A stretch of 64,000 bases of DNA, from the IMG/VR virus record IMGVR_UViG_3300028908_000008, positions 1 to 64,000 of that record; one strand, given 5' to 3'. The notes beneath the pieces were generated by a model. The model was not told the DNA's origin, ran no database searches, and saw nothing but the letters and a program-made list of their open reading frames with translations. This document shows, one piece after another, positions 1 through 64,000 of the stretch (positions within the stretch are counted from its first letter, which is position 1; every line of letters begins with the position of its first letter). The stretch is from a virus. The position numbers were made by a program, and so were the translations under genes.

Positions 1-236
1 AATTTTGCAATCCCCATGACTATATATGGGTTACAGTACCTTAATTTATTCTTAGATATATAAAATAGTTAGCTTAAGCCCAAATCTTAGTTTTAAGCCT
101 GAATTTTAAGTGAGTATTAACTTAAATTTAAGATGATTGTAAGATATGTTTAGATAATTATATTACATTAATATATTAGTGGAATGGTATCATTAAAATA
201 ATTACTAATCTCTCTTGATTTTAAGCTATTTTAAAG

Positions 237-252
237 GTATATCTTGATATAC
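237..252. promoter_or_regulatory. Leader palindrome, copy 1 (putative operator)
   Basis: The 16-bp near-palindrome GTATATCTTGATATAC is followed by TTACAGTAACA and, 31 bases later, the first start codon. Related palindromes of the form GTATAY-N4-RTATAC precede four other left-arm gene starts and one divergent promoter region at 32069. The position just upstream of a start and the dyad symmetry suggest a repressor or activator site. The binding protein is unknown. Copy 1 lacks the hairpin found in the other copies. Confidence 0.55.
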
Positions 253-282
253 TTACAGTAACAAAATAAAAAGGATTAAGAA

Positions 283-720
283 ATGACATTAAGAGAAACA
301 CTTAACACGATATTAGATGGTACGAGAGCATGTTTTAGAGACGATAGAGAAATGTTAGAAACATTTTTAGATGATTATGCAGATAGGAATGAATTGTTAG
401 AGGCACTTATTTATGCAAGTAATATTAACGATATAAAATTGACTGATGATAGTTTAATAGAGTTATACAATGAGTTAATTAGATACGCTAAATTCTTAAA
501 ATGTAATGTAGACTTTTTAAAGTTTGAAGATAATTCTACATTTAAAATTGATTACACTTTTGAGAATGCTCAAACGATATTAGAAGATAATCGAAAATAT
601 GAGTATATGAACTATGATATAGAGGATTTGAGTGAGGACAATGAGGAATTAATTAAAATAGTCATTGATTACTATACTTATTTAGTAAATGAAGAGTTGA
701 TAGAAGATACACTTTTTTAA
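283..720 (+). CDS. Hypothetical acidic protein, first gene of left arm
   Basis: This 145-residue protein is strongly acidic and mostly predicted helical, with no signal peptide, membrane segment or metal-binding motif. I do not recognise a family. The start is set by an AAGGATT ribosome site at the standard spacing. It heads a series of short plus-strand genes with shared leader repeats, an arrangement typical of early phage genes acting on the host. The function is unknown. Confidence 0.75.
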   Translation: MTLRETLNTILDGTRACFRDDREMLETFLDDYADRNELLEALIYASNINDIKLTDDSLIELYNELIRYAKFLKCNVDFLKFEDNSTFKIDYTFENAQTILEDNRKYEYMNYDIEDLSEDNEELIKIVIDYYTYLVNEELIEDTLF

Positions 721-732
721 GTGTATTCTAAG

Positions 733-794
733 GTATATTTTCATATACTTACAGCAAGACAAAATAAGAGGCTAGAGAGATAGATTATCTCTCT
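733..794 (+). promoter_or_regulatory. Leader repeat, copy 2 (palindrome plus hairpin)
   Basis: The palindrome GTATATTTTCATATAC (733-748) is followed by TTACAGCAAGA and a perfect hairpin with 9-bp arms AGAGAGATA (774-782) and TATCTCTCT (786-794) around a 3-base loop. The same order recurs before the genes at 1600, 2631 and 3066. The hairpin has no T-run directly after it, so an operator or an mRNA 5' structure is more likely than a terminator. Confidence 0.6.
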
Positions 795-826
795 TGATAT
801 ACAACTAAAAAAAAGGATTAAAACAA

Positions 827-970
827 ATGGTTGAATTTATTAAAAATAATAAAAAGATGTTAGCACTAGCTATTGTATTGATAGGGATTAAATTAATAGC
901 AGACGGGTTAAATAATGAGCCTAAAACGGTTGAGAGTTATATCTCTCTTGATATGCCTATATACAACTAA
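827..970 (+). CDS. Small single-pass membrane protein (47 aa)
   Basis: A 47-codon frame starts at ATG 827 after an AAGGATT site. Residues about 11-27 form one hydrophobic segment (MLALAIVLIGIKLIA) after a lysine-rich N-terminus, which predicts one membrane helix. Its last codons (VESYISLDMPIYN) are encoded by a copy of the leader DNA that precedes the neighbouring genes, so the 3' end doubles as the leader of the next gene 13 bases on. The function is unknown. Confidence 0.6.
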   Translation: MVEFIKNNKKMLALAIVLIGIKLIADGLNNEPKTVESYISLDMPIYN

Positions 971-983
971 AAAAGGATTTAAA

Positions 984-1490
984 ATGGCATTTATAACAAG
1001 TCAAGAAGTTAAAAAAGCTAGAAAAATAGCTAATACGATAAGCCGTGAATATGGCTTCAAGGTATCAACTACAAAGTACAGCTACTGTGGGATTAATGTT
1101 AATCTTATGGAAGGTAAAAAAATAACTATTGATGATTTAAACATTAATGGTTATATGCGAAACTTTATAGAATCGCATGGTACGAGTAGTTTTGAAAATA
1201 TAGAATCGTTTGAAGAATGGTTTAGGCTATACGGCGGGGGAATGGCAGATATCCACCATGAATGGTCACTATATAGCCGTATATCCAATTTAATAGATGA
1301 AGGTCAAGGAAGTTTACATCTATTTAAAGATGGTAGTAACATTAAAAATATGGCTAAATTGATTGAGGATAAAATCAAGATAGAATTGAAATATCATAAT
1401 AAAAATAATAGTATGATTGATTATTATGACGAAAAATTTTATTATGATTTTGAAGTAGGAAAATGGAATAAACCCTACAAAACAATATAA
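984..1490 (+). CDS. Hypothetical phage protein
   Basis: This is a 168-residue protein. ATG 984 is chosen over an upstream ATG at 915 because AAGGATTT lies just before it and the upstream part overlaps the preceding small gene. The N-terminus is a basic helix (QEVKKARKIANTISREYG), then probable beta structure. The C-terminus (DYYDEKFYYDFEVGKWNKPY) is aromatic-rich. It faintly recalls large-polyvalent-protein-associated domains of mobile elements, but not firmly enough to name one. Confidence 0.75.
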   Translation: MAFITSQEVKKARKIANTISREYGFKVSTTKYSYCGINVNLMEGKKITIDDLNINGYMRNFIESHGTSSFENIESFEEWFRLYGGGMADIHHEWSLYSRISNLIDEGQGSLHLFKDGSNIKNMAKLIEDKIKIELKYHNKNNSMIDYYDEKFYYDFEVGKWNKPYKTI

Positions 1491-1508
1491 ATTTAAGAGG
1501 TATTTAAG

Positions 1509-1568
1509 GTATATCACGGTATACTTACAGTAACAAAATAAGAGGCTAGAGAGATAGATTATCTCTCT
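1509..1568 (+). promoter_or_regulatory. Leader repeat, copy 3 (palindrome plus hairpin)
   Basis: GTATATCACGGTATAC (1509-1524) precedes TTACAGTAACA and the 9-bp-arm hairpin at 1548-1568. The block is nearly identical to copy 5 at 2974, including the flanking TTTAAGAGGTATTTAAG, which suggests duplication of the whole intergenic unit. Confidence 0.6.
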
Positions 1569-1599
1569 TGATATACAACTAAAAAAAAAGGATTGAGAA

Positions 1600-1926
1600 A
1601 TGAATAATTTAATTTGCAATAATAGCATGAGTCAAAAGGCAATAAGTAAACTACACAATATTTTAGACAATAAAACAAAGGAAAATTTAAACTGTATATC
1701 AGGTAAATTGTTAACACCCTATTTAAAAAGTTTTACAGATATAAGATTGTCTAGTATCATTAATAGTAACACTAAAAAATTAAGTATAGCTATTAATGAT
1801 AAAGGTTATGTATATATAGCTCCTTTCAATGAGTTGATTATCAAGAAGGGTAAAAATTATACTAGCTATACAGATGCAGGTATAGCCATGGTTGATTTAG
1901 GTTACGAAATATTCAATACAAAATAA
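1600..1926 (+). CDS. Hypothetical protein
   Basis: This 108-residue protein has no recognised domain. The N-terminal half is polar and lysine/asparagine-rich; the C-terminal half alternates hydrophobic strands (KLSIAINDKGYVYIAPF) and ends in a helix. The start follows AAGGATTGAGAA at normal spacing. It lies between two leader-type intergenic units and is probably expressed with its neighbours. Confidence 0.7.
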   Translation: MNNLICNNSMSQKAISKLHNILDNKTKENLNCISGKLLTPYLKSFTDIRLSSIINSNTKKLSIAINDKGYVYIAPFNELIIKKGKNYTSYTDAGIAMVDLGYEIFNTK

Positions 1927-1960
1927 ACAATTTAATACAAAATAAAAAAAGGATTAAGAA

Positions 1961-2524
1961 ATGAGAAATATAAAAAAAGAAATAATAGAAGTAGAATTCA
2001 ATTTTAGCGGCTTTGAATATAGCCATGACAATATAATAGACACTGTTTTAGAATATAACGGTTTCTCAAGCGATGAAATATTTGAGATTGATTTTACAAG
2101 TAAATTCTATAATGAATATACTAAAATTTTACATAACAACATGGAATACTTTATTGTAGATAAATACTTATCAAACAAATCAATAAATGAGTTTATGAAT
2201 TTTGTAGACTTTACAAATAAAGCTTATGGCGGTACTATTAAGTCTAAAATCAATCTTCATACATTAAGAACATTATATAGTATGATTTTAAAGGATATTG
2301 ATTTAAAGGCTAAATTTGATGACCTATTAAGAGAATATAGAACATGTGGTGCATATAAATATTGGAATGTAACTAATAAATTACATTTATGGGAGTCTAG
2401 CCAACTGGGCTTAATAATAGAAACATTATTGAATGAATTTAACGAGCATGAAGTTATGATAGATAATACAGATAATGTAAATGAACTAATTTATCAATAT
2501 TGTGATAATTTACCTACAATTTAA
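1961..2524 (+). CDS. Hypothetical protein
   Basis: This 187-residue acidic protein has no family I recognise. It appears soluble and largely helical, with no cysteine clusters or membrane segments. It follows the 1600 gene by only 34 bases, with its own AAGGATTAAGAA site and no leader repeat in between, so the two are likely co-transcribed. Confidence 0.72.
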   Translation: MRNIKKEIIEVEFNFSGFEYSHDNIIDTVLEYNGFSSDEIFEIDFTSKFYNEYTKILHNNMEYFIVDKYLSNKSINEFMNFVDFTNKAYGGTIKSKINLHTLRTLYSMILKDIDLKAKFDDLLREYRTCGAYKYWNVTNKLHLWESSQLGLIIETLLNEFNEHEVMIDNTDNVNELIYQYCDNLPTI

Positions 2525-2536
2525 GAGGTATTTAAG

Positions 2537-2598
2537 GTATATTTTCATATACTTACAGCAAGACAAAATAAGAGGCTAGAGAGATAGATTATCTCTCT
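2537..2598 (+). promoter_or_regulatory. Leader repeat, copy 4 (palindrome plus hairpin)
   Basis: GTATATTTTCATATAC (2537-2552) is identical to copy 2 and is followed by the same 9-bp-arm hairpin (2578-2598). Two palindrome versions alternate along the arm (TTTTC centre in copies 2 and 4, TCACG centre in copies 3 and 5). Confidence 0.6.
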
Positions 2599-2630
2599 TA
2601 ATATATAACTAAAAAAACAAGGATTAAGAA

Positions 2631-2972
2631 ATGAGAAATGTAAAAAAAATAACACGGAAAAGTAGAACTGAAACAATTAAGAGTGTAATAACAATTCTTG
2701 AATCTTTTATTAAAGAGAGTGAGAAATATAAAAATAGTTATTTTTGGAATTCTTACTCTAGTGCAAGTGATAGAAGGTCAAACGAGTTTGAAAATTATTT
2801 TGAGTGTGAAATTTTAGGAGATAAATTAATTATTAATACAAGTTTAGTAATGAGTTCTAAGAATGTTTATTATAGTAAAGAGTATATTTTAAATAATGAA
2901 AACAAAGATTTAAGAATTGTTAAAAAACTTTTACGATCATTGGAAAACATTGTAAATTTAAGAGGTATTTAA
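2631..2972 (+). CDS. Hypothetical basic protein
   Basis: This 113-residue protein starts with a strongly basic stretch (MRNVKKITRKSRTETIK) and continues with helices and short strands. No domain is recognised. Its last residues (NLRGI) and stop are encoded by the beginning of the next leader unit, so repeat and coding sequence overlap by a few codons. Confidence 0.7.
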   Translation: MRNVKKITRKSRTETIKSVITILESFIKESEKYKNSYFWNSYSSASDRRSNEFENYFECEILGDKLIINTSLVMSSKNVYYSKEYILNNENKDLRIVKKLLRSLENIVNLRGI

Positions 2973-2973
2973 G

Positions 2974-3033
2974 GTATATCACGGTATACTTACAGTAACA
3001 AAATAAGAGGCTAGAGAGATAAATTATCTCTCT
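2974..3033 (+). promoter_or_regulatory. Leader repeat, copy 5 (palindrome plus hairpin)
   Basis: The palindrome (2974-2989) has the TCACG centre of copy 3. The hairpin arms AGAGAGATA (3013-3021) and TATCTCTCT (3025-3033) are kept although the loop differs (AAT instead of GAT), which argues that pairing is under selection. Confidence 0.6.
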
Positions 3034-3065
3034 TGATATACAACTAAAAAAAAAAGGATTAAACG

Positions 3066-3296
3066 ATGAAAAAAGAAAATATAATAAAAATAGAAGAAAT
3101 AAAAAGCAGTCGATACACAAAAAATGGTAATAGAATGTGGAATATAACAGTTTCTATAGAAGGCATGATCGGTACAATTAATTATAAGAGTATAGATTTT
3201 AATTATATCACTCCAAAAGAGGGTGATAAATTTTTAGCAGTTAGAAAAACTACACCAACGGGTAGAAATAAAATCTATATCATAAAAAAACTATAG
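3066..3296 (+). CDS. Hypothetical small beta-rich protein
   Basis: This 76-residue basic protein alternates short strands (MWNITVSIEGMIGTINYKS, then DKFLAVRKT and KIYIIKKL), which would fit a small beta barrel. That fold could bind nucleic acid, but no diagnostic motif is visible. The start follows AAGGATTAAACG. A hairpin lies just downstream. Confidence 0.65.
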   Translation: MKKENIIKIEEIKSSRYTKNGNRMWNITVSIEGMIGTINYKSIDFNYITPKEGDKFLAVRKTTPTGRNKIYIIKKL

Positions 3297-3303
3297 TTTA
3301 TTA

Positions 3304-3325
3304 GAGTGCTAATTTTTTAGCACTC
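3304..3325 (+). terminator. Hairpin with T-rich loop after the 3066 gene
   Basis: The 8-bp arms GAGTGCTA (3304-3311) and TAGCACTC (3318-3325) flank a loop of ATTTTTT. There is no T-run after the stem, so it may be an attenuator or RNA-stability element rather than a classical terminator. It separates the small-gene series from the clamp gene. Confidence 0.45.
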
Positions 3326-3355
3326 GTATAAGTTATATGAAAAAAGGATTAAGAA

Positions 3356-4981
3356 ATGAAAATTTTTAAAAATGAAACTAAAATGCTATTGAAACAAATA
3401 AGCAAATTTACAAGTAATATTGAAAAAAAAGAAGATAAAACGCTCCTAAGCGGCACGGAGCTTGAGGTTATAGCAAACAACACACTTAATATCTCAAAAA
3501 ACGGTCTAACGATATCGTATTTTAACCATGAAGTTAAAATATATAAAAGTTTCAAGAATAATCATTATAGCAGTTTAGGTGATGCGACAATCACTATTAA
3601 ATTAACATTTAAAGAATTGAAGGAAATATTGAGCGATAATTTTGAAGTGATTTTAAATAAAGATAGGGATAGTATGATTATAGATACGCCCCGTAAATCA
3701 TGGCAGATAGAGAGGGTACATTTAAGTTTAAGTGTAAATAGTTTGGTCGATGCAAGTAAGAAAAAATATGATATAGGGAATTTTGATATCAATAAATTGA
3801 CAATTTCGGCTATAGCTACTAACCATCCAAAACATGAGCTAAACGGCTTATTATTCGATTTAGAAAATAATTGTTTAGTGTCTACTAATACTAAACAATT
3901 AGTAAAACAAAAAATTAAAAGTGACTCTAATCAAAAATTCATTATTCCTAAAAAGATGGTTTTTGAAACTATGCGGAATATAGCTTTATATGACGATGAT
4001 ATTATAAGTTTTGATAATGAAGATGTTCATTATCAAAGTAGATTAATTAGAGGTAGTTTCCCTAATTATCAAAGGATTGTACCGAATTATAATAGTGATA
4101 GGGGCATAAGTTTCAATCATGAGGATATTAATAAACTAAAACTAAAGAATGAATCGTATGCTATAAAAATAAACGATCGTAAAATATCTTTTATAGAGGA
4201 TATAGAAAAAATAACCTATCCAAATGAAATAAATAGCATGGAGTCAAAATTAAATATAGAGTGTAATTATACTGGCAATGATTCTATAATTTTGGGGCTT
4301 GATGCTACTTTTTTAAAATACGGTATTAAAGATGCTAAAATTTGGATAAATGGAAACAATACACCGTTAATTATATTTAACGATAATATTGAACATATTA
4401 TCATGCCACTTATCCTAAAACATTCAGAATCGTTAAATTACGAGAAAAACATGACCCAAATTAGTCATGACTGGACATGGAATAAGGAGGTAATTAAAAA
4501 AACACTTAAGAGAGTTAATTATAAAAAGCTATATGAAAATAGTATACAAGAGATTGAACTCCTAAAAAATGAGATTGATGCACTAAAAAAAGAGGTTGAA
4601 TCATGGGAAGATAAATTTAAAGAGTGTAATAAAAACAAGTCTAATAACTTTTTTGAATTATTAGATGAAACTTTAAATAAAGAGGTAGATCAAGAGGTAG
4701 ATCATGACCTAAAGGAAGATCAAGAGGAAGATCATGACATAAAGGTAGATCATGACCTAAAGGAAGATCATGACCTAAAGGTAGATCATGACCTAAAGGA
4801 AGATCAAGAGGAAGATCATGACATAAAGGTAGATCATGACCTAAAGGTAGATCATGACCTAAAGGTAGATCATGACCTAAAGGAAGATCAAGAGGAAGAT
4901 CATGACATAAAGGTAGATCATGACCTAAAGGAAGATCAAGAGGAAGATCATGACCTAAAGGTAGATCATGACCCGCCATAA
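3356..4981 (+). CDS. DnaN-like DNA sliding clamp with acidic repeat tail
   Basis: Residues 1-360 resemble the bacterial beta clamp in length and landmarks: ELNGLLFDLE at 161-170, KFIIPKKMVFE near 204 and IRGSFPNYQRIVP at 231-243 match the LNG..E, IPRK and G.FPDYRRVIP segments of DnaN. The core ends with a PLIIFNDNIEHIIMPLI strand pair like the clamp C-terminus. A clamp tethers DNA polymerase to DNA, and the phage also encodes a PolB. Unusually, a coiled coil (about 385-420) and a ~100-residue hydrophilic tail of DHDLK/EDQEE units follow, so the protein is 541 rather than ~366 residues. The tail could bind partners or metal; that is inference. Confidence 0.75.
   Translation: MKIFKNETKMLLKQISKFTSNIEKKEDKTLLSGTELEVIANNTLNISKNGLTISYFNHEVKIYKSFKNNHYSSLGDATITIKLTFKELKEILSDNFEVILNKDRDSMIIDTPRKSWQIERVHLSLSVNSLVDASKKKYDIGNFDINKLTISAIATNHPKHELNGLLFDLENNCLVSTNTKQLVKQKIKSDSNQKFIIPKKMVFETMRNIALYDDDIISFDNEDVHYQSRLIRGSFPNYQRIVPNYNSDRGISFNHEDINKLKLKNESYAIKINDRKISFIEDIEKITYPNEINSMESKLNIECNYTGNDSIILGLDATFLKYGIKDAKIWINGNNTPLIIFNDNIEHIIMPLILKHSESLNYEKNMTQISHDWTWNKEVIKKTLKRVNYKKLYENSIQEIELLKNEIDALKKEVESWEDKFKECNKNKSNNFFELLDETLNKEVDQEVDHDLKEDQEEDHDIKVDHDLKEDHDLKVDHDLKEDQEEDHDIKVDHDLKVDHDLKVDHDLKEDQEEDHDIKVDHDLKEDQEEDHDLKVDHDPP
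4681..4979 (+). repeat. GATC-bearing minisatellite encoding the clamp tail
   Basis: In-frame units of 18 bases (GATCATGACCTAAAGGTA, giving DHDLKV) and 12 bases (GATCAAGAGGAA, giving DQEE) alternate. I count 18 GATC sites spaced 12 or 18 bases apart. The regular pattern leaves the opposite strand open as a shadow frame. Copy number is likely unstable. Confidence 0.9.
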
Positions 4982-5033
4982 AAAAAACAATCCTAAATAG
5001 ATTAAAAGAGAGTGCAGTTAATACTACATGTAA

Positions 5034-5522
5034 TTAATCTATTTTAATATCAAATTTTGTAGTTTTATTATCTTCAAAATTTGTAGTAACTTCTAAAAAG
5101 TTTACACAATTACATGATTTTAGAAGTTCAAATTCTGTGACATAAGCACTTAATATTATAGGTTCTATAGCTTTTTTAACGATATATTTATCATCATCAG
5201 TATCTTTATAAAAAGCTTTTATAGAGATAGAACATGGCTTATTGCATTCAACAATAAAATCATCTCCGCAGGTTAGTTTATTATTTAAATGTTTACCAGT
5301 GGTGCTAGAATAAGCTTTAACCGTGTATTGAGGTTCAATTACTTCAAGAACGGGCGTGTGGGGCTTAACAGGTTGATAGACAGGCTGAGGTGTGGATACA
5401 GTTGTATTAGTGCCTACAGTTACATTAGTCTCTATAGCCTCTATAGTACAACAACTATCACTATTGCTACTACATGCACTAAAAAAGATGATTGAAATTA
5501 AAATAAGAGTTTTAAATATCAT
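5034..5522 (-). CDS. Putative lipoprotein
   Basis: Starting at ATG 5522 the N-terminus is MIFKTLILISIIFFSACSSN: short basic start, hydrophobic core, then a lipobox-like FSAC, predicting lipid attachment at Cys17. Two Pro/Thr-rich stretches follow, then a mature domain with several cysteines that may form disulfides in the periplasm. The size is 162 residues. It stands convergent to the clamp gene and is coupled to the 5532 gene upstream. It could alter the infected cell surface (for example superinfection exclusion), but no family is recognised. Confidence 0.65.
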   Translation of the reverse strand: MIFKTLILISIIFFSACSSNSDSCCTIEAIETNVTVGTNTTVSTPQPVYQPVKPHTPVLEVIEPQYTVKAYSSTTGKHLNNKLTCGDDFIVECNKPCSISIKAFYKDTDDDKYIVKKAIEPIILSAYVTEFELLKSCNCVNFLEVTTNFEDNKTTKFDIKID

Positions 5523-5531
5523 GCTCAAACT

Positions 5532-5828
5532 TTAGCTTAAAGATGCTATTAAAAGTTCTTTAGAGCTATAACAATCCTCTATCTTATACATGTTAGCTTG
5601 ATTAGTTCCCATGTAGCGATCAGTGTCCCCGATTAAATGAGTCACCTCGTTATCTTGATTGATAGATATATCAATTCTCTTAATCTCAAATTGTTTAAAC
5701 CTCGGTTTAACATGTGCTATATCGTTAATATTACTTCTAGTTTTATTGCAACAATTAACAACATGTACTATATCACCTATCTTATAAACTAAATCAAATA
5801 ATAAATCGTTATCGGCGTTTAATGGCAT
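5532..5828 (-). CDS. Hypothetical protein
   Basis: This 98-residue soluble protein contains a small beta-barrel-like segment (VYKIGDIVHVVNCCNK) and a Cys-Cys pair. The start at 5828 has AAGGACT upstream. It precedes the lipoprotein gene by 9 bases on the same strand, so the two probably form one operon. The function is unknown. Confidence 0.65.
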   Translation of the reverse strand: MPLNADNDLLFDLVYKIGDIVHVVNCCNKTRSNINDIAHVKPRFKQFEIKRIDISINQDNEVTHLIGDTDRYMGTNQANMYKIEDCYSSKELLIASLS

Positions 5829-5870
5829 TATGAGTCCTTATATTTTTTTCTTAATATAGCACACTTTAAT

Positions 5871-6138
5871 TTTTGCCTTAATGGGAAGGTCAGTCCAATT
5901 TTGCCTTAATGGGAAGGTCAGTCCAATTTTGCCTTAATGAGAAGGCTAGTCCAATTTTGCCTTAATGGGAAGGTCAGTCCAATTTTGCCTTAATGAGAAG
6001 GCTAGTCCAATTTTGCCTTAATGGGAAGGTCAGTCCAATTTTTGCCTTAATGGGAAGGTCAGTCCAATTTTTGCCTTAATGGGAAGGTCAGTCCAATTTT
6101 TGCCTTAATGGGAAGGTCAGTCCAATTTTTGCCTTAAT
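5871..6138. repeat. Tandem 28-29-bp direct repeat array (candidate iterons)
   Basis: GCCTTAAT recurs at 5875, 5903, 5931, 5959, 5987, 6015, 6044, 6073, 6102 and 6131: nine full units and a partial tenth. The consensus ends AATGGGAAGGTCAGTCCAA. Two units carry the linked change GAGAAGGCTAG for GGGAAGGTCAG, and spacing moves from 28 to 29 bp in the second half through one extra T. There are no spacers, so it is not CRISPR. The site lies before the zinc-module and PrimPol genes, as expected for iterons. Confidence 0.9.
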
Positions 6139-6179
6139 ATGAAGAAACGATAAAATGGAATTAAAAAGAGGTTTTAAGA

Positions 6180-6401
6180 ATGTATGATGATTTGATTTCT
6201 TGCACTATATGCAACAAGAGTGATAGCAACGATTTGTACCTGCTAAATTTGAACGATGGTGAATATTTGATATCTAACTACTCATCACACTTAATCAGCT
6301 TTCCAGAATATATATGTATTGATTGTATTGATGATTTCAACTCCGATATTGATGATATTTTTAGATTCAATGATAGTATGAATCTGTATATAGATATTTA
6401 A
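6180..6401 (+). CDS. Small two-CxxC (zinc-ribbon-like) protein
   Basis: This 73-residue acidic protein has two Cys pairs, CTIC (8-11) and CIDC (47-50), separated by 35 residues, consistent with one four-cysteine zinc site. It starts after AAGAGGTTTTAAGA and sits between the two repeat arrays. The CIDC pair resembles those in the eight-module protein downstream, so a related role is possible but unproven. Confidence 0.6.
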   Translation: MYDDLISCTICNKSDSNDLYLLNLNDGEYLISNYSSHLISFPEYICIDCIDDFNSDIDDIFRFNDSMNLYIDI

Positions 6402-6908
6402 GGTTAACTTTTCTTTAAGATTGGAAAGATATACTCACTCTTGCAAGTCAATATTTTTCATGATTTTTTGATTTAAAAAGTTGATTTAGTAGTTTGAAGT
6501 TTGTCACAAAAAAAACTACTAAATCTTTTGCTTTGCTTGACAAACAAAATTTGTACAAGAGCTTGTATTTTAATATGAATTAATCTTTTAGTGATTAATT
6601 ATTGCTTGTATTGGTCGTATAAACACTACTAGATCAAACTACATGCAATTTTCAAAAATTAACTCCTTAAGCCCTTTTTACATGCAATTTTTCAAAATTA
6701 AGCCCTTAAGCCCCTTTTTTTTTACATGGAATTTTTCAAAATTAAGCCCTTAAGCCCCTTTTTTTTTACATGGAATTTTTCAAAATTAAGCCCTTAAGCC
6801 CCTCTTGTCATGCAATTTCCAAAATTAAACCCCTTAAGCCCTCCTATTTAAGTACAGATTAACCTATAATTTAGTATACTTAAGCCCTAAAACGAAAAAG
6901 GATAGATA
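6402..6908. other. Noncoding region between zinc-protein genes
   Basis: No gene is supported here. The first 240 bases are AT-rich with short inverted segments (AGTAGTTT / AAACTACT around 6489-6520). The rest holds five direct repeats, listed separately. The last 50 bases probably contain the promoter for the 6909 gene (TATAAT at 6865-6870). Confidence 0.6.
6640..6845. repeat. Five-copy 39-44-bp direct repeat with TTAAG core
   Basis: Copies beginning ACATG or TCATG start near 6640, 6680, 6724, 6768 and 6808. Each reads roughly CATGCAATTTTTCAAAATT, then AAGCCCTTAAGCCCC and a T tract. The inner GCCCTTAAGCCC is partly palindromic. Copies 3 and 4 are nearly identical, while the outer ones are more diverged, as in an array growing from the middle. 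It is a candidate binding site or origin element. Confidence 0.85.
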
Positions 6909-8189
6909 ATGAGATTATGTGAAAATTGTGGAACTAATATAGATAAGCACCATGCACTTAGAAAAGTGTGTGATGAATGTCAAGGTGAAAAGAAAAGAGA
7001 ATTAGCACGACGCTACTGGGCTAAACTAAAAGAGAATCAAAAACCCCTTTATTGCAAGGAGTGTAATACTTTACTTCCAAAAGATGTAAAGCGTAATACT
7101 CAACGATGTAGCAACTGTAAAACAAAGAGGATAAACGAGCTATCGAGAGAAGCCTATCACAGAAGGATTAAAGCCCAAAGAGTTAAACCCCGATATTGTA
7201 TTGATTGTAAAGTAGAATTAGCAAAAGATATGCACTTCAACGCTATTAGATGTGAAGATTGTAGAATTGCAAAACGAAGAGAGTTAGCAAAAGACTTACG
7301 ATTAATAAAACGAGACAACAAGGTCTCACCACAAAAATATAGAGAATGTAGAGGTGAAAATTGCACTGAAAGTGTAGAGGTAAATAAAAACAGATTTTAT
7401 TGTGATGAATGTAGACGAAAAAGAGCTAATCAATTAAGTAAAGAATTCTACGAAAGACATGTTAAATCAAAACAACCCCAGTATTTATATTGTGTAGATT
7501 GCAAGACACAATTACCAAAAGGTACTCATGTGACTACGCTTAGATGCTATGAGTGTAAAATGGAAAAAAGAAGATTAACTTCTCGTGAATACCATGAGAA
7601 AACTAAGGAAACAAAACAAACTAGAACATGTCAAAGTGAAGGCTGTACAAAACAATTCCTAGTGAATAGAAATAGAATTTATTGTGAAGAGTGTGCAATA
7701 AAAGAAAAGAAAAGAAAGAACAAAATATACGCTCAAAGGAGTAAGGAATTATACAAGGAAAACAGACGATTAAGAGTCTTGCAAGAGATTGAAGAAGGTA
7801 ATAATTTTTGCAAATGTGGTACAAAAATACACCCACGAAAAAATAGATGTGCAGAGTGTGCAGGTCAAACTAAAGAAGTTATTAAAAATAGAAAAGTTCC
7901 TGCATATACAAATAAAAGCACCATGCCCAAAAAACCAACTTGCAAGATTTGTCCAAGAACAAATTTATTTAGTGATGGATTATGCAAACCGTGCTACTCC
8001 AAGCAAATAGAAAAAGATCAAAGCGTTTGGAATGATAGATTTTTGTTACACAAATATAAGAAAATAGCAGATAAAAGCAATCTAACTGTATCTCAAATAG
8101 AGCGTTTTATCAAAGATGGAAAGTTAACAATCCCGAACAATCAAAAAGATGTAAATAGTTTTTTTATCAAACTCTCTCAGCTCCAGTGA
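6909..8189 (+). CDS. Eight-module zinc-ribbon array protein
   Basis: This 426-residue, very basic protein contains eight successive Cys4 modules beginning near residues 4, 49, 97, 147, 195, 241, 301 and 347. Each has a first Cys pair (CKEC, CIDC, CVDC or the longer CRGENC), 13-17 residues, a second pair (CDEC, CSNC, CEDC, CYEC) and a basic helix of the KKRELARRYW type. The last ~50 residues form a non-zinc helical domain. Repeated zinc modules with basic helices suggest binding of repetitive DNA or RNA. It lies 64 bases after one repeat array and upstream of the PrimPol-helicase. I do not know a described family with this architecture. Confidence 0.6.
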   Translation: MRLCENCGTNIDKHHALRKVCDECQGEKKRELARRYWAKLKENQKPLYCKECNTLLPKDVKRNTQRCSNCKTKRINELSREAYHRRIKAQRVKPRYCIDCKVELAKDMHFNAIRCEDCRIAKRRELAKDLRLIKRDNKVSPQKYRECRGENCTESVEVNKNRFYCDECRRKRANQLSKEFYERHVKSKQPQYLYCVDCKTQLPKGTHVTTLRCYECKMEKRRLTSREYHEKTKETKQTRTCQSEGCTKQFLVNRNRIYCEECAIKEKKRKNKIYAQRSKELYKENRRLRVLQEIEEGNNFCKCGTKIHPRKNRCAECAGQTKEVIKNRKVPAYTNKSTMPKKPTCKICPRTNLFSDGLCKPCYSKQIEKDQSVWNDRFLLHKYKKIADKSNLTVSQIERFIKDGKLTIPNNQKDVNSFFIKLSQLQ

Positions 8190-8199
8190 AGTTTATGAG

Positions 8200-8228
8200 C
8201 ATCTAAGATATTTTAGATATCTTAGATG
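8200..8228. promoter_or_regulatory. 12-bp perfect inverted repeat before PrimPol gene
   Basis: CATCTAAGATAT (8200-8211) and ATATCTTAGATG (8217-8228) pair perfectly around a 5-base loop in the 71-bp gap between the two plus-strand genes. There is no T-run after it. It could be an operator or an RNA hairpin controlling the downstream replication gene. Confidence 0.55.
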
Positions 8229-8260
8229 TATTAACTAGGAAAAAAATTAAGGATTTGGGA

Positions 8261-10777
8261 TTGAAAAAGAAACTTTACAAACAATATACTAATCTAAATT
8301 TTACCATAATAGAAATTGGTAAAAATAAAAACCCTCTAGCGAAGAGAGATTTAAACGCTAAATCAATAAAATTTGATAAAAATAAAATTTATGGGGCTGT
8401 TATACCTGATGGTATTTTTATTATAGATATTGATACAAAAAATGACAAGGTTGGCTTAGAGAGTTTTGAAAGGTTATGTGAAGATATAGAAAACCTTCAA
8501 GATATTAGACCTACAATTAAAACAGGTAGCGGTGGTTTACACTACTATTTTAAAACTAATCTACATTTTAGAACTACAAATAAAGAATATCCCGATATAG
8601 ACTTCTTAACATCTAAAGCAGATAAAAGAGTCCACAATCCTTTCGTAGTAGCAGGTGGACAAAGTTTAGAAAATGGGGATTATACGGTCTTAAATGAGGG
8701 TAAATTATACATTAATGATAATTACGATGAACAATTTATGCAAGTATTAGAACAACAAAAAGAGCCTTCTAATGAAGATATTTTAGAAGATGATACCATT
8801 TCATTTAACGATATAAAAAAGAACTCTCATGATAAGTTATCTCTTAAAAAAGTTTATCAGTTATTACAATTAGTAGATGGTAGCTCATACGAAAATTGGA
8901 TGAAAATATGTGCTATTTTAAAAAGAGAAAATAACTCTAAAGAAATGAGAAATTTATTTATAGATTTCTCAAAAAATCAAGATGGGTTTGTTAGCGAAAT
9001 AGATGTAATTACTAAATGGGATAATATCGGAAATTATCATGGTGATAGTGCAGGTATTGGTAGCTTACTAGAAGAAGCCTTAACCAACAAAACTAATCAT
9101 ATTATTGATGATTTAGAGCGATTAGAAGATGATATTGAACTAGAAGATATTAAAAAAACTTTAACTGATATGCAGGAATACCCGTATATTACCAAGAGTG
9201 AACTAGTAGCTAAAATTAGTCATAAAGTTAACATATTAGTTAAAGAAAATAACATACCGTTAGGGCTTAAAGATGTTAGGGAATTTGTAGTTAATTGTAC
9301 GAAAAAACCTCGACATGTTGCAAAAGAAGAGTATCTCAAGGAAGAAGAAGAGCGAATCGAAGCGGGTGAAGCTCCACGAGATGCTTTTCTAAATGAAATT
9401 GTCTATATAGACAAAGAAAAGCAAAGTAAGTATGGCTATAAATATAAAACCTATAATGATATAAGTTTAGAGGCACTTTTATATAAAGAATTCCAAATGC
9501 TAAATGACGGTTGGAAAGCAAACAATGGCTTTGGAGATAAAGAAAAAGTTACGCCAAAAAATTGCGTAATTAAAAATTTAATCCCTCTTGCCGATGTATC
9601 AGCGTATAATAGTGCTACAAGCGAGAGAATCTTCAAGAACATGCAGGGTAATGATACTTTTAACTTATTTAATCCTCAAACTGTACCTCAAGAGGCAGAT
9701 AGTATCAGCAAAGAAGGTTTAGAACTTATAAAATTCCTTATTGAACACTATAAAAGACTATACAGTGAAGATGAAGTTAAAACGATGCTAGATTATTGGG
9801 CTTACATTGCTCAAAATCCTTCTAAAAGGGTTTCGTGGGTAATGGTAATGCAAGGAAGTCATGGAATTGGTAAAACGCTTATTTGTGAACTTGTAGCAAC
9901 TCATGTCGTAGGAAGAGCAAACAGTACAATAGTTGACCCTAATCAAGTGACATCTAATTTTAACGATTGGGCATCAGGTAGTAGTTTTTGTGTTATGGAC
10001 GAGATAAGAGTGGAAGGACAAAGCAGATATTCAGTACTAAACAAACTTAAACCTTTGATTACCAATCAGTATATTTCTTTAAATAGAAAAGGTCAAGTAG
10101 GTGTAACAGTTATAAACAATATCACTTATGTAATTGTAACAAATCATAAAGACGCTATACCGTCATCAGCAACTCATAACGATTCAAGAAGATGGTATCG
10201 AATGTTCTCTAAAATAGAATCCGATGAGGACTATAAAAAAATGGTTAGAGATTTAGGATATAAAAGTAATAGTGAATATATCAAGCCGATTATTAAACTG
10301 TTAAACTCTAAAGCGTATGGATCAGAATTTAAAAAGTGGCTACTTGAAAGAGATGTATCAAAATTTAATCCTAATGAGAGACCTGCAACAATCGAAGCAG
10401 ATAAAATCAGCGTGGAGTTAGAAATTGAAAAGCACTCTATGAATGTTTCTGTAATTAACTTTATTCAAAAAGCTTATAGCGATGATAGTGTTATTAGTTT
10501 AAAAGAGTTGTACGATCGTATAAAAGGAAGTAGTGTTTTAGATAAAGCTAATCCTATTGATTTTGATGATGATGAAACCCCTCGTTATGCCGATATGAGC
10601 AAGATATTAAATCGGATTGGATATTTAAAGTCTAAGAGGATTAGTAGGAAATTTGGGAATAAAAGATATCAATTTCAGATTTATACAAAAGATGTGCATT
10701 CAAGCAACCTAGAAGTTAAGATTAAAAAGTATGTTAAGAAGTATATTAGACCTTTGTTTGAGAGTGAGAGAGATTAA
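8261..10777 (+). CDS. PrimPol / SF3-type helicase replication protein
   Basis: The N-terminal ~170 residues match the bifunctional primase-polymerase domain: IIDIDTKN carries the metal-binding acidic pair, GSGGLHYYF the nucleotide-binding His, and NPFVVAGGQ follows. A PriCT_2-like helical region follows near 200-280. The C-terminal half is a D5/VirE-like (DUF5906) superfamily 3 helicase: Walker A GSHGIGKT near 530, Walker B FCVMDEI, sensor VIVTNHKDAI and arginine finger DSRRWYRM. It should synthesise primers and unwind DNA. The start chosen is TTG 8261, because AAGGA then lies exactly 7 bases upstream as in its neighbours; a TTG at 8255 would overlap that site. The size is 838 residues. Confidence 0.9.
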   Translation: MKKKLYKQYTNLNFTIIEIGKNKNPLAKRDLNAKSIKFDKNKIYGAVIPDGIFIIDIDTKNDKVGLESFERLCEDIENLQDIRPTIKTGSGGLHYYFKTNLHFRTTNKEYPDIDFLTSKADKRVHNPFVVAGGQSLENGDYTVLNEGKLYINDNYDEQFMQVLEQQKEPSNEDILEDDTISFNDIKKNSHDKLSLKKVYQLLQLVDGSSYENWMKICAILKRENNSKEMRNLFIDFSKNQDGFVSEIDVITKWDNIGNYHGDSAGIGSLLEEALTNKTNHIIDDLERLEDDIELEDIKKTLTDMQEYPYITKSELVAKISHKVNILVKENNIPLGLKDVREFVVNCTKKPRHVAKEEYLKEEEERIEAGEAPRDAFLNEIVYIDKEKQSKYGYKYKTYNDISLEALLYKEFQMLNDGWKANNGFGDKEKVTPKNCVIKNLIPLADVSAYNSATSERIFKNMQGNDTFNLFNPQTVPQEADSISKEGLELIKFLIEHYKRLYSEDEVKTMLDYWAYIAQNPSKRVSWVMVMQGSHGIGKTLICELVATHVVGRANSTIVDPNQVTSNFNDWASGSSFCVMDEIRVEGQSRYSVLNKLKPLITNQYISLNRKGQVGVTVINNITYVIVTNHKDAIPSSATHNDSRRWYRMFSKIESDEDYKKMVRDLGYKSNSEYIKPIIKLLNSKAYGSEFKKWLLERDVSKFNPNERPATIEADKISVELEIEKHSMNVSVINFIQKAYSDDSVISLKELYDRIKGSSVLDKANPIDFDDDETPRYADMSKILNRIGYLKSKRISRKFGNKRYQFQIYTKDVHSSNLEVKIKKYVKKYIRPLFESERD

Positions 10778-10792
10778 ACTCTCTCTTTTTTT
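10766..10792 (+). terminator. Rho-independent terminator after PrimPol gene
   Basis: GAGAGAG (10766-10772) and CTCTCTC (10779-10785) form a stem around a loop holding the stop codon, followed by seven Ts. It closes the plus-strand replication block at the convergence with the minus-strand genes. Confidence 0.8.
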
Positions 10793-10991
10793 AATCCAGT
10801 TGGAGCATAATCTCTAAAATCTCATCAGCATCAAGATCATTAAAAACCAAAATATCGCTTAGTTCTTGTGATTCTAAAACCCACACGCTTTCAAAACTGA
10901 TTTCACCATTAAAATCTTCATAGGCGATTGCCTCACCATCTATAATCTCAATGTGAATTAATTCACCATCTAAATCTACTAATTTTAACAT
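10791..10991 (-). CDS. Hypothetical very acidic small protein
   Basis: This 66-residue protein is almost entirely acidic and hydrophobic (no Lys after residue 3, about 18 Asp/Glu). Strong acidity at this size is seen in DNA mimics and inhibitor proteins of phages, but no family is recognised. A clear AAAGGA site precedes ATG 10991. It ends within the PrimPol terminator. Confidence 0.65.
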   Translation of the reverse strand: MLKLVDLDGELIHIEIIDGEAIAYEDFNGEISFESVWVLESQELSDILVFNDLDADEILEIMLQLD

Positions 10992-11119
10992 CTTTTTTTT
11001 CCTTTTTTAAGTTATTCAATTTAAGCCGTTTTAATAGCCGACCTATATCAATGTATTACTAAAGGGTAGATCGTTCAAATTTACCCCACTCTATGGCTTT
11101 TAAAGCTCATATTTTAGTA

Positions 11120-11512
11120 TTAATCATTACCTCCAAATTCTAACTCTGTAATTTTAACCTTGGTATTCTTAAGTTCTATTTCTACATCTCTCTCGATTGA
11201 GCGAATGAATCTAGTTAGTTTTTTCATTGATTTTTCTAAACTGTTTATGTCTGTTAATTCATCGACACTTAATTTTAAATTGTAGCATTTAAACCTCTTG
11301 TCAAAATAGACTTTAACTGTGAGCTTGTTAGTATCTTGATACAGCACTACACCTAAGCCTTTAGGTAATTGCAAACTTGCACTTACTAAAGATTTTAAAT
11401 TAAACTCTATATCTCTGCCCTCACATCTTGCAAAAACCTCATGTTCCATTTCTTCTATTTTTGAATCAACCTCAACTGTTGTAGTTTTTACACTTAATTC
11501 TATCTTTCTCAT
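11120..11512 (-). CDS. Hypothetical protein
   Basis: This 130-residue protein has alternating strands, then two amphipathic helices (VDELTDINSLEKSMKKL, TRFIRSIERDVEIEL) and a final strand. No domain is recognised. It starts after AAGGATAG and has the minus-strand leader at 11538 upstream. It lies at the edge of the TTACTCACCC array and may be the first gene transcribed out of it. Confidence 0.65.
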   Translation of the reverse strand: MRKIELSVKTTTVEVDSKIEEMEHEVFARCEGRDIEFNLKSLVSASLQLPKGLGVVLYQDTNKLTVKVYFDKRFKCYNLKLSVDELTDINSLEKSMKKLTRFIRSIERDVEIELKNTKVKITELEFGGND

Positions 11513-11537
11513 GACTATCTATCCTTTTATTATATTT

Positions 11538-11595
11538 CAACCCTATTTGGTTGTTAAAAGAGAGTATACACGATAATATCTTTGATATTCCTTAA
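11538..11595 (-). promoter_or_regulatory. Minus-strand leader hairpin and promoter, copy 1
   Basis: On the minus strand a TATACT-like -10 precedes the hairpin arms CAACC and GGTTG (plus-strand 11538-11553), then TTGAAATATAATAAAAGGAT and the start. Closely similar leaders precede the genes starting at 12992, 15199 and 29614, so they form a co-regulated set. This copy is the most diverged. Confidence 0.5.
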
Positions 11596-11625
11596 ATATA
11601 TCCTATTAAGAGTGGCAAAAATGCG

Positions 11626-12351
11626 TTACTCAGGGTCAAAGCCCTAAATTTGGGGCTTTAAATCAAAATTACTCAGGCAAATGAGTAAAAAAAGGGCTTA
11701 GGGTGAGTAATTTGAGCGTTAGGGTGAGTAATCTAAAAAGTGGCAAATCCCTAAATTTAGGGCTTTAAATGAAAAATTACTCACCCTGACAAAATTACTC
11801 ACCCCTCTCAGAGTTTTTATATATTATTTTTTATTTTTTTTTTCATGTCTTTTATAAAAAAAATAAAATCGCATGTAAAACCTTGGCTAAGGGTGAGTAA
11901 TCTATATAGGGTGAGTAATTTGATCGTTAAAAGGCTTAATTTAGGGATTTGCTCATCTTCAAAAAAAATTATTTAGGGTGAGTAATATTTAAGAGAGGGT
12001 GAGTAATTTGCTCTTCAAATGCCCATATCTTGGTACTTAACTCCACTTTTACAAGATTACTCACCCTGCCTGAGTAACTTTCCCGTTTCTTAAGCTTTTT
12101 TATTAATCATTAATATTTATGCTAAAAATTTAACACTTTGATAGAAGTCCGATAATACGGTACTTTAAGGAGCGAATTACTCACCCTAAAACTTATTGCT
12201 CACCCACTTTAGAGTTAAGACTCTCTTTATAATTGATTAAATTTACGATTTTTTCTTAATCGTTACTCACCCTACCTAATTACTCACCCACTTTTATAGT
12301 GTTTAAGATTCACTAAAGAAAAAGTTACTCACCCTAGCGTGTTACTCACCC
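11626..12351. repeat. TTACTCACCC motif array (candidate origin or partition site)
   Basis: In about 1.2 kb without genes (11513-12698) the decamer TTACTCACCC or its complement occurs 14 times exactly: complement form at 11701, 11722, 11891, 11909, 11976, 11997; direct form at 11777, 11795, 12057, 12177, 12263, 12280, 12325, 12342. Variants lie at 11626, 11669 and 12196. Most sites come as same-direction pairs 17-21 bp apart, about two helical turns; the pair at 12057/12071 is inverted. A long A/T-only tract lies inside at 11818-11838, and 12263-12380 is a 62-bp duplication. This pattern is typical of iteron, partition or regulator arrays. Confidence 0.9.
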
Positions 12352-12553
12352 ACTTTTATAGTGTTTAAGATTCACTAAAGGCGAGTTTGACAAGGTTGAG
12401 ATATAGTTTTGGTATCTGCTTCGGATAGTCATTGCAAGTGAGTGGGATTTTTGAGTTTTTGTGTAGATATAGTCTTATAAGACTATATCTAAATAGTTAT
12501 GCGTTTGTCAAGTTTTTATCAAAAATGGCGTTAAAATGGCGGTTTTCGGGGTG

Positions 12554-12597
12554 TTTTTGAGTAGTTTTTGAGTAGTTTTTGAGTAGTTTTTGAGTAG
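12554..12597. repeat. Four tandem 11-bp TTTTTGAGTAG units
   Basis: Units start at 12554, 12565, 12576 and 12587 with no variation. The complement CTACTCAAAAA shares the TACTCA core with the neighbouring decamer array, so it may be an extension of the same protein-binding region. The 11-bp period would place each unit on the same DNA face. Confidence 0.85.
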
Positions 12598-12663
12598 TTG
12601 AGGTTTACAGATTAATTCAATTCTGAGTCGATCTGTAGTTTAGTTTAGTTTTTTTTATCAAAA

Positions 12664-12690
12664 AAGAATATGGAAATTCCCCATATTCTA
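12664..12690 (-). terminator. Rho-independent terminator for the 12699 gene
   Basis: On the minus strand AGAATATGG and CCATATTCT form a stem followed by six Ts (the plus-strand A-run at 12659-12665). It lies right after the stop codon at 12699 and isolates the array from transcription of the methyltransferase block. Confidence 0.8.
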
Positions 12691-12698
12691 AACCTCAA

Positions 12699-12992
12699 CT
12701 ACCCAAGCACAACCGTGATTAATCCCCGTTCACTCTCATTCCATGAGCTGTTAGGTGTATCCCAGTGTTGGATATCCAAACTACACTCAAGTACAAAAGC
12801 TCCCTCAAATTTCTCAACTACTTTGAATGGTGACGCTATTACACCATAGATATCATGCTCACCTGCATAAACTCTGTTAAATTCATCCCCTGCAAGTTCG
12901 TGAATCATGTTGAAAAAATAATGATCGTAATCTATTACCTCATCTACATGTTTCATATTAGCTCCATTAATTTTAATTGTTACTTCTCTCAT
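12699..12992 (-). CDS. Hypothetical protein
   Basis: This 97-residue acidic protein begins with a beta strand (MREVTIKINGAN) and has a helix-rich middle. The C-terminal segment (AFVLECSLDIQHWDTPNSSW) is aromatic. No family is recognised. It is the last gene of the minus-strand block and has its own leader/promoter (13018) and terminator (12664), so it is an independent unit. Confidence 0.65.
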   Translation of the reverse strand: MREVTIKINGANMKHVDEVIDYDHYFFNMIHELAGDEFNRVYAGEHDIYGVIASPFKVVEKFEGAFVLECSLDIQHWDTPNSSWNESERGLITVVLG

Positions 12993-13017
12993 TTTCTAAT
13001 CCTTATTTTTTTAATTT

Positions 13018-13090
13018 CAACCTCTTTTGGTTGTTGAAAAGAGTATATAAGAGAATAGCTTAAAAGAATATTAAATATAAGTATATAAGG
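13018..13090 (-). promoter_or_regulatory. Minus-strand leader hairpin and promoter, copy 2
   Basis: The plus-strand sequence CAACCTCTTTTGGTTG (13018-13033) is a 5-bp-arm hairpin in the mRNA leader. Upstream on the minus strand lies a TATATAC -10-like box and a conserved TATTCTTTTAAG block, shared almost base for base with the leader at 15225. Confidence 0.55.
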
Positions 13091-13132
13091 GTATATTTTT
13101 AAGTAGTTTAGCAAGAAGGCTGTTAAGCCCTC

Positions 13133-13306
13133 TTAGTTTGATTTAATGGAAAGAGCTTTGAGGACTCTTTTAATCTCATCTTCGTTTAAATCTGTTTTAG
13201 CTTTCAAATAGCTAAAGAAATTAATATATGAACCATCAAAACAGTAATCTTCAAATAGTGCTTCACAATACACTATTAAATCGCCAATGTAATCAGTATT
13301 ATTCAT
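13133..13306 (-). CDS. Hypothetical small protein (57 aa)
   Basis: ATG 13306 is preferred to a TTG at 13333 because it starts inside the end of the upstream gene with a weak GGTGA site, suggesting coupled translation. The protein ends in an acidic helix (KTDLNEDEIKRVLKALSIK) that looks like a helix-hairpin, but no family is recognised. Confidence 0.5.
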   Translation of the reverse strand: MNNTDYIGDLIVYCEALFEDYCFDGSYINFFSYLKAKTDLNEDEIKRVLKALSIKSN

Positions 13307-13706
13307 TATCTTCACCAACTTTCTTAACTTCAATCATTCCAGATTCACCTAAAAAATCAATAGGTTCACGACACCAATAATTTAATTTGTTTACATCGTT
13401 TATGCACAATGTATATCGTATAGAGTCATACATCACTACCATTTGATCTATAGAACTAAGTTTGCCAATCCCTATAGTCTCATTATGTTCCAAGCCCATT
13501 AAAGGCTTAAGAATCCCTTCTATCTCCTTTTCTACTTTGTCATCAAATATTACATCGTTACCTTTGAAAATATCCCCGTTGATATCTGTCAATTCATTCA
13601 ACATATCGCCGAATTGACCCATTCTAAATCTAAATGTAGCGTTTAATGCCATTTGGATAACTCTTAACTGCTCTTCGTTTAAGTGAATTGTATATTTTTT
13701 CATCAT
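13299..13706 (-). CDS. Conserved-type phage hypothetical protein
   Basis: This 135-residue protein begins with a strand and the segment LNEEQLRVIQMALNATFRFRMGQF. That pattern recurs in many short phage proteins of unknown role, where an N-terminal helix with ALE.Y.R..MGQF is typical. The start overlaps the stop of the upstream methyltransferase (ATGA), so it is translationally coupled to it. The function is unknown. Confidence 0.65.
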   Translation of the reverse strand: MMKKYTIHLNEEQLRVIQMALNATFRFRMGQFGDMLNELTDINGDIFKGNDVIFDDKVEKEIEGILKPLMGLEHNETIGIGKLSSIDQMVVMYDSIRYTLCINDVNKLNYWCREPIDFLGESGMIEVKKVGEDNE

Positions 13707-14686
13707 CTATCCTTCTTTAAAATGTGTAAAAACTCTGTAACCTTGCTATTACCTGCATCTTTTTGACTTTGAAATTTGTCATACTCCCACTCTTTGAAGC
13801 TGTAAGTTCCATACTTTGAAAGTATCTCTTTAATCTCACTACTTTTCAAAAGTCCTTCATTGTTGTAACTTAAAAATATGTGTCTAAAGTGAGCTTTTTT
13901 AATTAACTCTTCTAGTTCGTTTGCTACTCTTTTTTTATAGCACCAGTTGCTTTTTTGATACTCTCTTAAACCAGTTTTACCTTTTGGTGTGAATCTATCA
14001 TACTTCGCAATAGTTGTTAAAAGATGATAGTTAGCTCCATATTGTCGAGTGTTGTATGGTGGGTCTAAATATAGTACATCGCCATGTATATTCTCAATCA
14101 GTTTGTTACTATCTTCATTAAATATCTTAGGTTCTTTACCTTTGCATTTTACATTTAATCCAACTAAATCAAGTTCTTTCAAAGCAGACGCTTTTAGCTT
14201 TTTCAAATATGCTCCAAATACAGAGGCGGTATTTGCTACTTTATCAGCACTTTCAATTAAACTTGCAATTAAATAGTAGTACGAATCCTTATTAATCTCT
14301 TTTCGTCTAAAAAGCCTTTCAATCTCTAATCTAATACTATCTATTTTCATAGCGTTTGATTTAGAGAAATAAAGCCTTCCATCGCTCCCACCTTCTCCAT
14401 AGCTCTCACTAATAAAGCCCTCTACACCTTTAAGATTATTAAGCTTCTTCAAATGCTCTTGCCAACCCAAGGGCTTACAATTTAGTTTGGCTTTTAGTGT
14501 AATATACGAGTAGTACTCCATATCATTAGCGATTAAGTTTTTAAATTCACCTTTCATCACTTCACTAATAGCTCCAGTACCTGCAAATAAATCACAAAAT
14601 ACAAGCTTTTGATCGCTACCAACACTATTAAGAATGATATCCTTAATAGTGTTAGCTAGTTTCTTTTTGCTACCTATGTAGTTCAT
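13703..14686 (-). CDS. D12-class DNA adenine methyltransferase (orphan)
   Basis: This 327-residue enzyme carries MNYIGSKKKLANTI at the N-terminus, the AdoMet-binding FCDLFAGTGAIS (motif I) near 31 and the catalytic YLDPPYNTRQYGANY (motif IV) near 212, the order of the alpha-type D12 family. It should transfer a methyl group to N6 of adenine in a short target. No restriction enzyme gene is adjacent, so it probably protects phage DNA from host restriction or marks its own sites. It is the third gene of a coupled minus-strand operon (15199 to 13133). The target sequence cannot be read from the gene. Confidence 0.88.
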   Translation of the reverse strand: MNYIGSKKKLANTIKDIILNSVGSDQKLVFCDLFAGTGAISEVMKGEFKNLIANDMEYYSYITLKAKLNCKPLGWQEHLKKLNNLKGVEGFISESYGEGGSDGRLYFSKSNAMKIDSIRLEIERLFRRKEINKDSYYYLIASLIESADKVANTASVFGAYLKKLKASALKELDLVGLNVKCKGKEPKIFNEDSNKLIENIHGDVLYLDPPYNTRQYGANYHLLTTIAKYDRFTPKGKTGLREYQKSNWCYKKRVANELEELIKKAHFRHIFLSYNNEGLLKSSEIKEILSKYGTYSFKEWEYDKFQSQKDAGNSKVTEFLHILKKDR

Positions 14687-14871
14687 CTACAAACCTTCGT
14701 GATTGATAAATCCTCACCATGTTTTTGAATATAAATGTACTTATTTACACTCACTCCTTTAGTATATTCATCGGAAAGACTTTTATCAATCTTGCCAAGG
14801 TTGGAGTAAAAGAACACTCCGACAACTAACATGGCTACACTTACTATTACTATTGATGTTTTTTCACTCAT
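14683..14871 (-). CDS. Small membrane-anchored protein (62 aa)
   Basis: Residues about 6-23 (SIVIVSVAMLVVGVFFYS) form one membrane helix near the N-terminus, with a ~38-residue polar domain predicted outside the cytoplasm. It overlaps the methyltransferase start by 4 bases (ATGA) and follows the 14873 gene by one base, so the three are translated together. The function is unknown. Confidence 0.65.
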   Translation of the reverse strand: MSEKTSIVIVSVAMLVVGVFFYSNLGKIDKSLSDEYTKGVSVNKYIYIQKHGEDLSITKVCR

Positions 14872-14872
14872 T

Positions 14873-15199
14873 TTAATATTCCCTTACTTCATCTATTTTA
14901 ATTATATATAGTTCATCATTGTAGTTATGACCTACTTGAAAACTGCCTCGGTTGTACTCTACATTGTCAACTTTTTTATTCAAGTAGTCAACTGTAATAG
15001 TCGCTTTGGCGATACTATAAGTATCATCTTTTAAATGAGTTTTCACAATAAAATCTGCATAACCTATTTTTTTATAATTCCAATTAATCCCCTCATAGAT
15101 AAAATCTGTCAAGGTTATCAAATCACCCTTTTCGATACCTCTTTTTATAAAATCGTTCATTTCAGGTATTTTACTCGTACTACTTTTTAATTTAAACAT
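14873..15199 (-). CDS. Hypothetical protein
   Basis: This 108-residue basic protein with alternating strands starts at ATG 15199 after AAGGATTAGACA. It is the first gene of the methyltransferase operon and lies under the leader at 15225. No known domain is visible. Confidence 0.65.
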   Translation of the reverse strand: MFKLKSSTSKIPEMNDFIKRGIEKGDLITLTDFIYEGINWNYKKIGYADFIVKTHLKDDTYSIAKATITVDYLNKKVDNVEYNRGSFQVGHNYNDELYIIKIDEVREY

Positions 15200-15224
15200 T
15201 GTCTAATCCTTATTTTTTTAATTT

Positions 15225-15290
15225 CAACCTCTTTTGGTTGATGAAAAGAGTATATACAATAATACCTTAAAAGAATATTAAATATAAGAT
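15225..15290 (-). promoter_or_regulatory. Minus-strand leader hairpin and promoter, copy 3
   Basis: CAACCTCTTTTGGTTG (15225-15240) is followed on the minus strand's upstream side by a TGTATATAC -10-like box and AGGTATTATT. The region up to the divergent gene at 15360 is only 160 bp, so promoters for both directions are packed here. Confidence 0.55.
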
Positions 15291-15359
15291 ATTTTAGAGT
15301 ATATTTTTGTAAACTTCTAAAGTTAGTTAAAATAAGCTAAAACAACAAGGTTTAAATAA

Positions 15360-16268
15360 ATGAAATTAGGCATACCATATATGGGAAGCAAAAGAAAAAT
15401 AGCGAAAGATGTTTTAGATAAGTGTTTAGAACTAGCTCCAGAGACTAAATATTTTTATGATTTGTTTGGAGGCGGTGGAGCAATCAGCTTTGAAGCACTT
15501 CAAAGAGACCAAATTCAAGAAGTATTTTACAATGACTTTAATCCACAAATTGCAACACTTATGCAAGGATTAAAAGATAATGCTACCCCTAAAGGGCTTT
15601 ATGAAAAATGGATTAGTAGAGAAGAGTACAAAGATAGACGATATGAAAATTCAATCGAAGGTGCAATTATAGCTACTTGTTGGAGTTTTGGAAACAATCC
15701 TAAAAAGGGGTATTTGTATTCTAAAGCTCTAACACCTCACAAAAAACTTTTACATGAAGTAGTTGTAAATAAGTCTAAAGAATCTTTACTAAAGTTCAAC
15801 AAAGAGTTTAATATTAATATCTCTGAATCTGTTTTGAATATTGAACTAGCGAACAATAGACGGCTAAGAATAGGACGAGAAATCAGACAATTAGCAAAAA
15901 GTAGATTAGGGGAGCTTCGACATTTAGAGTCTTTAAATAAACTCCAGCATTTAACATCTTTAAATAGACTAAAAGAAATATCTATATTTCCAACTATTAC
16001 TAACTTAAGTTATGAAGATGTAAAAATCAATACTCCTTCAAATGAAACATTAATTTATCTCGACCCACCATACGCAAACACAACTAAATACACTGATATT
16101 ATTTGTCATGATGAACTACTTAAATGGATTCAAAAATCGAAGTATAAGATAATAGTAAGTTCTTACGAGTTTGATGGCTTAAAAGAAGTCTACTCTAAAG
16201 ATGTTAAAACTCCAATGAGCTCCACAAACAACTCAAAACGACAAGAAAAGCTTTTTGTAAACTTCTAA
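15360..16268 (+). CDS. Dam-like DNA adenine methyltransferase (orphan)
   Basis: This 302-residue D12 enzyme has PYMGSKRKIA at the N-terminus, YDLFGGGGAIS (AdoMet site) near 33 and LIYLDPPYAN (catalytic) near 234. It ends in SSTNNSKRQEKLFVN, the pattern of phage Dam-type enzymes. A leucine-rich insert (LRHLESLNKLQHLTSLNRL, about 181-199) is also common in that subgroup. It is transcribed away from the first methyltransferase. If its target were GATC, it would modify the 18-site cluster in the clamp gene; that is inference. Confidence 0.88.
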   Translation: MKLGIPYMGSKRKIAKDVLDKCLELAPETKYFYDLFGGGGAISFEALQRDQIQEVFYNDFNPQIATLMQGLKDNATPKGLYEKWISREEYKDRRYENSIEGAIIATCWSFGNNPKKGYLYSKALTPHKKLLHEVVVNKSKESLLKFNKEFNINISESVLNIELANNRRLRIGREIRQLAKSRLGELRHLESLNKLQHLTSLNRLKEISIFPTITNLSYEDVKINTPSNETLIYLDPPYANTTKYTDIICHDELLKWIQKSKYKIIVSSYEFDGLKEVYSKDVKTPMSSTNNSKRQEKLFVNF

Positions 16269-16271
16269 AGT

Positions 16272-16292
16272 TAGAGAGTGCAATACTCTCTA
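16272..16292. terminator. Hairpin at convergent gene ends
   Basis: TAGAGAGT (16272-16279) and ACTCTCTA (16285-16292) pair around GCAAT between the methyltransferase and tape-measure stops, and include the tape-measure stop codon. It lacks a T-run on either strand, so a bidirectional terminator is likely but not certain. Confidence 0.5.
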
Positions 16293-19200
16293 GCTACTAA
16301 CTTGTATACTACTCCCATTTAATCCTCTCACACTATTAAAGAAATCCATCATGTCATTATTAACGGCTTTTAGACTAATAACATCTTCTTGTAATTGTTT
16401 AAGTTCTTTCACACTCTCTTTATCTACAACTTGTTGAGCGTAAATCTCTCCCCCAAATCTAGCTTTGTACTCTTCTTGTTTTCGTCTAATTTCAACACCG
16501 TCCCTTGAAGTCATATTTAACAAGCCTAGATAATCTTGACCATATTTCATCGCAGATTGAGTATCCCCTGCATTGAAGCTTTTCGTATATAATTCTTTAG
16601 CATACGATGTTTTTTGTTTAGAGTTCATATAACTATCACTTCCCAAGAAGAAATCGTTTACTTGTGTAACTCTATCTTTCATAGCTTTATAATCTCTATT
16701 ATTAGCACTTTTTTGCTCATCTGCAATAAGTTTAGAAAGATTTAATTCTTTTAATCTTTCATTCATAGCCTTTTTAACTGCATCTAAATTGTTTTTAATT
16801 GCGTCACTCTCTTTATTTGTAGCGTCTGCACTACTCTCTCTAAGTTTTGCCAATTCTCTTTCTGCATCTTTTTGTCTCATAAGTGCTATGTACAGTTCAT
16901 CTAACTGTTTAATCGTTGTAGCATCTCCATTTGCTACTAATTCATTATAAAAAGCTCCACTTTTATTTCTAATGTTTTCATAAGTTAGATCGCCAAACCT
17001 ATCATCTTTGCTTTTTGCACTCTCTACTTTTTGTACAGCATCATTTAAATCTATTTGAGCAACTGCAATCTGCCCTGCAAGATCACCTACTCCAAGGGCT
17101 TCATGTCTTTTGAAATCTTTTACTACTTGATTGTGAGTCGCTAAAACACTAACAATAACTTCATTAACATCTTGTTGGATACTATCTGCATACTCTTGCC
17201 ATTTATCTTTGATTAAATTTATATCACTATCTAGCAATCGAGGTGTATCCATATTTTGCCAAACATACCTTAGACCTTCCGCCGTATTAAGTAACATAGA
17301 TTCTGCTATCATCTCCGTAAGATTAACAAAGCCGTCTTTTGACGCATGAATAAGAGGCTGAGCATAATATCTATATGTGTCTGATATAGATTCATTCATT
17401 TGTTCTATAGCATCTTCTAAATTATCAATTTCAAATTGTTTTAGGTCGCTATACATTGTCTTTTTATTTGTAGATTTGAATATGTAAGTTTTCTTACTTC
17501 TTTCAAAGTTAGAGATTTTATCTATATTATCTTGTATAGATTTTATAGTGTCAAAATATCCATCTATGAAAATACCCTCTCTTAATATCTCCTTCTTACC
17601 TTTTAGACCTCCATAAACACCACCTAGAATAGCACCCGTTAGCGATCCTACTTTTTCACCACCTTTACTATTACCAAACATTGCACCTACAACACTACCT
17701 GCAACACTTCCGTAACTTTCACCCTTTTGGGAATACTTAGATGTATTAGTGTTTTTAACTCCAAAAGCTTTTTCTAAATCTCCAAACAATGAGGTTATAT
17801 CTTTACCATCAATTTTTAAATCTTTGAACGCTTCTAAACCTTTTTTATTACTATCTAATATAGTGCCGATGTCTATAGTTAACTTTTCTGCTAAATCTCC
17901 AAGAGTATTAAAGACATTAGAGAATCTGCTATCTATATCCCCAATCATAGTTAACCAAGCTTTATGCTCTTTAGCTCTTCGTTCAAGTTCTTTTTTTGCT
18001 AAATCTCTATCTTTTTTTGCTCTATCAAACGCTTCTTTTGCATCATTAAAACCTTTTTTAGCATCGCCGTTGAACCAAACATTATTAAGTTTTCGTTCCT
18101 TTCTTTCAATTTTAGCAATCTCTACTGCCCACAATTTAGCTAGTTTGAGTTTGTCCATGCCTTGCTTTCTAAAGTTTTCAAACTTTTCTGCTAATACATA
18201 TCTATCCCAGTTTAAATCTTTTTTTCTTCTTTTGTCATTTAAAGCATCTACGATAGTGTAAGTATCTAAAGTGTTTTTGAGATAGTAATCGTTAAAAGCT
18301 TTTAGCTCTTTAGCTTTTTTATCTGCTTCTTGTTTTAACTCTCTAGCTTTTTTACTAGCTTTTGCTTTAGCTTTTTTATCTTCTTCCTCTTTTAGCTTTT
18401 TAGCAACTAAAGCAGACTTGATAACTTTGTCATATTCTGCTTTGTCTAGTCGATGATATCTAGCGTGTTCTTGCGTCAATCTCTTTTTAGTTTTAGTGTA
18501 CTCTTCATCAAGTTTTGTGAGTAGTTTAGTATTACCTGCATATTTCTTAGTCAACCTATCATGCTCTACCTCTAAAGAGTTTAGAACTGTTTTGAAAGTA
18601 GCATCATCTATTTTTGTGTTGATCGTTACATTTTTATAACTACTATCATTCTCTAAAGTTCTATTGTTTAAAGCTGTTCCCTCTAAAGTAGCTTTCATAT
18701 CTTTTACATTTTTCAAATCTGCTAAAGCTATATTTTTACTAAGTTCAAAAGACTTCCATCGCATAGCATCTTCTGCTAAAAATATCTCTTTTTTCTTTCT
18801 TGCTACTTCTTCAAGTTTTTTAATTTCAGCATCAGCAGAATTTGTACTATCAAATTGCATACCATACGATGTAAAAGCTTTCCCACTAAAAATCTGTTTT
18901 GCGTAACTAGCTCCTAGTTCAAAACTTCGCTTAAGCTCTAACATTTTTAATTTTATTTTTGTAGACAAGTAATCAAATGAGCCGATTATTCTCTCAACAT
19001 AATACTTAACAAAATTAACAGTGATTGATAAAGCTTTTCCAAAGTTTTCAATCCCTAAACTTGCTAAGTCCATATATCTATTAATCTTCTCGAGTGTTGA
19101 GGTTTCTTCCCCCATATCTACCATGCTATCAACAAATACAGTACCTAAAGCTATCATCGCTAATCTTGTTTTACCATAGAGTGCTAACATTTTTTTAAAG

Positions 19201-20837
19201 AATTTTAGTAATTTAGACCCTGCTACATACCCCGCTGTAAGTGCGAAAAACTCTGCGATAGTTGTAGTATGTTGAGATATTAGATTATCACTTTCACTAA
19301 CTGAATTATTTAAATCTTTAAACCACTCCACTAAGCCTGTACCCTCTAAAGCTAACACCATTTCATCAAAAGCGTTACTTATGGTGCTTATAGTTTCTTC
19401 AAAAATAGCTTTAGTTGTTATACCTGCCTCATACAAAAAGTTCAAAGCACTACCGATAGAGTCACTCATAGCGTTTGCAATATTTGTGCCTTCAGTGTCC
19501 ATTAATAGAGTTATAGAATTTAGATTAGTTTTAATAGCATCAAATAGATTTTTAGTACCTTCACCAACCATTGTGGTATATGAATTTTGAAATCTATTTA
19601 GTGTACCAGTCATAGATTGTGCAATCTGGTCACCTGCGGGTGCTAATGCTCCAAGCTTTTCAAGTAAATACTCTATAGCCTCATGAGAATTAGCTTTAAA
19701 GCTTTGTAGTTTCTTTGAACTTATACCTAATGTTTTTAAATAACTTCCTAACTCTGTACCTTCAAAATCTCCACTAATTAAGTTATCTAATGCACTTTTC
19801 ATCTCATCAGGAGCAATTTTACCTGTAACACTGGAAATGGAAATCAGTTTCGTTAATTGGAGTATCTCACTATATACTGCTTTACTAGCTCTGGCTTGAG
19901 GTAGAATTACTGAAAATATTTTACTTGTTTCTGCGAGAGTAGTCGGCGTTTCGGCATTTAAATCTCGTAAACTTTTAGAAATTTCTAAAATTTCACCTCT
20001 AGCTATTCTCCACTTCTCCGCCACAGTAATAGGAATTTTTGTACCATCTTTTTGAAGCTTTAAGTTTTCTGAAGTTGAAGCCACAATACTTTGACTAACA
20101 ATATTAATATCTTCCATTGTCTTATTAAAATCAACACCTGCCCCAACAGTTTGCATAAAAACAAAGTTTAAACTTTTTAAACCATAATAAATAGTAGATA
20201 TTTGTCTAATTGCATGGACTAAATTATCGTTCATAATTGAAACTCTACTATTTAATTTATGCTGTTCAATCTTTGCTTTTTTAATTAGTTCAACTTCTTT
20301 CAGTCTTGACGCTTGAATACGATTGAAATTATCTGTAATTGCTTTGTTATGAGATTCTCTATCTCTTGCAATAGCGTCATAAGCCCTTTTATTAGCTTTA
20401 ATTTGTTGAGTAAGTTTAATTTCTTCGGCTTTTAATTCTCTTTCCAAAAGAATTTTATAATCTTTTATCTCTTGATTAAATTGAGCCTTTTTAATCCTAT
20501 TAGCTTCCCTTGCTATCATCCTCTGATGAGCAACCGTGCTAGTAACTTCACCTTTATCATTTATGATAGGTTTTGTAATAGCAGATATAGGATTATTAAT
20601 ATCTACATTATTTTTCTGATTTTGTAAATTTTTTATTTTTGTTTGTAGTTCTTTAACTTTTGCTATGTCTGAATCAATAGCACCTGATAGTAAACCTCGT
20701 TTGTCTGCCTTTAGCAATGATAATGAAGTGTTAATCTTATGAGTATCTTCATTTAGTTTGAGCATTTGAGCGTCTAATTTTTGAATTATAGGGGATACTT
20801 CGTCTACCCCTTGAAAGCGTAATCGTAATTGAGCCAT
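16290..20837 (-). CDS. Tail tape measure protein
   Basis: This 1515-residue protein has a long coiled-coil N-terminus (to ~210), then a PhageMin_Tail-like region (LAETSKIFSVILPQA, ISGDFEGTELGSYLKTLGIS, SMTGTLNRFQNSYTTMVGEG). A hydrophobic patch lies near 540-590, then Lys/Glu-rich coiled coils, a glycine-rich segment near 1070-1110 and more coiled coils. Tape measures set tail length and span the tail tube. Using about 0.15 nm per residue, as in lambda, the tail would be roughly 225 nm (inference). A strong GGAG site precedes ATG 20837. The usual upstream chaperone gene is not adjacent but near 55 kb. Confidence 0.92.
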   Translation of the reverse strand: MAQLRLRFQGVDEVSPIIQKLDAQMLKLNEDTHKINTSLSLLKADKRGLLSGAIDSDIAKVKELQTKIKNLQNQKNNVDINNPISAITKPIINDKGEVTSTVAHQRMIAREANRIKKAQFNQEIKDYKILLERELKAEEIKLTQQIKANKRAYDAIARDRESHNKAITDNFNRIQASRLKEVELIKKAKIEQHKLNSRVSIMNDNLVHAIRQISTIYYGLKSLNFVFMQTVGAGVDFNKTMEDINIVSQSIVASTSENLKLQKDGTKIPITVAEKWRIARGEILEISKSLRDLNAETPTTLAETSKIFSVILPQARASKAVYSEILQLTKLISISSVTGKIAPDEMKSALDNLISGDFEGTELGSYLKTLGISSKKLQSFKANSHEAIEYLLEKLGALAPAGDQIAQSMTGTLNRFQNSYTTMVGEGTKNLFDAIKTNLNSITLLMDTEGTNIANAMSDSIGSALNFLYEAGITTKAIFEETISTISNAFDEMVLALEGTGLVEWFKDLNNSVSESDNLISQHTTTIAEFFALTAGYVAGSKLLKFFKKMLALYGKTRLAMIALGTVFVDSMVDMGEETSTLEKINRYMDLASLGIENFGKALSITVNFVKYYVERIIGSFDYLSTKIKLKMLELKRSFELGASYAKQIFSGKAFTSYGMQFDSTNSADAEIKKLEEVARKKKEIFLAEDAMRWKSFELSKNIALADLKNVKDMKATLEGTALNNRTLENDSSYKNVTINTKIDDATFKTVLNSLEVEHDRLTKKYAGNTKLLTKLDEEYTKTKKRLTQEHARYHRLDKAEYDKVIKSALVAKKLKEEEDKKAKAKASKKARELKQEADKKAKELKAFNDYYLKNTLDTYTIVDALNDKRRKKDLNWDRYVLAEKFENFRKQGMDKLKLAKLWAVEIAKIERKERKLNNVWFNGDAKKGFNDAKEAFDRAKKDRDLAKKELERRAKEHKAWLTMIGDIDSRFSNVFNTLGDLAEKLTIDIGTILDSNKKGLEAFKDLKIDGKDITSLFGDLEKAFGVKNTNTSKYSQKGESYGSVAGSVVGAMFGNSKGGEKVGSLTGAILGGVYGGLKGKKEILREGIFIDGYFDTIKSIQDNIDKISNFERSKKTYIFKSTNKKTMYSDLKQFEIDNLEDAIEQMNESISDTYRYYAQPLIHASKDGFVNLTEMIAESMLLNTAEGLRYVWQNMDTPRLLDSDINLIKDKWQEYADSIQQDVNEVIVSVLATHNQVVKDFKRHEALGVGDLAGQIAVAQIDLNDAVQKVESAKSKDDRFGDLTYENIRNKSGAFYNELVANGDATTIKQLDELYIALMRQKDAERELAKLRESSADATNKESDAIKNNLDAVKKAMNERLKELNLSKLIADEQKSANNRDYKAMKDRVTQVNDFFLGSDSYMNSKQKTSYAKELYTKSFNAGDTQSAMKYGQDYLGLLNMTSRDGVEIRRKQEEYKARFGGEIYAQQVVDKESVKELKQLQEDVISLKAVNNDMMDFFNSVRGLNGSSIQVSS

Positions 20838-20863
20838 GTTTAAACTCCTATTTTTTTTAAATC

Positions 20864-20869
20864 ATTATA
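20864..20869 (-). promoter_or_regulatory. Promoter -10 box for tape measure gene
   Basis: The minus strand reads TATAAT 27 bases before the start codon, with no obvious -35 box. The 60-bp gap to the Rha gene upstream makes a separate promoter here plausible. AATAGGAG supplies the ribosome site. Confidence 0.4.
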
Positions 20870-20890
20870 ATAAAATAGGAGTTTGAGGTG

Positions 20891-21553
20891 TTAAATCAAA
20901 GCCCTCGGATCTTTTCCACCGATTTTTTTAAGATATTTCTCATAGGGGTTTAAATTCCTACTTGCAATTAAAAGACCAGTTTTAGCTATTTGTGTCACTA
21001 CTTTATTAGCTTTTTCAACATTTGACAACCGCTTTTCTTTATCTTTTGAAGTATCAGCCGTTAAACATGATTTTCTCACCTTTGTTTTAATTCTTCCATC
21101 TTTTGTCGGCTTAAAACTATTTTCACTAAAACCTAACTCCTTAACGATGAAAAGCAAGTCTTTATTTGCTTGTAGTAGTTGTTCACTCTCTTTAAATCCA
21201 ACTCTAATCATCGCTTCCATTTTATCGAAAGCTTTTATATATTCTCGTTGCCACCGATAGGCTTTACTTCCTGTAAAACCAAGTGCCAAAAAAGTAAAAG
21301 CCTCTTTATCTAAGAGATATAATTTTTGTTTTTTATTTTGCTTGTTAACATAATATGAAAGCTCAAAATTGAGCCGTCCTATTTCAGCGTCAATATCTTT
21401 GTTTTTTTCAATCGACATTTCAATATCTCTAATTACATTCTTATGTTGTTTTTCAAACACTTTTGCAACATCTAAACTTGTTACACTGAAACCATCACTC
21501 ATCATGCTAAACTCAACTTCTACACCATTAATTGCTACTACTTCATTTTTCAT
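20891..21553 (-). CDS. Rha-family phage regulatory protein (copy 1)
   Basis: ATG 21553 follows AAGGATTGAGAA, giving 220 residues. The N-terminal ~110 residues match the Rha domain: FSVTSLDVAKVFEKQHKNVIRDI, then KKQKLYLLDKEAFTFLALGF and TGSKAYRWQREYIKAF. Rha proteins are phage DNA-binding regulators; the first example interferes with phage growth in cells lacking integration host factor. The C-terminal half is basic and helical. Two paralogs lie at 21619 and 28988, all with the same VEINGV-type N-terminal strand. Confidence 0.85.
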   Translation of the reverse strand: MKNEVVAINGVEVEFSMMSDGFSVTSLDVAKVFEKQHKNVIRDIEMSIEKNKDIDAEIGRLNFELSYYVNKQNKKQKLYLLDKEAFTFLALGFTGSKAYRWQREYIKAFDKMEAMIRVGFKESEQLLQANKDLLFIVKELGFSENSFKPTKDGRIKTKVRKSCLTADTSKDKEKRLSNVEKANKVVTQIAKTGLLIASRNLNPYEKYLKKIGGKDPRALI

Positions 21554-21618
21554 TTTCTCAATCCTTATTTTTATTATTTTTATATTCAATCTGTTAAAAG
21601 AAGACTTTTAAAAGTCCT

Positions 21619-22179
21619 CTAAATCTCTTCTGCTTTTGCTAAAAGCTCTTCAAGATATGCATGAGTAATATATCTCACATATGAACCCTTAATTGCATCT
21701 TGCACTCTATCACTTCTATTAATTTCCCAGCCAGTAATTTGCGGAACATTGCACCCAAAAATTATAGCCTTTAGTTCTTCGGCTTCTTTCTTTAGTTCTT
21801 CGGCTTCTTCGTTTAACTCTTTTAGATATCTATCTCTCACTTTATTAAAAGCATCTGTCAATAGCCACCATGCGTTCATTGTTTTTACACAAGTATTATC
21901 TAACTCTAATAGACTAAAGACATCTTTATCTATTAGATATGATTTTCTCATTTCGCCGTTTTTATCACTATATTTACTTAGTTTAATTACAAAATCAAAT
22001 GTTTTCGTTACTCTACTATCCATATAATTACTTATTTTTTCAATCTTTTCAATCACATAATCGTGCTCTTTTCCAAGCACTTTTGCAACATCTAAACTAC
22101 TAACAGTAAATTTACTATCATCTACTAAACTAAACTCAACATCTACACCATTAATTTCTACTAATTCCACTTTTCTCAT
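21619..22179 (-). CDS. Rha-family phage regulatory protein (copy 2)
   Basis: This 186-residue protein opens MRKVELVEINGVDVEF, then FTVSSLDVAKVLGKEHDYVIEKI, the DNA-contact segment of Rha. The second half of the domain is diverged: the W-x-x-x-Y-x-x-AF helix reads NAWWLLTDAFNKV and lacks the usual FTG-K motif. A Glu/Lys coiled coil with an 8-residue duplication (EAEELKKE-AEELK) follows. It may have taken a different partner or ligand from copy 1. Confidence 0.78.
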   Translation of the reverse strand: MRKVELVEINGVDVEFSLVDDSKFTVSSLDVAKVLGKEHDYVIEKIEKISNYMDSRVTKTFDFVIKLSKYSDKNGEMRKSYLIDKDVFSLLELDNTCVKTMNAWWLLTDAFNKVRDRYLKELNEEAEELKKEAEELKAIIFGCNVPQITGWEINRSDRVQDAIKGSYVRYITHAYLEELLAKAEEI

Positions 22180-22249
22180 TTTCTAATCCTTGTTTTTATT
22201 TTTATTTTTTCTAATCTATTGAAAGAGGACTCCTAAAAGCCTTCTAAAC

Positions 22250-22447
22250 CTAACCTTGATCCTCTTGCTTAATTTTATTCAACTTATTTTGCGTTTCATT
22301 AAAATCTCTTAAGAATTTTCTAACCATTTGAGAAAGTGTTACATCTGCTTTCATTGCATTTTGACGGCTTTCATCTCTTAAACTTCTTGGCATTTTTACA
22401 GAGAATATAACATCATTCTCAACTGTTTTTTTATTTTCTTTATACAT
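22250..22447 (-). CDS. Ribbon-helix-helix DNA-binding protein
   Basis: This 65-residue protein has the strand-helix-helix pattern NDVIFSVKMPRSLRDESRQNA / DVTLSQMVRKFLRDF of the CopG/Arc class, which binds DNA as dimers of dimers and usually represses its own promoter. Two direct 12-base repeats in its upstream region (22492-22514) would suit such autoregulation. An AAGGAG site lies 10 bases before the ATG. Confidence 0.75.
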   Translation of the reverse strand: MYKENKKTVENDVIFSVKMPRSLRDESRQNAMKADVTLSQMVRKFLRDFNETQNKLNKIKQEDQG

Positions 22448-22491
22448 TTTGTATGTACTCCTTATGTGTTTTGTTGTAGGTGTATAGTAAC

Positions 22492-22514
22492 TAACATATA
22501 CTTAACATATACTT
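22492..22514 (-). promoter_or_regulatory. Direct repeat in the ribbon-helix-helix gene promoter
   Basis: TAACATATACTT occurs at 22492 and 22503, overlapping by one base, 11 bp apart. A TACTATAC -10-like box lies between it and the 22447 start. One-turn spacing and position suggest a cooperative operator for the adjacent protein. Confidence 0.4.
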
Positions 22515-22566
22515 AAATATATGAGCACTTTTCTTAATCCATTAAAAGAAGACTCCTAAAAGCCCT

Positions 22567-22854
22567 CTAAACCTCTTTTGCTTCTTCTAAAAACCTATCT
22601 AACTTATACGCTGTACTTGTAAGTACCTTAAAGTCTTTACCATCGACTTTTATTCTTTTTAGTTGTATATATCCATGTTGAATATTTACAATTTTACATT
22701 TGCCATATCTTTTATGTGAAAAGATTTTACCTTTCACATCTTTCAATTCACATTCAATTAATGCCTTTTGAACACTTATAATTTCACTTTTAATCTTACG
22801 AAGTTTGGCTTGAAGCACCGCTTCTTTTGCCTTTAATTCTTCAATTCTTTTCAT
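22567..22854 (-). CDS. Coiled-coil protein with HxxYGxCKI domain (paralog A)
   Basis: This 95-residue protein has an N-terminal coiled coil (about 1-38), then GKIFSHKRYGKCKIVNI, a short beta module shared with the next gene upstream (GKIYDHPKYGICKI). The G-x-V-x-H-x-x-F/Y-G motif recalls the Tudor-like modules of CarD and UvrD-type C-termini, which contact RNA polymerase; this is a faint similarity only. Translation is coupled to the previous gene through a shared AAGGCGAAAAAAATG junction. Confidence 0.55.
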   Translation of the reverse strand: MKRIEELKAKEAVLQAKLRKIKSEIISVQKALIECELKDVKGKIFSHKRYGKCKIVNIQHGYIQLKRIKVDGKDFKVLTSTAYKLDRFLEEAKEV

Positions 22855-23090
22855 TTTTTTCGCCTTGCTTTACCTATTAATTTTTTCTCAAATTTCTCAA
22901 CCTCATTTGCTTCTTCTAAAAACTCTTCAAGAGTTTCATAAGTATTTATACTAAATCTCTCTTTTGTTAAATCTCTAGTTAATTTAACTGTTAAAACCCA
23001 TTTCCTATTAAGCTCTAAATCGCTTATTTTACAAATACCGTATTTAGGGTGATCGTAAATTTTCCCCTTTAACTCTTTAATTCTTTTCAT
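22851..23090 (-). CDS. HxxYGxCKI domain protein (paralog B)
   Basis: This 79-residue protein begins directly with the module GKIYDHPKYGICKISDLE. Its last 17 residues (EKFEKKLIGKARRKK) are almost identical to the end of the upstream gene product (KFEKKLIGKVRRKK), so the three-gene cluster arose by staggered duplication of gene ends. The junction to the next gene is the same AAGGCGAAAAAAATG as at its own start. Confidence 0.55.
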   Translation of the reverse strand: MKRIKELKGKIYDHPKYGICKISDLELNRKWVLTVKLTRDLTKERFSINTYETLEEFLEEANEVEKFEKKLIGKARRKK

Positions 23091-23296
23091 TTTTTTCGCC
23101 TTACTTTACCAATTAATTTTTTCTCAAATTTCTTAACCTCATCTAGTTGTTCATCATTCAAATCATAGATCAGCAAATAGTTATGGTAATCGCTTGTTAG
23201 CTCTACCTTGAAGTGTGTTTGTATGTTTTTCTCTATGAACTTGATGAAGCTCACAATCTTGATCGTACTAAGCGTACGGGTTAAATATGTATTCAT
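23087..23296 (-). CDS. Hypothetical basic protein, first of duplicated cluster
   Basis: This 69-residue protein has helices around a central FKVELTSDYHNYLLIYD strand pair and the same LIGK-RRKK tail as its downstream neighbour. The start follows AAGGATAAGAAA. It lies under the inverted-repeat promoter at 23315. The function is unknown. Confidence 0.55.
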   Translation of the reverse strand: MNTYLTRTLSTIKIVSFIKFIEKNIQTHFKVELTSDYHNYLLIYDLNDEQLDEVKKFEKKLIGKVRRKK

Positions 23297-23314
23297 TTTC
23301 TTATCCTTGTTTTA

Positions 23315-23345
23315 AGTTATGATAGGAGTATACACTATCATAACT
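23315..23345 (-). promoter_or_regulatory. 11-bp-arm inverted repeat in promoter of the 23296 gene
   Basis: AGTTATGATAG (23315-23325) and CTATCATAACT (23335-23345) are perfect arms around GAGTATACA. The minus strand contains GTGTATACT, a good -10 region, inside the loop, so a protein bound to the arms would block transcription. Confidence 0.5.
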
Positions 23346-23355
23346 TTAAGGGAAC

Positions 23356-24186
23356 TTAAAACGAGTTCCTATAACTTGAAAATTTATCAAGTTGAGGTAT
23401 TTCTTCTTTACAAATAGGTTCGCCTTCTATTTGCACCCAATCTGCACCATCTCTTTCAAACCATATCTTACTAGTCATAGACACTCTTATATAGTGATAT
23501 CCACATTTTTCACCCTCTAAGATAAACTTCTTAACATGATAACTATCATATAAGATATAAAAGAGTGCAAATACACCTACAGTGATAATGACTCTTTTAA
23601 TTAGAGTGTTTATATCTTTTTTGTGTGCTTTTCTACTAGCAATTAAAGACTTATTACACTCTCTAATTTTGTTATGAGCATCATCTTTATCTTTATTTTC
23701 ATATCGTTTATTTGACCTATTAAAAACATAATCCCCGTTTTTTGTACGCTTTTTAGGCTTACATTCAACATGTGGGTGATGGTGCTTTGGTTTTGGTTTT
23801 GGTTTGTGATTGTTATCAGGTTTTTTTATTTTATTATATTTGTTTTTTAATCTCTCCAGTTTTGCAAAAACTCTATTTTTAGTTTCTGCATCAACTTGGT
23901 TAGCAGGAAGTGTGCTAATCCATTTTATTAAATCATCAGGGGAAGTAGTTTTATTCTTCCCTCCCATGAATTTTGTGTGAAATAATTCTTGATGATAGTA
24001 GCCATTTAGCACTATACAATTATCCAAATCAAACGCCCTATCAGGATAAGTTGATTTATCAAATATGTGATGACTTTGTAGATTCTCCTTAGAACCAGTT
24101 AATTCACACACTTGATATTTTTTCTTACACAAGTTGGACCACTCTTGCAAACTGCTAATTACTCCATCGCTACCTTTGTTATCCAT
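23356..24186 (-). CDS. HNH nuclease-like protein with membrane anchor
   Basis: Residues 1-75 hold an HNH-type core: CELTG, SHHI (His39, His40), DNCIVLNGYYH (Asn56, His65) and ELFH (His70), the layout of HNH endonucleases. A Pro/Lys/His-rich linker follows (about 125-145; many KP and H), then one membrane helix (IITVGVFALFYILYD, about 206-220) and a C-terminal domain with two cysteines, probably outside the cytoplasm. Phage HNH proteins are normally soluble, so a membrane-tethered form is unusual; it might cut DNA at the envelope, for example incoming DNA. This role is inference. It overlaps the 24179 gene by 8 bases. Confidence 0.65.
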   Translation of the reverse strand: MDNKGSDGVISSLQEWSNLCKKKYQVCELTGSKENLQSHHIFDKSTYPDRAFDLDNCIVLNGYYHQELFHTKFMGGKNKTTSPDDLIKWISTLPANQVDAETKNRVFAKLERLKNKYNKIKKPDNNHKPKPKPKHHHPHVECKPKKRTKNGDYVFNRSNKRYENKDKDDAHNKIRECNKSLIASRKAHKKDINTLIKRVIITVGVFALFYILYDSYHVKKFILEGEKCGYHYIRVSMTSKIWFERDGADWVQIEGEPICKEEIPQLDKFSSYRNSF

Positions 24187-24529
24187 GTTTAAGCTTTCGC
24201 ATATCTTTACTAAAGCGTCTTTTTAGATAATGCTTTCTTTTATTAAGCTCCCTTGACCTATTAGTGCCATTATGTCTAGTTCCATAATTTACTAATAGCG
24301 TTTTCATGATGTTTAAATTATAAGCATCATTCCCGTTCCACTCATTTAGAGTCTCCAAGTCAACCACCCATGAGGGTAATTCTTTATCAAATTTATCTAA
24401 GAACAAACTAACCCAAATGATAGTCTCATTCTCTCCAAAATTCCAAATTTTTGGTAGTTTAGTCAAGTCTCTGAAGTCATCAGGAATAGCGTAAAAACTA
24501 TTTACGCCCCCGTTATTGCTACCATTCAT
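24179..24529 (-). CDS. Hypothetical protein
   Basis: The start chosen is ATG 24529, since AAAGGG lies 6 bases before it; the ATG at 24535 touches that site. The 116-residue protein has an aromatic middle (WNFGENETIIWVSLFLD) and a strongly basic end (RELNKRKHYLKRRFSKDMRK). It overlaps both neighbours, indicating coupled translation with the HNH gene. Confidence 0.6.
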   Translation of the reverse strand: MNGSNNGGVNSFYAIPDDFRDLTKLPKIWNFGENETIIWVSLFLDKFDKELPSWVVDLETLNEWNGNDAYNLNIMKTLLVNYGTRHNGTNRSRELNKRKHYLKRRFSKDMRKLKHG

Positions 24530-24884
24530 TATCATCCCTTTGATAATTATTTAGTACTGCTAAACTATGAGTATGAGCATCTGCATTATCACCATAGATA
24601 GCCACATCCCTAACTACTTGCATACTATGCTGTTGAGTATCTAGTACTTTCACAAATGAAAAATATAGCACTGTCATACTAAAAGCAATAATAACTCCAA
24701 TCATGCTAAACCTTAGATTACTACTACTTTCACTAATCCCCTTAATTTCATCATTACTTCTATAGTTACTAACATCTCTATTTTTTCTATCAATTTCTAT
24801 AGCTCTAACGATAAGAGTTTCCACATCATTATCATCATATTTAGTTACCTTTTGATTATTATCTAGTTCTATAATGTTTCCCAT
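24519..24884 (-). CDS. Single-pass membrane protein
   Basis: ATG 24884 follows AAGGATTGAAA. The first ~75 residues are polar, one helix (SMIGVIIAFSMTVLYFSF) spans the membrane and ~40 residues follow, ending in a His/Asp-rich stretch (DNADAHTHS). The topology suggests the polar part lies inside the cell. It belongs to a coupled group with the 24179 and HNH genes. Confidence 0.6.
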   Translation of the reverse strand: MGNIIELDNNQKVTKYDDNDVETLIVRAIEIDRKNRDVSNYRSNDEIKGISESSSNLRFSMIGVIIAFSMTVLYFSFVKVLDTQQHSMQVVRDVAIYGDNADAHTHSLAVLNNYQRDDNEW

Positions 24885-24895
24885 TTTCAATCCTT

Positions 24896-25372
24896 TTAAC
24901 TAGCTTTTGCTAGTAATTTACTTAGTCGATTATCTTCAATCACTTCTTCTTTTAGCATTTCATCTTCAATGTCATGATCCTTATGTAAGAGATAATACCC
25001 CTGCATAATGCAAATACCCGTAATAGAACCTCTTTTGTACTTATCTGCAAGTTTTTCACTTTTAAAAAGAGAATCAGAATCTAATCTTAATGTGTATTGT
25101 TTCATCACACCTTTTTTTGCTCTTGATAGATATATAGGATTTATTACCAATCTCTCACCATTTAAAAGACTATTACAGCCCATAATAAACAACTCGTTGA
25201 GTAATGGATTAAATTGAACCTCTGAACCTTTGATACTGCTTTTTAATTCAGTAACCCATTTCTCCTCTAGCCTTGCACCTATACTAGTAAGCATCGGCTT
25301 ATTAAAGTTCTTAAGTAGAATCTCTTTCATATTTTCACTAATAGTTGTTTGTAAAGCTTTTTTGTTTGTCAT
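24896..25372 (-). CDS. Hypothetical protein with possible ribbon-helix-helix segment
   Basis: This is a 158-residue protein. Residues about 90-130 (MKQYTLRLDSDSLFKSEKLA, then KRGSITGICIMQGYYLL) have the strand-helix-turn-helix spacing of ribbon-helix-helix domains, though weaker than at 22250. A strong AAGGAG precedes ATG 25372, and TTATATATGAAG upstream may hold the promoter of the operon running down to 23356. Confidence 0.55.
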   Translation of the reverse strand: MTNKKALQTTISENMKEILLKNFNKPMLTSIGARLEEKWVTELKSSIKGSEVQFNPLLNELFIMGCNSLLNGERLVINPIYLSRAKKGVMKQYTLRLDSDSLFKSEKLADKYKRGSITGICIMQGYYLLHKDHDIEDEMLKEEVIEDNRLSKLLAKAS

Positions 25373-25474
25373 AATTGACTCCTTATTTTTGATATGGAGT
25401 TATTATATATGAAGATAGATTAAATACACCTTAAAATAAGTTAGTTTTTGAATATACTTAATCTATATCTTGTG

Positions 25475-25810
25475 TTAGTTCCATTTTTGTAATAATGCGT
25501 TGTTCATATTCTCATTTAACTTCAAAGCTCTCTCATAGTTTTTATTTTGCAATCTGTAAAACTCTTCATTACATCTTAGTTGTTTAACTAAACGCTTTAT
25601 TTCAATTACATCATCTTCACTTATCTTTCCATTTTCTAGATCAATCTTAAGTTGAGGTACGATATCAAGCGTTACGAGTTCTGGTTGTAAACACATTATC
25701 TTAAGATTTTCATTTCCCATTCTCTCACTACATGCACTAAAATTTATAGATAATATGCTCATTAGACTTATCATCACATTTAGTTTTATTACTCTTTTTA
25801 ATCGCTTCAT
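25475..25810 (-). CDS. Small lipoprotein, candidate outer-membrane spanin
   Basis: ATG 25810 is chosen for its GGGGAG site. MKRLKRVIKLNVMISLMSILSINFSAC gives a basic start, hydrophobic core and lipobox-like FSAC with Cys27. The mature ~85 residues are helical. Its first 74 bases overlap, in another frame, the end of the membrane protein at 25737, the arrangement of Rz/Rz1 spanin pairs that fuse the two membranes in host lysis. The mature part is longer than a typical Rz1, so the assignment is tentative. Confidence 0.45.
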   Translation of the reverse strand: MKRLKRVIKLNVMISLMSILSINFSACSERMGNENLKIMCLQPELVTLDIVPQLKIDLENGKISEDDVIEIKRLVKQLRCNEEFYRLQNKNYERALKLNENMNNALLQKWN

Positions 25811-25961
25811 GTTTATCTCCCCTATTAATATATTGAATAGTTTTATAACTTTTACATTTTTTTGAATCATCGTAAACCTTGTATGCTAATATGATGATAG
25901 TTAGAAATATAACTATCATCATTCCACCGTTTATAAATTTGTGAAAACTATCATTTTTCAT
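25737..25961 (-). CDS. Small membrane protein, candidate inner-membrane spanin
   Basis: This 74-residue protein has one N-terminal membrane helix (GGMMIVIFLTIIILAYKVY) and a basic ~45-residue tail predicted in the periplasm. It overlaps the holin-like gene upstream by 11 bases and the lipoprotein gene downstream by 74 bases. The order holin, membrane protein, overlapping lipoprotein fits a lysis group; the tail is shorter than in known inner spanins. Confidence 0.42.
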   Translation of the reverse strand: MKNDSFHKFINGGMMIVIFLTIIILAYKVYDDSKKCKSYKTIQYINRGDKHEAIKKSNKTKCDDKSNEHIIYKF

Positions 25962-26172
25962 CAAGTGGCTCTTTTGTAACAGCTCTTATAACACTTGTAA
26001 TAATTGTATTAGCTAACGCTAAGACTAAACTCGCCTTAGTGGCGTTCTCTTCTCCCACAATTTCCAAAACTAAATCTTTATTGTCAACCAAACCGTAAAT
26101 CAAAGCAGAAAAGATAACACCCCAAATAATTGTTTTACTTTTGTAACCATTTTTAATAATTGCATCTAACAT
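25951..26172 (-). CDS. Holin-like membrane protein
   Basis: This 73-residue protein has a hydrophobic stretch (TIIWGVIFSALIYGLV), an acidic link and a second, weaker hydrophobic helix (ASLVLALANTIITSVIRAV), then a charged end. Two helices, small size and charged tail fit many phage holins. It starts after AAAGGTG. A stronger holin candidate lies beside the endolysin at 52264, so its role is uncertain. Confidence 0.45.
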   Translation of the reverse strand: MLDAIIKNGYKSKTIIWGVIFSALIYGLVDNKDLVLEIVGEENATKASLVLALANTIITSVIRAVTKEPLDEK

Positions 26173-26174
26173 AG

Positions 26175-26873
26175 TTACACCTTTGATAAGATTATTTTAG
26201 ATAAATCTTTAGCCTCTTTACTTCCAAGTCCGTACACTAATTTTAGAATTAGGATCACTATATATTTGTATTTGAACATCGGTATATACTCATTTAAAAC
26301 TACAATCATAGCATCAACAATTTTTCGATTATCTTCCCCAATATCAAACGGTTCTTTAAAACTTCTCTCATTTCTTGCACCACTTTCAAAAGCTTCTGAA
26401 GGAATTTGAACACCACCAACAATTACATCTTTATTATCGCCTTCTTTAACCTCAACGCCACTATTTTCAACTTTGTGACCATAGATAAGCTCATAATCGT
26501 TATTGTTAATACCCATCAATATAGATTCTTGTGATAAAACTCCTGCATACAAATCGAACAAAATTACATCACCTTTTTTCCAATTTATTTTAAAAGCCCA
26601 TTTATTAGCACTTTCAATCTCACAATTTATCTTTTTGTCTAAGTGTAATTGTAACAATCTTGCTTCTAATCTATCTTTTTCATCTTCATCTAAAATATCA
26701 CCATCAAAAATTGTTGTAACATCTCTTCTTAGTTTAAGACCGATCAAAGATTCAGGCTCTATTGTTGTAAAAGTGTATGGCTCTTCTTTGTTTAATTCTT
26801 CTATCTCTTTTTCTACATCTTCATTAAATGCTTTTAAATCTGCATCATTTTCTAAATTATAACTTCGTATCAT
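26175..26873 (-). CDS. Hypothetical protein next to tail gene
   Basis: ATG 26873 is preferred to an ATG 12 bases upstream because GGAG lies between them at good spacing. The 232-residue acidic protein shows a beta-rich middle (GVLSQESILMGINNNDYELIYGH) and a helical C-terminus with a hydrophobic stretch (YKYIVILILKLVYGL). It is divergent from the 26947 tail gene across a palindromic promoter. It may be a minor virion or assembly protein; I cannot name a family. Confidence 0.5.
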   Translation of the reverse strand: MIRSYNLENDADLKAFNEDVEKEIEELNKEEPYTFTTIEPESLIGLKLRRDVTTIFDGDILDEDEKDRLEARLLQLHLDKKINCEIESANKWAFKINWKKGDVILFDLYAGVLSQESILMGINNNDYELIYGHKVENSGVEVKEGDNKDVIVGGVQIPSEAFESGARNERSFKEPFDIGEDNRKIVDAMIVVLNEYIPMFKYKYIVILILKLVYGLGSKEAKDLSKIILSKV

Positions 26874-26906
26874 TATTATCTCCATGCGTTAATCTAAATT
26901 TTAATA

Positions 26907-26920
26907 TAGCAAATTTGCTA
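26907..26920. promoter_or_regulatory. Perfect 14-bp palindrome in a divergent promoter region
   Basis: TAGCAAATTTGCTA is a perfect palindrome midway between the 26873 and 26947 starts, with TAATATA just left of it. A single bound protein could control both genes. Confidence 0.5.
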
Positions 26921-26946
26921 AAATCAACAAAAAAAGAAGGTTGATT

Positions 26947-28467
26947 ATGAAAATATCAATAGATAAAACTACTTCTGTGATGGTTGAAGGTCATACAGCA
27001 GTAGAAGATGTTACTAATACAATGAGTTTTAGTTTTTTTGATGATGCTAATAGAAAATGGAATGATGGAACTATTACTTTGCAAGATAAGCAATTTATGG
27101 AGAGTTGGTATATCTATGAACTTACAGAACTTGTAAAAGACTCTTTTAATAGAAATAATGAGTACAAATTATATAATGTTGGAGATTTAGCGACTGCTTA
27201 TCACAATAATAATATAGCAGTTTATAGAAAAAAGAGTATGACTGATAAGTTTGATAAAGAACAACTATTGCCATGGTTTAGGGTAGAAGAATTTCCAAGC
27301 ATCCAATCTGTTGAAACCGCAGGAGGTGGCTTACAGATTATAGAAAAAAGTATTGTAGACACTACTATAGAGGGTATTCAAAAAGCTCGAGTTAATTATA
27401 AAAATTACGATAAAGATGGACACTTCATCGGAGGAAACAGAGAAGAGGCAATTATCATGCCTTACAACACAAACGATTTAAGTGAAGTAAAGAAATTAAC
27501 TCCCGATAGTGATGACGGTACTTTAAAAACTATAACTGTAACAGAAATTGAAGGACGATATTATCAACTTCTAAAGAACTATTTATACCCTTTTAATGTT
27601 TTAACTGTTGATAATCCAACAGATGACGCTACTAAAAAGCAACAAGCTCAATTTAATTCAGCATGGGAGTTGGCAGTAGATAGTAAAGGTGAGCCTTTAA
27701 GACCATACTTCAAAGTCAAAGCAGGTAATAACGCTTCAATATCTGATAAAGATTTACTAACTTACACAACTGGAAACGAGTTGTATATCGCCGCTTATGG
27801 TACTTGCTTCAACAAAGTAGCACTACTAAAAACTAAATTTAGTGAAGTGTGTATTGAAGCAAGAGACCAACATGGTAATATAATTCCCGTTAAAGATAAA
27901 GCTTGTAGAACACTAGCTGATGAGCAAAAAACAGCTTATGCTCAATTAGTATGTCCAGAATGTGATAAACTCCCAAATTCTCCCGATTGTGCAGAAAATG
28001 ATGATCGTTACGATATTATTTTTGAATTAGAGAATTACAACGCTACTAATGTTTTGATTCATTTTAAAGATGACGCGTCGATTGGTGGTGTATTTTTAGG
28101 TCAAACTTATGATATAAATTGCCTTCTTTGGGGTGTAGAAATTAGACCTATTACAACAACAAGAATTGAAAAAGATGAAAGGACGGGAGCAATATCAAGA
28201 GTTGAAGGGATAAGTAAGAGACTAATTAATTTTCCTCTTCATTTCCCTACAGGCTTAACAGATTTACATGCTAGATTCTTTGCAGATCATATATCTGATT
28301 TAGTGCTAATTGAAGGAACGCCGATTGACGGAAATAATCCCGATCAAGAGAATTACTTTAACTCTTTAAATCTGTTTTGTTATATTGTTGATGCTCCGAT
28401 GATTTTAAGTAACAAATCAAGGAGTAGTTTGAATTTGAAGGTTGAAGAGGTTTTGAAGTGGGATTAA
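26947..28467 (+). CDS. Probable phage tail structural protein
   Basis: This 506-residue protein starts at ATG 26947, 6 bases after AGAAGG. The C-terminal third (GGVFLGQTYDINCLLWGVE, then a segment with conserved Arg, and FFADHISDLVLIEGTP) resembles minor tail proteins often encoded after the tape measure, in which a jelly-roll-like domain ends with a target or receptor-contact region. The first third contains SFFDDANRKWNDG and a helix. It is on the opposite strand to all other virion genes. It is probably a tail-tip component; the exact role is inferred. Confidence 0.5.
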   Translation: MKISIDKTTSVMVEGHTAVEDVTNTMSFSFFDDANRKWNDGTITLQDKQFMESWYIYELTELVKDSFNRNNEYKLYNVGDLATAYHNNNIAVYRKKSMTDKFDKEQLLPWFRVEEFPSIQSVETAGGGLQIIEKSIVDTTIEGIQKARVNYKNYDKDGHFIGGNREEAIIMPYNTNDLSEVKKLTPDSDDGTLKTITVTEIEGRYYQLLKNYLYPFNVLTVDNPTDDATKKQQAQFNSAWELAVDSKGEPLRPYFKVKAGNNASISDKDLLTYTTGNELYIAAYGTCFNKVALLKTKFSEVCIEARDQHGNIIPVKDKACRTLADEQKTAYAQLVCPECDKLPNSPDCAENDDRYDIIFELENYNATNVLIHFKDDASIGGVFLGQTYDINCLLWGVEIRPITTTRIEKDERTGAISRVEGISKRLINFPLHFPTGLTDLHARFFADHISDLVLIEGTPIDGNNPDQENYFNSLNLFCYIVDAPMILSNKSRSSLNLKVEEVLKWD

Positions 28468-28518
28468 GTTTCCCACTTCAGTAAGTGAATAGTGTTTCAC
28501 TCTGTTTACCAACAGAGT
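28455..28518. terminator. Two hairpins between convergent genes
   Basis: GAAGTGGGA/TCCCACTTC (28455-28463 with 28471-28479) encloses the stop of the tail gene. ACTCTGTT/AACAGAGT (28499-28506 with 28511-28518) lies just before the 28525 stop. Neither has a strong T-run, but together they separate opposing transcripts. Confidence 0.55.
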
Positions 28519-28524
28519 CAGATT

Positions 28525-28716
28525 TTAGTTAGACTCTTCACTTTCATAGATTTTTTCTACATTTTCAATAAACAGATTTAGCATAGCCGATCTGTTTTTG
28601 TTATGTTTTCTACAAAAGTCATCAAATCTTTCAAGATCATCTTTCCCACATCTTAAGCTAATCGCTACTGTAGCTTTATCTTTAGTTGTTATCATTAATT
28701 CTTTTAAAGCACTCAT
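28525..28716 (-). CDS. Ribbon-helix-helix-like DNA-binding protein
   Basis: In this 63-residue protein, ATVAISLRCGKDDLERFDDF provides a strand and helix, and NRSAMLNLFIENVEKI the second helix of a CopG-type fold. The start follows AAAGGTTGAAATA. It is the last gene of the 29614 operon, so it may control the Rha gene promoter at 29639. Confidence 0.65.
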   Translation of the reverse strand: MSALKELMITTKDKATVAISLRCGKDDLERFDDFCRKHNKNRSAMLNLFIENVEKIYESEESN

Positions 28717-28769
28717 TATTTCAACCTTTCTATTTTTATTTTTAATTTATTAAAAGTATTCTTTTAAAC

Positions 28770-28988
28770 CTAATCTTCATAAACCCAAGTTAATTTATCA
28801 GTCCTGCCCATGATGGTAAAATAGTCATTAGTAGCATCATTTGTGTGCAGATCACCCATCATTATAAAATCTTCAGCGTCAAGACTATTTTTGAATCCTA
28901 AGATTTTAAAATTTCCTTCTTCTTTATCTTCTATATGTACTTCATTATTCACAATAGTTGCTATTACATCATCTTCAAATTGATACAT
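28770..28988 (-). CDS. Hypothetical acidic protein
   Basis: This 72-residue acidic protein alternates short strands (VIATIVNNEVHIEDKEE) with turns. Its ATG overlaps the Rha stop by one base (TAATG), with AAGGATTAAAATA upstream. No family is recognised. Confidence 0.6.
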   Translation of the reverse strand: MYQFEDDVIATIVNNEVHIEDKEEGNFKILGFKNSLDAEDFIMMGDLHTNDATNDYFTIMGRTDKLTWVYED

Positions 28989-29614
28989 TATTTTAATCCT
29001 TCTATTTTTGATTTTATTTGACTTCTTAAGAAAATTATGCTTTCATCGTCACCAAACAAACCCTCTTTTATATCTAGTTCTAATCTATCCCACACTTTTA
29101 TAGTTTTCTTAAGCACCTTCTCTACATTACGCTTTTCCTTACTGCGAGGTGTTCTGCAATACTCTTTTACTCTTTCAGTTTTTGGATACCCATTTGTTTT
29201 AGAGTCCTCCAAATAACCTGCTACTTCTTCGATTGGTGTTAACAATTTTTTAAGATTGGTAGTTTGTGTTCTTAAAAGTTCTTCCATTTTGTTAAAAGCG
29301 TCTATGTATGCCCATTGCCAATCGTCTGCTTTTTTGCCAGTGAAGCCAAAGACTATTTTACTGAATACATCTTTATCAAGTTGATAGGCTTTTCTCATTT
29401 CACCTTTTTTATCACTATATTTAACCAACGCAATTTTTCGTTGGTTCATTAACTTCTCAAATCTACCAATATTCTCAATTGCTCTAATCACATCAGCATG
29501 TCTTTTTCCAAAAACTTTAGCAATGCCCACACTACTAACACTAAACTTACTATCACTTATCATGTTGAACTCAACTTCAACATCATTGATCGCTACTACT
29601 TCTGCTTTACTCAT
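28988..29614 (-). CDS. Rha-family phage regulatory protein (copy 3)
   Basis: ATG 29614 follows AAGGATTTACGAA, giving 208 residues. The Rha domain is intact: FSVSSVGIAKVFGKRHADVIRAI, SDKKGEMRKAYQLDKDVFSKIVF and GFTGKKADDWQWAYIDAF. It is closer to copy 1 in the FTG segment and to copy 2 in the DKxGEMRK-Y segment. The tail is basic. It heads a three-gene operon under the minus-strand leader at 29639. Confidence 0.85.
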   Translation of the reverse strand: MSKAEVVAINDVEVEFNMISDSKFSVSSVGIAKVFGKRHADVIRAIENIGRFEKLMNQRKIALVKYSDKKGEMRKAYQLDKDVFSKIVFGFTGKKADDWQWAYIDAFNKMEELLRTQTTNLKKLLTPIEEVAGYLEDSKTNGYPKTERVKEYCRTPRSKEKRNVEKVLKKTIKVWDRLELDIKEGLFGDDESIIFLRSQIKSKIEGLK

Positions 29615-29638
29615 TTCGTAAATCCTTATTTTTAATTT

Positions 29639-29700
29639 CAACCTTCTTTTGGTTGTTGAAAAGAGTATATATAATAATACCTTAAAACAATATTAATTTG
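29639..29700 (-). promoter_or_regulatory. Minus-strand leader hairpin and promoter, copy 4
   Basis: CAACCTTCTTTTGGTTG (29639-29655) matches copies 2 and 3 with one inserted T. Upstream on the minus strand the TATATACTC -10 region and AGGTATTATT are conserved. It controls a Rha gene, linking that operon to the methyltransferase operon. Confidence 0.55.
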
Positions 29701-29728
29701 TATACAAAAATGAAATATAATGATATAC

Positions 29729-30736
29729 CTACAATCTAGGCATATCAACATTGTCAAAATTCGGTATATCATCGTTAACATACTCCATCTCTCTGATAAC
29801 CTCCACGCCAAATAATTCCGACTTTTCAATCTTTGCAAGAAACAAACGATTGTCAAATATTCTATTTTTTGTGCATTTAATAAATCTAATATTTTCATCA
29901 AACATAACCGCCCCCAACTCATCAACTTTGGGTTTATCATTAGCATCAAGTAGTTTTGCTTTTAAAATAAACAAAATCATGTCTGAATCATATTCGGTAT
30001 CATTCCCTCCCTTTAAATACAACTCGTTATTTTTTTCATTCTCCTTACTCATCTGATTTATCATATAGATATTAATATCCAACACGCTTGTTAGTTCTTT
30101 TAGTACATTACTAATCTTTGAATCTTTTTCAAAAGAACTAGCATTACTAACATTAATTTTCATGTTCGAGTCTATTACGAAATGTTTCACTCCACTTGCG
30201 TTTAGATATTTAATCTCGTTTGCAATCTCGGATAACTCTCTACTAGAAGTGTAATAGAGTACATTGTTCTCATTTGCATTAAAAGCATCAATTTTATCAA
30301 TCACTTGCATATCACTCATCTCGAAATTCATCCAGCTTACTTTTTGATTTAATGAGAAGTTACTTAACATTTTTAGAAGTATTGTTGTCTTTCCTGCTCC
30401 TTTTGCTCCTGCTATTTGAATCAAGTTACCAAGAGGAAAGCCTCCAATATCTCCCCTCTTGTGAGCGTCTTTTCCTACAAGTTCCCTATCGAGCGATTTA
30501 ATCCCCGTTTCAATAGGTACAGGTCTTTTCATTTGATTTACTCTCTCTCTAACAACAGAAAGAGGGATAGATTTGAATCTATTTATATTCTCATTCACAG
30601 AATCAATAATCTGAAGTCTTAATTGTAAAAATTCTTTTTCAATCTTACTTCCAACTTCATAATTCTCATTTGCGTATTCTCTTTTAAATTGTACTTCTAA
30701 CTTTTTTGCTTCTTTTACTTTTTCACTAAATGTCAT
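29729..30736 (-). CDS. DnaB-like helicase, RecA-fold domain only
   Basis: This 335-residue protein: after a helical N-terminus (1-75), GIKSLDREL and a Walker A loop GAKGAGKTT (110-118), then WMNFEMSD, equivalent to the DnaB SLEMS motif with catalytic Glu140. HFVID follows (Walker B, Asp190), then INQMSKENEKNNELYLKGG like the DnaB QLSR..E segment. A replicative helicase of this class forms a hexamer and unwinds DNA at the fork. The usual DnaB N-terminal domain is missing here and appears as the separate gene 30817 just upstream. Confidence 0.8.
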   Translation of the reverse strand: MTFSEKVKEAKKLEVQFKREYANENYEVGSKIEKEFLQLRLQIIDSVNENINRFKSIPLSVVRERVNQMKRPVPIETGIKSLDRELVGKDAHKRGDIGGFPLGNLIQIAGAKGAGKTTILLKMLSNFSLNQKVSWMNFEMSDMQVIDKIDAFNANENNVLYYTSSRELSEIANEIKYLNASGVKHFVIDSNMKINVSNASSFEKDSKISNVLKELTSVLDINIYMINQMSKENEKNNELYLKGGNDTEYDSDMILFILKAKLLDANDKPKVDELGAVMFDENIRFIKCTKNRIFDNRLFLAKIEKSELFGVEVIREMEYVNDDIPNFDNVDMPRL

Positions 30737-30769
30737 TTCTTAATCCTTATTTTAATTCTTTTGTGTCAA

Positions 30770-30800
30770 AAATGCACTCTAATTGATTTTAGGTGCATTT
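30770..30800 (-). promoter_or_regulatory. 8-bp-arm hairpin between the two helicase genes
   Basis: AAATGCAC (30770-30777) and GTGCATTT (30793-30800) flank 15 bases in the 80-bp gap. It could set the ratio of the two helicase subunits by slowing transcription or protecting the downstream message. Confidence 0.4.
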
Positions 30801-30816
30801 ACTTGATTGAACTCTT

Positions 30817-31137
30817 TTAGCAGTTAAAACCGCTTGTGAGCAACTTTCGTCTCTTTTCTAATTTCAAATAATCGTAATAAATTTTCATCACTTTTGGAGT
30901 GAGTGGATTTTGAACTATAATATTCAAATAAACACTTTCTAAAACATGACCTTCTAAACTCTCTTCTAGTTTCAAATTTAAAAGAGACATTGGCAAGTCT
31001 TTTGCTATGAACTCATTTATTTTAATTACAAAGCTTTTAAACTCTCTCTCAAAATAATACTCATCTAATAAATCTAACTCTCCAGTTTCGTCAAACAGAT
31101 AAGCACTTATAATCGCTCTTTGAATGTTTCTTAGCAT
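30817..31137 (-). CDS. Stand-alone DnaB N-terminal-domain-like protein
   Basis: ATG 31137 overlaps the stop of the initiator gene (TAATG), so it is translationally coupled. The 106 residues follow the helix pattern of the DnaB N-terminal domain: IQRAIISAYLFDE (for EA..AVLG.LLLD), DEYYFEREFKSFVIKINEF (for DFY...H..IF..I), then KIYYDYLKLEKRRKLL at the end. This domain builds the hexamer collar and contacts primase. As a separate polypeptide it would form a split helicase with the 29729 product. The similarity is by pattern, not strong identity. Confidence 0.55.
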   Translation of the reverse strand: MLRNIQRAIISAYLFDETGELDLLDEYYFEREFKSFVIKINEFIAKDLPMSLLNLKLEESLEGHVLESVYLNIIVQNPLTPKVMKIYYDYLKLEKRRKLLTSGFNC

Positions 31138-31892
31138 TATGAGCAACTTAATACATATTTGTTTTCAACTTTTGGAACAGCGGGGGATATATTCTTAGAA
31201 TGAAACTTATTAAAATCTTTCATGTAATTTATAAATGATTTTGCATAATCACCTTTTTCTAATTGATGAGTAATATATGATTCTTTTAAAAGCTGTTTAT
31301 TGGTGATAGTATTAAATACTTCTTCCCCTATAAGCTTTACTTTAGATGGTATGTTAACTAAGCTACTTAGTTCGTTAATGAATTTAATAAACTCATCACT
31401 ATTCTTTTTTTGTTCATCTCTTTTTTGCTGTTTATTATTTGTGTTTATATTTGTGTTTATATTTGAACCTATTAATGATGGTTGTTTTTCTGACGATTGA
31501 TAGTTATTAATATCACCCTTGATAGTTATTTTTCTAACTATCGACAATTTAGACATCTCACTATCCGTAAAAAGGTATTTTGCTATAAAATCATCTTCAA
31601 TAGTATACCACTTTGTTTTATTCCATTTTGTTTTATTTAAGTCTGTTCTACTAGATAAAATATTATCATTTTCTAGTTCTCTAACTACTCTTTTTATTGT
31701 ATTTAATTTCATATAGGGAAACAACTCTAAAAGTGCATCATAAGAATTATATGTATACACTTTACCATCATGAATATTTGAATTGTTAGCCAGATTCTTT
31801 GTAATCCAATATGCAAAATTATCTAAAATAATAGCTTTTTCAATAGATTGTAAGTGTGTAGCAATTTCTACACTAAACGAGTGCTTCTTCAT
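31137..31892 (-). CDS. Winged-helix replication initiator / replisome organiser
   Basis: This 251-residue protein has an N-terminal winged helix typical of phage replisome organisers: TYNSYDALLELFPYMKLNTI, then KRVVRELENDNIL and a wing ending KWYTIEDDF. A polar linker with a short NINTNINTN repeat (about 147-153) leads to a C-terminal helical region that may contact the helicase. It is coupled to the two helicase genes, as expected for an initiator/loader operon. The DNA target is unknown. Confidence 0.7.
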   Translation of the reverse strand: MKKHSFSVEIATHLQSIEKAIILDNFAYWITKNLANNSNIHDGKVYTYNSYDALLELFPYMKLNTIKRVVRELENDNILSSRTDLNKTKWNKTKWYTIEDDFIAKYLFTDSEMSKLSIVRKITIKGDINNYQSSEKQPSLIGSNINTNINTNNKQQKRDEQKKNSDEFIKFINELSSLVNIPSKVKLIGEEVFNTITNKQLLKESYITHQLEKGDYAKSFINYMKDFNKFHSKNISPAVPKVENKYVLSCS

Positions 31893-32241
31893 TTTCTTAA
31901 TCCTTGTTTTAAATTAGAAGTGAAGTATATCTATATATATCTTAATCCCCTCTTAACTATATATCTATAATTATGAAAAACTTCTTTGAAAATAAAATGT
32001 AAAATTTAATTAATTAAGTAAAGTATAAAAGAACTCTTAAATTACTATATTAATATAATGTATCTTAAGTATACTTTGATATACTTAATTTTACCTCAAC
32101 TTTAAGTTAGAATTAATTAAGTTAAGTGTAGAATACTCTCAGTTATTTAGTTTAGCATTGTTAAAAAAATCCTTCTAAGTTTCGTGTTAATGCTTTGTGA
32201 AAATGAGCATTAACTAGAAATTTAAATTAAAAGGATATTTG
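31893..32241. other. Divergent promoter region
   Basis: About 350 AT-rich bases lie between the initiator (-) and the membrane operon (+). I see TATATATATC near 31931, several TTAATTAAG motifs, the palindrome at 32069, and AAAAGGATATTT as ribosome site of the first plus gene. No further gene is supported. Confidence 0.6.
32069..32084. promoter_or_regulatory. Distant copy of the left-arm palindrome
   Basis: GTATACTTTGATATAC fits the GTATAY-N4-RTATAC pattern of the leader palindromes at 237-2989, but without the TTACAG and hairpin parts. It lies in the divergent promoter region of the initiator and membrane operons, so the same regulator may act here. Confidence 0.5.
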
Positions 32242-32424
32242 ATGAAAGTTTACTTCAAAGATATAGAAATCAATCAAGAAGACTGGGAACAACAAAAAAC
32301 ATTATGTAAAAATAAAAGAGATGAACACTCTCTTAATATGTTTGGTTTAGGGTTGTTGATTTTTCTTGTAGGAATGTTTACTTTAGGGTTGTACTTCCCT
32401 ACCCTCACACAAGGGGGTCTGTAA
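32242..32424 (+). CDS. Small membrane protein, first of membrane operon (60 aa)
   Basis: ATG 32242 follows AAAGGATATTTG. A ~32-residue charged N-terminus is followed by one membrane helix (GLGLLIFLVGMFTLGLYF). The last codons encode TQGGL; this DNA (CACAAGGGGGTCTGTAATG) supplies the ribosome site for the next gene, whose start overlaps the stop. The function is unknown. Confidence 0.65.
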   Translation: MKVYFKDIEINQEDWEQQKTLCKNKRDEHSLNMFGLGLLIFLVGMFTLGLYFPTLTQGGL

Positions 32425-32684
32425 TGAATGGAATATACCCACCCTGTGAAAATTGTAAATCAACTTCTTACACTCTATTAAGTAAGTCTAATGGAGTGGA
32501 GATTGTTGAGTGTGACAACTGCTCACAAGAATATAAGGCATACGATACCACTCCCCTACTTCACATAGAAGAGGTGGAAGAAAAAGAGAGTAGTAATACT
32601 TATAGTGTAACTACTTCTATAACATTTATAGTCATAGCGTTTTTAGCAATTATCATTGCTGATTTAATCAAATTAACAAATTAA
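32424..32684 (+). CDS. Zinc-ribbon protein with C-terminal membrane anchor
   Basis: This is an 86-residue protein. CENC (8-11) and CDNC (30-33) form one rubredoxin-like zinc ribbon at the N-terminus; an acidic link precedes a C-terminal membrane helix (ITFIVIAFLAIIIADLI). The ribbon would face the cytoplasm. The start is coupled (TAATG) to the previous gene. The function is unknown. Confidence 0.65.
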   Translation: MNGIYPPCENCKSTSYTLLSKSNGVEIVECDNCSQEYKAYDTTPLLHIEEVEEKESSNTYSVTTSITFIVIAFLAIIIADLIKLTN

Positions 32685-32694
32685 GGATATAAAG

Positions 32695-33378
32695 ATGAAA
32701 AATACAATAGTAAAAAGTTTAGTAGCAGGTAGTTTAGTAGTAGGTAGTAGTTTATACGGTTTTACACCCACAAAGATTGATTATATCTTATATGACTACT
32801 CTAAAAAAATAGAGTGGTGCAAAAGCCACCCTAATCAATATAGTACGCCAGTTAGTCAAAGAGTGGCAAAGCTAGTAAAGGAAAGAGATCGTAAAATCAA
32901 AGCTATAACAGATGCTCAAAGAGCTAAGAAGGTAAGAGTTGAAAAGGCTAGGACAGAAGCAATAGAGCTTATTAAACTAAAGAAGCAAGTCAAAGAATTA
33001 ACTAAGAAGTTAGCGAAAAATGATGAAATGACTTTATTTGAAACTAATGATAATAATAATACTGGATTAGCAAAGATTGCAAAAATTTGCAATGTAAGTG
33101 AAGAGCCTAAGCGAAAAATAGTACATAGAGGTTCTGAATTAATGTGTGTAATGAGTAAGAATAATTTTATAAGATGGGAGTATAACAAGATAGCTACACT
33201 TGAAACAGAAAAGGAACAATTAAAATCTAAATTAGCTAAGTGTAAAAAAGGTTCTAATACTACTAGAAGTAATAAGGATAGCGATTTTAGTAATTTCAAA
33301 ACAACACTTAATAAAAGATTTCTCGACAAAGATTCTAATATTATAGAAGATAGTAATACTACACAAGGGGGCTTATAA
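32695..33378 (+). CDS. Exported coiled-coil protein
   Basis: This 227-residue protein has a signal peptide (MKNTIVKSLVAGSLVVGSSLYG; cleavage near residue 22). A long Lys/Glu coiled coil (about 60-105) follows, then a four-cysteine region (Cys42, 131, 150 and 183) that could form disulfides in the periplasm. The C-terminus is TQGGL, and its DNA again gives a strong AAGGGGG site for the next gene. Long periplasmic coiled coils also occur in spanins, but no such link is established. Confidence 0.6.
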   Translation: MKNTIVKSLVAGSLVVGSSLYGFTPTKIDYILYDYSKKIEWCKSHPNQYSTPVSQRVAKLVKERDRKIKAITDAQRAKKVRVEKARTEAIELIKLKKQVKELTKKLAKNDEMTLFETNDNNNTGLAKIAKICNVSEEPKRKIVHRGSELMCVMSKNNFIRWEYNKIATLETEKEQLKSKLAKCKKGSNTTRSNKDSDFSNFKTTLNKRFLDKDSNIIEDSNTTQGGL

Positions 33379-33530
33379 TGAGTCCTCTATCTCTTGCATG
33401 GTGTGTGTTCGGAATTATTGCAAATGCTCTAATGTTTTACGGAAATTGGAAGACAATCACTAGCATAAAAACTAAGCCAAAATCTAAGCGTAAGTTAAAA
33501 CCAAAATTACACAAAAAGACTAAGCTATGA
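33378..33530 (+). CDS. Tiny membrane protein (50 aa)
   Basis: ATG 33378 overlaps the preceding stop (TAATG), with AAGGGGG 6 bases upstream. One membrane helix (LAWCVFGIIANALMFYG) is followed by a very basic tail (KPKSKRKLKPKLHKKTKL). Its stop overlaps the next start (ATGA). The position in a tightly coupled operon makes translation likely. The function is unknown. Confidence 0.6.
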   Translation: MSPLSLAWCVFGIIANALMFYGNWKTITSIKTKPKSKRKLKPKLHKKTKL

Positions 33531-34873
33531 TTAATATTAAAGATAAAGAGGCTTCGCTTAAGCTATATGTAAGCACTACACTTAAGAGCCGTCCTAAATA
33601 TAAAGAGTACAAAACAAAGGTTAATACTAGCAATAGAATGTATGTGACCATTATGATTGTAAGTATTTTTTTAAGTGCAGTAGGTATATCGGCTATTGCA
33701 GAAGCAAATATTGTCATTGCATCACAATATAGAATTTATGTCATGTGGGTAGGTTTATTTGCGGGATTATTTGTGGGATATAACATAACTAGAACTCAAC
33801 AAGAACTCTTTACATATATAAAAGAGTTAAAATCAAAATGGTATATCTTATCAAGCGATAAGGGTCTGTTATGGTTAGCGAGTATAATTTTAGATATAGC
33901 ACTTATGACTTACGGAAGTATAGCTACTTATCAAATTAAATTAGACTTGCAATTTAAAGAGCTAAATCTACCCGTCATAGAATCTCAACGAAAAGACGCT
34001 TTTAGTAAGAGGGCTTTACTAGATGAATTTATAAAAGATAAAAGAGCTGAAAAGCTTAATTTAGAATCTAATAAATTTGATAGAGAAGGTTTAAAGAAAA
34101 GTAGAGAAGCTAAAATATTAGAGTTGAAAAAATCTATAGATGACTGGAGAGCTAAGGAGCTAAAACGAATAAGAAGATTTTGGCATTATGATGGCGGTAC
34201 AAGTATATATGGTTCTGAAAAAAAAGCTAAAGAAGCATGTACTAGAAAGTATAATCGTAAGATGTTGCAAGTTCCAAAACTAGAATCAAAGTTATTAAAA
34301 CAAGAAGCTTTAATACTAAAAGATGTCAAGGCTCAAAAGAAAAGTAATGAGGATAAGATTCAAAAGGTTAACGAGGAACTAAGTAAATTGTATGCTCAAA
34401 AAGAATCAATTATTATCCCCTCTTTGTCTCCACCTAATCAAAAAGTTTCTAGTAAAAACATAATACAAACTGCACTAGTGGCAATGGCTGTATCTATATT
34501 CTTAAGCAATATTCATGCTTGGCATTTAGAAACTATAAGGGTGTTAGATGGTTATGAAGCTCAACAAAGAACCTTTTTAACTAATCAATATATGAGTGAT
34601 AGAGAGGTGGAAGAGGTAGAAGAGGTAGAAGAGGTTACAGTTATACACCCTATTGAAGAGCAAAATAGCAAAGATGATAGTGAGGAAGAGGCAGAAGAAG
34701 TGATAGAGAAGAGAGTGGAAGAAGTGGAGAGAGTAGAGTTAAGTGATGACGAGATTCTATTAAATATAGTGAATAAGCATAAAGGGGATATTAGTTTTAA
34801 TGACTTAGTCAGTGAGTCAAAACTAAGTCGTCCTACTGTAAAGAGATTCTACAAGCGACAACAAAGTCTTTAG
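33527..34873 (+). CDS. Four-helix membrane protein with coiled coil and HTH tail
   Basis: This is a 448-residue protein. Helices near 38-58, 71-86 and 115-134 and a fourth near 327-345 flank a ~190-residue Lys/Glu coiled-coil domain. After the last helix comes a Val/Glu-rich stretch (REVEEVEEVEEVTV) and a C-terminal helix-turn-helix-like segment (ILLNIVNKHKGDISFNDLV, SRPTVKRFYKR). The same HTH ends the 35337 protein. The layout recalls membrane sensors, with a DNA-binding tail at the membrane; this is inference. It is the last and largest gene of the coupled membrane operon. Confidence 0.6.
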   Translation: MINIKDKEASLKLYVSTTLKSRPKYKEYKTKVNTSNRMYVTIMIVSIFLSAVGISAIAEANIVIASQYRIYVMWVGLFAGLFVGYNITRTQQELFTYIKELKSKWYILSSDKGLLWLASIILDIALMTYGSIATYQIKLDLQFKELNLPVIESQRKDAFSKRALLDEFIKDKRAEKLNLESNKFDREGLKKSREAKILELKKSIDDWRAKELKRIRRFWHYDGGTSIYGSEKKAKEACTRKYNRKMLQVPKLESKLLKQEALILKDVKAQKKSNEDKIQKVNEELSKLYAQKESIIIPSLSPPNQKVSSKNIIQTALVAMAVSIFLSNIHAWHLETIRVLDGYEAQQRTFLTNQYMSDREVEEVEEVEEVTVIHPIEEQNSKDDSEEEAEEVIEKRVEEVERVELSDDEILLNIVNKHKGDISFNDLVSESKLSRPTVKRFYKRQQSL

Positions 34874-35336
34874 AGGTCTTTTAGAGGTCTCAAAAGATGT
34901 CCTAGAGGTCTCAAAAGATGTCCTAGAGGTCTCAAAAGGTCGTAAAGCCCTAAATTTGGGGCTTTGTGGGTTTAAGAAAATTTAAAGTTTTGGGTTTTTT
35001 GGGTGTTTAAGTCTAAAAAAATACTTGAAATTTTCTTTTTTTTCTGTTTAAGTCTAAAAAAAATACTTGAAATTATCTTTTTTTCTGTTCAAGAGTCTCA
35101 AAAAAGTGATTTAAATTTAAAACAAATTATTAAAAAAGTTTGAGGTTTAGGTGATTTTTTGCATCAGAAGTATTTAATTTTCTAGTCAATCATACTTAAA
35201 ATACATGTATTTTAAAAAACTTCTATTAAATACCTAAAATAATCATAAATTTAATATCTATTTAAGTCTATGACGATATACTACTCTCATATCTCAAAAA
35301 GAGGTATAAAATAAAATATAAAATAAGGATTACAAA
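34874..35336. other. Noncoding region with two repeat families
   Basis: TAGAGGTCTCAAAAGATGTCC repeats at 34882, 34903 and 34924 (21-bp period). An AAAGCCC/GGGCTTT hairpin (34944-34965) follows; the same CCTAAATTTGGGG loop recurs at 11643. A 41-bp unit starting GTTTAAGTCT occurs at 35005 and 35046. The end holds ATATACTACTCTC upstream of the 35337 gene, a probable promoter. No gene is supported. Confidence 0.65.
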
Positions 35337-35678
35337 ATGAGTTTAGGATTAAGTAAGTTAGAGATAGAGCATACGCTCCAAGTGAATGATTTGAGATTTA
35401 AGTATACTCTTGAGAAATTAGAGTTAGAAAAAGAGCTTAAAAAATTAGAAATTGAAAAAGAGTTAGAGGAGAAAGAAGTTAAAATTTCAGATATTAAAAC
35501 GATCAAAAAAGTCACTACTCGAAAAGGGTATACTGCGTCGGCTAATGATGATCTGTTACTTGAAATTTGGAATAAACATGATGGTTCACTTTCATTAGAC
35601 GAATTAATTAAAATAAGTCATGTAAAAAGAATTCATGTCAGAAAATTCTATTTGAGAATTACAGGAAGGATTTCATGA
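35337..35678 (+). CDS. Coiled-coil protein with HTH tail
   Basis: This is a 113-residue protein. Residues 1-50 form a Leu/Lys/Glu coiled coil, then a basic linker (KKVTTRKGYT) and the C-terminal HTH-like segment LLLEIWNKHDGSLSLDELI, VKRIHVRKFYLR, which matches the tail of the 33527 membrane protein residue for residue at the hydrophobic positions. It could pair with or compete against that protein for DNA. The start follows AAGGATTACAAA. Confidence 0.6.
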   Translation: MSLGLSKLEIEHTLQVNDLRFKYTLEKLELEKELKKLEIEKELEEKEVKISDIKTIKKVTTRKGYTASANDDLLLEIWNKHDGSLSLDELIKISHVKRIHVRKFYLRITGRIS

Positions 35679-35696
35679 TATCGCATTGTGGTACAA

Positions 35697-35804
35697 ATGA
35701 AAAATGAATTAACTACAAACCAAGATAACAAAGAAGGATTACAAATGAAAACTGAATTAAATGCAAACCAAAACAACAAAGAAGGATTACAAGATGCAAA
35801 ATGA
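35697..35804 (+). repeat. 48-bp tandem duplication carrying ribosome site and start
   Basis: 35697-35744 and 35745-35793 are near copies: ATGAAAAMTGAATTAA, then ACAAACCAA and AACAAAGAAGGATTACAA. The duplication makes a 35-codon open frame (35697-35804) that overlaps the 35794 start by 11 bases. It may be a leader peptide, or only a by-product of a duplicated initiation region. Confidence 0.6.
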
Positions 35805-36168
35805 ATCAGAAAAATCAATCAGAGAATTTAGTGTAAGTGAAATTAAGTATATGGAGCTTTATGACAATGCGATGAAGGAAAACAAATACTTAACAGCTGA
35901 GTTATCTAATAGTAGAGAGTTGGTTAAAACGCTAACTCATAGACTTGCTGATGTTGAAGCAAATCTGGAGTCATGGCGAGATTTGTATTATCAACTGGAT
36001 AGTGAAATAAAGGAACAAAAAAAATGTGCTAAAGAGCATGGGACATTAGCTGAATGCTACAGAACAGACTTAGAGCATGAGCGTGATCTTAATCTACTTA
36101 AAAACGAACGGATAAAAACTCTAAAGAAAACAATAGATTTTTACGAATCAAGAGATACAAACAAATAA
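35794..36168 (+). CDS. Coiled-coil protein
   Basis: ATG 35794 is chosen for its AAGGATTACAAG site; an upstream ATG at 35761 lies inside the duplicated leader. The 124-residue protein is almost all alpha-helical coiled coil (LTHRLADVEANLESWRDLYY) with two cysteines and a charged end. No family is recognised. A 13-bp hairpin follows. Confidence 0.6.
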   Translation: MQNESEKSIREFSVSEIKYMELYDNAMKENKYLTAELSNSRELVKTLTHRLADVEANLESWRDLYYQLDSEIKEQKKCAKEHGTLAECYRTDLEHERDLNLLKNERIKTLKKTIDFYESRDTNK

Positions 36169-36174
36169 CAATTT

Positions 36175-36213
36175 CTAATAACTTCAAGTTACCTTACAAT
36201 TTGAAGTTATTAG
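36175..36213 (+). terminator. 13-bp-arm hairpin after the coiled-coil gene
   Basis: CTAATAACTTCAA (36175-36187) and TTGAAGTTATTAG (36201-36213) pair perfectly, followed by TTTCACTT. The stem is AT-rich and the T-run short, so termination may be partial. Confidence 0.6.
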
Positions 36214-36241
36214 TTTCACTTAAGAAATAAAAGGGAACAAA

Positions 36242-37444
36242 ATGAAAAAAGGATCAGTAATGAAAAATGAAAAAGTAACAATAAAAGGTTTTAAGGCATT
36301 TGATAAAGATTTTAAATGTAGAGGTATGCAGTATAAGAGTAACTCAACTTTCAAAGAAGATGTGAAACTGTTAATTTGTGAAGGAGGTTTGCATTTTTGC
36401 GAAATGCCGCTAAATGTTTTTAATTATTATAGTTTTGATAGTAGATTTGCGAAAGTTGAAGCTGTAGGAGATATAGAGAAAGAGGGTGACAAAGTGGCGA
36501 CTAACGAACTAAGAGTTATTGAGGAAATAACTCTTAGTCAAATGTTTAAAGCTCATTTTGACTTAGTGCTAAAAAAAATAAAAACATCTAGTCGAACAAC
36601 AAATACGACAGAGCATAAAGCACATGTAAGCACATCAGAGCATAATGCTCATGCAAACACAACTGGGAACGGAGCATATGCTAATACGGTAGGCTATAAT
36701 GCACATGCCAACACGGCGGGGAATGAAGCACATGCTAACACGGTAGGCTATAATGCCCATGCAAGTACAGCAGAGTATAAATCATATGCCAACACGGCGG
36801 GAAATTATTCACATGCCAACACATCGGGAAGTGATGCCTATGCAAACACATCAGGTTATAATGCCCATGCAAGTGCATTAGGAAGTGAAGCTTATGCTAA
36901 TACATCGGGAAATTATTCACATGCCAACACATCGGGAAATGAAGCACATGCTAACACATCAGGGCATAATGCACATGCAAACGCATCAGGAAAATATGCA
37001 CATGCCAACACGGCGGGAAATTATTCACATGCCAACACATCGGGAAGTGAAGCACATGTCAACACACTCGGAAATTATGCACATGCAAACGCATCAGGAG
37101 ATTATGCACATGTAAACACGGCGGGAAATTATTCACATGCAAACGCATCAGGAGATTATGCACATGTAAACACGGCGGGAGATTATGCACATGCAAACGC
37201 ATCAGGAAATTACGCACATGCAAGTGCATCAGGATACAATACTATTTCGGCATCTGTAGGGAGAAATGGTAAAGCAAAATCCGTAAACGGTTGGATTGTC
37301 ATTGCTGATTGGAGATATGAAGAAGGTAAGTATAATATTAAGCGTATCTATACTGCAAAAGTAGGTGACAAAATACTTGGTGTAAGGATAACCCCTGATA
37401 CTTGGTACTGGTTTGAAGATAGAAAGCTAAAGAGTGAAAAATGA
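36242..37444 (+). CDS. DUF7666 protein with 9-residue beta-solenoid repeats
   Basis: This 400-residue protein: the N-terminal ~105 residues fit DUF7666, with IKGFKAFDKDFKCRGMQY, ICEGGLHFCEMPLNVFNYY and RFAKVEAVGDI. Then about 24 nine-residue units of the type AGNYSHANT or SGSEAHANT (about 118-335) follow, which should stack as a beta solenoid. The last ~60 residues (GWIVIADWRY, ITPDTWYWFED) are the matching C-terminal cap of this family. Its role in phages is unknown. Two start codons have good sites: 36242 (AGGGAACAAA) and 36260 (AAAGGATCAGTA). Confidence 0.75.
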   Translation: MKKGSVMKNEKVTIKGFKAFDKDFKCRGMQYKSNSTFKEDVKLLICEGGLHFCEMPLNVFNYYSFDSRFAKVEAVGDIEKEGDKVATNELRVIEEITLSQMFKAHFDLVLKKIKTSSRTTNTTEHKAHVSTSEHNAHANTTGNGAYANTVGYNAHANTAGNEAHANTVGYNAHASTAEYKSYANTAGNYSHANTSGSDAYANTSGYNAHASALGSEAYANTSGNYSHANTSGNEAHANTSGHNAHANASGKYAHANTAGNYSHANTSGSEAHVNTLGNYAHANASGDYAHVNTAGNYSHANASGDYAHVNTAGDYAHANASGNYAHASASGYNTISASVGRNGKAKSVNGWIVIADWRYEEGKYNIKRIYTAKVGDKILGVRITPDTWYWFEDRKLKSEK

Positions 37445-37590
37445 AAAAATCAAAGATAATTAAAATTCTAAGAGAAGTAATACTTCTTCAAAATGATGAG
37501 ATTAAAAAATTGAAAGACGAAGTAAAAGCTAAAGAGATGACAATCAAGTTTCTTAATGTTTCAAGAGATGCTTTGTTGAAAGAGTTGTAA
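37441..37590 (+). CDS. Small coiled-coil protein (49 aa)
   Basis: ATG 37441 overlaps the preceding stop (ATGA). The 49 residues form one charged heptad-repeat helix (VILLQNDEIKKLKDEVKAKE). It sits one base before the next start, so three genes are coupled. The function is unknown. Confidence 0.5.
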   Translation: MKKSKIIKILREVILLQNDEIKKLKDEVKAKEMTIKFLNVSRDALLKEL

Positions 37591-37591
37591 G

Positions 37592-38011
37592 ATGAAACTA
37601 TATATGCAGGGTTTAGAACCCGATAGAATATATCATAATGGCAAGATTTGGATATCTTGTCCAGTTGTAACAGAAGAGCTAGGGCTTCATGAGGGTTACT
37701 TCTATGTTGCGAAACATAGATTGAAAAACCTCAATTTTTACAAACCGAAAAAAACTAACTATATCGACCAAGATAGTTATGATGAACTTGAAGCTCAACA
37801 AGACATGAGAGTTTGGTTCATCGCAGAATGTAATTTGTTTTTTGATTATTTATGTGAAAGATTTGGCTGGGAGTATGTAAAGAAGAAATTAGGATATAAA
37901 TATTATCAGTCAACTTTTACGGATAACTTCAACTATTCCCCTGCTATACGAGTTTTTGTGAAATTTAGAATGTTCATAAGAGACTTTGATAAATGGAAAG
38001 ATGGAGCTTAA
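37592..38011 (+). CDS. Hypothetical protein
   Basis: This 139-residue aromatic-rich protein has an N-terminal beta part (DRIYHNGKIWISCPVV) and a helical C-terminal half (FFDYLCERFGWEYVKKKLG). I recognise no family. It is the last gene of the plus-strand block and is closed by the hairpin at 38016. Confidence 0.65.
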   Translation: MKLYMQGLEPDRIYHNGKIWISCPVVTEELGLHEGYFYVAKHRLKNLNFYKPKKTNYIDQDSYDELEAQQDMRVWFIAECNLFFDYLCERFGWEYVKKKLGYKYYQSTFTDNFNYSPAIRVFVKFRMFIRDFDKWKDGA

Positions 38012-38015
38012 AAAA

Positions 38016-38039
38016 AGAGAGGTTTAAAACCCTCTCTTC
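38016..38039. terminator. Bidirectional terminator hairpin
   Basis: AAGAGAGGGTTT-type pairing: AAGAGAGG (38016-38023) with CCTCTCTT (38031-38038). The A-run before the stem gives a T-run on the minus strand, so it can end transcription from both the 37592 gene and the 38106 gene. Confidence 0.7.
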
Positions 38040-38105
38040 TAAAATCAAGGATATTTGATTAGGTGTAATTATATTCAATAATACTTTCAAATAACCTTAA
38101 ACCTC

Positions 38106-38609
38106 TTAAGCATTAAGTTCAGTATTCACCATTTCTTTGATTTGGTCTAACAATACTAAAGGCTTAGCTACTTTGTCAATTAGTGCTTGTGGATAATCAG
38201 CACTACTTGCTACTGTTGCCTCTAAAACTCTTCTAATGAACGCTATAGAATCATTAAAATTATTAGAAGATTCATTAGGAGTATCAGCACCAAAACCGTA
38301 ATTTTGAATGAGTGATAAACTAGAAAATCCCGCTACTTCATCAACACCGTTTCTAATATCCTCTAATAATTCTTCTTCTTTTACTGCTAAAGCTATATTC
38401 TTGCTAGTATCTAAAGTATAATTCCCCATACCTTCACTAATAAGCTTTAGTGTTTTACCTACATTAATTAAATCTAGTGCTTCATCTTCTTCAATAGATA
38501 GATTATTTTGCAATTCTGTTAATGTAAAAGGATTAGGTAGCTCTAATAATGCGATACTCTCCTGCATACTTACGAGTTGTGATTGTTGTGTACTTGTAAT
38601 AATTCCCAT
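38106..38609 (-). CDS. Hypothetical protein downstream of tail fibres
   Basis: This 167-residue acidic protein has helices throughout (ELQNNLSIEEDEALDLI; VLEATVASSADYPQALIDKV) and no metal or membrane motif. It is the last gene of the tail-fibre block, under its own inverted-repeat promoter at 38651. It could be a fibre chaperone or accessory virion protein by position only. Confidence 0.5.
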   Translation of the reverse strand: MGIITSTQQSQLVSMQESIALLELPNPFTLTELQNNLSIEEDEALDLINVGKTLKLISEGMGNYTLDTSKNIALAVKEEELLEDIRNGVDEVAGFSSLSLIQNYGFGADTPNESSNNFNDSIAFIRRVLEATVASSADYPQALIDKVAKPLVLLDQIKEMVNTELNA

Positions 38610-38650
38610 AATTAAAATTCCTTATTTAAATTTCGTTAAATACGATTAGT

Positions 38651-38690
38651 AACTATAGCAAAAAAGATAAATTTCAATCTTGCTATAGTT
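38651..38690 (-). promoter_or_regulatory. Promoter with 11-bp inverted repeat
   Basis: AACTATAGCAA (38651-38661) and TTGCTATAGTT (38680-38690) are perfect arms. Reading the minus strand, TTTTTTGCTATAGTT gives an extended -10 box (TATAGT) 40-odd bases before the 38609 start. The same TTTTTTGCTAT box precedes the 55941 gene, suggesting a late-promoter type. Confidence 0.45.
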
Positions 38691-38697
38691 TGTTTTT

Positions 38698-40914
38698 TTA
38701 GTCGTCGATTAGATTTCTGTATTCTAAATCGTAAAGTTCTTTCATTTTAGCAGAACTTAAAATAACACCAACACTTTTATTTGCTACAAAAACTCGCAAG
38801 TTAGAAAATATCATTGCCCCACCATAATGACCTCTCGCTCCATTAGCCGAATCCCATTTACCAATAAAGGGTTTATTATGTTTTAGTGTTCTGATTTTAT
38901 TACCATTTAAAGTTAATGTAGTATTTAAAGTATTAGAATCATGTATAACTCCAACATGTAACCACTTATTTATTTGATTAACTCTTTTATATTTGCTATC
39001 TAATGTAAAGTTTACATCAGACAACCAAAAAGCAACTGTAAAAACATCGTTTCTTCTATATCCTACATGTAGCGTTTCTTGACTAACACCGTTTCCATCA
39101 TGGTAAGTTCCTAACATGTAGCTACTTGCATCATTCGCTTTTTTTTCTGTTAATTTAATCCAAAATGAAAAAGCAAAAGATTTATCATTTAAATCTATAT
39201 CGTTAACAGTTGATAATCTTGTTACTTCTGCACTTGCAAAACTTTTATTATTTACACCTCCTCCTAAAGAGTAAGTATCCTTATCGCCGTAAGAGTGTAG
39301 TCTCATTCTAAAGTCTGCTACCCCTGTTCCTTTTCGCCGAGGCAGGAAACTATCGAAAAGATAGCATTCTGTATTTGTGGATCCATGAAAATCAAAAGGA
39401 TCAACTTCAGCAGATTTATTAACAATTTTTTCCGTTTGATTTGGAGGGAGACTTGTAACAAATAGCCAATTTACACCATCCGATTTATAAATACCCTTAT
39501 TAAACAAACCTAAATTTTTAGTTAAAATAAAATAATCATTTTTATGACCTTTAGCACTAGGAAAAGTATCAGTATGACCTATAATAACGCCATCTTTCAT
39601 AGGTTTTTCAATAACTGTCATTTCTTTATTATCATCAATCATATATACGAATTTAGATGGATCATCTTTATTATTTGTACCAGTATAGTAAAGTAAGACT
39701 CCTTTAATATCACCTATTGTATCTTTTACCTCTTGTTTTGTAGGAGCCTGAGGATTAGTTGGATTTAAAATACCTAACGGTAAAAACATTCGATTGTATC
39801 CTGATACTGAAGTAGTTGCACTACCGCCAGTAAGCTCTATAATCTCACCTAGCTTATTTGAATGAATGATATAAGATGAGTCTATAATTGTATCACTAGC
39901 CGAAGTTATAACACCACCCAAACATATAGTATCATTTTCTATGACAGCAGGTGTTAATCTAGTCTCAAAGCGATAATTATTTAAAGCTTCTTCTTTTGTG
40001 CTATAAACTTTTTGTCCTATTAATTGATATAGTTTCTTAGTTTTGTAATTTAAATAAAATGTTGAAAAAGTACAAGCATTAGCACTTAATGTTTCATTTC
40101 TACCACTATTATCCCAATCTTCTACATTAATGATATCTGTACTATCTGTAACTATTCCTGCTTGATTAATTACTGTAAATAGGGCATTATCTTTACCATG
40201 TATGATCGTACTCATTATTCGATTTTCACCTCTAATGAACGCATACACTGTACCTATATCAAAATTTATTTTCTTGTCTGTACTAGCAGTTAAACGGAAA
40301 CCTTTTTTTATAGCTCCAAGTCCAGTAAAATGATCGGCTATATTGTTAGTGATTGCATATCCCCAATCATTGGTAGGTTCGATAAGATGAGAATTTGTTG
40401 AAGGGTCTAATGAACTAGTAGTTGCTTCCATTAAATCACCAAAATCGGAAATAGCATAGCGTTTTTTCCCCATGCCATTCCCGTAATGCTCATAATTATC
40501 GTCTACTGTAGCTATTACATGCTCGTCTCTTGTTAGGAAATTATATTGAGCTATCCAAGCTAGGTTTTTACCCATTCCAATATATACACCCGCTCTTCTA
40601 GCTCCATCTTGTTCTCTTACAAAAGCTAACTTATTTTTAAATTCTCCCGAGGTGTCATTTGGTAAATCGCCATATTTATCGAAAAATCCAATACATTGAT
40701 CTTCTCCAACACTTGTGACTTCTCCTGCATCATTCAAAACATACAATTTGTCATTGTATTTTATAACTGTAATACCATTTTTGAAGTTAGCGGGAGTTGG
40801 TTCAGTAGTTAAAGTGCTAATTTCGTTAAAATCTTTTTTTTCAGCATCACTGATACCGCTACCACTACTACCACTACCGCCACTACCGCCAGTATTTCCA
40901 TATCGTCCAAACAT
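38698..40914 (-). CDS. Tail fibre / receptor-binding protein with LamG-like domain
   Basis: This is a 738-residue protein. A Gly/Ser-rich N-terminus (to ~20) leads to short beta modules typical of fibres. Residues about 545-730 form a laminin-G/concanavalin-like domain (LNDKSFAFSFWIKLTEKK, WLHVGVIHDSNTLNTTLTLN, GAMIFSNLRVFV), a fold that binds carbohydrates. It probably contacts the host surface. The start at 40914 follows AAGGAG; the upstream region has inverted CTTATAGTAAA arms (40927-40957). Confidence 0.7.
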   Translation of the reverse strand: MFGRYGNTGGSGGSGSSGSGISDAEKKDFNEISTLTTEPTPANFKNGITVIKYNDKLYVLNDAGEVTSVGEDQCIGFFDKYGDLPNDTSGEFKNKLAFVREQDGARRAGVYIGMGKNLAWIAQYNFLTRDEHVIATVDDNYEHYGNGMGKKRYAISDFGDLMEATTSSLDPSTNSHLIEPTNDWGYAITNNIADHFTGLGAIKKGFRLTASTDKKINFDIGTVYAFIRGENRIMSTIIHGKDNALFTVINQAGIVTDSTDIINVEDWDNSGRNETLSANACTFSTFYLNYKTKKLYQLIGQKVYSTKEEALNNYRFETRLTPAVIENDTICLGGVITSASDTIIDSSYIIHSNKLGEIIELTGGSATTSVSGYNRMFLPLGILNPTNPQAPTKQEVKDTIGDIKGVLLYYTGTNNKDDPSKFVYMIDDNKEMTVIEKPMKDGVIIGHTDTFPSAKGHKNDYFILTKNLGLFNKGIYKSDGVNWLFVTSLPPNQTEKIVNKSAEVDPFDFHGSTNTECYLFDSFLPRRKGTGVADFRMRLHSYGDKDTYSLGGGVNNKSFASAEVTRLSTVNDIDLNDKSFAFSFWIKLTEKKANDASSYMLGTYHDGNGVSQETLHVGYRRNDVFTVAFWLSDVNFTLDSKYKRVNQINKWLHVGVIHDSNTLNTTLTLNGNKIRTLKHNKPFIGKWDSANGARGHYGGAMIFSNLRVFVANKSVGVILSSAKMKELYDLEYRNLIDD

Positions 40915-40976
40915 ATCATGAACTCCTTATAGTAAATTTTTAATATTTTACTATAAAGGGCGATTTAGTGCTTTTG

Positions 40977-42764
40977 TTATGCCGTTGGAGTTGGAGGATT
41001 ACCTACATCTAAAACGGCGTGAATCGAACCACTAGGTATAGATATTTCCTTATAGTTATAGATAGTTAATTTATCACTTGCGGGGCATTTAACAACTCCT
41101 ACACTACCCACATGAAACCATGACGAGTCATCATCGTTCCTAAAATAAGTTTTTCTAAGATATCTATAATCTATTTGTAGTTCACCTTTTGTGAATTGTA
41201 CTAAAGCTTCAATAGGGTCTATTTTAAACACATGAAAACTCCCATCAGCTAGTTTTGGCTCATAAATATAAAATATTCGTCCTTCAGTGTGTCCATCCCC
41301 CGTCTCATAAACGCCATTTGCTTTGTCTGTAGCGTCTTTACTCCAATAACCTCTTTGAGGGAAAGGAGTATCTAAACCATTCCATAAATCAAAATAGGGG
41401 TCTGTAGCAGGGTCTTTAGATGTTAGCAATACTCTAAATTTATTTGTAGTGGTTGTTCCACCACCTTCATAGGTTTTATAATATCCTCCAAATTGAACAT
41501 GTTTACCACTATTTGCATAAGAAGTCCATTGAATTACAAGATTTTCAGTAAGACTACTATCTATAACACCCCCATCATGGGTTAACATTCCACAACCCTG
41601 ATTTTCTCTAAAAAAGTAAGTTCGATTATCATACTCTCTATTGGATGCGTCCTCTCCAATACAACTAGTTGTGTGACCAGTTTCATCACCTAATCCGAGA
41701 CCAAAAACGCCATCATTTTCACATGAAGATACTTTATTAACAGTTATCATACCCGTTTTAATGGTGCTTGTTTTACCTTTACTATCTCTACACTTGTAAG
41801 CAAAATTATCTGAACCATCATACCCTTTGGTAGGCGTATATTTAAAAGTTCCTGCACTTTCACTAACTGGAGTAATTACGCCATGTAAAGGTTCGGTAGT
41901 AATAGTAACGGTAGTATCATCGCCATCTGCATCTGTACAAGTTAAAGTAAATGCGTTATCTTTAGTGTCTTGATCGACAACAATAGTACCATGGTCATTT
42001 GCTACTGGAGCCTTATTTAATGGTTCGCAATTTAAATCTATAGTTGTAGAGGTTCCATCCTCTTTAGTTATTTTTAGTTGACACTTGTCTGCAACATTCT
42101 CTATCGTCTTTACATTCTTTTTTACTCTAGCATCTATTTTGTCTTGTTCATCTTTTAAAACTTTTCCTTGATTAGCACTTAATGCCGAAGTAGTTGAAGT
42201 ACTAGTAAGATTATTTACTATAGTTGTTGAACTACCTCCAGCTTTTAACTTCACCCATTTACTATCACTTTTATCCCATATATAACGCTCTACATCTGTA
42301 CCGTTTGTATCTACATCGGCGTAATCACCTTCACTATTACCCGTGGTTGGTAGATCGCTTTCTGCTCCATACATTCCCCTAAAGTGCGTTTCATCTAAAT
42401 TTAAAGTGTAATTAGTTCCATCTACTAAAGTAACTTTTACATCACTACTCCCCGCTACTACTTCAAGCTTCTTGATTAAAGTATCTTGAACATCTTTTAA
42501 AGTCTTTCCTTGTTTAGCACTTAATGCTTTGTCTGTATCACTAGAAGTAAGATTGTCTACAACTTCAACCTTTGGTAATGTAACTGTTGTATCGGCTGAA
42601 CCGTCCGTATAACTGATAGTTAGTGTGCTATCTTTCAAAGTTAAATCCTTAACAGCCTTTCCACTACTTCCGCCACTTTTACAACAGTCAGTTAAAGTAA
42701 TCTTGCTTCCATCATCATATTCAACAATAATATCATCGCCGCTTTTAGTCACGCTTTTTACCAT
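40977..42764 (-). CDS. Tail fibre protein, short paralog
   Basis: This is a 595-residue protein. The first ~347 residues are almost identical to the middle of the 42778 protein. They contain LTSSDTDKALSAKQGKTL and LTSTSTTSALSANQGKVL, a motif widespread in phage fibres, and a cadherin-like/Ig beta domain (KAPVANDHGTIVVDQ, FKYTPTKGYDGSDNFAY). The last ~245 residues form a tip domain related to, but diverged from, that of the paralog (REYDNRTYFFREN, IQWTSYANSGKHV). The start has GGAG 7 bases upstream. The tip probably decides host range. Confidence 0.75.
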   Translation of the reverse strand: MVKSVTKSGDDIIVEYDDGSKITLTDCCKSGGSSGKAVKDLTLKDSTLTISYTDGSADTTVTLPKVEVVDNLTSSDTDKALSAKQGKTLKDVQDTLIKKLEVVAGSSDVKVTLVDGTNYTLNLDETHFRGMYGAESDLPTTGNSEGDYADVDTNGTDVERYIWDKSDSKWVKLKAGGSSTTIVNNLTSTSTTSALSANQGKVLKDEQDKIDARVKKNVKTIENVADKCQLKITKEDGTSTTIDLNCEPLNKAPVANDHGTIVVDQDTKDNAFTLTCTDADGDDTTVTITTEPLHGVITPVSESAGTFKYTPTKGYDGSDNFAYKCRDSKGKTSTIKTGMITVNKVSSCENDGVFGLGLGDETGHTTSCIGEDASNREYDNRTYFFRENQGCGMLTHDGGVIDSSLTENLVIQWTSYANSGKHVQFGGYYKTYEGGGTTTTNKFRVLLTSKDPATDPYFDLWNGLDTPFPQRGYWSKDATDKANGVYETGDGHTEGRIFYIYEPKLADGSFHVFKIDPIEALVQFTKGELQIDYRYLRKTYFRNDDDSSWFHVGSVGVVKCPASDKLTIYNYKEISIPSGSIHAVLDVGNPPTPTA

Positions 42765-42774
42765 GTTTTTCTCC
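41722..42774. repeat. 1,053-bp direct repeat, copy A (tail fibre)
   Basis: This segment recurs at 43484-44536, offset 1,762 bp, with only a few substitutions, changing for example I/V, D/N and L/S in the proteins. It runs from the end of the Ig-like domain to the ribosome site GGAGAAAAAC before the start. It is a recent tandem duplication and a hot spot for recombination. Confidence 0.95.
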
Positions 42775-42777
42775 TTA

Positions 42778-45474
42778 TCAAGTTTTTACAGCAGGGTTAC
42801 CAAGGTTAACATGTGTCCATGTACCGCTAGATAATTTAATTTCACTTTGTCCATCATACGAGCCCGTGTCATTATCTGCACATTGATATAGTATTACACC
42901 TTCCACATGATTCCAACAATCATCATCACCCCAATTTTCCATAAATACTTGATCTAATGATAAAATTTTATCATCAGTGTCTGGGAAATATTCTCTAAAT
43001 ACAGCTTCAATATCCAATTTAAACGCATGAAAATCCCCATCTGCTAGTTCAGGGGCATGTGTTGTAGAGTATATATATCTCCCCCAGCTACTCTCCCAGA
43101 TACCATTTTCTTTGTCACTTACACTATCTGAGAAAAACCCTCGTTGTTGTCTTGAGTAGCTATTATCTGCCCACACATCTAGTTTACTTGAAGTGATAGG
43201 GATAGAAGTTAATCCTATATGAATATCTTGTGTCGTGCCATCTACAATACAAGAACATCTACACTCTAACTTAATAGTCTTACCACTGTTACCATAACTA
43301 ATCCATTGAATAACTCTTAAATCAGACCCCATATCTGAACCGTCTACAGATAAGTAGTTTTTACCATTATCTTGTCTAAATAGATAATTATTATTACTAT
43401 ATTCCCTAATGCTTAACTGTTCCCCGCTAATATGAGTAACACCTGCTAAACTCTCCCCATCTGCTATCTCTAGTTTTTGATCGCATGAAGATACTTTATT
43501 AACAGTTATCATACCCGTTTTAATAGGGCTTGTTTTACCTTTACTATCTCTACACTTGTAAGCAAAATTATCTGAACCATCGTACCCCTTAGTTGGCGTA
43601 TATTTAAAAGTTCCTGCACTTTCACTAATTGGAGTAATTACGCCATGTGATGGTTCGGTAGTAATAGTAACAGTAGTATCATCGCCATCTGCATCGGTAC
43701 AAGTTAAAGTAAATGCGTTATCTTTAGTGTCTTGATCGACAACAATAGTACCATGGTCATTTGCTACTGGAGCCTTATTTAATGGTTCGCAATTTAAATC
43801 TATAGTTGTAGAGGTTCCATCCTCTTTAGTTATTTTTAGTTGACACTTGTCTGCAACATTCTCTATCGTCTTTACATTCTTTTTTACTCTAGCATCTATT
43901 TTGTCTTGTTCATCTTTTAAAACTTTTCCTTGATTAGCACTTAATGCCGAAGTAGTTGAAGTACTAGTAAGATTATTTACTATAGTTGTTGAACTACCTC
44001 CAGCTTTTAACTTCACCCATTTACTATCACTTTTATCCCATATATAACGCTCTACATCTGTACCGTTTGTATCTACATCGGCGTAATCACCTTCACTATT
44101 ACCCGTGGTTGGTAGATCGCTTTCTGCTCCATACATTCCCCTAAAGTGCGTTTCATCTAAATTTAAAGTGTAATTAGTTCCATCTACTAAAGTAACTTTT
44201 ACATCACTACTCCCCGCTACTACTTCAAGCTTCTTGATTAAAGTATCTTGAACATCTTTTAAAGTCTTTCCTTGTTTAGCACTTAATGCTTTGTCTGTAT
44301 CACTAGAAGTAAGATTGTCTACAACTTCAACCTTTGGTAATGTAACTGTTGTATCGGCTGAACCGTCCGTATAACTGATAGTTAGTGTACTATCTTTCAA
44401 AGTTATGTTTTTTACAGCCTTTCCACTACTTCCACCACTTTTACAACAATCAGTTAAAGTAATCTTGCTCCCATCATCATATTCAACAACAATATCATCG
44501 CCGCTTTTAGTCACGCTTTTTACCATGTTTTTCTCCAAAATATTTATTTTTTTATTAGTACCGTCTGCATAAGTAGCCGTTAAATCTCCCGTTGTCTTGT
44601 CAAAACTTAAATCTGTTATATAGTTTTTACAAGTGCAAGGGATATCGAACTTACTTGTAGTACCATCAGTATAAGTTATTTCTACTTTATCCCCTGATAT
44701 AGTTGTAGACTTTACTACTTTAGGTAGTGCTAATTCTAAAGTAGTGTCATCACTATATGTGAGTTTTAGCTTATTATTAGCTTCGTCTACAGATACATTT
44801 TTTACAACAGTTCCAACAGTTGCACCTGTTGCTACATCTATATCACTATAAGCACCATCGCACTTAGTTACTCTTAGTTTGCCATCTACTAAAGCAACAG
44901 AGTTAACACCTTCACTACAAGAATTATTACCACCACCTCCACCACTAGGTAGGCTTGTTTTAGCTACTGTATTATCTGTATAAGTTACTTCTAATACTTC
45001 ACCTTTTAGTTTTACATCTTTAACAGTTTTGGTATTACTTCCACCACTACCAGTATTAATTTGTTTAGTAGTTCCATCTGTATAAGTAATAGTAGTCGTG
45101 CCATTGCTTGTTACTAAATCTTCTACTACTTTATCATCACTACCACACCCACTTAATTGAATCTCTTGAGTAGTATTATCGCTTTTTGTTAGCTTTAACT
45201 TACAGCCACTTAGAGCTTCAAGACTTTTAATGCCCGTACCACCACTAGACGGTATTGCTAAAGTTTCACTTGTACCATCTGTATATAGTATCTTTAGTTT
45301 GTCTCCATCAAGTTGTATAGCACGAACTCTTTTCTCGTTAGTACCTCCATTTATTTCATTGTCTAACTCTTCAAAATATCGTTTCAAGTCAAGATGATAT
45401 TGTTGTTGTGCTTCACACCTCTCTTGTGCCGTCATTAGACTCGCACAATTAGGGTGATTTGGAAAATCTGCCAT
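42778..45474 (-). CDS. Tail fibre protein, long paralog
   Basis: ATG 45474 follows AAGGACGACTCAA, giving 898 residues; a start 36 bases upstream lacks a site. The N-terminal ~310 residues hold repeated short beta units built around YTDGT-x-x-x-L-x-LP (for example ITYTDGTTKQ, VTYTDNTVAKT, LTYSDDTTLEL). The middle is the segment shared with the short paralog, and the last ~225 residues are a different tip (REYSNNNYLFRQD, IQWISYGNSGKT). The shared segment begins at an internal Met with its ribosome site preserved. A TATACT -10 box lies upstream of the gene. Confidence 0.75.
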   Translation of the reverse strand: MADFPNHPNCASLMTAQERCEAQQQYHLDLKRYFEELDNEINGGTNEKRVRAIQLDGDKLKILYTDGTSETLAIPSSGGTGIKSLEALSGCKLKLTKSDNTTQEIQLSGCGSDDKVVEDLVTSNGTTTITYTDGTTKQINTGSGGSNTKTVKDVKLKGEVLEVTYTDNTVAKTSLPSGGGGGNNSCSEGVNSVALVDGKLRVTKCDGAYSDIDVATGATVGTVVKNVSVDEANNKLKLTYSDDTTLELALPKVVKSTTISGDKVEITYTDGTTSKFDIPCTCKNYITDLSFDKTTGDLTATYADGTNKKINILEKNMVKSVTKSGDDIVVEYDDGSKITLTDCCKSGGSSGKAVKNITLKDSTLTISYTDGSADTTVTLPKVEVVDNLTSSDTDKALSAKQGKTLKDVQDTLIKKLEVVAGSSDVKVTLVDGTNYTLNLDETHFRGMYGAESDLPTTGNSEGDYADVDTNGTDVERYIWDKSDSKWVKLKAGGSSTTIVNNLTSTSTTSALSANQGKVLKDEQDKIDARVKKNVKTIENVADKCQLKITKEDGTSTTIDLNCEPLNKAPVANDHGTIVVDQDTKDNAFTLTCTDADGDDTTVTITTEPSHGVITPISESAGTFKYTPTKGYDGSDNFAYKCRDSKGKTSPIKTGMITVNKVSSCDQKLEIADGESLAGVTHISGEQLSIREYSNNNYLFRQDNGKNYLSVDGSDMGSDLRVIQWISYGNSGKTIKLECRCSCIVDGTTQDIHIGLTSIPITSSKLDVWADNSYSRQQRGFFSDSVSDKENGIWESSWGRYIYSTTHAPELADGDFHAFKLDIEAVFREYFPDTDDKILSLDQVFMENWGDDDCWNHVEGVILYQCADNDTGSYDGQSEIKLSSGTWTHVNLGNPAVKT
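43484..44536. repeat. 1,053-bp direct repeat, copy B (tail fibre)
   Basis: This copy lies inside the long paralog. Its outer boundaries are sharp: upstream coding (NILEKN) and the tip domain on either side have no close match in copy A, although the tips are distant homologs. Confidence 0.95.
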
Positions 45475-45616
45475 TTGAGTCGTCCTTATCTTTTTTGAAA
45501 AGTATATCAAATTCGTGAAACTCTAAAATTAATACAAGTTTAAGATTAAATTCACTATACTACCGTATATATAAAAAAGATAGTTTATATATAACTTAAA
45601 TAAATAAAGGATTATT

Positions 45617-46696
45617 ATGAGTGAAGAATTAGCACATGCTAGATTGTCGCCATCAGCCTCGAGCAGGTGGCTAAAATGTACGGCATCGGTAGCACTTGAA
45701 GCCGATTATGATGACACTGATAGTGATGTGTCAGTGAGAGGTACGAACATTCACACACTGGCAGAAATGATACACAAAAACATGAACATTAATGTAGTTG
45801 ATTTCGAGTATGATGATGATATGCTCACTGAAGCTAAAAACTTCAATGAGTATTGTGATGGAATAAAGGGTGAAACCTTTATGGAGAAGGTGGAGTTAAG
45901 AGTTAGTATCCCAATAGGTGATAATAGTTTTGGAACTGTTGATTATGTAGCAATTAAAAAGCATAAAGGTAAAATCGTTTTACATATAGTTGATTTAAAA
46001 ACGGGTATAGTTGCAGTTGAGGCAAAAGATAATACTCAATTATCACTATATGCTTTAGGAGCTATATCTACTTTTGAACAATATAGAATTGATAAAGTAG
46101 TTTTGCACATAGTGCAAGACAATGCGAGTGTGCAAAATACAAATAAATCAAAAATGAAAATGAAGAAATTAAAAGAGTTTAAAAAGTTTGCTACTAAACA
46201 AGCGGGTAATCATTGTAATTACTGCAAACATAAAGTAAACTGTACTACTGTATTAGCACAATTCAAAGAATTTGAACTAAATAGTCTTGATGAAGAACTA
46301 CAAGTAAAGCTAATTCAAAACAAATTGGCTTTTACGAACTATATCAAAGATATAGAAGCTAAGTTTCAAGAAAGACTTGAAAATGGTGAAACTATCAAAG
46401 GCTTAAAGCTAGTTAAAAAAAGGAGTATTAAAAAATGGAGTGATGAAAAAGAAGTGAAAAAAGAATTTGGTAAATTATTACCAAAAAGTGAGCTGTATGT
46501 GAAGAAAATGATTTCACCAACTCAATTAAAATCAAAGTTAAAATTAAATCTTAAGAGTGCAGATAAAGCACTCTTATCAAAACTTAATAATTTACTTGTT
46601 ACTCCACCTACGGTTCTAACGGTAGTAGGTGAAAGTGATAGAAGAACCGCTGTACAACCAATGCTAATGGTTGATGAAGAAATTGAAACAAAATAG
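45617..46696 (+). CDS. DUF2800 PD-(D/E)XK nuclease-like protein
   Basis: This 359-residue protein opens HARLSPSASSRWLKCTASVA and has RGTNIHTLAE, GTVDYVAIKKHKGKIVLHIV and DLKTG, the acidic/Lys core of RecB/Cas4-type nucleases. Three cysteines (CNYCKHKVNC) near 200-209, with an earlier one, may hold an iron-sulfur cluster. Phage DUF2800 proteins lie beside DUF2815 and a DNA polymerase, as here, and probably process DNA ends during replication or recombination. The start follows AAAGGATTATT. Confidence 0.85.
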   Translation: MSEELAHARLSPSASSRWLKCTASVALEADYDDTDSDVSVRGTNIHTLAEMIHKNMNINVVDFEYDDDMLTEAKNFNEYCDGIKGETFMEKVELRVSIPIGDNSFGTVDYVAIKKHKGKIVLHIVDLKTGIVAVEAKDNTQLSLYALGAISTFEQYRIDKVVLHIVQDNASVQNTNKSKMKMKKLKEFKKFATKQAGNHCNYCKHKVNCTTVLAQFKEFELNSLDEELQVKLIQNKLAFTNYIKDIEAKFQERLENGETIKGLKLVKKRSIKKWSDEKEVKKEFGKLLPKSELYVKKMISPTQLKSKLKLNLKSADKALLSKLNNLLVTPPTVLTVVGESDRRTAVQPMLMVDEEIETK

Positions 46697-46707
46697 AAGG
46701 ACAAATA

Positions 46708-47406
46708 ATGGCAAATGATAAAGAAAACAAAGTATATAAAATACAAGGTACTATAGGTTTTAGAAATTTAACTACTCCATCAGCTCCAAAAGATGACAAG
46801 TTGACTAAAGAGGAGTTGGCAGAAAGAGCAAAGTATAATGTGGTTATATTAATTGATGATAAGAAGCCAAGAGATTTGAAAGATTTAGAAAAAGAGTTTC
46901 TAAAACTAAAGAAGAAAAAGAAGATAAGAGGTGATCTTCCAAAAAAAGACACACCTTTTTATAAGGGTTTACAAGACCCTAATATAGATGAGGATGGTGA
47001 TTTAGTTAATAGATTTTTTCTAAAGGCATCTAGCAAGTTTAGTCCAAAAGCAGGTTATATAAAGGGTGGTAAATGGCACTCTGTAGATATAGAGGATCAA
47101 GATGCACTTTTTACACAAGGTAGTAAGGTGGTTATCTATGTGACCCTATGGTCTGCAAAGGATCATGATGTGATCGGTGCTAATCTAAACGCTATTCAAT
47201 TTCTATCAGCCGAAGGGGAAGCATGGGTTAAAGGTCATGCTCAAATTTCAGACGACGAAATGATTGATGAAGATGCTGATATTGATGAAGATGATATTAT
47301 AAATAATAAATCTAAAAAATCGGATAGTGAAAAACCTAAAAAAGATAAGAAGTCTAAAAAAGACAAAAAGGATAAGAAGGCTAAGAAGGATAAAAAGAAA
47401 AAATAG
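46708..47406 (+). CDS. DUF2815 single-strand DNA-binding protein
   Basis: This is a 232-residue protein. The first ~175 residues have the OB-fold-like pattern of phage DUF2815 proteins (IGFRNLTTPSAPKDD, KYNVVILIDDK, VVIYVTLWSAKD, GANLNAIQFLSAEGE). The end is unusual: an acidic stretch (DDEMIDEDADIDEDD) is followed by a ~40-residue run of Lys/Asp (KKDKKSKKDKKDKK). SSB proteins normally end acidic to attract partners; a polylysine end would rather bind DNA or the membrane. Confidence 0.82.
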   Translation: MANDKENKVYKIQGTIGFRNLTTPSAPKDDKLTKEELAERAKYNVVILIDDKKPRDLKDLEKEFLKLKKKKKIRGDLPKKDTPFYKGLQDPNIDEDGDLVNRFFLKASSKFSPKAGYIKGGKWHSVDIEDQDALFTQGSKVVIYVTLWSAKDHDVIGANLNAIQFLSAEGEAWVKGHAQISDDEMIDEDADIDEDDIINNKSKKSDSEKPKKDKKSKKDKKDKKAKKDKKKK

Positions 47407-47426
47407 AGAGGGGTTTTAGCCTCTCT
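47405..47426 (+). terminator. Hairpin between SSB and polymerase genes
   Basis: AGAGAGG (47405-47411) and CCTCTCT (47420-47426) pair around GGTTTTAG. It is of the same GAGAGG/CCTCTC type seen at other plus-gene ends. There is no strong T-run, so it may tune read-through into the polymerase gene. Confidence 0.5.
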
Positions 47427-47470
47427 CACCCTCCACACACTCCCACAAAAAATAAAATCAAGGATTGAAA

Positions 47471-49522
47471 ATGTTTGAAAAGTCCGATGTATCATTTGAT
47501 ATCGAAATGTATCAAAATTACTTCTTAGTAGGTTTTCAAGATGTAGTTACTAAAAACTATAAGCAGTTTGAAGTAAAAAAATCTTCAAAAGCACTAACTA
47601 AAAAACAGATAAGTGAAATAAAAAACATTATTAGCAAAAATAGATTAATAGGTTTTAATTGCATAAAATATGATATACCGATATTACTACTCGCTTTAGA
47701 GGGTAGAGATGTTAAATATCTCTATAACGCTAGTACGCTTATTATCAAAGAGAATTTTAGTATATATAAAACTTCTCAAATGTATGACTTAGATCGAGAG
47801 TTAAAGCAAGTGAATCAAGTAGATTTATCTACAATCGACATTGCAAGAGGGGCGTTTATAAGCCTTAAACAATATGGAGCAAGGATTAATGCTCCTACTA
47901 TCCAAGATTTACCTATAAAATGGGATTCAAAACTCTCTAAAGAGGACATGAAAGAGATAAAAACATATAATCTAAATGATTTAGACTTAACTACTCAATT
48001 ATATGAGTATGGGAAAGCAAATATAGAACTAAGGGAGTTTTTATCGAAAAAATATGAAGTGAATCTAACAAGTTCACAAGGTGCAAAAATTGCAGAAACT
48101 ATTATTAGTAGTGAATTTGCAAAAAGAGGCAAGTATCTGAAGCGGTCGGAATTAGAAGCAGGGGAAGAGATTAGATATAAAGCTCCTAAACATATAAAGT
48201 TTAGAGATAAATCCCTAAAACAACTATTGAAGAACTTTAAAAATACACCCCTGATAATAAATGAATCGGGAAATATAATTAAACCTGATTTTTTAAAAGA
48301 CCCTATAACAGTGAACAAAACCTCTTATACTGTAGGACTAGGTGGATTACACGCTATTATTAAAAATAAAGGAATAGTTCCGAAAAAAGATGAGGTTCTA
48401 AATCAGCCCGATGTTGGGAGTTATTATCCAAGTATGATACTAGCTTATGGCTTTAAAGCTAAGGGCATGGGAGAACTTTTCGATAAGATTTATAGAGGTT
48501 TGGTTGCAGATAGGTTTAAATGGAAAGTGTTAGATTCCAAACTAAAACACCTCAAAAATGATGATTGGAAAACTGCTATGTTAAACAATAACGGTTTGAA
48601 ACTAGTGCTAAATGCACTTTTTGGTACTTATGGAAATAAATGGTTTAAAACTTATGCTCCTGATTTGTTAATTCAAATAACTATTACTGGTCAGCTTAAT
48701 TTGTTAATGCTTATTGAATGGTTAGAAGATGCAGGGATAAAAGTAAAAAGTGCTAATACCGATTCAGTTTTAATACTTCACAAGAAAAAAGATTCTAAAA
48801 AAGCTAAAAAAATACTAAAGAAATGGGAGAAGGTTACTTCTATGAGTTTAGAAGATGATTATATTGATGCCTTTTTTGCAAGAGATATAAATTCTTATAT
48901 GTACACTAAAAAGGGTGGCTATGATGGTATAGCATACTTCAAAAAATTCAAAGATGTATCCAAAAATCTTGAATACCCAATAGTATATAAGGCTATAGGT
49001 GATTTTATATCCAAAGATATCCCAATAGAAGAGACTATCGGTGAATGTAACGATATAACAGAGTTTGTATCCACTAGAAAAAGCACTACTGGAGCGACTT
49101 ACAAAGGTAACTTAATAGGTAAAGCTTTAAGATTCTATTATTGCGATGATGATGATGCACTATTTAACATTATAACTGATGAGAAAATAGAAAACTACAA
49201 TGAACGATATAGTATTTATGAAGAAAAATTAAAAATCTATAATGATGAAGTTTCTAAATGGGAAGAAGCTCTATTAAAATGGAAAGAAACTAAAGAGGGT
49301 AAAAGACCTCTTAAGCCTAAAAAAATATATCCTCCAACAAAACCAAATGAAACAAAAGTATCAAAATCAGACTTTGCTTATCCATGTTTGAAATTACCTC
49401 ATAATATCCCTGAAAATTTAGATAGAGAATTTTATGTAAAACTAGCATATAAGCATATTAAAGAGATTGGATGGACTAAAAAACTACAAAAGAGGATCAT
49501 TAAAAATGCTCAAAAAAAGTAA
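47471..49522 (+). CDS. Family B DNA polymerase with proofreading domain
   Basis: ATG 47471 follows AAGGATTGAAA, giving 683 residues. The exonuclease motifs are intact: SFDIE (Asp10, Glu12), GFNCIKYD near 63 and YNLNDLDLT near 167. Polymerase motifs follow in order: DVGSYYPSM (about 314), KLVLNALFGTYGNK (about 377) and NTDSVLI (about 429). It copies the phage genome and can proofread. It occupies the place that a family A polymerase often takes in DUF2800-DUF2815 cassettes. The last ~100 residues are helical and may be a thumb or partner site. The gene overlaps the helicase gene by 17 bases. Confidence 0.88.
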   Translation: MFEKSDVSFDIEMYQNYFLVGFQDVVTKNYKQFEVKKSSKALTKKQISEIKNIISKNRLIGFNCIKYDIPILLLALEGRDVKYLYNASTLIIKENFSIYKTSQMYDLDRELKQVNQVDLSTIDIARGAFISLKQYGARINAPTIQDLPIKWDSKLSKEDMKEIKTYNLNDLDLTTQLYEYGKANIELREFLSKKYEVNLTSSQGAKIAETIISSEFAKRGKYLKRSELEAGEEIRYKAPKHIKFRDKSLKQLLKNFKNTPLIINESGNIIKPDFLKDPITVNKTSYTVGLGGLHAIIKNKGIVPKKDEVLNQPDVGSYYPSMILAYGFKAKGMGELFDKIYRGLVADRFKWKVLDSKLKHLKNDDWKTAMLNNNGLKLVLNALFGTYGNKWFKTYAPDLLIQITITGQLNLLMLIEWLEDAGIKVKSANTDSVLILHKKKDSKKAKKILKKWEKVTSMSLEDDYIDAFFARDINSYMYTKKGGYDGIAYFKKFKDVSKNLEYPIVYKAIGDFISKDIPIEETIGECNDITEFVSTRKSTTGATYKGNLIGKALRFYYCDDDDALFNIITDEKIENYNERYSIYEEKLKIYNDEVSKWEEALLKWKETKEGKRPLKPKKIYPPTKPNETKVSKSDFAYPCLKLPHNIPENLDREFYVKLAYKHIKEIGWTKKLQKRIIKNAQKK

Positions 49523-50849
49523 TTTATATGATTATCAAAAGAAAAGCGTTAAGTTTATCCTAAAAAACAAATCAGCTTTTATGCTTTTAGGGTTATCTTT
49601 AGGTAAGACAATAATATCTTTAACTGCTATTGCTAAACTTATCAAGAAGAAAAAAGTTAAAAAGGTGCTTATATTAGCACCTTTGAGGGTGGCACAATCT
49701 GTATGGGATAAAGAACTATCAAATTGGGAACACTTGCAAGATTTAACACTTTCAAAAATGTTAGGCACTCCTAAAAAGCGACTAGAAGCACTAAATAGCG
49801 ATTCAGATATCTATATTACAAATATAGAAAATACCGTCTGGTTGTTCAAACAAAAAGAGTCAAGTAAATTTGATATGATTGTAATAGATGAAAGCTCTAC
49901 ATTTAAAAGCTATAAATCAGCACGGTTCAAAGCACTAAAAAAACTTATTGATTTAGATCAATTTAAAAGAAAAGTATTACTAACTGGTACACCTGCTAGT
50001 AAAGACATTCAGGACTTATTCCCTCAATTATATATCTTAGACAAAGGTGAAAGACTAGGACGATTTATAACTCATTTTAGAAATAGATATATGAGTGAAA
50101 ATCGCTACGGGTTTGGATATACAGAGAAAAAAGATAGTAGAAAAAAGATATTTAAAAAGATTCAAGATGTGACTTTATCCCTAAGAACAGAGGACTTACT
50201 GGATTTACCTCGAAAAGTTTATAATATTTTAGAAACTGTAACTTTGCAAGGAGATTTACTTAAGCAATATAAAGTTTTTGAAAAAGAATTTATATTAGAG
50301 TATGGTGAGGATATAGATGATAGTATTGTAGCGTCTACAAAAGTAGCATTGAATATGAAATTAGCTCAATTTTGTTCAGGAGCTATATATAAAGACACAA
50401 ACATCAATACAGATTATGAAGTATTTCATGAGTTAAAGTTTGATGTATTTGATGAAATACTAGAACAGCATGAAGGTGAAAACATACTACTTGCATATAA
50501 TTTTAAACATGAACTAGATCGTATATTAAAGCGATATCCTCAAGCAGTAGCGTTTAATGATAAAAGTGTAGATGAATGGAATGGAGGGAAGATTAAAATA
50601 TTGTGTATCCATCCTGCAAGTGCTTCACATGGTATTAATCTCCAACATGGTGGTAGGATTCTCGTCTGGTTATCGCCAACTTATGACTTGGAAAGACATT
50701 TGCAACTAGAAGGTAGGATATCAAGGATAGGACAAAAACATACAACACTTTATTATAATATTGTTTTAGGCGGTATAGAGAGAGAAATAGCAAAGAAGAG
50801 AAATAAAAAAGATGTTAAACAAGTGAAACTACTTAAGAAACTAAGATAA
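49506..50849 (+). CDS. SNF2-family helicase-like ATPase
   Basis: ATG 49506 is used because MLKKSNLYDYQKKSV is the usual opening of this family; 447 residues. Motif I GLSLGKT (29-35), VLILAPLRVAQSVW (Ia), VIDESSTF (II), LTGTPASKD (III), GINLQHGGR (V) and EGRISRIGQ (VI) are all present. Such proteins move along double-stranded DNA and in phages accompany replication cassettes. AGAGGA lies 8 bases before the start inside the polymerase gene. Confidence 0.88.
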   Translation: MLKKSNLYDYQKKSVKFILKNKSAFMLLGLSLGKTIISLTAIAKLIKKKKVKKVLILAPLRVAQSVWDKELSNWEHLQDLTLSKMLGTPKKRLEALNSDSDIYITNIENTVWLFKQKESSKFDMIVIDESSTFKSYKSARFKALKKLIDLDQFKRKVLLTGTPASKDIQDLFPQLYILDKGERLGRFITHFRNRYMSENRYGFGYTEKKDSRKKIFKKIQDVTLSLRTEDLLDLPRKVYNILETVTLQGDLLKQYKVFEKEFILEYGEDIDDSIVASTKVALNMKLAQFCSGAIYKDTNINTDYEVFHELKFDVFDEILEQHEGENILLAYNFKHELDRILKRYPQAVAFNDKSVDEWNGGKIKILCIHPASASHGINLQHGGRILVWLSPTYDLERHLQLEGRISRIGQKHTTLYYNIVLGGIEREIAKKRNKKDVKQVKLLKKLR

Positions 50850-50853
50850 TCAC

Positions 50854-50894
50854 AAAGTTATTCACATTTCAAATTTAAGAATGTGAATAACTTT
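50854..50894. terminator. 15-bp-arm inverted repeat between convergent blocks
   Basis: AAAGTTATTCACATT (50854-50868) and AATGTGAATAACTTT (50880-50894) pair perfectly around 11 bases, right after the helicase stop and before the minus-strand lysis block. It is probably a bidirectional terminator or mRNA 3' stabiliser. The 118 bases after it hold nothing I can assign. Confidence 0.7.
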
Positions 50895-51012
50895 TAAATT
50901 AATGTGAAAAGCCTCATAGCGTCCACACAATCCCCTTAAAACGCTCATAACTATTTAATCAATGAAACACAAAGCCCACTCAATTAAAAACGCTCTAAAT
51001 GGCTGTAGGAAC

Positions 51013-51234
51013 TTAAACCTTACTTAATCCAAACTCTTTGGGTGAGATATAAAAATCACACAAATAGATACAATCGTTTTCATCGTACTCGGCTTCAAAA
51101 CATGCATAACTTAATCGCTTTGTAGTTTTAGGGATTTTTGATCGCATACAATCTACAAAAGTACATTTTTCACTCTCGCAAAAAGTATAATCTAATGGCA
51201 AATATATACTTGCACTTTTAAATTCTAAACTCAT
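51013..51234 (-). CDS. Hypothetical cysteine-rich protein
   Basis: This 73-residue protein has six cysteines in CESEKC, FVDC, YAC, DC and YLC, in a pattern that could bind a metal. The start overlaps the endolysin stop, with AGAGG upstream. It is the last gene of the lysis group, but its role is unknown. Confidence 0.6.
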   Translation of the reverse strand: MSLEFKSASIYLPLDYTFCESEKCTFVDCMRSKIPKTTKRLSYACFEAEYDENDCIYLCDFYISPKEFGLSKV

Positions 51235-52019
51235 TTTAACCTCTCCAATCTATTAGCCCAACCACTCTTATTTTCAAGATACCGATCAGGATTCAATCTT
51301 ATTAAATTAGCGTAATGCTTCTCCATTCTACTAATCAATTCTTTATTTAAAAACTCATCATCTAAATCATATTGCTCTAATGCAAGAAAAGTTTTCTCTC
51401 CTGCATATCCATCTAATTTTAAATTAGCACCAGCTTCATTTAGAATCTCTTGAATAAAGATACTAAACCTTCCAAAACCCCCATTAACTGCTATACTAAA
51501 AGCACTTAAAGAGGATTTTTTACCAAACAAGTACAATCTTAGAGGATTAAAAAACTCTATCTCATAAAAATCCCGTGCTATTTTTCTATATTCTTCATCG
51601 TGATACGATCTGATAATCTCTGTAAGGTATATTCTAGTTGATTTATTATCTCGTAAATCATAATCAATAAGGTGAGCATTGTTAGCCACACCATCCAACC
51701 AATTCCAACCACTAAAAATAGGGTGTGCGTAACGATAAATACCGAAAAAAGCTGTAATATCTCTCTCGCCCTTAAGAAAATGTACTTCATAACCTTCTTC
51801 GTCCTCCAAATATTGCATCAGTAGAGTTAATAAAGTATCTCTATCTATAAATCTTTTTGTAAGAGGTGTTTTAACCTCAACTTTTTCGATCGGTATCGTT
51901 TTAGCGATAGGCAATGAGCCAAAATCATCGCTAGGTTTCAAAAATGCTTTAGGTTCATTATCTTTACAATCATTAAAGGACTTAAAAAATCCCTCTATTA
52001 TCTTTTTGAAAATGTTCAT
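51231..52019 (-). CDS. Endolysin, GH108-like lysozyme
   Basis: This is a 262-residue protein. The N-terminus (to ~50) is basic and without a signal peptide. LEDEEGYEVHFLKGERD (Glu75 next to Gly) and FFGIYR match the catalytic segment of GH108-type lysozymes. AFSIAVNGGFGRFSIFIQEI, LDGYAGEKTFLAL and the final KSGWANRL match the C-terminal peptidoglycan-binding half of that family. It should cleave the cell wall after the holin opens the membrane. It overlaps both neighbours by 4 bases. Confidence 0.72.
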   Translation of the reverse strand: MNIFKKIIEGFFKSFNDCKDNEPKAFLKPSDDFGSLPIAKTIPIEKVEVKTPLTKRFIDRDTLLTLLMQYLEDEEGYEVHFLKGERDITAFFGIYRYAHPIFSGWNWLDGVANNAHLIDYDLRDNKSTRIYLTEIIRSYHDEEYRKIARDFYEIEFFNPLRLYLFGKKSSLSAFSIAVNGGFGRFSIFIQEILNEAGANLKLDGYAGEKTFLALEQYDLDDEFLNKELISRMEKHYANLIRLNPDRYLENKSGWANRLERLK

Positions 52020-52267
52020 ATTTTTTTTACACTCCGTTTTCTAGTCTTGCTTAAAACTATCACAAAACTTATAAAAATAGCAAGAGTAAATAAATAGTTT
52101 GCTACTTCTCTAAAACCTAATTGACTTATCAAACTACTAATAGCAATACTCCAAATTAGAATAAAGAGTGGTCTATTGATAGAAATAAATCTATATTTTA
52201 AAGTTAGAATAGCAATCAATATACTACTTACACTTAATATAAATGAGCTTAAATCATAATCTATCAT
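52016..52267 (-). CDS. Three-helix membrane protein, lysis group
   Basis: This 83-residue protein has three hydrophobic helices (SFILSVSSILIAILTL, LFILIWSIAISSLISQLGF, YLFTLAIFISFVIVLS) and a basic end (KTRKRSVKKI). It lies between the holin and endolysin genes with 4-base overlaps on both sides. It may be a second holin, antiholin or part of a pinholin pair. Confidence 0.6.
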   Translation of the reverse strand: MIDYDLSSFILSVSSILIAILTLKYRFISINRPLFILIWSIAISSLISQLGFREVANYLFTLAIFISFVIVLSKTRKRSVKKI

Positions 52268-52638
52268 GAATCACCTCTTTTAAGATATCTTTGTCTTATT
52301 AAAAACATAATTGAACTTCCAATATCTTCGGCATAATAACTAAAAAACCCACTTATCCCTGCTGTTGCTATTATTGGATAAGCAGGGTAATAATAGCTAA
52401 TTGTAAAAAATATAGTAGTCATTATTATAGACCCAAAGATTACCCGTCTTACTATTGTAGATATTATTTTTCCGATTGTATATCCTTGAAGGTCGCCATG
52501 ATAATATTCATGAGCAAATCCTGCTAATGATAAAATCGTACCAATCAACATTAATGCCAATATTTTTTCATCTTCAAAGATTATGCCCATACCGCCCATC
52601 AGAGAGAGGGTGGAGCTTGTGTTTTCTAGTTTATTCAA
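52264..52638 (-). CDS. Holin-like protein
   Basis: This 124-residue protein has three or four membrane segments (ILALMLIGTILSLAGFAH, VIFGSIIMTTIFFTISYYY, IIATAGISGFFSYYAEDIG) and a charged end (RQRYLKRGDS), as in LydA-type phage holins. A TTG start at 52638 is used, with AGAGAG upstream; the first ATG lies inside the protein without a site. It is the first gene of the holin/endolysin group, which supports the role. Confidence 0.65.
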   Translation of the reverse strand: MNKLENTSSTLSLMGGMGIIFEDEKILALMLIGTILSLAGFAHEYYHGDLQGYTIGKIISTIVRRVIFGSIIMTTIFFTISYYYPAYPIIATAGISGFFSYYAEDIGSSIMFLIRQRYLKRGDS

Positions 52639-52655
52639 AGTTAAAAACTCTCTTT

Positions 52656-53039
52656 TTAGCTTATATTAGCAAAATCCTTCAAATCAACATAAAAATCTAT
52701 ATCTAACATTGCCTCGTAAGCATCTTTATTTAGTTTTGCTTCTTTTAGTTTTTCACTTAACTCATGATATTCTTGAAGGTAATTAACTAGTGGAGCATCT
52801 ACAACTAAAACCTTTCCCTTGATTTCAATCAACTTCATTAATTGATCTTGCCTTCTAATGATCGACTTAATATCGCACTCTAGTTGCAAGATATGGAATT
52901 CACACACATCTACTTCATTTAATTTGATACCTAAATATTTCCCCATTTGTTCAGCCAGACAAGTGAGTGTGCTTAAATCCTTTACTTTGTTATTCGTGAT
53001 TTTCTCTTTGATTTTCTCTTTGTGTTCTATACTTTTCAT
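52656..53039 (-). CDS. Hypothetical helical protein, possible small terminase
   Basis: ATG 53039 follows AAGGAATATC; earlier codons belong to the overlapping zinc gene. The 127-residue protein is helical, with LSTLTCLAEQMGKYLGI, then KGKVLVVDAPLVNYLQEYHE. The last part faintly resembles P27-type small terminase subunits (..GLVV...NP.VKEL..). The resemblance is weak and the large terminase is not in the window, so treat it as unassigned. Confidence 0.45.
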   Translation of the reverse strand: MKSIEHKEKIKEKITNNKVKDLSTLTCLAEQMGKYLGIKLNEVDVCEFHILQLECDIKSIIRRQDQLMKLIEIKGKVLVVDAPLVNYLQEYHELSEKLKEAKLNKDAYEAMLDIDFYVDLKDFANIS

Positions 53040-53409
53040 GATATTCCTTTTCATCTTTAATCGCTCTTTTAAGTGCTTGTTCAGTTCTATTTGTTTCACT
53101 TAAAACCTCTTCTATCGCCATTTGCTTCTTAAACCTATCCATATCAAATTGATAGGAACATCTAGGAGAACAAAAATGTTTAGACTTTGAGTTTAGCAAT
53201 GATTTTGAACACACTTTACATAAAATAGTACTCTCAAATTCTAAAGCATCTACATATTTTAATCTGTTTAACTTAGCTGTTAAAGTTTTATATCGCTGTG
53301 CATGTCTGCAAGTAGGACATTTAACAACTCTAATATGAGTGCTATCTACTTTATTAGTACAACCTTCAACATTACATGTTCTATTTCTTCGCCAGTCTTT
53401 CTCGTCCAA
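52990..53409 (-). CDS. Zinc-binding protein with two Cys clusters
   Basis: This is a 139-residue protein with a TTG start at 53409 after AAGGTG. The first cluster is CNVEGC with CPTC (residues 12-33); the second is CKVC with CSPRC (about 64-84), a treble-clef-like layout. A long charged helix ends the protein. The first cluster, followed by a basic helix, looks like a module of the 6909 protein. It overlaps the 53039 gene by 50 bases. Confidence 0.6.
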   Translation of the reverse strand: MDEKDWRRNRTCNVEGCTNKVDSTHIRVVKCPTCRHAQRYKTLTAKLNRLKYVDALEFESTILCKVCSKSLLNSKSKHFCSPRCSYQFDMDRFKKQMAIEEVLSETNRTEQALKRAIKDEKEYHEKYRTQRENQRENHE

Positions 53410-53428
53410 AACTACACCTTGTTTTAGA

Positions 53429-53719
53429 CTATTGTAGCTTTTTTCCCCTTTTTTGCAAAATCTTAACTTGTTCTTCCACCTCTTCTAAACTAAAAGCAAA
53501 CATAGAAAAACCTTTAGATTCATGTACACTTTTAGATTCTAATCTTTGAAGGGGCTTGATTGTATCCCCTTTATCCTTCACCTCTATTGCTAGAAATAAG
53601 CCATTTACACATGCAATAATATCTGCAATGCCTTTTCTATTACTAGAAACAGTAACAAAATTATATATCTTTTGATCGTTAAGATATTTAATGATCCTCG
53701 TTTGTAGTTTAGATGCCAT
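53429..53719 (-). CDS. VRR-NUC domain nuclease
   Basis: This is a 96-residue protein. NRKGIADIIACVNGLFLAIE and VKDKG give the catalytic set Asp33, Glu46, Lys48 of the VRR-NUC subgroup of PD-(D/E)XK nucleases, followed by a LQ in KPLQRLE. Stand-alone VRR-NUC proteins of phages cut branched DNA. Together with DUF2800, SSB and SNF2 it completes a well-known replication/recombination set, although it lies here on the opposite strand. The start overlaps the exonuclease stop by 11 bases. Confidence 0.82.
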   Translation of the reverse strand: MASKLQTRIIKYLNDQKIYNFVTVSSNRKGIADIIACVNGLFLAIEVKDKGDTIKPLQRLESKSVHESKGFSMFAFSLEEVEEQVKILQKRGKKLQ

Positions 53720-54314
53720 CTTTCAATCGCTTTTTAAGTTTTTTGTAAATCTTCCATGTAGCTTCAATATCGCTGAGTGCATCATGGGCATTGATATTGA
53801 TATTTAAATGTTTAGCTATTGTAGAGAGTCGATGATTAGGGAGTTTGTGAAAATCCCATTCATTGATTAGAAAAAGTTTGACTAACTCATAAACATCAAA
53901 ACCTTTATAGTTTATAAATCCCCCGTATATACCTTTGTTATCATTAAACCACATTTGTAACATCTGCTCATCAAATCGAGAACTGTTGTACCCCATAGGT
54001 GTATAGTTGTCACCTCTTGAATAAGGGTCTACATATTCAGCCAAAAATAATTGAAATTTTCCAAATATTTTTTTTTGTGAGGGGTATGATTTTAAATCCT
54101 CTATAGAAGTATCCGTTATTTTTAAAGCTTCGTTACTTAGAAGAAAATCCCTATTAAGTGTATAAGGATTCATTTTTTCATTGAACTTATCAACAATCTT
54201 CCCATTTGGAGCTATAATCAAGGCTCCAATTTGTGTAATTGCAGGTTGTTTTTTCTTGCCAATTTGCAATAATCCTGTAGTTTCAACATCAAAACATAAT
54301 GTGAACTTTTTCAT
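53709..54314 (-). CDS. DnaQ-like DEDDh 3'-5' exonuclease
   Basis: This is a 201-residue protein. CFDVETTG (Asp9, Glu11) is motif I, MGYNSSRFDEQML motif II and NAHDALSDIEATW motif III, with the His-Asp spacing of the DEDDh class. It degrades single strands or proofreads. A GGAGG site precedes ATG 54314, and the gene overlaps its truncated copy upstream. Confidence 0.85.
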   Translation of the reverse strand: MKKFTLCFDVETTGLLQIGKKKQPAITQIGALIIAPNGKIVDKFNEKMNPYTLNRDFLLSNEALKITDTSIEDLKSYPSQKKIFGKFQLFLAEYVDPYSRGDNYTPMGYNSSRFDEQMLQMWFNDNKGIYGGFINYKGFDVYELVKLFLINEWDFHKLPNHRLSTIAKHLNININAHDALSDIEATWKIYKKLKKRLKDGI

Positions 54315-54613
54315 TTTAAATCCTCCATAGACACTTTTGTTAAAGATGGCTCACATTTGTAACATTTATCACATTTGTAACCCATGGAGCTATACTCATC
54401 TCCTTTTCGATAAGGGTTTACATACTCACCTAAAGATATTTTAAATTTTTCAATTATCTTTTTTTGCAAGGGATGCGGTATCAGCTCTTCTTTTGTAGTA
54501 ACAGTCATTCGTGAAACTTCATCACTTAGAGGAAAATCCTTATTGAGAGTGAAAGGCTTCATTTTCTGATTGATCTTGCCGTTTTGTAGTAGTTTAAGTG
54601 AAAACTTTTTCAT
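54311..54613 (-). pseudogene. Truncated copy of the exonuclease gene
   Basis: This 100-residue frame aligns with the middle of the 53709 protein: KMKPFTLNKDFPLSDEVSRM against KMNPYTLNRDFLLSNEALKI, then EYVNPYRKGDEYSSMGY against EYVDPYSRGDNYTPMGY. It keeps the first three residues of the start region but lacks motifs I and III, so it cannot be an active nuclease. It ends in a new Cys-rich stretch (KCDKCYKCEP). The start and site (AAGGACTTAAC) are intact, so a short protein may still be made. Confidence 0.7.
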
Positions 54614-54675
54614 GTTAAGTCCTTTTTTTAAGTATGTAATATTATACTCCAAAAGGACTTAAAAATATCTTCCTT

Positions 54676-55140
54676 TTAGGGTACTAGATTGCCATTTAAG
54701 TAAAATAACTTAAAAATATTGTTATTTTTAGTTATCGCTTCAAGTTTATAATCATTTGTATATTTCTCAAGTATTGTAAGTGCGTCATCTGTGAGGACAA
54801 GTTCAAAGTCTGCAAATTTTAAAATAAGATTTAAATTACAAACCTCATCTTTACTAAACGCCCCGATTTGAATATCTTTTCTATCAAAATTTAAAGCTCT
54901 TAGTTCCGTATATTGATTTAACACATGAAGTTTCATAGCATCACTTATTTTGCAAGAAGAGTTATCAATATTCAATACATCTCTATAAGGTAGAAATAGG
55001 AATTTATCCTCTTTATTACGAATCTTTTCAACCGCTTCGTATTTATCTATATCAAATACAAGACTTGATTGATCTAGTATCGACTGTGAACTAGAATATA
55101 ACTGTATAACTGTAAGTAGTAGAAAAAATATATTTTTCAA
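54676..55140 (-). CDS. Exported protein of unknown function
   Basis: The start is TTG 55140, 6 bases after AAAGG. The N-terminus KNIFFLLLTVIQLYSSSQS is a signal peptide. The ~135-residue mature part has two cysteines (probably one disulfide) and helices. It lies directly after the tail chaperone genes, where the tape measure would be expected, and is probably acquired cargo acting in the periplasm. Confidence 0.6.
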   Translation of the reverse strand: MKNIFFLLLTVIQLYSSSQSILDQSSLVFDIDKYEAVEKIRNKEDKFLFLPYRDVLNIDNSSCKISDAMKLHVLNQYTELRALNFDRKDIQIGAFSKDEVCNLNLILKFADFELVLTDDALTILEKYTNDYKLEAITKNNNIFKLFYLNGNLVP

Positions 55141-55180
55141 TTTTAACCTTTCAAATAGTTTGAAAAATTATATCAAAAAT

Positions 55181-55528
55181 TTAATCTTTCAAGCTATTCT
55201 CTAAAATCTCATACTCTTTATCAATCATAATTGTTTCAATTACTTGCAATAATTGCATATCTAGTTTGTTATATTTAATCTTCATCATTTTAAGTAAAGA
55301 GAATATATCTGTATAGTTTAGCGATGCTTTCATGCTTCCTTGTTGACCAAGGCTTTTATAGTGCCACGAATTACTAACTAAAGAGTAAATATGTATTAAC
55401 TTCTCACTTCTTTTAGATAAATAAGGAGCTTGATACTCCTTAGATATTTTTAGTCCTTCTTTGGTCGCCATTTTAAGATATTCTTGAAGCCCTTCATCAA
55501 AAAGCCACTTGAAATATTCTTTTAGGCG
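55181..55528 (-). CDS. Tail assembly chaperone, frameshift extension (T part of GT)
   Basis: From the slippery site the -1 frame is open for 115 codons (RLKEYFKWLFDEG... to KD). Read alone it would start at ATG 55471, but that start has no good ribosome site and would drop the conserved first part. With the 138 upstream residues it makes a fusion of ~253 residues, close to lambda gpGT (279). Such extensions bind the tape measure during tail assembly. Confidence 0.75.
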   Translation of the reverse strand, partial: RLKEYFKWLFDEGLQEYLKMATKEGLKISKEYQAPYLSKRSEKLIHIYSLVSNSWHYKSLGQQGSMKASLNYTDIFSLLKMMKIKYNKLDMQLLQVIETIMIDKEYEILENSLKD

Positions 55529-55941
55529 TTTCCCTCATATAAGATAGGCTCTAAAGTAGCAACTATGATGAGTTCTAACCACATAATTAGCTCACCTATT
55601 TGCAAATCATCGGCTACATCAGTTAAGCCTTTTAAATCTAAAATAGAGTCTAGGAATTTATCTCTTTCATCTATATTGGTTGTTTGAAATGTATATTTCG
55701 TAATATCAATCTTCTTTTTTCTTAGAGATTTAATCTCTTTTCTAGTTAGTGAGCCTACAGTGTTAATCAACTCTTTGGTTTGAAGCTTATAGTTTAGAAG
55801 TTTTTGAATATACTCTTCTTGCTCTTTTGCTAATTCCATAGCTTTTTTTTGATCTTCTTCCTCTTTTTTAATGAATAACTCTATCGCTTCGGGAGTTAAG
55901 TTATTCATAAATTCTACTGATTCATCTATGTTTTTTGCCAT
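55522..55941 (-). CDS. Tail assembly chaperone (G-like)
   Basis: This is a 139-residue acidic, helical protein with a strong charged helix (KKEEEDQKKAMELAKEQEE). It lies between the tail tube and the T extension, as lambda gpG does. The slippery heptamer lies three codons before its stop. ATG 55941 is used; an ATG 9 bases earlier is only two bases after the AAAGG site. TTTTTTGCTATGAT upstream is a likely -10 region. Confidence 0.75.
   Translation of the reverse strand: MAKNIDESVEFMNNLTPEAIELFIKKEEEDQKKAMELAKEQEEYIQKLLNYKLQTKELINTVGSLTRKEIKSLRKKKIDITKYTFQTTNIDERDKFLDSILDLKGLTDVADDLQIGELIMWLELIIVATLEPILYEGNA
55528..55534 (-). promoter_or_regulatory. -1 ribosomal frameshift site GGGAAAC
   Basis: On the minus strand the in-frame heptamer G GGA AAC is the X XXY YYZ pattern, followed by GCC and the TAA stop. 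Slipping back one base allows reading through CGC CTA AAA into the downstream frame. Lambda uses GGGAAAG at the same place. Confidence 0.8.
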
Positions 55942-56005
55942 GATGCACATTGCCTTTCAATTTTTAGTTGTACAATCATAGCAAAAAAATCTAATCAATC
56001 AAAGC

Positions 56006-56977
56006 TTAAGCGTAATTTGCTTGTGCATTAACTAGAGTAATTTTTAATCTCTCTGTAGAAGTAGCACTTCTTGAAGCGATATAAGTTGTATCTAACATTA
56101 ACTTTTCTCCATAAACTGCAGGAGTAGTTTTGTATGCGAATTGTACCTCTTTCATATAATAAGTAAGCGATTTAGTATTATCTGCATTTTCATATTTTAT
56201 TTCAACTTCATTTTTAAGATTTTTAACCAAAGTTTCATGTAGTACAGCATCAAATAAACCTGCTACGCTTCCATTTACTGATAGTTCTTTTTCCCAAACA
56301 TCTTTTTGATTACCTATTAATTCATCAACTTGCATACCTAAATCAACATTGATACCAAATTTAGAGAGTTTAGCAGGTTGGTTGTTCACTTTTACAGTCG
56401 CTCTGTTTGTATCTAATGCGAATCTATCCATATTAACTTGTTTACCAGTCGCTAAAGCTACAATAGGATTAGGGTTATCTCGTGAAGTTCTAAATTTACT
56501 TGCAACTAATCCAAGAGATAGAGTATTTAAACCTCTTCCACTTACTTCATGAGCATAAGTTGAAGCTTTTACACCATTGTATCTTTCAACATAGTCAACT
56601 GGAGGATTAACACAATCATCATCATTGTTAAATATATTCTCTAAACTCCAGCACGGCTTACATCTTTTAGTAGTATCAAAAGTGTGAGTATAAGTACCGT
56701 CTCCATTATCGACCGTTGAAGGATCACCAAATAACATTGTGAAATATAATCCTACTTGTTCAAAATAGATTGTACTAGCTAAAGAACCATTTATATCACT
56801 ACCAGTAATAACAACCTCACCACCACCGTCGGCATGTTCATTTATACAACCATCACCTTCACTTGTTTCAGTCATTGCTAGTCCACTATTTTTAACACAC
56901 ACTGGGTATAAAATAGGGTCTAAATGATCTTCACCACATGTTGTCTCTCTTGCAAGACTTACTTTTATTGGTTTCAT
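56006..56977 (-). CDS. Major tail tube protein
   Basis: This is a 323-residue protein. Repeated beta segments (TSTIYFEQVGLYFTMLFGD, DGTYTHTFDTTKRCKPCWS, SGRGLNTLSLGLVASKF, KVNNQPAKLSKFGINVDLG) follow the pattern of siphovirus tail tube proteins. It lies in the V position of the lambda order, before the chaperone. Seven cysteines are unusual for such a protein and could be disulfide- or metal-linked in the tail. GGAGATAAGCAG precedes the start. Confidence 0.72.
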   Translation of the reverse strand: MKPIKVSLARETTCGEDHLDPILYPVCVKNSGLAMTETSEGDGCINEHADGGGEVVITGSDINGSLASTIYFEQVGLYFTMLFGDPSTVDNGDGTYTHTFDTTKRCKPCWSLENIFNNDDDCVNPPVDYVERYNGVKASTYAHEVSGRGLNTLSLGLVASKFRTSRDNPNPIVALATGKQVNMDRFALDTNRATVKVNNQPAKLSKFGINVDLGMQVDELIGNQKDVWEKELSVNGSVAGLFDAVLHETLVKNLKNEVEIKYENADNTKSLTYYMKEVQFAYKTTPAVYGEKLMLDTTYIASRSATSTERLKITLVNAQANYA

Positions 56978-57021
56978 CTGCTTATCTCCATTATTAAATT
57001 TTCACCATTTTAACAAAATCA

Positions 57022-57639
57022 CTATTTTCCAATATTTGAAATATTTTCATTCCATTGTCTTTTAGCCTCTTTTTCAAATATTCCCACAAAATTAGTAATT
57101 TTCATGTGTGGATGAGGTTGTCGATCTACATAACCCCTTTTTACAACTCCCATGAAGCCTGACATTGCAAATAAAGCTCTTTGTTTTTTAGTTAAGTATT
57201 TTCTCCCACCTTCAAACATATCCTCTGTTATATGGCTTACAAATGTACCTCTTGCTCTACCATTTGGGGATTGTACGCCGTTTTTAAAAGTGTATTTTTT
57301 AAAAGCTTTTGTATCCATATAACCTATAACTACTTTGTTTTGGTGTGGAAAAAGCTTTGATCGTGTAAATTGTGCCAAAGATGTATCTAACTTCCCACCT
57401 CTTACCCTATCTAGTCTTTCATAATGTCGTTTAGTAGTTTTTCCAACAGTTATGCGTCTACGACCATTCACAAATTTTTGATTAAAATTACTTTTACTAC
57501 CATACTGTTCAGCCGATTTAATAATAGATTTTCTAACTTCCAAGCCGCCAAAGTGTAAAGCCTGATTGAATAGACCACTTGAACGATCAGCAAGTTTCTT
57601 TAAAATAGGAGATATTCCATCATCTATAGTAACAGTCAT
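57022..57639 (-). CDS. Minor tail / tail completion protein (Z-like position)
   Basis: This 205-residue basic protein has a helix (SSGLFNQALHFGGLEVRKSI) and strands, and ends DRQPHPHMKITNFVGIFEKE, like minor tail protein Z, in which such a helix lines the tail end. It lies between the connector genes and the tail tube. AAAGAGG precedes ATG 57639, and TATAAT (minus strand) lies at 57665-57670 with two CCAAATCACG-type repeats upstream. Confidence 0.6.
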   Translation of the reverse strand: MTVTIDDGISPILKKLADRSSGLFNQALHFGGLEVRKSIIKSAEQYGSKSNFNQKFVNGRRRITVGKTTKRHYERLDRVRGGKLDTSLAQFTRSKLFPHQNKVVIGYMDTKAFKKYTFKNGVQSPNGRARGTFVSHITEDMFEGGRKYLTKKQRALFAMSGFMGVVKRGYVDRQPHPHMKITNFVGIFEKEAKRQWNENISNIGK

Positions 57640-57848
57640 AAAGTTACCTCTTTTTTGAAGAGATTATATCATTTTGGCGTGATTTGGCGTGATTTAAACT
57701 TATTTTGTAATTTATTATTTATTTAAGGTTATTTTAATAATCTTTTTTGTAGAATGTTTTTAACGAAAGATAAGAGATATCTTTTAAGAAGTTGAAGAGG
57801 TGTTTAGAACCTCTTCTTATATATTTAACACCATTAAAGGAATAAAAA

Positions 57849-58148
57849 ATGTCAAATAGTAATATCAGTGTACCAAAATTAGAATTAAAAGACCTTGAAG
57901 AGATTGAAGAGGTTGTTATTAGGTTTGAAGATTTAAAAGAAGCTGAAGAGATTGTTAATGGGCTTAGAGATAAACTTAGATCACTTGAAGAACTAATCAA
58001 ACTTAGCGATACTATTAAAAACCTGCAAGTAAAGAAACTTGAGGAAGAATTAATTAGAAAAGATACTTTGATTTTAGATAGAGATTGCAAAATAGAAAAA
58101 TTGACTTATGAAAATAATCAACTAAAAAAGAGTATTAGTAATCAATAG
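57849..58148 (+). CDS. Coiled-coil cargo protein (plus-strand insert)
   Basis: This 99-residue protein is one long charged coiled coil (LKDLEEIEEVVIRFEDLKEA, LRSLEELIKLSDTIKNLQVK). Its own AAAGGAATAAAAA site and the hairpins on both sides (57794-57816, 58169-58186) mark it as an independent unit inside the minus-strand head-tail operon. The function is unknown. Confidence 0.6.
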   Translation: MSNSNISVPKLELKDLEEIEEVVIRFEDLKEAEEIVNGLRDKLRSLEELIKLSDTIKNLQVKKLEEELIRKDTLILDRDCKIEKLTYENNQLKKSISNQ

Positions 58149-58168
58149 TACATTTCAACCAAGCGTTT

Positions 58169-58186
58169 GAGAGGTTAATCCCTCTC
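58169..58186 (+). terminator. Hairpin after the first cargo gene
   Basis: GAGAGG (58169-58174) and CCTCTC (58181-58186) pair around TTAATC, 21 bases after the stop. It is the same stem type as at 38016 and 47405. Confidence 0.55.
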
Positions 58187-58242
58187 TCCACCAAATTAAA
58201 ATAAAAACAAAAACAAAAATTAAAATAAAAAAAGGAAATAAA

Positions 58243-58464
58243 ATGGCAAAATTAAACTTAGACGATTTAACGAACAAAGTAGCAGGTAAAGAGTTGGTAA
58301 AACCAAAAAAAGAAAAGATAATGCAATTAAATTTAAAAGCTCCAGTATCTTTGAAAAATAGAATTGATAAGTATGCAGAAATTTTAAACATTGGCAAGTC
58401 TGAATTGATGATTATCCTAATAAATGACGGCTTAGAAAAACTAGAACAAGCTAAAAAAGATTAG
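58243..58464 (+). CDS. Ribbon-helix-helix cargo protein
   Basis: This is a 73-residue protein. KIMQLNLKAPVSLKNRIDKY and SELMIILINDGLEKL form the strand-helix-helix of a CopG/ParG-like repressor, preceded by a flexible basic start. It has its own AAAGGAAATAAA site. It may control the insert's promoter or the flanking structural genes. Confidence 0.65.
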   Translation: MAKLNLDDLTNKVAGKELVKPKKEKIMQLNLKAPVSLKNRIDKYAEILNIGKSELMIILINDGLEKLEQAKKD

Positions 58465-58481
58465 AGGTTAAACCCCTCTAA
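58461..58481. terminator. Hairpin between cargo gene and connector gene stops
   Basis: TTAGAGG (58461-58467) and CCTCTAA (58475-58481) pair around TTAAACC and include the stop of the cargo gene. It separates opposing transcripts at the end of the insert. Confidence 0.6.
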
Positions 58482-59006
58482 TCACCTACAAGACCCATTA
58501 ATACTCTCATTACCAATGCAAAAGTCGTTTTCTTCAGTAATATTAAGCCTTATATACCCTCTATACTCATTATGATTACTAACGACCCTCAAAGGTTCAG
58601 CAAAACTATCAATATCGGCAAAATCATAACACCTCAAAGCATCACAGAAATTAATTGCTTCAATGATTAGTTTATTAATCTCTTCAACCTCATCTATACC
58701 CTCATATACGATAATGTCATTGATTCTAGGTTTATCAAAGTATTCATCCTCATGAACTACTAAGACATGTATTCCCAAACCGTACTCTTTATATTCAGAA
58801 GTAGTGCCATCTAATCTACTAACACTATCTAGGATTATTAAGGGACAATGTTTATAAAAATTCTCACTGTACTCATCTCTATCTAATACTAAACCTCTAA
58901 TATATGTTAGTGATTTATTAAATAAACCTTCAACATAATTATTTAATGGTGCATAAGATTTACATGCGTCAATAATTTGAGTTCCTATTATTTTATTAGT
59001 TGTCAT
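58482..59006 (-). CDS. Tail terminator-like protein (U-like position)
   Basis: This 174-residue acidic protein has strands (LIILDSVSRLDGTTSEYKEY, GIHVLVVHEDEYFD) and helices compatible with the small alpha/beta fold of tail terminators, which cap the tube at the head side. The assignment is mainly from lambda-type gene order: it follows the head closure gene. The start follows AGGGCGTCGAAA. Confidence 0.5.
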   Translation of the reverse strand: MTTNKIIGTQIIDACKSYAPLNNYVEGLFNKSLTYIRGLVLDRDEYSENFYKHCPLIILDSVSRLDGTTSEYKEYGLGIHVLVVHEDEYFDKPRINDIIVYEGIDEVEEINKLIIEAINFCDALRCYDFADIDSFAEPLRVVSNHNEYRGYIRLNITEENDFCIGNESINGSCR

Positions 59007-59359
59007 TTTCGACGCCCTCTATAGTGCATTTCACTCTCATGTGAGCGGGTAAAAATATCGTATAGATTAGAATATTCATTCACTTGTTTCCAACTTTCAA
59101 CTAGATAAGTATCACCATTGTATTTAATAGCATCTCTTCTCATGGGTTCATTCTCTAAATCAACCATACAAAACTTTCTAAGATCAAATCGTGTTTCTTC
59201 CCCGTCTTTATCGTTTAAATCACACGCTACAAACGCCCTAACTTTAACTTCTTGATTGCTTCTTCTATAAACATAGATGATGTTTTCACCTGCTCCCATA
59301 TCTCTATTGACCTGATGTAATTCTATTTGATTCATTAAAGATAGGATATTTTTAACCAT
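59003..59359 (-). CDS. Head-tail connector (head closure) protein
   Basis: This is a 118-residue protein. RRDAIKYNGDTYLVESWKQV and a following strand (YDIFTRSHES) resemble small head-completion proteins such as lambda FII, with their beta-barrel and long loop. It lies between the FI-like and tail terminator-like genes and overlaps the latter by 4 bases. Confidence 0.6.
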   Translation of the reverse strand: MVKNILSLMNQIELHQVNRDMGAGENIIYVYRRSNQEVKVRAFVACDLNDKDGEETRFDLRKFCMVDLENEPMRRDAIKYNGDTYLVESWKQVNEYSNLYDIFTRSHESEMHYRGRRK

Positions 59360-59361
59360 GA

Positions 59362-59547
59362 TTAATTCTTTTTTGTAGGTTTTTTTCTTGTAGTTTTAGG
59401 TTTTTCACTCTTTTTTTCAACTATACTAACATCTATAATCTCTTCAACTATATAGTCTTTTAATTTTTCTGCTAATTCTTTTGATATTTCTACTTCTGTA
59501 TTTGGAGGGTTACCATTCCAGTAGCCTTTTAATTTAACTTTTACCAT
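59362..59547 (-). CDS. Small protein in the head-tail region (FI-like position)
   Basis: This is a 61-residue protein. VKLKGYWNGNPPNTEVEISK and LAEKLKDYIVEEI form a compact beta-helix domain recalling small N-terminal domains of Mu-like head proteins; the end is Lys/Thr-rich (KPKTTRKKPTKKN). The start follows AAGGAAAAAAC. It is probably an accessory head factor, by position. Confidence 0.5.
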   Translation of the reverse strand: MVKVKLKGYWNGNPPNTEVEISKELAEKLKDYIVEEIIDVSIVEKKSEKPKTTRKKPTKKN

Positions 59548-59598
59548 GTTTTTTCCTTCTAGTTTGATAGGGGTTTTAAGTCCCTATCAAAAATTCTA

Positions 59599-60717
59599 TT
59601 AATCAACTACCCATCTTTGAAATACATCAGGGAATTTAATATAAGGTGCAAATGCACTCATCATTGCGATTTCTGCCATAGTTTGAGCATCGTTCACAGT
59701 AGAATAAGTTCTAATTCTTTTACTTTGCCATTGAGCCGTCATCTTAGTATCATTTCCATTTACAGAAACAAAAGGAATTTGACCATAAATCCAACCTGCT
59801 ACAGAAGGGTTATTTTTATGAAATGTTACAAACATAGCTGTATTATCAGCAATTAGTCTACTCTCATTACCACCGATATCACTTAGAACACCAATAGAGT
59901 AATAAACAGGTAGATTAATCTCTTCGATATAACCTAAAAATAACAAATCATCACTTAGTTTCTTACTATCTTTCTCTGCTCCAAACGCTCTTGCAAATGC
60001 TCTTGGATAATCAGGATTATAAGAACTTTGACCTACTTTTGGGTGAGCCAAGAATAAATTTTTAGCTTTTCTATCTAAAATTAGTGCATCAGGTCTAACA
60101 CCTGCACCGACTTTCTTACCTCCAGCAGTAGTTACAATTCTATTTGGAAAATCTTCCCATGCTTCAACAATTTGTCTAATTGGATCAGAATTATCTGTAT
60201 CACTCCAAGCATCAGTAGTTCCAGTTAGAATTGTAGGAGCAGGTAAACCCATTGCAATAGTGCCGTTATGATGTTTAATCTCACCAGTACTTAACAAATC
60301 ATAACCCATTTTAACGGCTAATAGTTGTCTTCTTCTCTCTAAAATAGAATAAGGTTGTAGTCTTGCCATTTTTTGTTGATAATCTCTTTGCTCTTCAGGC
60401 GTTTTAGCTTCAAAACCATCTCTGATAATTTTATCATCTGGTGAAATTGCTTTACTCTCATGGAATTGAGGTAATTTGAACTTGAAGCTTGTTGTTCCAT
60501 CTTCATGCCTAACTCTTGTACTTGAAGCGAAAAAATCACCCGTTGTACCGACTCTGTCACTCTCTACAAAAGTTTTGATTTCAAACTCTTCACCTGCATA
60601 TACAGGAGCCTTTGAAAAGTCACCAAAAATTAGATTGACCAAACTCATATCAATATATGAAACTGATAAAAGTCTCTCTATTACTTGTTCTTTAGGATTT
60701 CTTATAACTTTTGCCAT
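59599..60717 (-). CDS. Major capsid protein (lambda gpE-like)
   Basis: This is a 372-residue protein of the Phage_cap_E type: an N-terminal helix, FSKAPVYAGEEFEIKTFVES (E-loop region), RLQPYSILERRRQLLAVKMG (spine helix), ALILDRKAKNLFLAHPKVG and a C-terminal part ending PYIKFPDVFQRWVVD. It builds the icosahedral head. AAAGGAG precedes ATG 60717, giving strong translation. It lies directly after the decoration protein, as in lambda. Confidence 0.88.
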   Translation of the reverse strand: MAKVIRNPKEQVIERLLSVSYIDMSLVNLIFGDFSKAPVYAGEEFEIKTFVESDRVGTTGDFFASSTRVRHEDGTTSFKFKLPQFHESKAISPDDKIIRDGFEAKTPEEQRDYQQKMARLQPYSILERRRQLLAVKMGYDLLSTGEIKHHNGTIAMGLPAPTILTGTTDAWSDTDNSDPIRQIVEAWEDFPNRIVTTAGGKKVGAGVRPDALILDRKAKNLFLAHPKVGQSSYNPDYPRAFARAFGAEKDSKKLSDDLLFLGYIEEINLPVYYSIGVLSDIGGNESRLIADNTAMFVTFHKNNPSVAGWIYGQIPFVSVNGNDTKMTAQWQSKRIRTYSTVNDAQTMAEIAMMSAFAPYIKFPDVFQRWVVD

Positions 60718-60718
60718 C

Positions 60719-61150
60719 TTAATTAACTCCTTTATCAGCAGGTTTTACCGCTTGATATTCAATATTATCTACTAATGGTAGTCTACCATTTAGTTCTAGG
60801 TCTGCAAAATCATCGTATGTTTTACCTTCCCAATAAATAAGTTCTTTTGCAATACCTCTAGGACTTGCAAAGATTACATCACCCTCACATGCTACACCAT
60901 CCATTGAATCATAATCATGTAACATATAGCCATATAATTTAGTACCATCACCGCCCAACGCTTTGACTTTATTAATAACGCTATCACCTTTCACAGTATT
61001 AGCAGGAGCTGTACCATCAAGTTCTACGGCTTCACCTCTACCCAGTTGTACATTAGCAGGGATTGCTACTCTTCTAGTTGTATAGTTATGACCATACATC
61101 ACCAACTCACTTAAGTCCACAAAAGGGGCTATTGTTGCTCTAAGTGCCAT
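60719..61150 (-). CDS. Head decoration protein (gpD-like)
   Basis: This 143-residue beta-rich protein (RRVAIPANVQLGRGEAVELD; KLYGYMLHDYDSMDGVACEG; VIFASPRGIAKELIYW) is of the type that trims capsid threefold sites. It lies between the protease/scaffold and capsid genes and overlaps the former (TAATG). AAGGAG precedes the start. Confidence 0.75.
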   Translation of the reverse strand: MALRATIAPFVDLSELVMYGHNYTTRRVAIPANVQLGRGEAVELDGTAPANTVKGDSVINKVKALGGDGTKLYGYMLHDYDSMDGVACEGDVIFASPRGIAKELIYWEGKTYDDFADLELNGRLPLVDNIEYQAVKPADKGVN

Positions 61151-61575
61151 TAGATTACTCCTTCGTTAGCCATTGCAATAATTGTATCTACACTTTCATT
61201 GCTAACATATTCTTTCTCGTCTGTACTAGCTTTTTCTTCTTCTTTGTTGCCATCTAATTGACTCATAGAAGTAGTAGCACCCTCACTTGCATCGGTTTTA
61301 CTTTTTAGTAAAAATAAACCTGCTTCACCTTCGCTCATGCTAAGCATTTTAATAGCTTGATCTTTACTAGCTCCATATTCAAACGCCATTGATACAATAT
61401 TTTCGATTGCACTCATATTAACGCCATCATTAGATTTACTTTCAAGATTTTTAATTACTTCATCTTTAGCTTTTAAATCAGCCGTTAAAGTTTCAATCTT
61501 GTTAGTTGCTAAACCAATTTCAGCACTTAAAACCTCAACAGATTTAACAGATTTACTTGTTTTATCATCAGCCAT
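61150..61575 (-). CDS. Internal scaffold protein (Nu3-like)
   Basis: Inside the protease frame ATG 61575 is preceded by AAAGAGGAG at ideal spacing, a better site than that of the whole gene. It would give a 141-residue helical, acidic protein (MADDKTSKSVKSVEVLSAEI...) made in excess over the protease, exactly as lambda Nu3 arises within C. Confidence 0.7.
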   Translation of the reverse strand: MADDKTSKSVKSVEVLSAEIGLATNKIETLTADLKAKDEVIKNLESKSNDGVNMSAIENIVSMAFEYGASKDQAIKMLSMSEGEAGLFLLKSKTDASEGATTSMSQLDGNKEEEKASTDEKEYVSNESVDTIIAMANEGVI

Positions 61576-62379
61576 ATTTGACTCCTCTTTATTTAAATTT
61601 GAAAGTATTGTATCAAAAGAGTCAATTTTGTTTAAAAATCCAAAGCTCAGAGCATCTTTAGACATAACAATATCGCCTTTATTAAAGTATTTTACTATTT
61701 CATCCCTACTTAATCCAGTATTTCTACTTACTCGCGAATGAAACAAATCTTCTAAATCGTTTATTTGGTTAGTTATTTTAGTTTTACAATCCCCATTTAA
61801 TGAACAGTTTTTATTTTCAGCATTTTTTGAAACAATTATTACAGTGTCTTTATCTACACCTCTATCCCTATAAGTAGACATTACACCAATAGACCCTATA
61901 AAAGCTAATTCACTAGCATAGAGTTTATCACTTGCACTAAAAGCCCATACACCCGCACTACAACCATAATTTTCATAATAAGTTATAGTTTCTTTTTTAC
62001 TGTTATATATAAGTTCTCCAATGTTATCAACTCCACTAACATCGCCGCCAACAGTATCAACTCTTAGAATAATACGCTTCACTGAAGGATTGTTTTCGGC
62101 AGAAACTAGATGTTTCTCAATCTCTTCATAGGAAGTGAATCCACCACACCAAGCCGACATGATAGTATGCTTCTTTATCATTGCACCTTCTATTCTAATG
62201 ATCGCATTATTGTTATTGTCTATAGTCATGCTACAAGATGGTAAAACTTCAACTTCGTTAGATGAAGCTTCTAATTTAGGTACGCCATTATTTACTGTAG
62301 ATATTAAAGTTTCTAAATAATTTGGTTCTACGGCAAAATAAGCATTGTCGAAATAGCTTTTAATTTGAGCAGTTCGCAT
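61150..62379 (-). CDS. Capsid maturation protease with C-terminal scaffold (S49)
   Basis: ATG 62379 follows GGAGATTAAT, giving 409 residues. Residues ~55-230 form an S49/SppA-like protease: IIRIEGAMIKKHT, RIILRVDTVGGDVSG, then GCSAGVWAFSASDKLYAS with nucleophile Ser141, and AFIGSIGVMSTYRD. The C-terminal ~140 residues are acidic and helical, a scaffold that guides capsid assembly and is then digested. It lies between portal and decoration genes as lambda C/Nu3. Confidence 0.85.
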   Translation of the reverse strand: MRTAQIKSYFDNAYFAVEPNYLETLISTVNNGVPKLEASSNEVEVLPSCSMTIDNNNNAIIRIEGAMIKKHTIMSAWCGGFTSYEEIEKHLVSAENNPSVKRIILRVDTVGGDVSGVDNIGELIYNSKKETITYYENYGCSAGVWAFSASDKLYASELAFIGSIGVMSTYRDRGVDKDTVIIVSKNAENKNCSLNGDCKTKITNQINDLEDLFHSRVSRNTGLSRDEIVKYFNKGDIVMSKDALSFGFLNKIDSFDTILSNLNKEESNMADDKTSKSVKSVEVLSAEIGLATNKIETLTADLKAKDEVIKNLESKSNDGVNMSAIENIVSMAFEYGASKDQAIKMLSMSEGEAGLFLLKSKTDASEGATTSMSQLDGNKEEEKASTDEKEYVSNESVDTIIAMANEGVI

Positions 62380-62441
62380 ATTAATCTCCAATTTTTTAGA
62401 GATAGTTTAACAAAGTTAAGATTTTAGGGAGTAGGAAGAGA

Positions 62442-62558
62442 AGCCGTACAATCTAAAAAAGGAGGAGAGTGTACGGCTACTTTGTGAAAATGGAACATCA
62501 TTTAGTTTTTTAAAGGTTGAAACGACTAAAAAAGGATTAAGTTAAAAAATCGTTTCAA
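62442..62558. other. Two hairpins in the gap between portal and protease genes
   Basis: AGCCGTACA (62442-62450) pairs with TGTACGGCT (62470-62478) around a 19-base purine-rich loop. TTGAAACGA (62517-62525) pairs with TCGTTTCAA (62550-62558). The 178-bp gap is otherwise empty except for a 7-codon open frame at 62490 (+) after GGAGGAG. The region may be a structured RNA, an mRNA processing site or a promoter region. Confidence 0.5.
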
Positions 62559-62569
62559 GCCTTACTATA

Positions 62570-64000
62570 TCATTTTTCTTCTTTAGTGTCAAGCGGTTTC
62601 TCAATAGGTTGAGGTTCATTCTCTTTATTTAAATTAAACTCCACACCTTTACTTTCACAATAGTCTTTAAATCTAGCAATATCGTCTATATGAGTTTGCC
62701 AATCTATACCCATTTCTCCAAGCTTTTGAATAGGTGAGCCTAATCCGTTGTTAATATCTTCGCTATTTGCTTTAGAGTCTTTAACTGGGTCTAAATTTTT
62801 AGAACTTTTACGCATATATTGTAATTTTCTCCACTCTCGAGGATTTTTCCAATAATCTTTAGGTGTTTTAATCAAACCTTTTACAATAATTGCATCAATA
62901 AAGCGTTTACCATAGATTTCTTTTAGTGTTAACTCTACTAAATCTTTTAACTTCAAACTAAATTCTTTATCGTCCATCTGCAAAGCTAATAAACTCGCAT
63001 TGTATGAAGATGGTAAATCTCTTACAGTTGTTTGAGAGGATAAACCTACTGATGATGAGATTGTTTTCTTCTTATGTACTTCTAAAGGGTCAAAAATACT
63101 AACATCTAAAGTGGATAAATTTTGCACATCATCTTCTTTTGGAATATATGAAATACCTTGATTCTCTTTAATCTTGTAAGTATCATATAAATCACTAACC
63201 ATAGCAGGAGTAAAATCACCTTTACTTCGTTTTAGTGCTGTTTTAAGTTCGGCAAAACTATTAGTTTTAACAACTATTTTATTATCACTTCTTACTTTAG
63301 AACTTATTAGTTCACTTGCTTCATAATCACTTAGCATGTCTATACCTCTTATAGCAGGTGCTAATAAAGATACGCCACTTATTTGGTTTAGTTCATACTC
63401 TGGAATTATATGAAATGTAAGATGTTTAGCTAAAACTCTAACACTTTTTTCTTTTAAGTAGTTTGTATATATCCAAACTGCTTTTTTATTATTATATTTA
63501 TCTAATTCAAAACCATTAATATTGTTATTTTCAGGATCATGATGATTAGCATCAACCATATTTAAAGGAATTATTTCTATTTTATAACCAAATTTCCATG
63601 CATCGTTGTAATGATGCCTTATGATAAAACCACCTTCGAGAATTTCAGCTTTTATCATAGCTCTTTCCATTAGACCTCTATAGTATCTGCCACTTATTTC
63701 AAAGTTTTCAACTTCACTAAATTCGGCAAATAAAGCCTCGGCTTGTCTATTGAATTCCTCATTACTTGATCTAAACTGTAGATTAATTTCATCGCCGATG
63801 ACTTCTCTTCTAAAAGACTTAGTAATTGAAGCTACTATATCGTTATTCTTGTGTAAAGATATAGCGTTTTCATTAATACATATAGATTCACTGTCATCAT
63901 CTACATGTTTTTGTCTATCTACTTCGGCTAATAGTTTAATGTACATACTAGCATCAAAACCACGATTAAAAAAGTTAGTAAAAGGGTATTTTAGACTTCT
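62570..64000 (-). CDS. Portal protein (lambda gpB-like), 5' end outside window
   Basis: At least 476 codons are open to the window edge; translation upstream of ATG 63946 reads RSLKYPFTNFFNRGFDAS without a stop, and RGFDAS matches the usual portal N-terminus, so the true start lies beyond 64000. KAEILEGGFIIRHHY, IIPLNMVDANH, GFELDKYNNKKAVWIYTNY, HIIPEYELNQISGVSLLAPA and VGLSSQTTVRDLPSSY are phage_portal_2 features. It forms the ring through which DNA enters the head. The C-terminal ~70 residues are charged. Confidence 0.85.
   Translation of the reverse strand, partial: RSLKYPFTNFFNRGFDASMYIKLLAEVDRQKHVDDDSESICINENAISLHKNNDIVASITKSFRREVIGDEINLQFRSSNEEFNRQAEALFAEFSEVENFEISGRYYRGLMERAMIKAEILEGGFIIRHHYNDAWKFGYKIEIIPLNMVDANHHDPENNNINGFELDKYNNKKAVWIYTNYLKEKSVRVLAKHLTFHIIPEYELNQISGVSLLAPAIRGIDMLSDYEASELISSKVRSDNKIVVKTNSFAELKTALKRSKGDFTPAMVSDLYDTYKIKENQGISYIPKEDDVQNLSTLDVSIFDPLEVHKKKTISSSVGLSSQTTVRDLPSSYNASLLALQMDDKEFSLKLKDLVELTLKEIYGKRFIDAIIVKGLIKTPKDYWKNPREWRKLQYMRKSSKNLDPVKDSKANSEDINNGLGSPIQKLGEMGIDWQTHIDDIARFKDYCESKGVEFNLNKENEPQPIEKPLDTKEEK

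Follow-up and report, generated by a model that had tools for sequence, protein, structure and literature searches.

The open reading frame at positions 3356-4981 (plus strand, 541 aa) raises the question of whether it encodes a sliding clamp and what a long repetitive tail does at the end of such a protein. The window analyzed was a stretch of 64,000 nucleotides from a 69,263 bp IMG/VR virus record with the gene set of a tailed phage. The frame was confirmed as a real open frame with the boundaries given in the first-pass annotation, which had been made from the sequence and its open reading frames and had proposed a sliding clamp with DnaN landmarks, a coiled coil, and a repetitive acidic tail.

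Clamp core and predicted fold

Residues 1-354 (3356-4417, plus strand) are a divergent DnaN-type beta clamp fold of three tandem domains ending in I-M-P-L-I-L, as identified by sequence profiles and AlphaFold2. The Pfam model PF02767 scored 32.5 bits on the core (E=1e-7; cut-off 27) and phrog_947 from PHROGs scored 44 bits (E=2.7e-11); the outer-domain Pfam models were weaker, with 11.2 bits for PF00712 and no match for PF02768. A clamp profile constructed from 86 other clamps, leaving out the protein's own sequence, matched residues 7-352 with E=2e-32. AlphaFold2, run with an alignment of 87 rows, gave a model in which residues 1-355 superposed on PDB beta clamps (Z 26.5, 331 aligned residues, rmsd 3.0) with all three clamp domains in a single chain and 13-20% identity in the structure alignment. 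The predicted fold had been set beforehand as the test able to overturn the clamp assignment, and the three domains in residues 1-355 upheld it, in agreement with PF02767, phrog_947, and the clamp profile. The nearest solved structure by sequence was the Stenotrophomonas DnaN 7RZM (E=2e-9) and the top Foldseek match was a Helicobacter clamp. A clamp of the PCNA or T4 gp45 type was ruled out, as these have two domains per chain compared to three here.

The canonical MPxRL C-terminus has its counterpart in the I-M-P-L-I-L of residues 349-354, which is in register and lies in a strand reading IIMPLIL. Pocket residues were largely kept (L162, T177, L182, P236, R240, I241, M350, P351, and L352), with substitutions of G174-H175-R176 by T-K-Q and of R365 by I. 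The core had a net charge of +2, the upper extreme of the -21 to +2 spanned by 87 clamps. We infer that the clamp forms the usual head-to-tail dimer ring serving the phage's own family B DNA polymerase (PolB). Ring formation and use of the pocket are putative, since the dimer-interface positions were poorly conserved in the sequence comparison and G-H-R reads T-K-Q.

Anatomy of the C-terminal extension

The canonical clamp end is followed by 187 residues, the extension starting exactly after it. A linker (residues 355-388; 4418-4519, plus strand), in which AlphaFold2 placed a low confidence helix at residues 358-384, leads into a predicted long heptad helix (residues 389-426; 4520-4633, plus strand) recognized from the AlphaFold2 model, its heptad a/d pattern, and a 21-bp tandem period in the DNA. 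The central part of this helix reached a pLDDT of ~85-93 as a single chain and its a/d bias gave a shuffle p of ~0.001, consistent with the coiled coil that had been claimed earlier. The acidic repeat tail (~residues 446-541; 4680-4981, plus strand) corresponds to a tandem array in the DNA and is predicted to be disordered, with low pLDDT. Its last 91 residues (451-541) include 42 Asp/Glu, 12 His, and 12 Lys for a net charge of -30, compared to ~-32 for the whole protein. The ~100 residues of simple repeats described in the first-pass annotation stood as a long acidic tail, with its length corrected to ~96 residues (446-541) within a total extension of ~187. Searches of the extension against PHROGs and Pfam returned weak coiled-coil matches only.

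Occurrence of extensions among clamps

Residues beyond the clamp core numbered 0-5 in 90 phage or viral clamps and 0-3 in 80 bacterial clamps, counted on profile-matched open frames that include near-identical entries. A canonical clamp ends within ~5 residues of MPxR[LV], as did these 170 comparison clamps (0-5 residues), whereas 187 residues follow in the phage protein. In two phylum-wide samples of bacterial DnaN, 390 of the 399 genomes searched had a match and ~300 matches were listed; among the matches listed, the 15 frames of at least 444 aa were all inspected and end 0-2 residues past the core, shorter frames having no room for such an extension. The long bacterial frames were rejected as precedents since their surplus length lay upstream of the core. 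Comparison clamps were found via conserved core motifs and represent part of all clamps, being drawn from the matches listed out of a larger number.

No similar extension was found among the several hundred related phage, viral, and bacterial clamps surveyed. Close relatives of either the core or the extension were absent from IMG/VR, GTDB genomes, and plasmids, matches in the phage records were all below 30% identity, and the repeat DNA pattern was absent from IMG/VR. The earlier statement that no clamp of like design had been described was borne out by the surveyed clamps and the open-access literature, although such a clamp may exist elsewhere.

The repeat array at the DNA level

The tail is built from the units VDHDLK, EDHDLK, EDHDIK, and EDQE. 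The corresponding DNA units are 18 and 12 bp long, contain one GATC each, and are arranged in tandem over 4680-4981 (84-bp register, 98% match, score 481). The clamp frame alone is open in the forward direction and is kept along the array, as almost every unit carries a stop in each of the two remaining forward frames and the unit lengths are 12 and 18 bp; one antisense frame is also open. Differences between the ~17 units (V/E, L/I, and an exchange of HDLK for QE) are all nonsynonymous with zero synonymous differences, which suggests that the array is young, by recent expansion, or has been homogenized. The exact repeat sequence of such an array is no evidence of selection and the sequence of the tail may be recent and unselected.

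Two other readings were considered and rejected. An assembly artefact was discounted since no exact repeat is longer than 83 bp, a length that fits within a typical short read, so that the array can be assembled, while its copy number may vary. A programmed -1 frameshift in the linker that would yield a tail-less clamp was unsupported: a perfect AAGGAGGT followed by A7 occurs at 4484-4502, but the downstream RNA structure was no better than in shuffles (z -0.25) and A7 runs are frequent, with 40 in the window.

Genomic context and candidate partners

The clamp gene closes a run of plus-strand genes and converges on minus-strand genes (5034-5828). The replication genes comprise PolB, a gp2.5-like single-stranded DNA-binding protein (SSB), DUF2800, a SNF2-type helicase, and a DUF5906/PriCT primase, with portal, capsid, and TerL representing structure and packaging. 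A Campylobacterota host is plausible given TerL relatives that include Nitratiruptor phages, a GC content of ~30%, and the Helicobacter clamp as top Foldseek match. The presumed clamp client is PolB (47465-49522, plus strand; phrog_1252, E=1.6e-130), encoded 43 kb away, and related phages regularly pair PolB with a clamp. The SSB (46708-47406, plus strand; phrog_112) has a C-terminal acidic patch and, after it, a lysine-rich end with a net charge of +13 over the last 30 residues, where the usual tip is acidic. Similar basic ends occur in the records L103, L107, and L142, the SSBs of some relatives are lysine-rich at the end as well, and lysine- or arginine-rich SSB ends were also present in phage records that yielded no clamp, so these ends are not tied to an acidic clamp tail. 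A charge pairing between the acidic clamp tail and the basic SSB end may be regarded as a lead only.

Repeats and duplications were observed elsewhere in the window. Non-coding tandem arrays at 5871-6138 (28 bp x 9.4) and 6640-6841 (44 bp x 4.8) lie just upstream of the genes for a Cys-rich protein and the primase, and constitute a candidate replication origin or regulatory region. The 426-aa Cys-rich protein (6909-8189) adjoins the primase, matches nothing in Pfam or PHROGs, and consists of CxxC...CxxC modules that resemble zinc ribbons and recur along the chain. A DUF7666 protein (36242-37444) contains ~22 copies of a 27-bp repeat encoding HANTSGN-like units, and two neighboring structural proteins of 595 and 910 aa (40977-45510) share a long near-identical segment, apparently from a recent duplication.

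Possible roles of the tail

From this fold and anatomy we infer a mechanism and tentatively favor a PolB-replisome clamp whose acidic tail is an electrostatic arm. The C-terminal residues of beta clamps line the peptide-binding pocket. As the chain end (M-P-L) does so here, the extension starts beside the pocket on the polymerase side, and the tails of both protomers would project from the polymerase-facing side of the ring. A flexible arm carrying a charge of ~-30 per protomer would need no sequence motifs to act. It could retain basic replisome proteins in the vicinity of the clamp (either PolB or the SSB via its lysine-rich end) and prevent the unusually neutral core from binding random DNA, and its action would be similar to that of the T7 gp2.5 and Enc34 ORF6 acidic tails. 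Since charge rather than sequence would matter, the number of repeats could drift. The charge-based arm is favored because clamp-binding motifs are absent from the repeats and are not enriched in the phage proteome. Counted against it are the zero synonymous differences among the repeats, as expected of a recent expansion without long selection, and the failure to find a relative with a similar tail in the databases searched. The fuller proposal, that an acidic and repeat-length-tunable arm on the polymerase-facing side uses charge, in place of pocket-binding peptides, to bring in replisome proteins, is unlikely.

Functionless expansion is nearly as likely as the electrostatic arm. Loss of a stop codon or a gene fusion, followed by expansion of the 12/18-bp repeats through slippage or recombination, would have left a passenger that was tolerated as the ring was undisturbed and that was filtered only for keeping the frame. 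The ~17 units without synonymous differences, a genome rich in other coding and non-coding tandem arrays, and the lack of any relative sharing the tail in the databases searched are all consistent with such a passenger; residues 367-541 may also derive from a formerly separate gene, with M367 (~4454) positioned after a weak GAG-type ribosome site. However, several hundred other clamps without an extension indicate that additions at this C-terminus are not tolerated in general, the tail has an acidic composition throughout, and the helix with the heptad pattern ahead of the repeat is not part of it and looks structured in the model. That helix could itself be the working part, pairing with its counterpart or with another phage protein through residues 389-426 to clasp the ring or dock a partner, with the acidic repeat merely solubilizing. 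Such a role accords with the heptad bias (p ~0.001) and a pLDDT of up to 93, but acidic and lysine-rich helices often resemble coiled coils, the prediction is of a single chain, and no partner was identified; this explanation is improbable.

Less probable still are two readings in which the repeat is valued for its DNA or for its individual residues. The lambda O gene contains iterons, and the array here might likewise act as DNA, either as iterons or as a Dam-type GATC array for the control of initiation or methylation, with the peptide as a by-product. Its 300 bp hold 18 of the 101 GATC sites in the window, the 18-bp unit is iteron-sized, and the phage encodes two D12-class adenine methyltransferases (13703-14686 and 15360-16268, on opposite strands). 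Against this, the GATC comes with the unit and its count is explained by amplification, all unit lengths are multiples of three, and the non-coding arrays at 5871-6138 and 6640-6841 are nearer the primase and better origin candidates. The first-pass annotation had instead suggested that the tail multiplies binding sites for clamp partners or binds metal ions via His and Asp, in line with the 42 Asp/Glu and 12 His counted over the final 91 residues. Neither proposal gained support, since the tail, with its 13 DHD triplets, has no QLxLF-like motif and no metal-site fold. Clamp-binding peptides in the phage proteins occurred in chance numbers without an excess across the proteome, and the matches in PolB and a nuclease fell within motifs of their own folds.

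The C-terminal extension is, judged by sequence, a variant design of the known beta clamp that was not seen in the clamps surveyed. A natural clamp with 187 appended residues tests how far the pocket-lining C-terminal end can be modified. A functional tail would represent motif-free tethering of partners and could serve as a model for clamp engineering, and a non-functional tail would mean that fast-evolving repeats are tolerated even on a hub protein.

Comparison with known clamps and tails

Bacterial DnaN proteins from E. coli (2POL), H. pylori (5FRQ), and S. maltophilia (7RZM) share the three-domain fold, the hydrophobic and P/M residues of the pocket core, and the MPx motif with the phage clamp but differ in their 13-20% identity, a GHR pocket compared to TKQ here, a diverged dimer interface, and the lack of a 187-residue C-terminal surplus. 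The phrog_947 proteins from Rhizobium phage 16-3 (p081) and Caulobacter phage Sansa are likewise phage-borne DnaN-type clamps, although they terminate at MPMRV/MPLRL, unlike the extended clamp. The 461-aa Sansa clamp was rejected as a precedent, its extra 82 residues being N-terminal. Clamps of the Queuovirinae/Beaumontvirinae (MiCath, pVco-14, and BUCT626) are paired with the same PolB family, but are ~320 aa long, adjoin PolB rather than lying 43 kb away, and have no C-terminal extension. A 199-aa apparent mini-clamp was also observed beside PolB on another viral contig (L183:1447-2046), with a clamp-like central part and an MPGRF-type end, and is too short for three domains.

Long flexible C-terminal arms on a clamp fold have parallels outside bacteria and their phages. 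Rad9 of the 9-1-1 clamp combines the clamp fold with a long flexible C-terminal arm that binds partners, and the clamp UL44 of HCMV has a disordered C-terminal region binding a partner (PMC3499415). Both are offered as analogies with no homology claimed, as they are PCNA-type folds from eukaryotes or a eukaryotic virus, with tails unlike the repeat found here. Acidic disordered C-terminal tails are also found on replisome proteins of phages, where T7 gp2.5 has one implicated in binding the polymerase and primase-helicase, and Enc34 ORF6 has one that tunes DNA specificity (PMC5686142). These are single-stranded DNA-binding proteins with short tails, whereas the protein described here is a clamp with a long one.

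Follow-up and report, generated by a model that had tools for sequence, protein, structure and literature searches.

We propose that a dense array of short repeats lying downstream of a primase-helicase gene in a tailed phage of about 69 kb is probably the replication origin of this phage, or at least the cis-acting region bound by its initiator, with that initiator being a primase-helicase able to load itself. The stretch of DNA analyzed, here called the window, comprises the first 64,000 nucleotides of the IMG/VR record IMGVR_UViG_3300028908_000008. We favor the origin reading because the repeated decamers are confined to the array, the array neighbors a primase-helicase gene, and arrays recur downstream of homologous genes; because the repeated words follow the identity of the C-terminus of the protein, the layout recurs, and a dyad coincides with an A/T run; and because the P4 crr and the origins of SaPI/SCCmec elements and of pRN1 hold an equivalent position.

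Searching both strands for the exact decamer TTACTCACCC returned 14 copies, eight on the plus and six on the minus strand, all within 11701-12351, and a copy with one mismatch, TTGCTCACCC at 12196, brings the iterons to 15 over 650 bp. No exact copy was found elsewhere in the whole 69,263-base phage record, for which an order-1 model predicts 0.06 exact copies; in shuffled sequence, TTACTCACCC with up to one mismatch occurred 2.25 times on average and eight times at most. The recount thus confirmed what the initial annotation had reported, namely fourteen exact decamers mostly in same-direction pairs 17-21 bp apart, in both orientations and around an A/T-only tract, and its estimate that none would be expected by chance held as well; a frequent occurrence of the decamer elsewhere in the genome, which it had named as grounds for abandoning the idea, was not seen.

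Seven same-direction pairs, with start-to-start distances of 17-21 bp, make up most of the array. The first pair, on the minus strand, occupies 11701-11731 (starts at 11701 and 11722, spacing 21 bp), and is followed by a plus-strand pair that faces the A/T tract (11777-11804; starts at 11777 and 11795, 18 bp) and by its mirror image on the minus strand (11891-11918; starts at 11891 and 11909, 18 bp). A fourth pair, also on the minus strand, lies at 11976-12006 (starts at 11976 and 11997, 21 bp), and at 12057-12077 a single plus-strand iteron (12057) is accompanied by an inverted core, TGAGTAA, at 12071 on the minus strand. The remaining pairs are all on the plus strand: the fifth, whose second copy is the TTGCTCACCC variant, spans 12177-12205 (starts at 12177 and 12196, 19 bp), while the sixth and seventh (starts at 12263/12280 and 12325/12342, 17 bp each) lie at the right end of the array within a duplicated 57-bp unit (12262-12380), the copies of which are 93% alike and repeat with a 62-bp period. 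Core-only TTACTCA variants precede the array at 11626 (+), 11669 (+) and 11682 (-), within 11626-11688, and four 11-bp TTTTTGAGTAG units, which carry the TACTCA core of the iterons and might possibly be part of the same site, are found at 12553-12599 on the minus strand. The consensus of the aligned iterons is ATTACTCACCC(T/A). No complete ORF of at least 60 aa is present in 11513-12698, and no Rfam family matched within 10700-13300.

The center of the array is symmetrical. An A/T-only run of 30 bp (11814-11843), the longest in the window, lies between the two facing iteron pairs, and belongs to an A/T-rich tract at 11814-11869 (pure A/T at 11814-11843 and 11850-11869) which we propose as the unwinding element. 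Both inner pairs, those starting at 11777/11795 (+) and 11891/11909 (-), are exact mirror images of each other about position 11847, which is also the center of an imperfect dyad of about 210 bp (11743-11952) that holds the two pairs and the A/T tract, and is our candidate for the origin core. In an ungapped comparison the arms of this dyad were complementary at 73 of 105 bp, the best value in the window, compared to 58 for the runner-up, located in a coding repeat; the strongest dyad of the window hence coincides with its longest A/T run. Folding of the region predicted a single long hairpin of 216 nt (z -11.2). A comparable hairpin was unsupported in the homologous loci that were folded, where the best z values were about -1.6 to -8 and often off the iterons, and the near-palindrome of about 210 bp is without match in the homologues tested.

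The putative initiator is an 840-aa primase-polymerase/D5-type helicase encoded at 8255-10777 on the plus strand, and the array lies 924-1574 bp past its stop codon, i.e. about 0.9 kb downstream. Between the two are a pair of small minus-strand genes (10791-11512; 66 and 130 aa), for whose products no family match was found in Pfam or PHROGs. The 840-aa protein consists of an AEP-like N-terminus, a PriCT-2 domain, a DUF5906 helicase and a predicted C-terminal winged helix. Pfam returned DUF5906 (9.7e-20) and also PriCT_2, and PHROGs returned phrog_1156, a DNA primase, across most of the length (1.1e-41). A profile of the protein and its homologues identified the NrS-1 helicase (6k9c, E 8e-24) and, weakly, the NrS-1 primase (6a9w, 3e-4); in a Foldseek search with the predicted structure the closest neighbor was the C-terminal region of the NrS-1 protein (2e-15), followed by large viral primase-helicases and SaPI5 PriRep1 (7pds, 8e-8). 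The part that we propose to bind the iterons, residues 714-810 (10394-10684, plus strand), has a pLDDT of about 70-85 over most of its length in the AF2 model, in which the last 125 residues or so follow the H-E-H-H-E-E order of a winged helix. Much of the VIA-align output for this domain consists of winged-helix domains (best Z 7.4), a fold that is common; Foldseek with the domain model gave no match below E 0.001, and a PDB sequence search for the C-terminus no convincing one. The predicted structure is thus suggestive of a winged helix.

Evidence that the position of the array is no peculiarity of this phage comes from the homologues of the 840-aa protein, which are many but all distant (less than 60% identical), and which are found in the Casjensviridae (Chi-like phages) and in other phage groups. 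In the first four loci inspected, clusters of short repeats with differing words were seen at or just past the primase stop. The survey encompassed 56 loci, of which 18 belong to named phages and the other 38 come from IMG/VR, and 29 were left, window included, once those whose primases shared 70% identity or more, or whose flanks were too short, had been removed; profile scans for homologues were seeded with narrower alignments, as a 14-protein alignment was too divergent. The strongest 7-10-mer cluster fell between -100 and +1000 of the primase stop in 18 of these 29 loci, compared to 3.4 expected (p 1.2e-10) under a null that places clusters uniformly along the locus, intergenic and coding DNA together. 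No excess was seen in the control regions, with 2 of 29 upstream of the gene, 0 of 29 inside it and 2 of 29 between +1000 and +2100, and the same pipeline recovered the P4 crr, our positive control, from the annotated P4 record. Against our reading, the strongest cluster is elsewhere than downstream of the primase in roughly one in three of these loci. The window itself is outside the 18, with a coding repeat narrowly beating its array in score, and these 18 loci are therefore independent of it. Another point against our reading is that the array here, starting 0.9 kb past the stop and with two genes between, is farther from the primase gene than in most homologues.

The iteron words of the homologues, which include AGGTCCGAAT, GGGCGCAA, TGAGACCA, ACTTAGGG, AACTTGTAAT, GGTTACAA, AGGTAACAG and ACCTGTAACC, are shared by nine of ten locus pairs in which the C-termini of the primase-helicases are more than 80% identical, and by only one of 356 pairs in which this identity is below 40%. 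Such tracking of the word with C-terminal identity is what one would predict were the word recognized by the protein. Same-direction spacings in these loci are mostly 9-12 or 15-22 bp, and a gap of 90-120 bp was A/T-richer than its surroundings in 16 of 17 loci and had inverted flanks in 14 of 17. The preference for this gap length is modest (14 of 21, compared to 8.8 expected, p 0.015) and was spotted before being tested. As a separate observation, Edwardsiella phage PEi21 carries 12 copies of ACCTGCGCG at locus positions 5689-6020, mostly at multiples of 15 bp and some 0.7-1.0 kb downstream of the stop codon of the primase; this cluster overlaps annotated genes, and instead of an origin it could represent a coding repeat.

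It also counts against our reading that no close relative of the phage, which could show whether this exact array is conserved, was found when its primase was searched in viral and genome contigs, its terminase in viral contigs and the array DNA in the phage collection. The decamer-pair pattern occurred at two unrelated loci in viral contigs, each with one local pair or a short tandem run, and at 46 loci in genome contigs, mostly 16S rRNA genes. Most of these genome-contig matches are explained by the natural occurrence of GGGTGAGTAA, a conserved 16S rRNA word that some phyla carry twice, about 20 bp apart; the others were short repeats near which no replication gene was recognized. In these viral and genome contigs, therefore, the decamer was not found as an origin word common to phages beyond the present one.

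While the analysis establishes the array and its symmetry, the identity of the genes, a C-terminus predicted to resemble a winged helix, and the recurrence of such arrays behind homologous genes, the course of initiation, from binding and melting to the loading of rings, priming and its directionality, is what we infer from them. The winged-helix C-terminus of the 840-aa protein would bind the iteron ATTACTCACCCT, and oligomers would nucleate on the paired sites, whose spacing is close to two turns of the helix. The mirror-image inner pairs could then bring two helicase rings, head to head, to either side of the A/T tract at 11814-11869, which would melt and allow the rings to load themselves, after which the primase domain would lay the first strands before the phage polymerase, the clamp and helper proteins take over. 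Genes for a polymerase (47465-49522) and for a DnaN-like sliding clamp (3356-4981) are in fact encoded by the phage. More tentatively, and with odds that we place somewhat short of even, tailed phages (Casjensviridae, several other groups and the present phage) might have in their primase-polymerase/DUF5906 helicases a single broad class of self-loading initiators, of which every member reads its own fast-diverging iteron in a common layout 3' of its gene, with pairs facing each other across an A/T-rich gap of about 100 bp; in the present phage these elements would sit in a near-palindrome that unites the iteron type of P4 and SaPI with the stem-loop type of pRN1.

Origins beside such helicases are already known, and what the variant described here adds is the near-palindrome of about 210 bp. 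In the open-access literature, with subscription papers mostly outside its reach, we found no described origin for these tailed phages, Chi-like phages included. A testable origin can now be proposed for this group, together with a rule for finding origins from sequence, which is to search the DNA 3' of the primase-helicase gene for a repeat word of the phage's own. These loci also provide natural protein-iteron pairs to study how initiators and their sites diverge together.

The present locus has a D5/SF3-like helicase, short repeats 3' of its gene and an A/T-rich element between iteron groups, as D5/SF3-type iteron origins do. The Rep/PriRep proteins of SaPIs and Cch2 of SCCmec are D5-family helicases with C-terminal double-strand DNA binding, and SaPI5 PriRep1 structurally matches the 840-aa protein; the iterons that SaPI Rep and Cch2 read with their C-terminal domain lie immediately 3' of the helicase gene (PMC7581432). 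These elements, however, are satellites or islands with fewer iterons (three for Cch2), whereas the present one is a tailed phage of about 69 kb. ORF904 of pRN1 combines an archaeo-eukaryotic primase, an SF3 helicase and a winged helix and, as here, a large hairpin-forming sequence is found 3' of its gene. The pRN1 origin is a stem-loop without iterons (PMC4234260), unlike the present site with its 15 iterons and hairpin-capable dyad, and our results bear on the proposal by the same authors that proteins with primase, SF3-helicase and winged-helix domains use stem-loops, not iterons (PMC4234260). As for the NrS-1 primase-polymerase, the best structural and profile match to the helicase part of the 840-aa protein, its priming sites are 5'-GTGA-3' and 5'-TTTGGTTA-3' (PMC8718748). 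GTGA is part of each iteron when this is read as GGGTGAGTAA, and it is possible that the iteron has a dual role as binding and priming site. Of its 8-nt site, the NrS-1 genome is reported to contain two copies and no more, and an array is not described there (PMC7102993).

The comparison with P4 is what gives weight to an alternative that we consider unlikely but worth stating, in which the array would be an auxiliary or copy-control site akin to crr, bound by the primase-helicase, and synthesis would start elsewhere, for instance near the repeats at 6640-6841. P4 alpha is likewise a multifunctional primase-helicase, and its 8-mer repeats, which occur in either orientation, are spaced 9-18 bp. 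The alpha gene is followed immediately on its 3' side by crr, where the annotated ori type 1 repeats are spaced 9, 43, 18 and 14 bp, while some 4.5 kb separate crr from the annotated ori. The repeats at 6640-6841 are a noncoding tandem array in which a 44-bp unit recurs 4.8 times; they precede the primase gene and a gene for a protein with multiple Cys4 modules, and have the words AAAGGGCTTA and GCATGTAAAA in common with the iteron region. The decamer, however, is absent from them, and the array has its own A/T tract and dyad. The main ori of P4 is a distant one. Ten of the 12 letters of ATTACTCACCCT agree with the P4 site ATTGTTCACCCT, and a P4 matrix run on the window placed three array sites in the top 25, a modest enrichment over column-shuffled matrices (at most one). 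We nevertheless rejected an assignment to the P4 replicons: the P4 alpha primase is of the Toprim type (PMC4234260), whereas the N-terminus of the present protein matches the AEP-type NrS-1 primase, hhalign aligned the helicase domain alone and weakly (probability 72), and no sequence link between the two C-termini was found. A second noncoding tandem array, of a 28-bp unit (TTTTGCCTTAATGGGAAGGTCAGTCCAA, about 9.4 copies), lies at 5871-6138 upstream of a small ORF; the array of iterons, which the initial annotation had called the strongest noncoding signal, is real but with these two is not the only repeat signal of the window.

It is less probable still that the iterons are read by another protein, either the O/DnaD-like one (31137-31892) or a 426-aa protein with repeated Cys4 (zinc-ribbon-like) modules (6909-8189), which would recruit the DnaB-like helicase. 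DnaB-like and O/DnaD-like genes (29729-31892) do coexist with the primase-helicase gene, the phage may have two initiation routes, and that these proteins could serve another origin counts against our reading; the Cys4 gene, moreover, lies just upstream of the primase gene. On the other hand, array position follows the primase-helicase gene across many phages, searches of Pfam, PHROGs and the phage collection gave no match to the Cys4 protein, and the O-like gene and its surroundings (30.5-33.0 kb) showed no clear iteron cluster, scoring 5.1 at best compared to 47.8 for the array, so that an origin of the lambda O type was also rejected.

We give little credence to a regulatory array through which a repressor or activator would control the promoter of the minus-strand gene at 11512-11120 or convergent early operons: a promoter-like TTAACA-17-TATAAT does precede that gene (11557-11529) and Rha-like regulators are encoded, but an array of 15 sites that extends for 650 bp about an A/T dyad goes beyond an ordinary operator, an inverted-repeat element near 11540 is found at other genes without decamers, and the recurrence of arrays downstream of primase genes would be left unexplained. 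A centromere-like partition site or a DNA-packaging site is highly improbable, for although centromeres are typically repeat arrays and the record has an 18-bp terminal repeat, neither ParA nor ParB was found among the proteins scanned, a subset of the ORFs, and the likely terminase and portal genes are located away from the array, within the final 9 kb of the record. Among the roles first suggested for the array, then, an origin is well supported by the neighboring genes and homologous loci, the scanned proteins yielded no ParA or ParB that would speak for a centromere, and nothing favored a master regulatory region.

Cumulative GC skew peaks at 10.8 kb with a sign opposite to that usual for an origin; it tracks gene direction, and we rejected it as origin evidence. 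The inverted repeat CAACC-N6-GGTTG stands before several phage genes (window 11538-11553, 13018-13033 and 15225-15240; record 64498-64513) and is probably a common promoter or operator element. The 18-bp direct terminal repeat, AATTTTGCAATCCCCATG, is at positions 1-18 of the window and 69246-69263 of the record, and marks either a circular contig or the core of an attachment site. Lastly, the clamp gene ends in a long 3' coding repeat that gives its product a D-H-D-L-K-rich tail.
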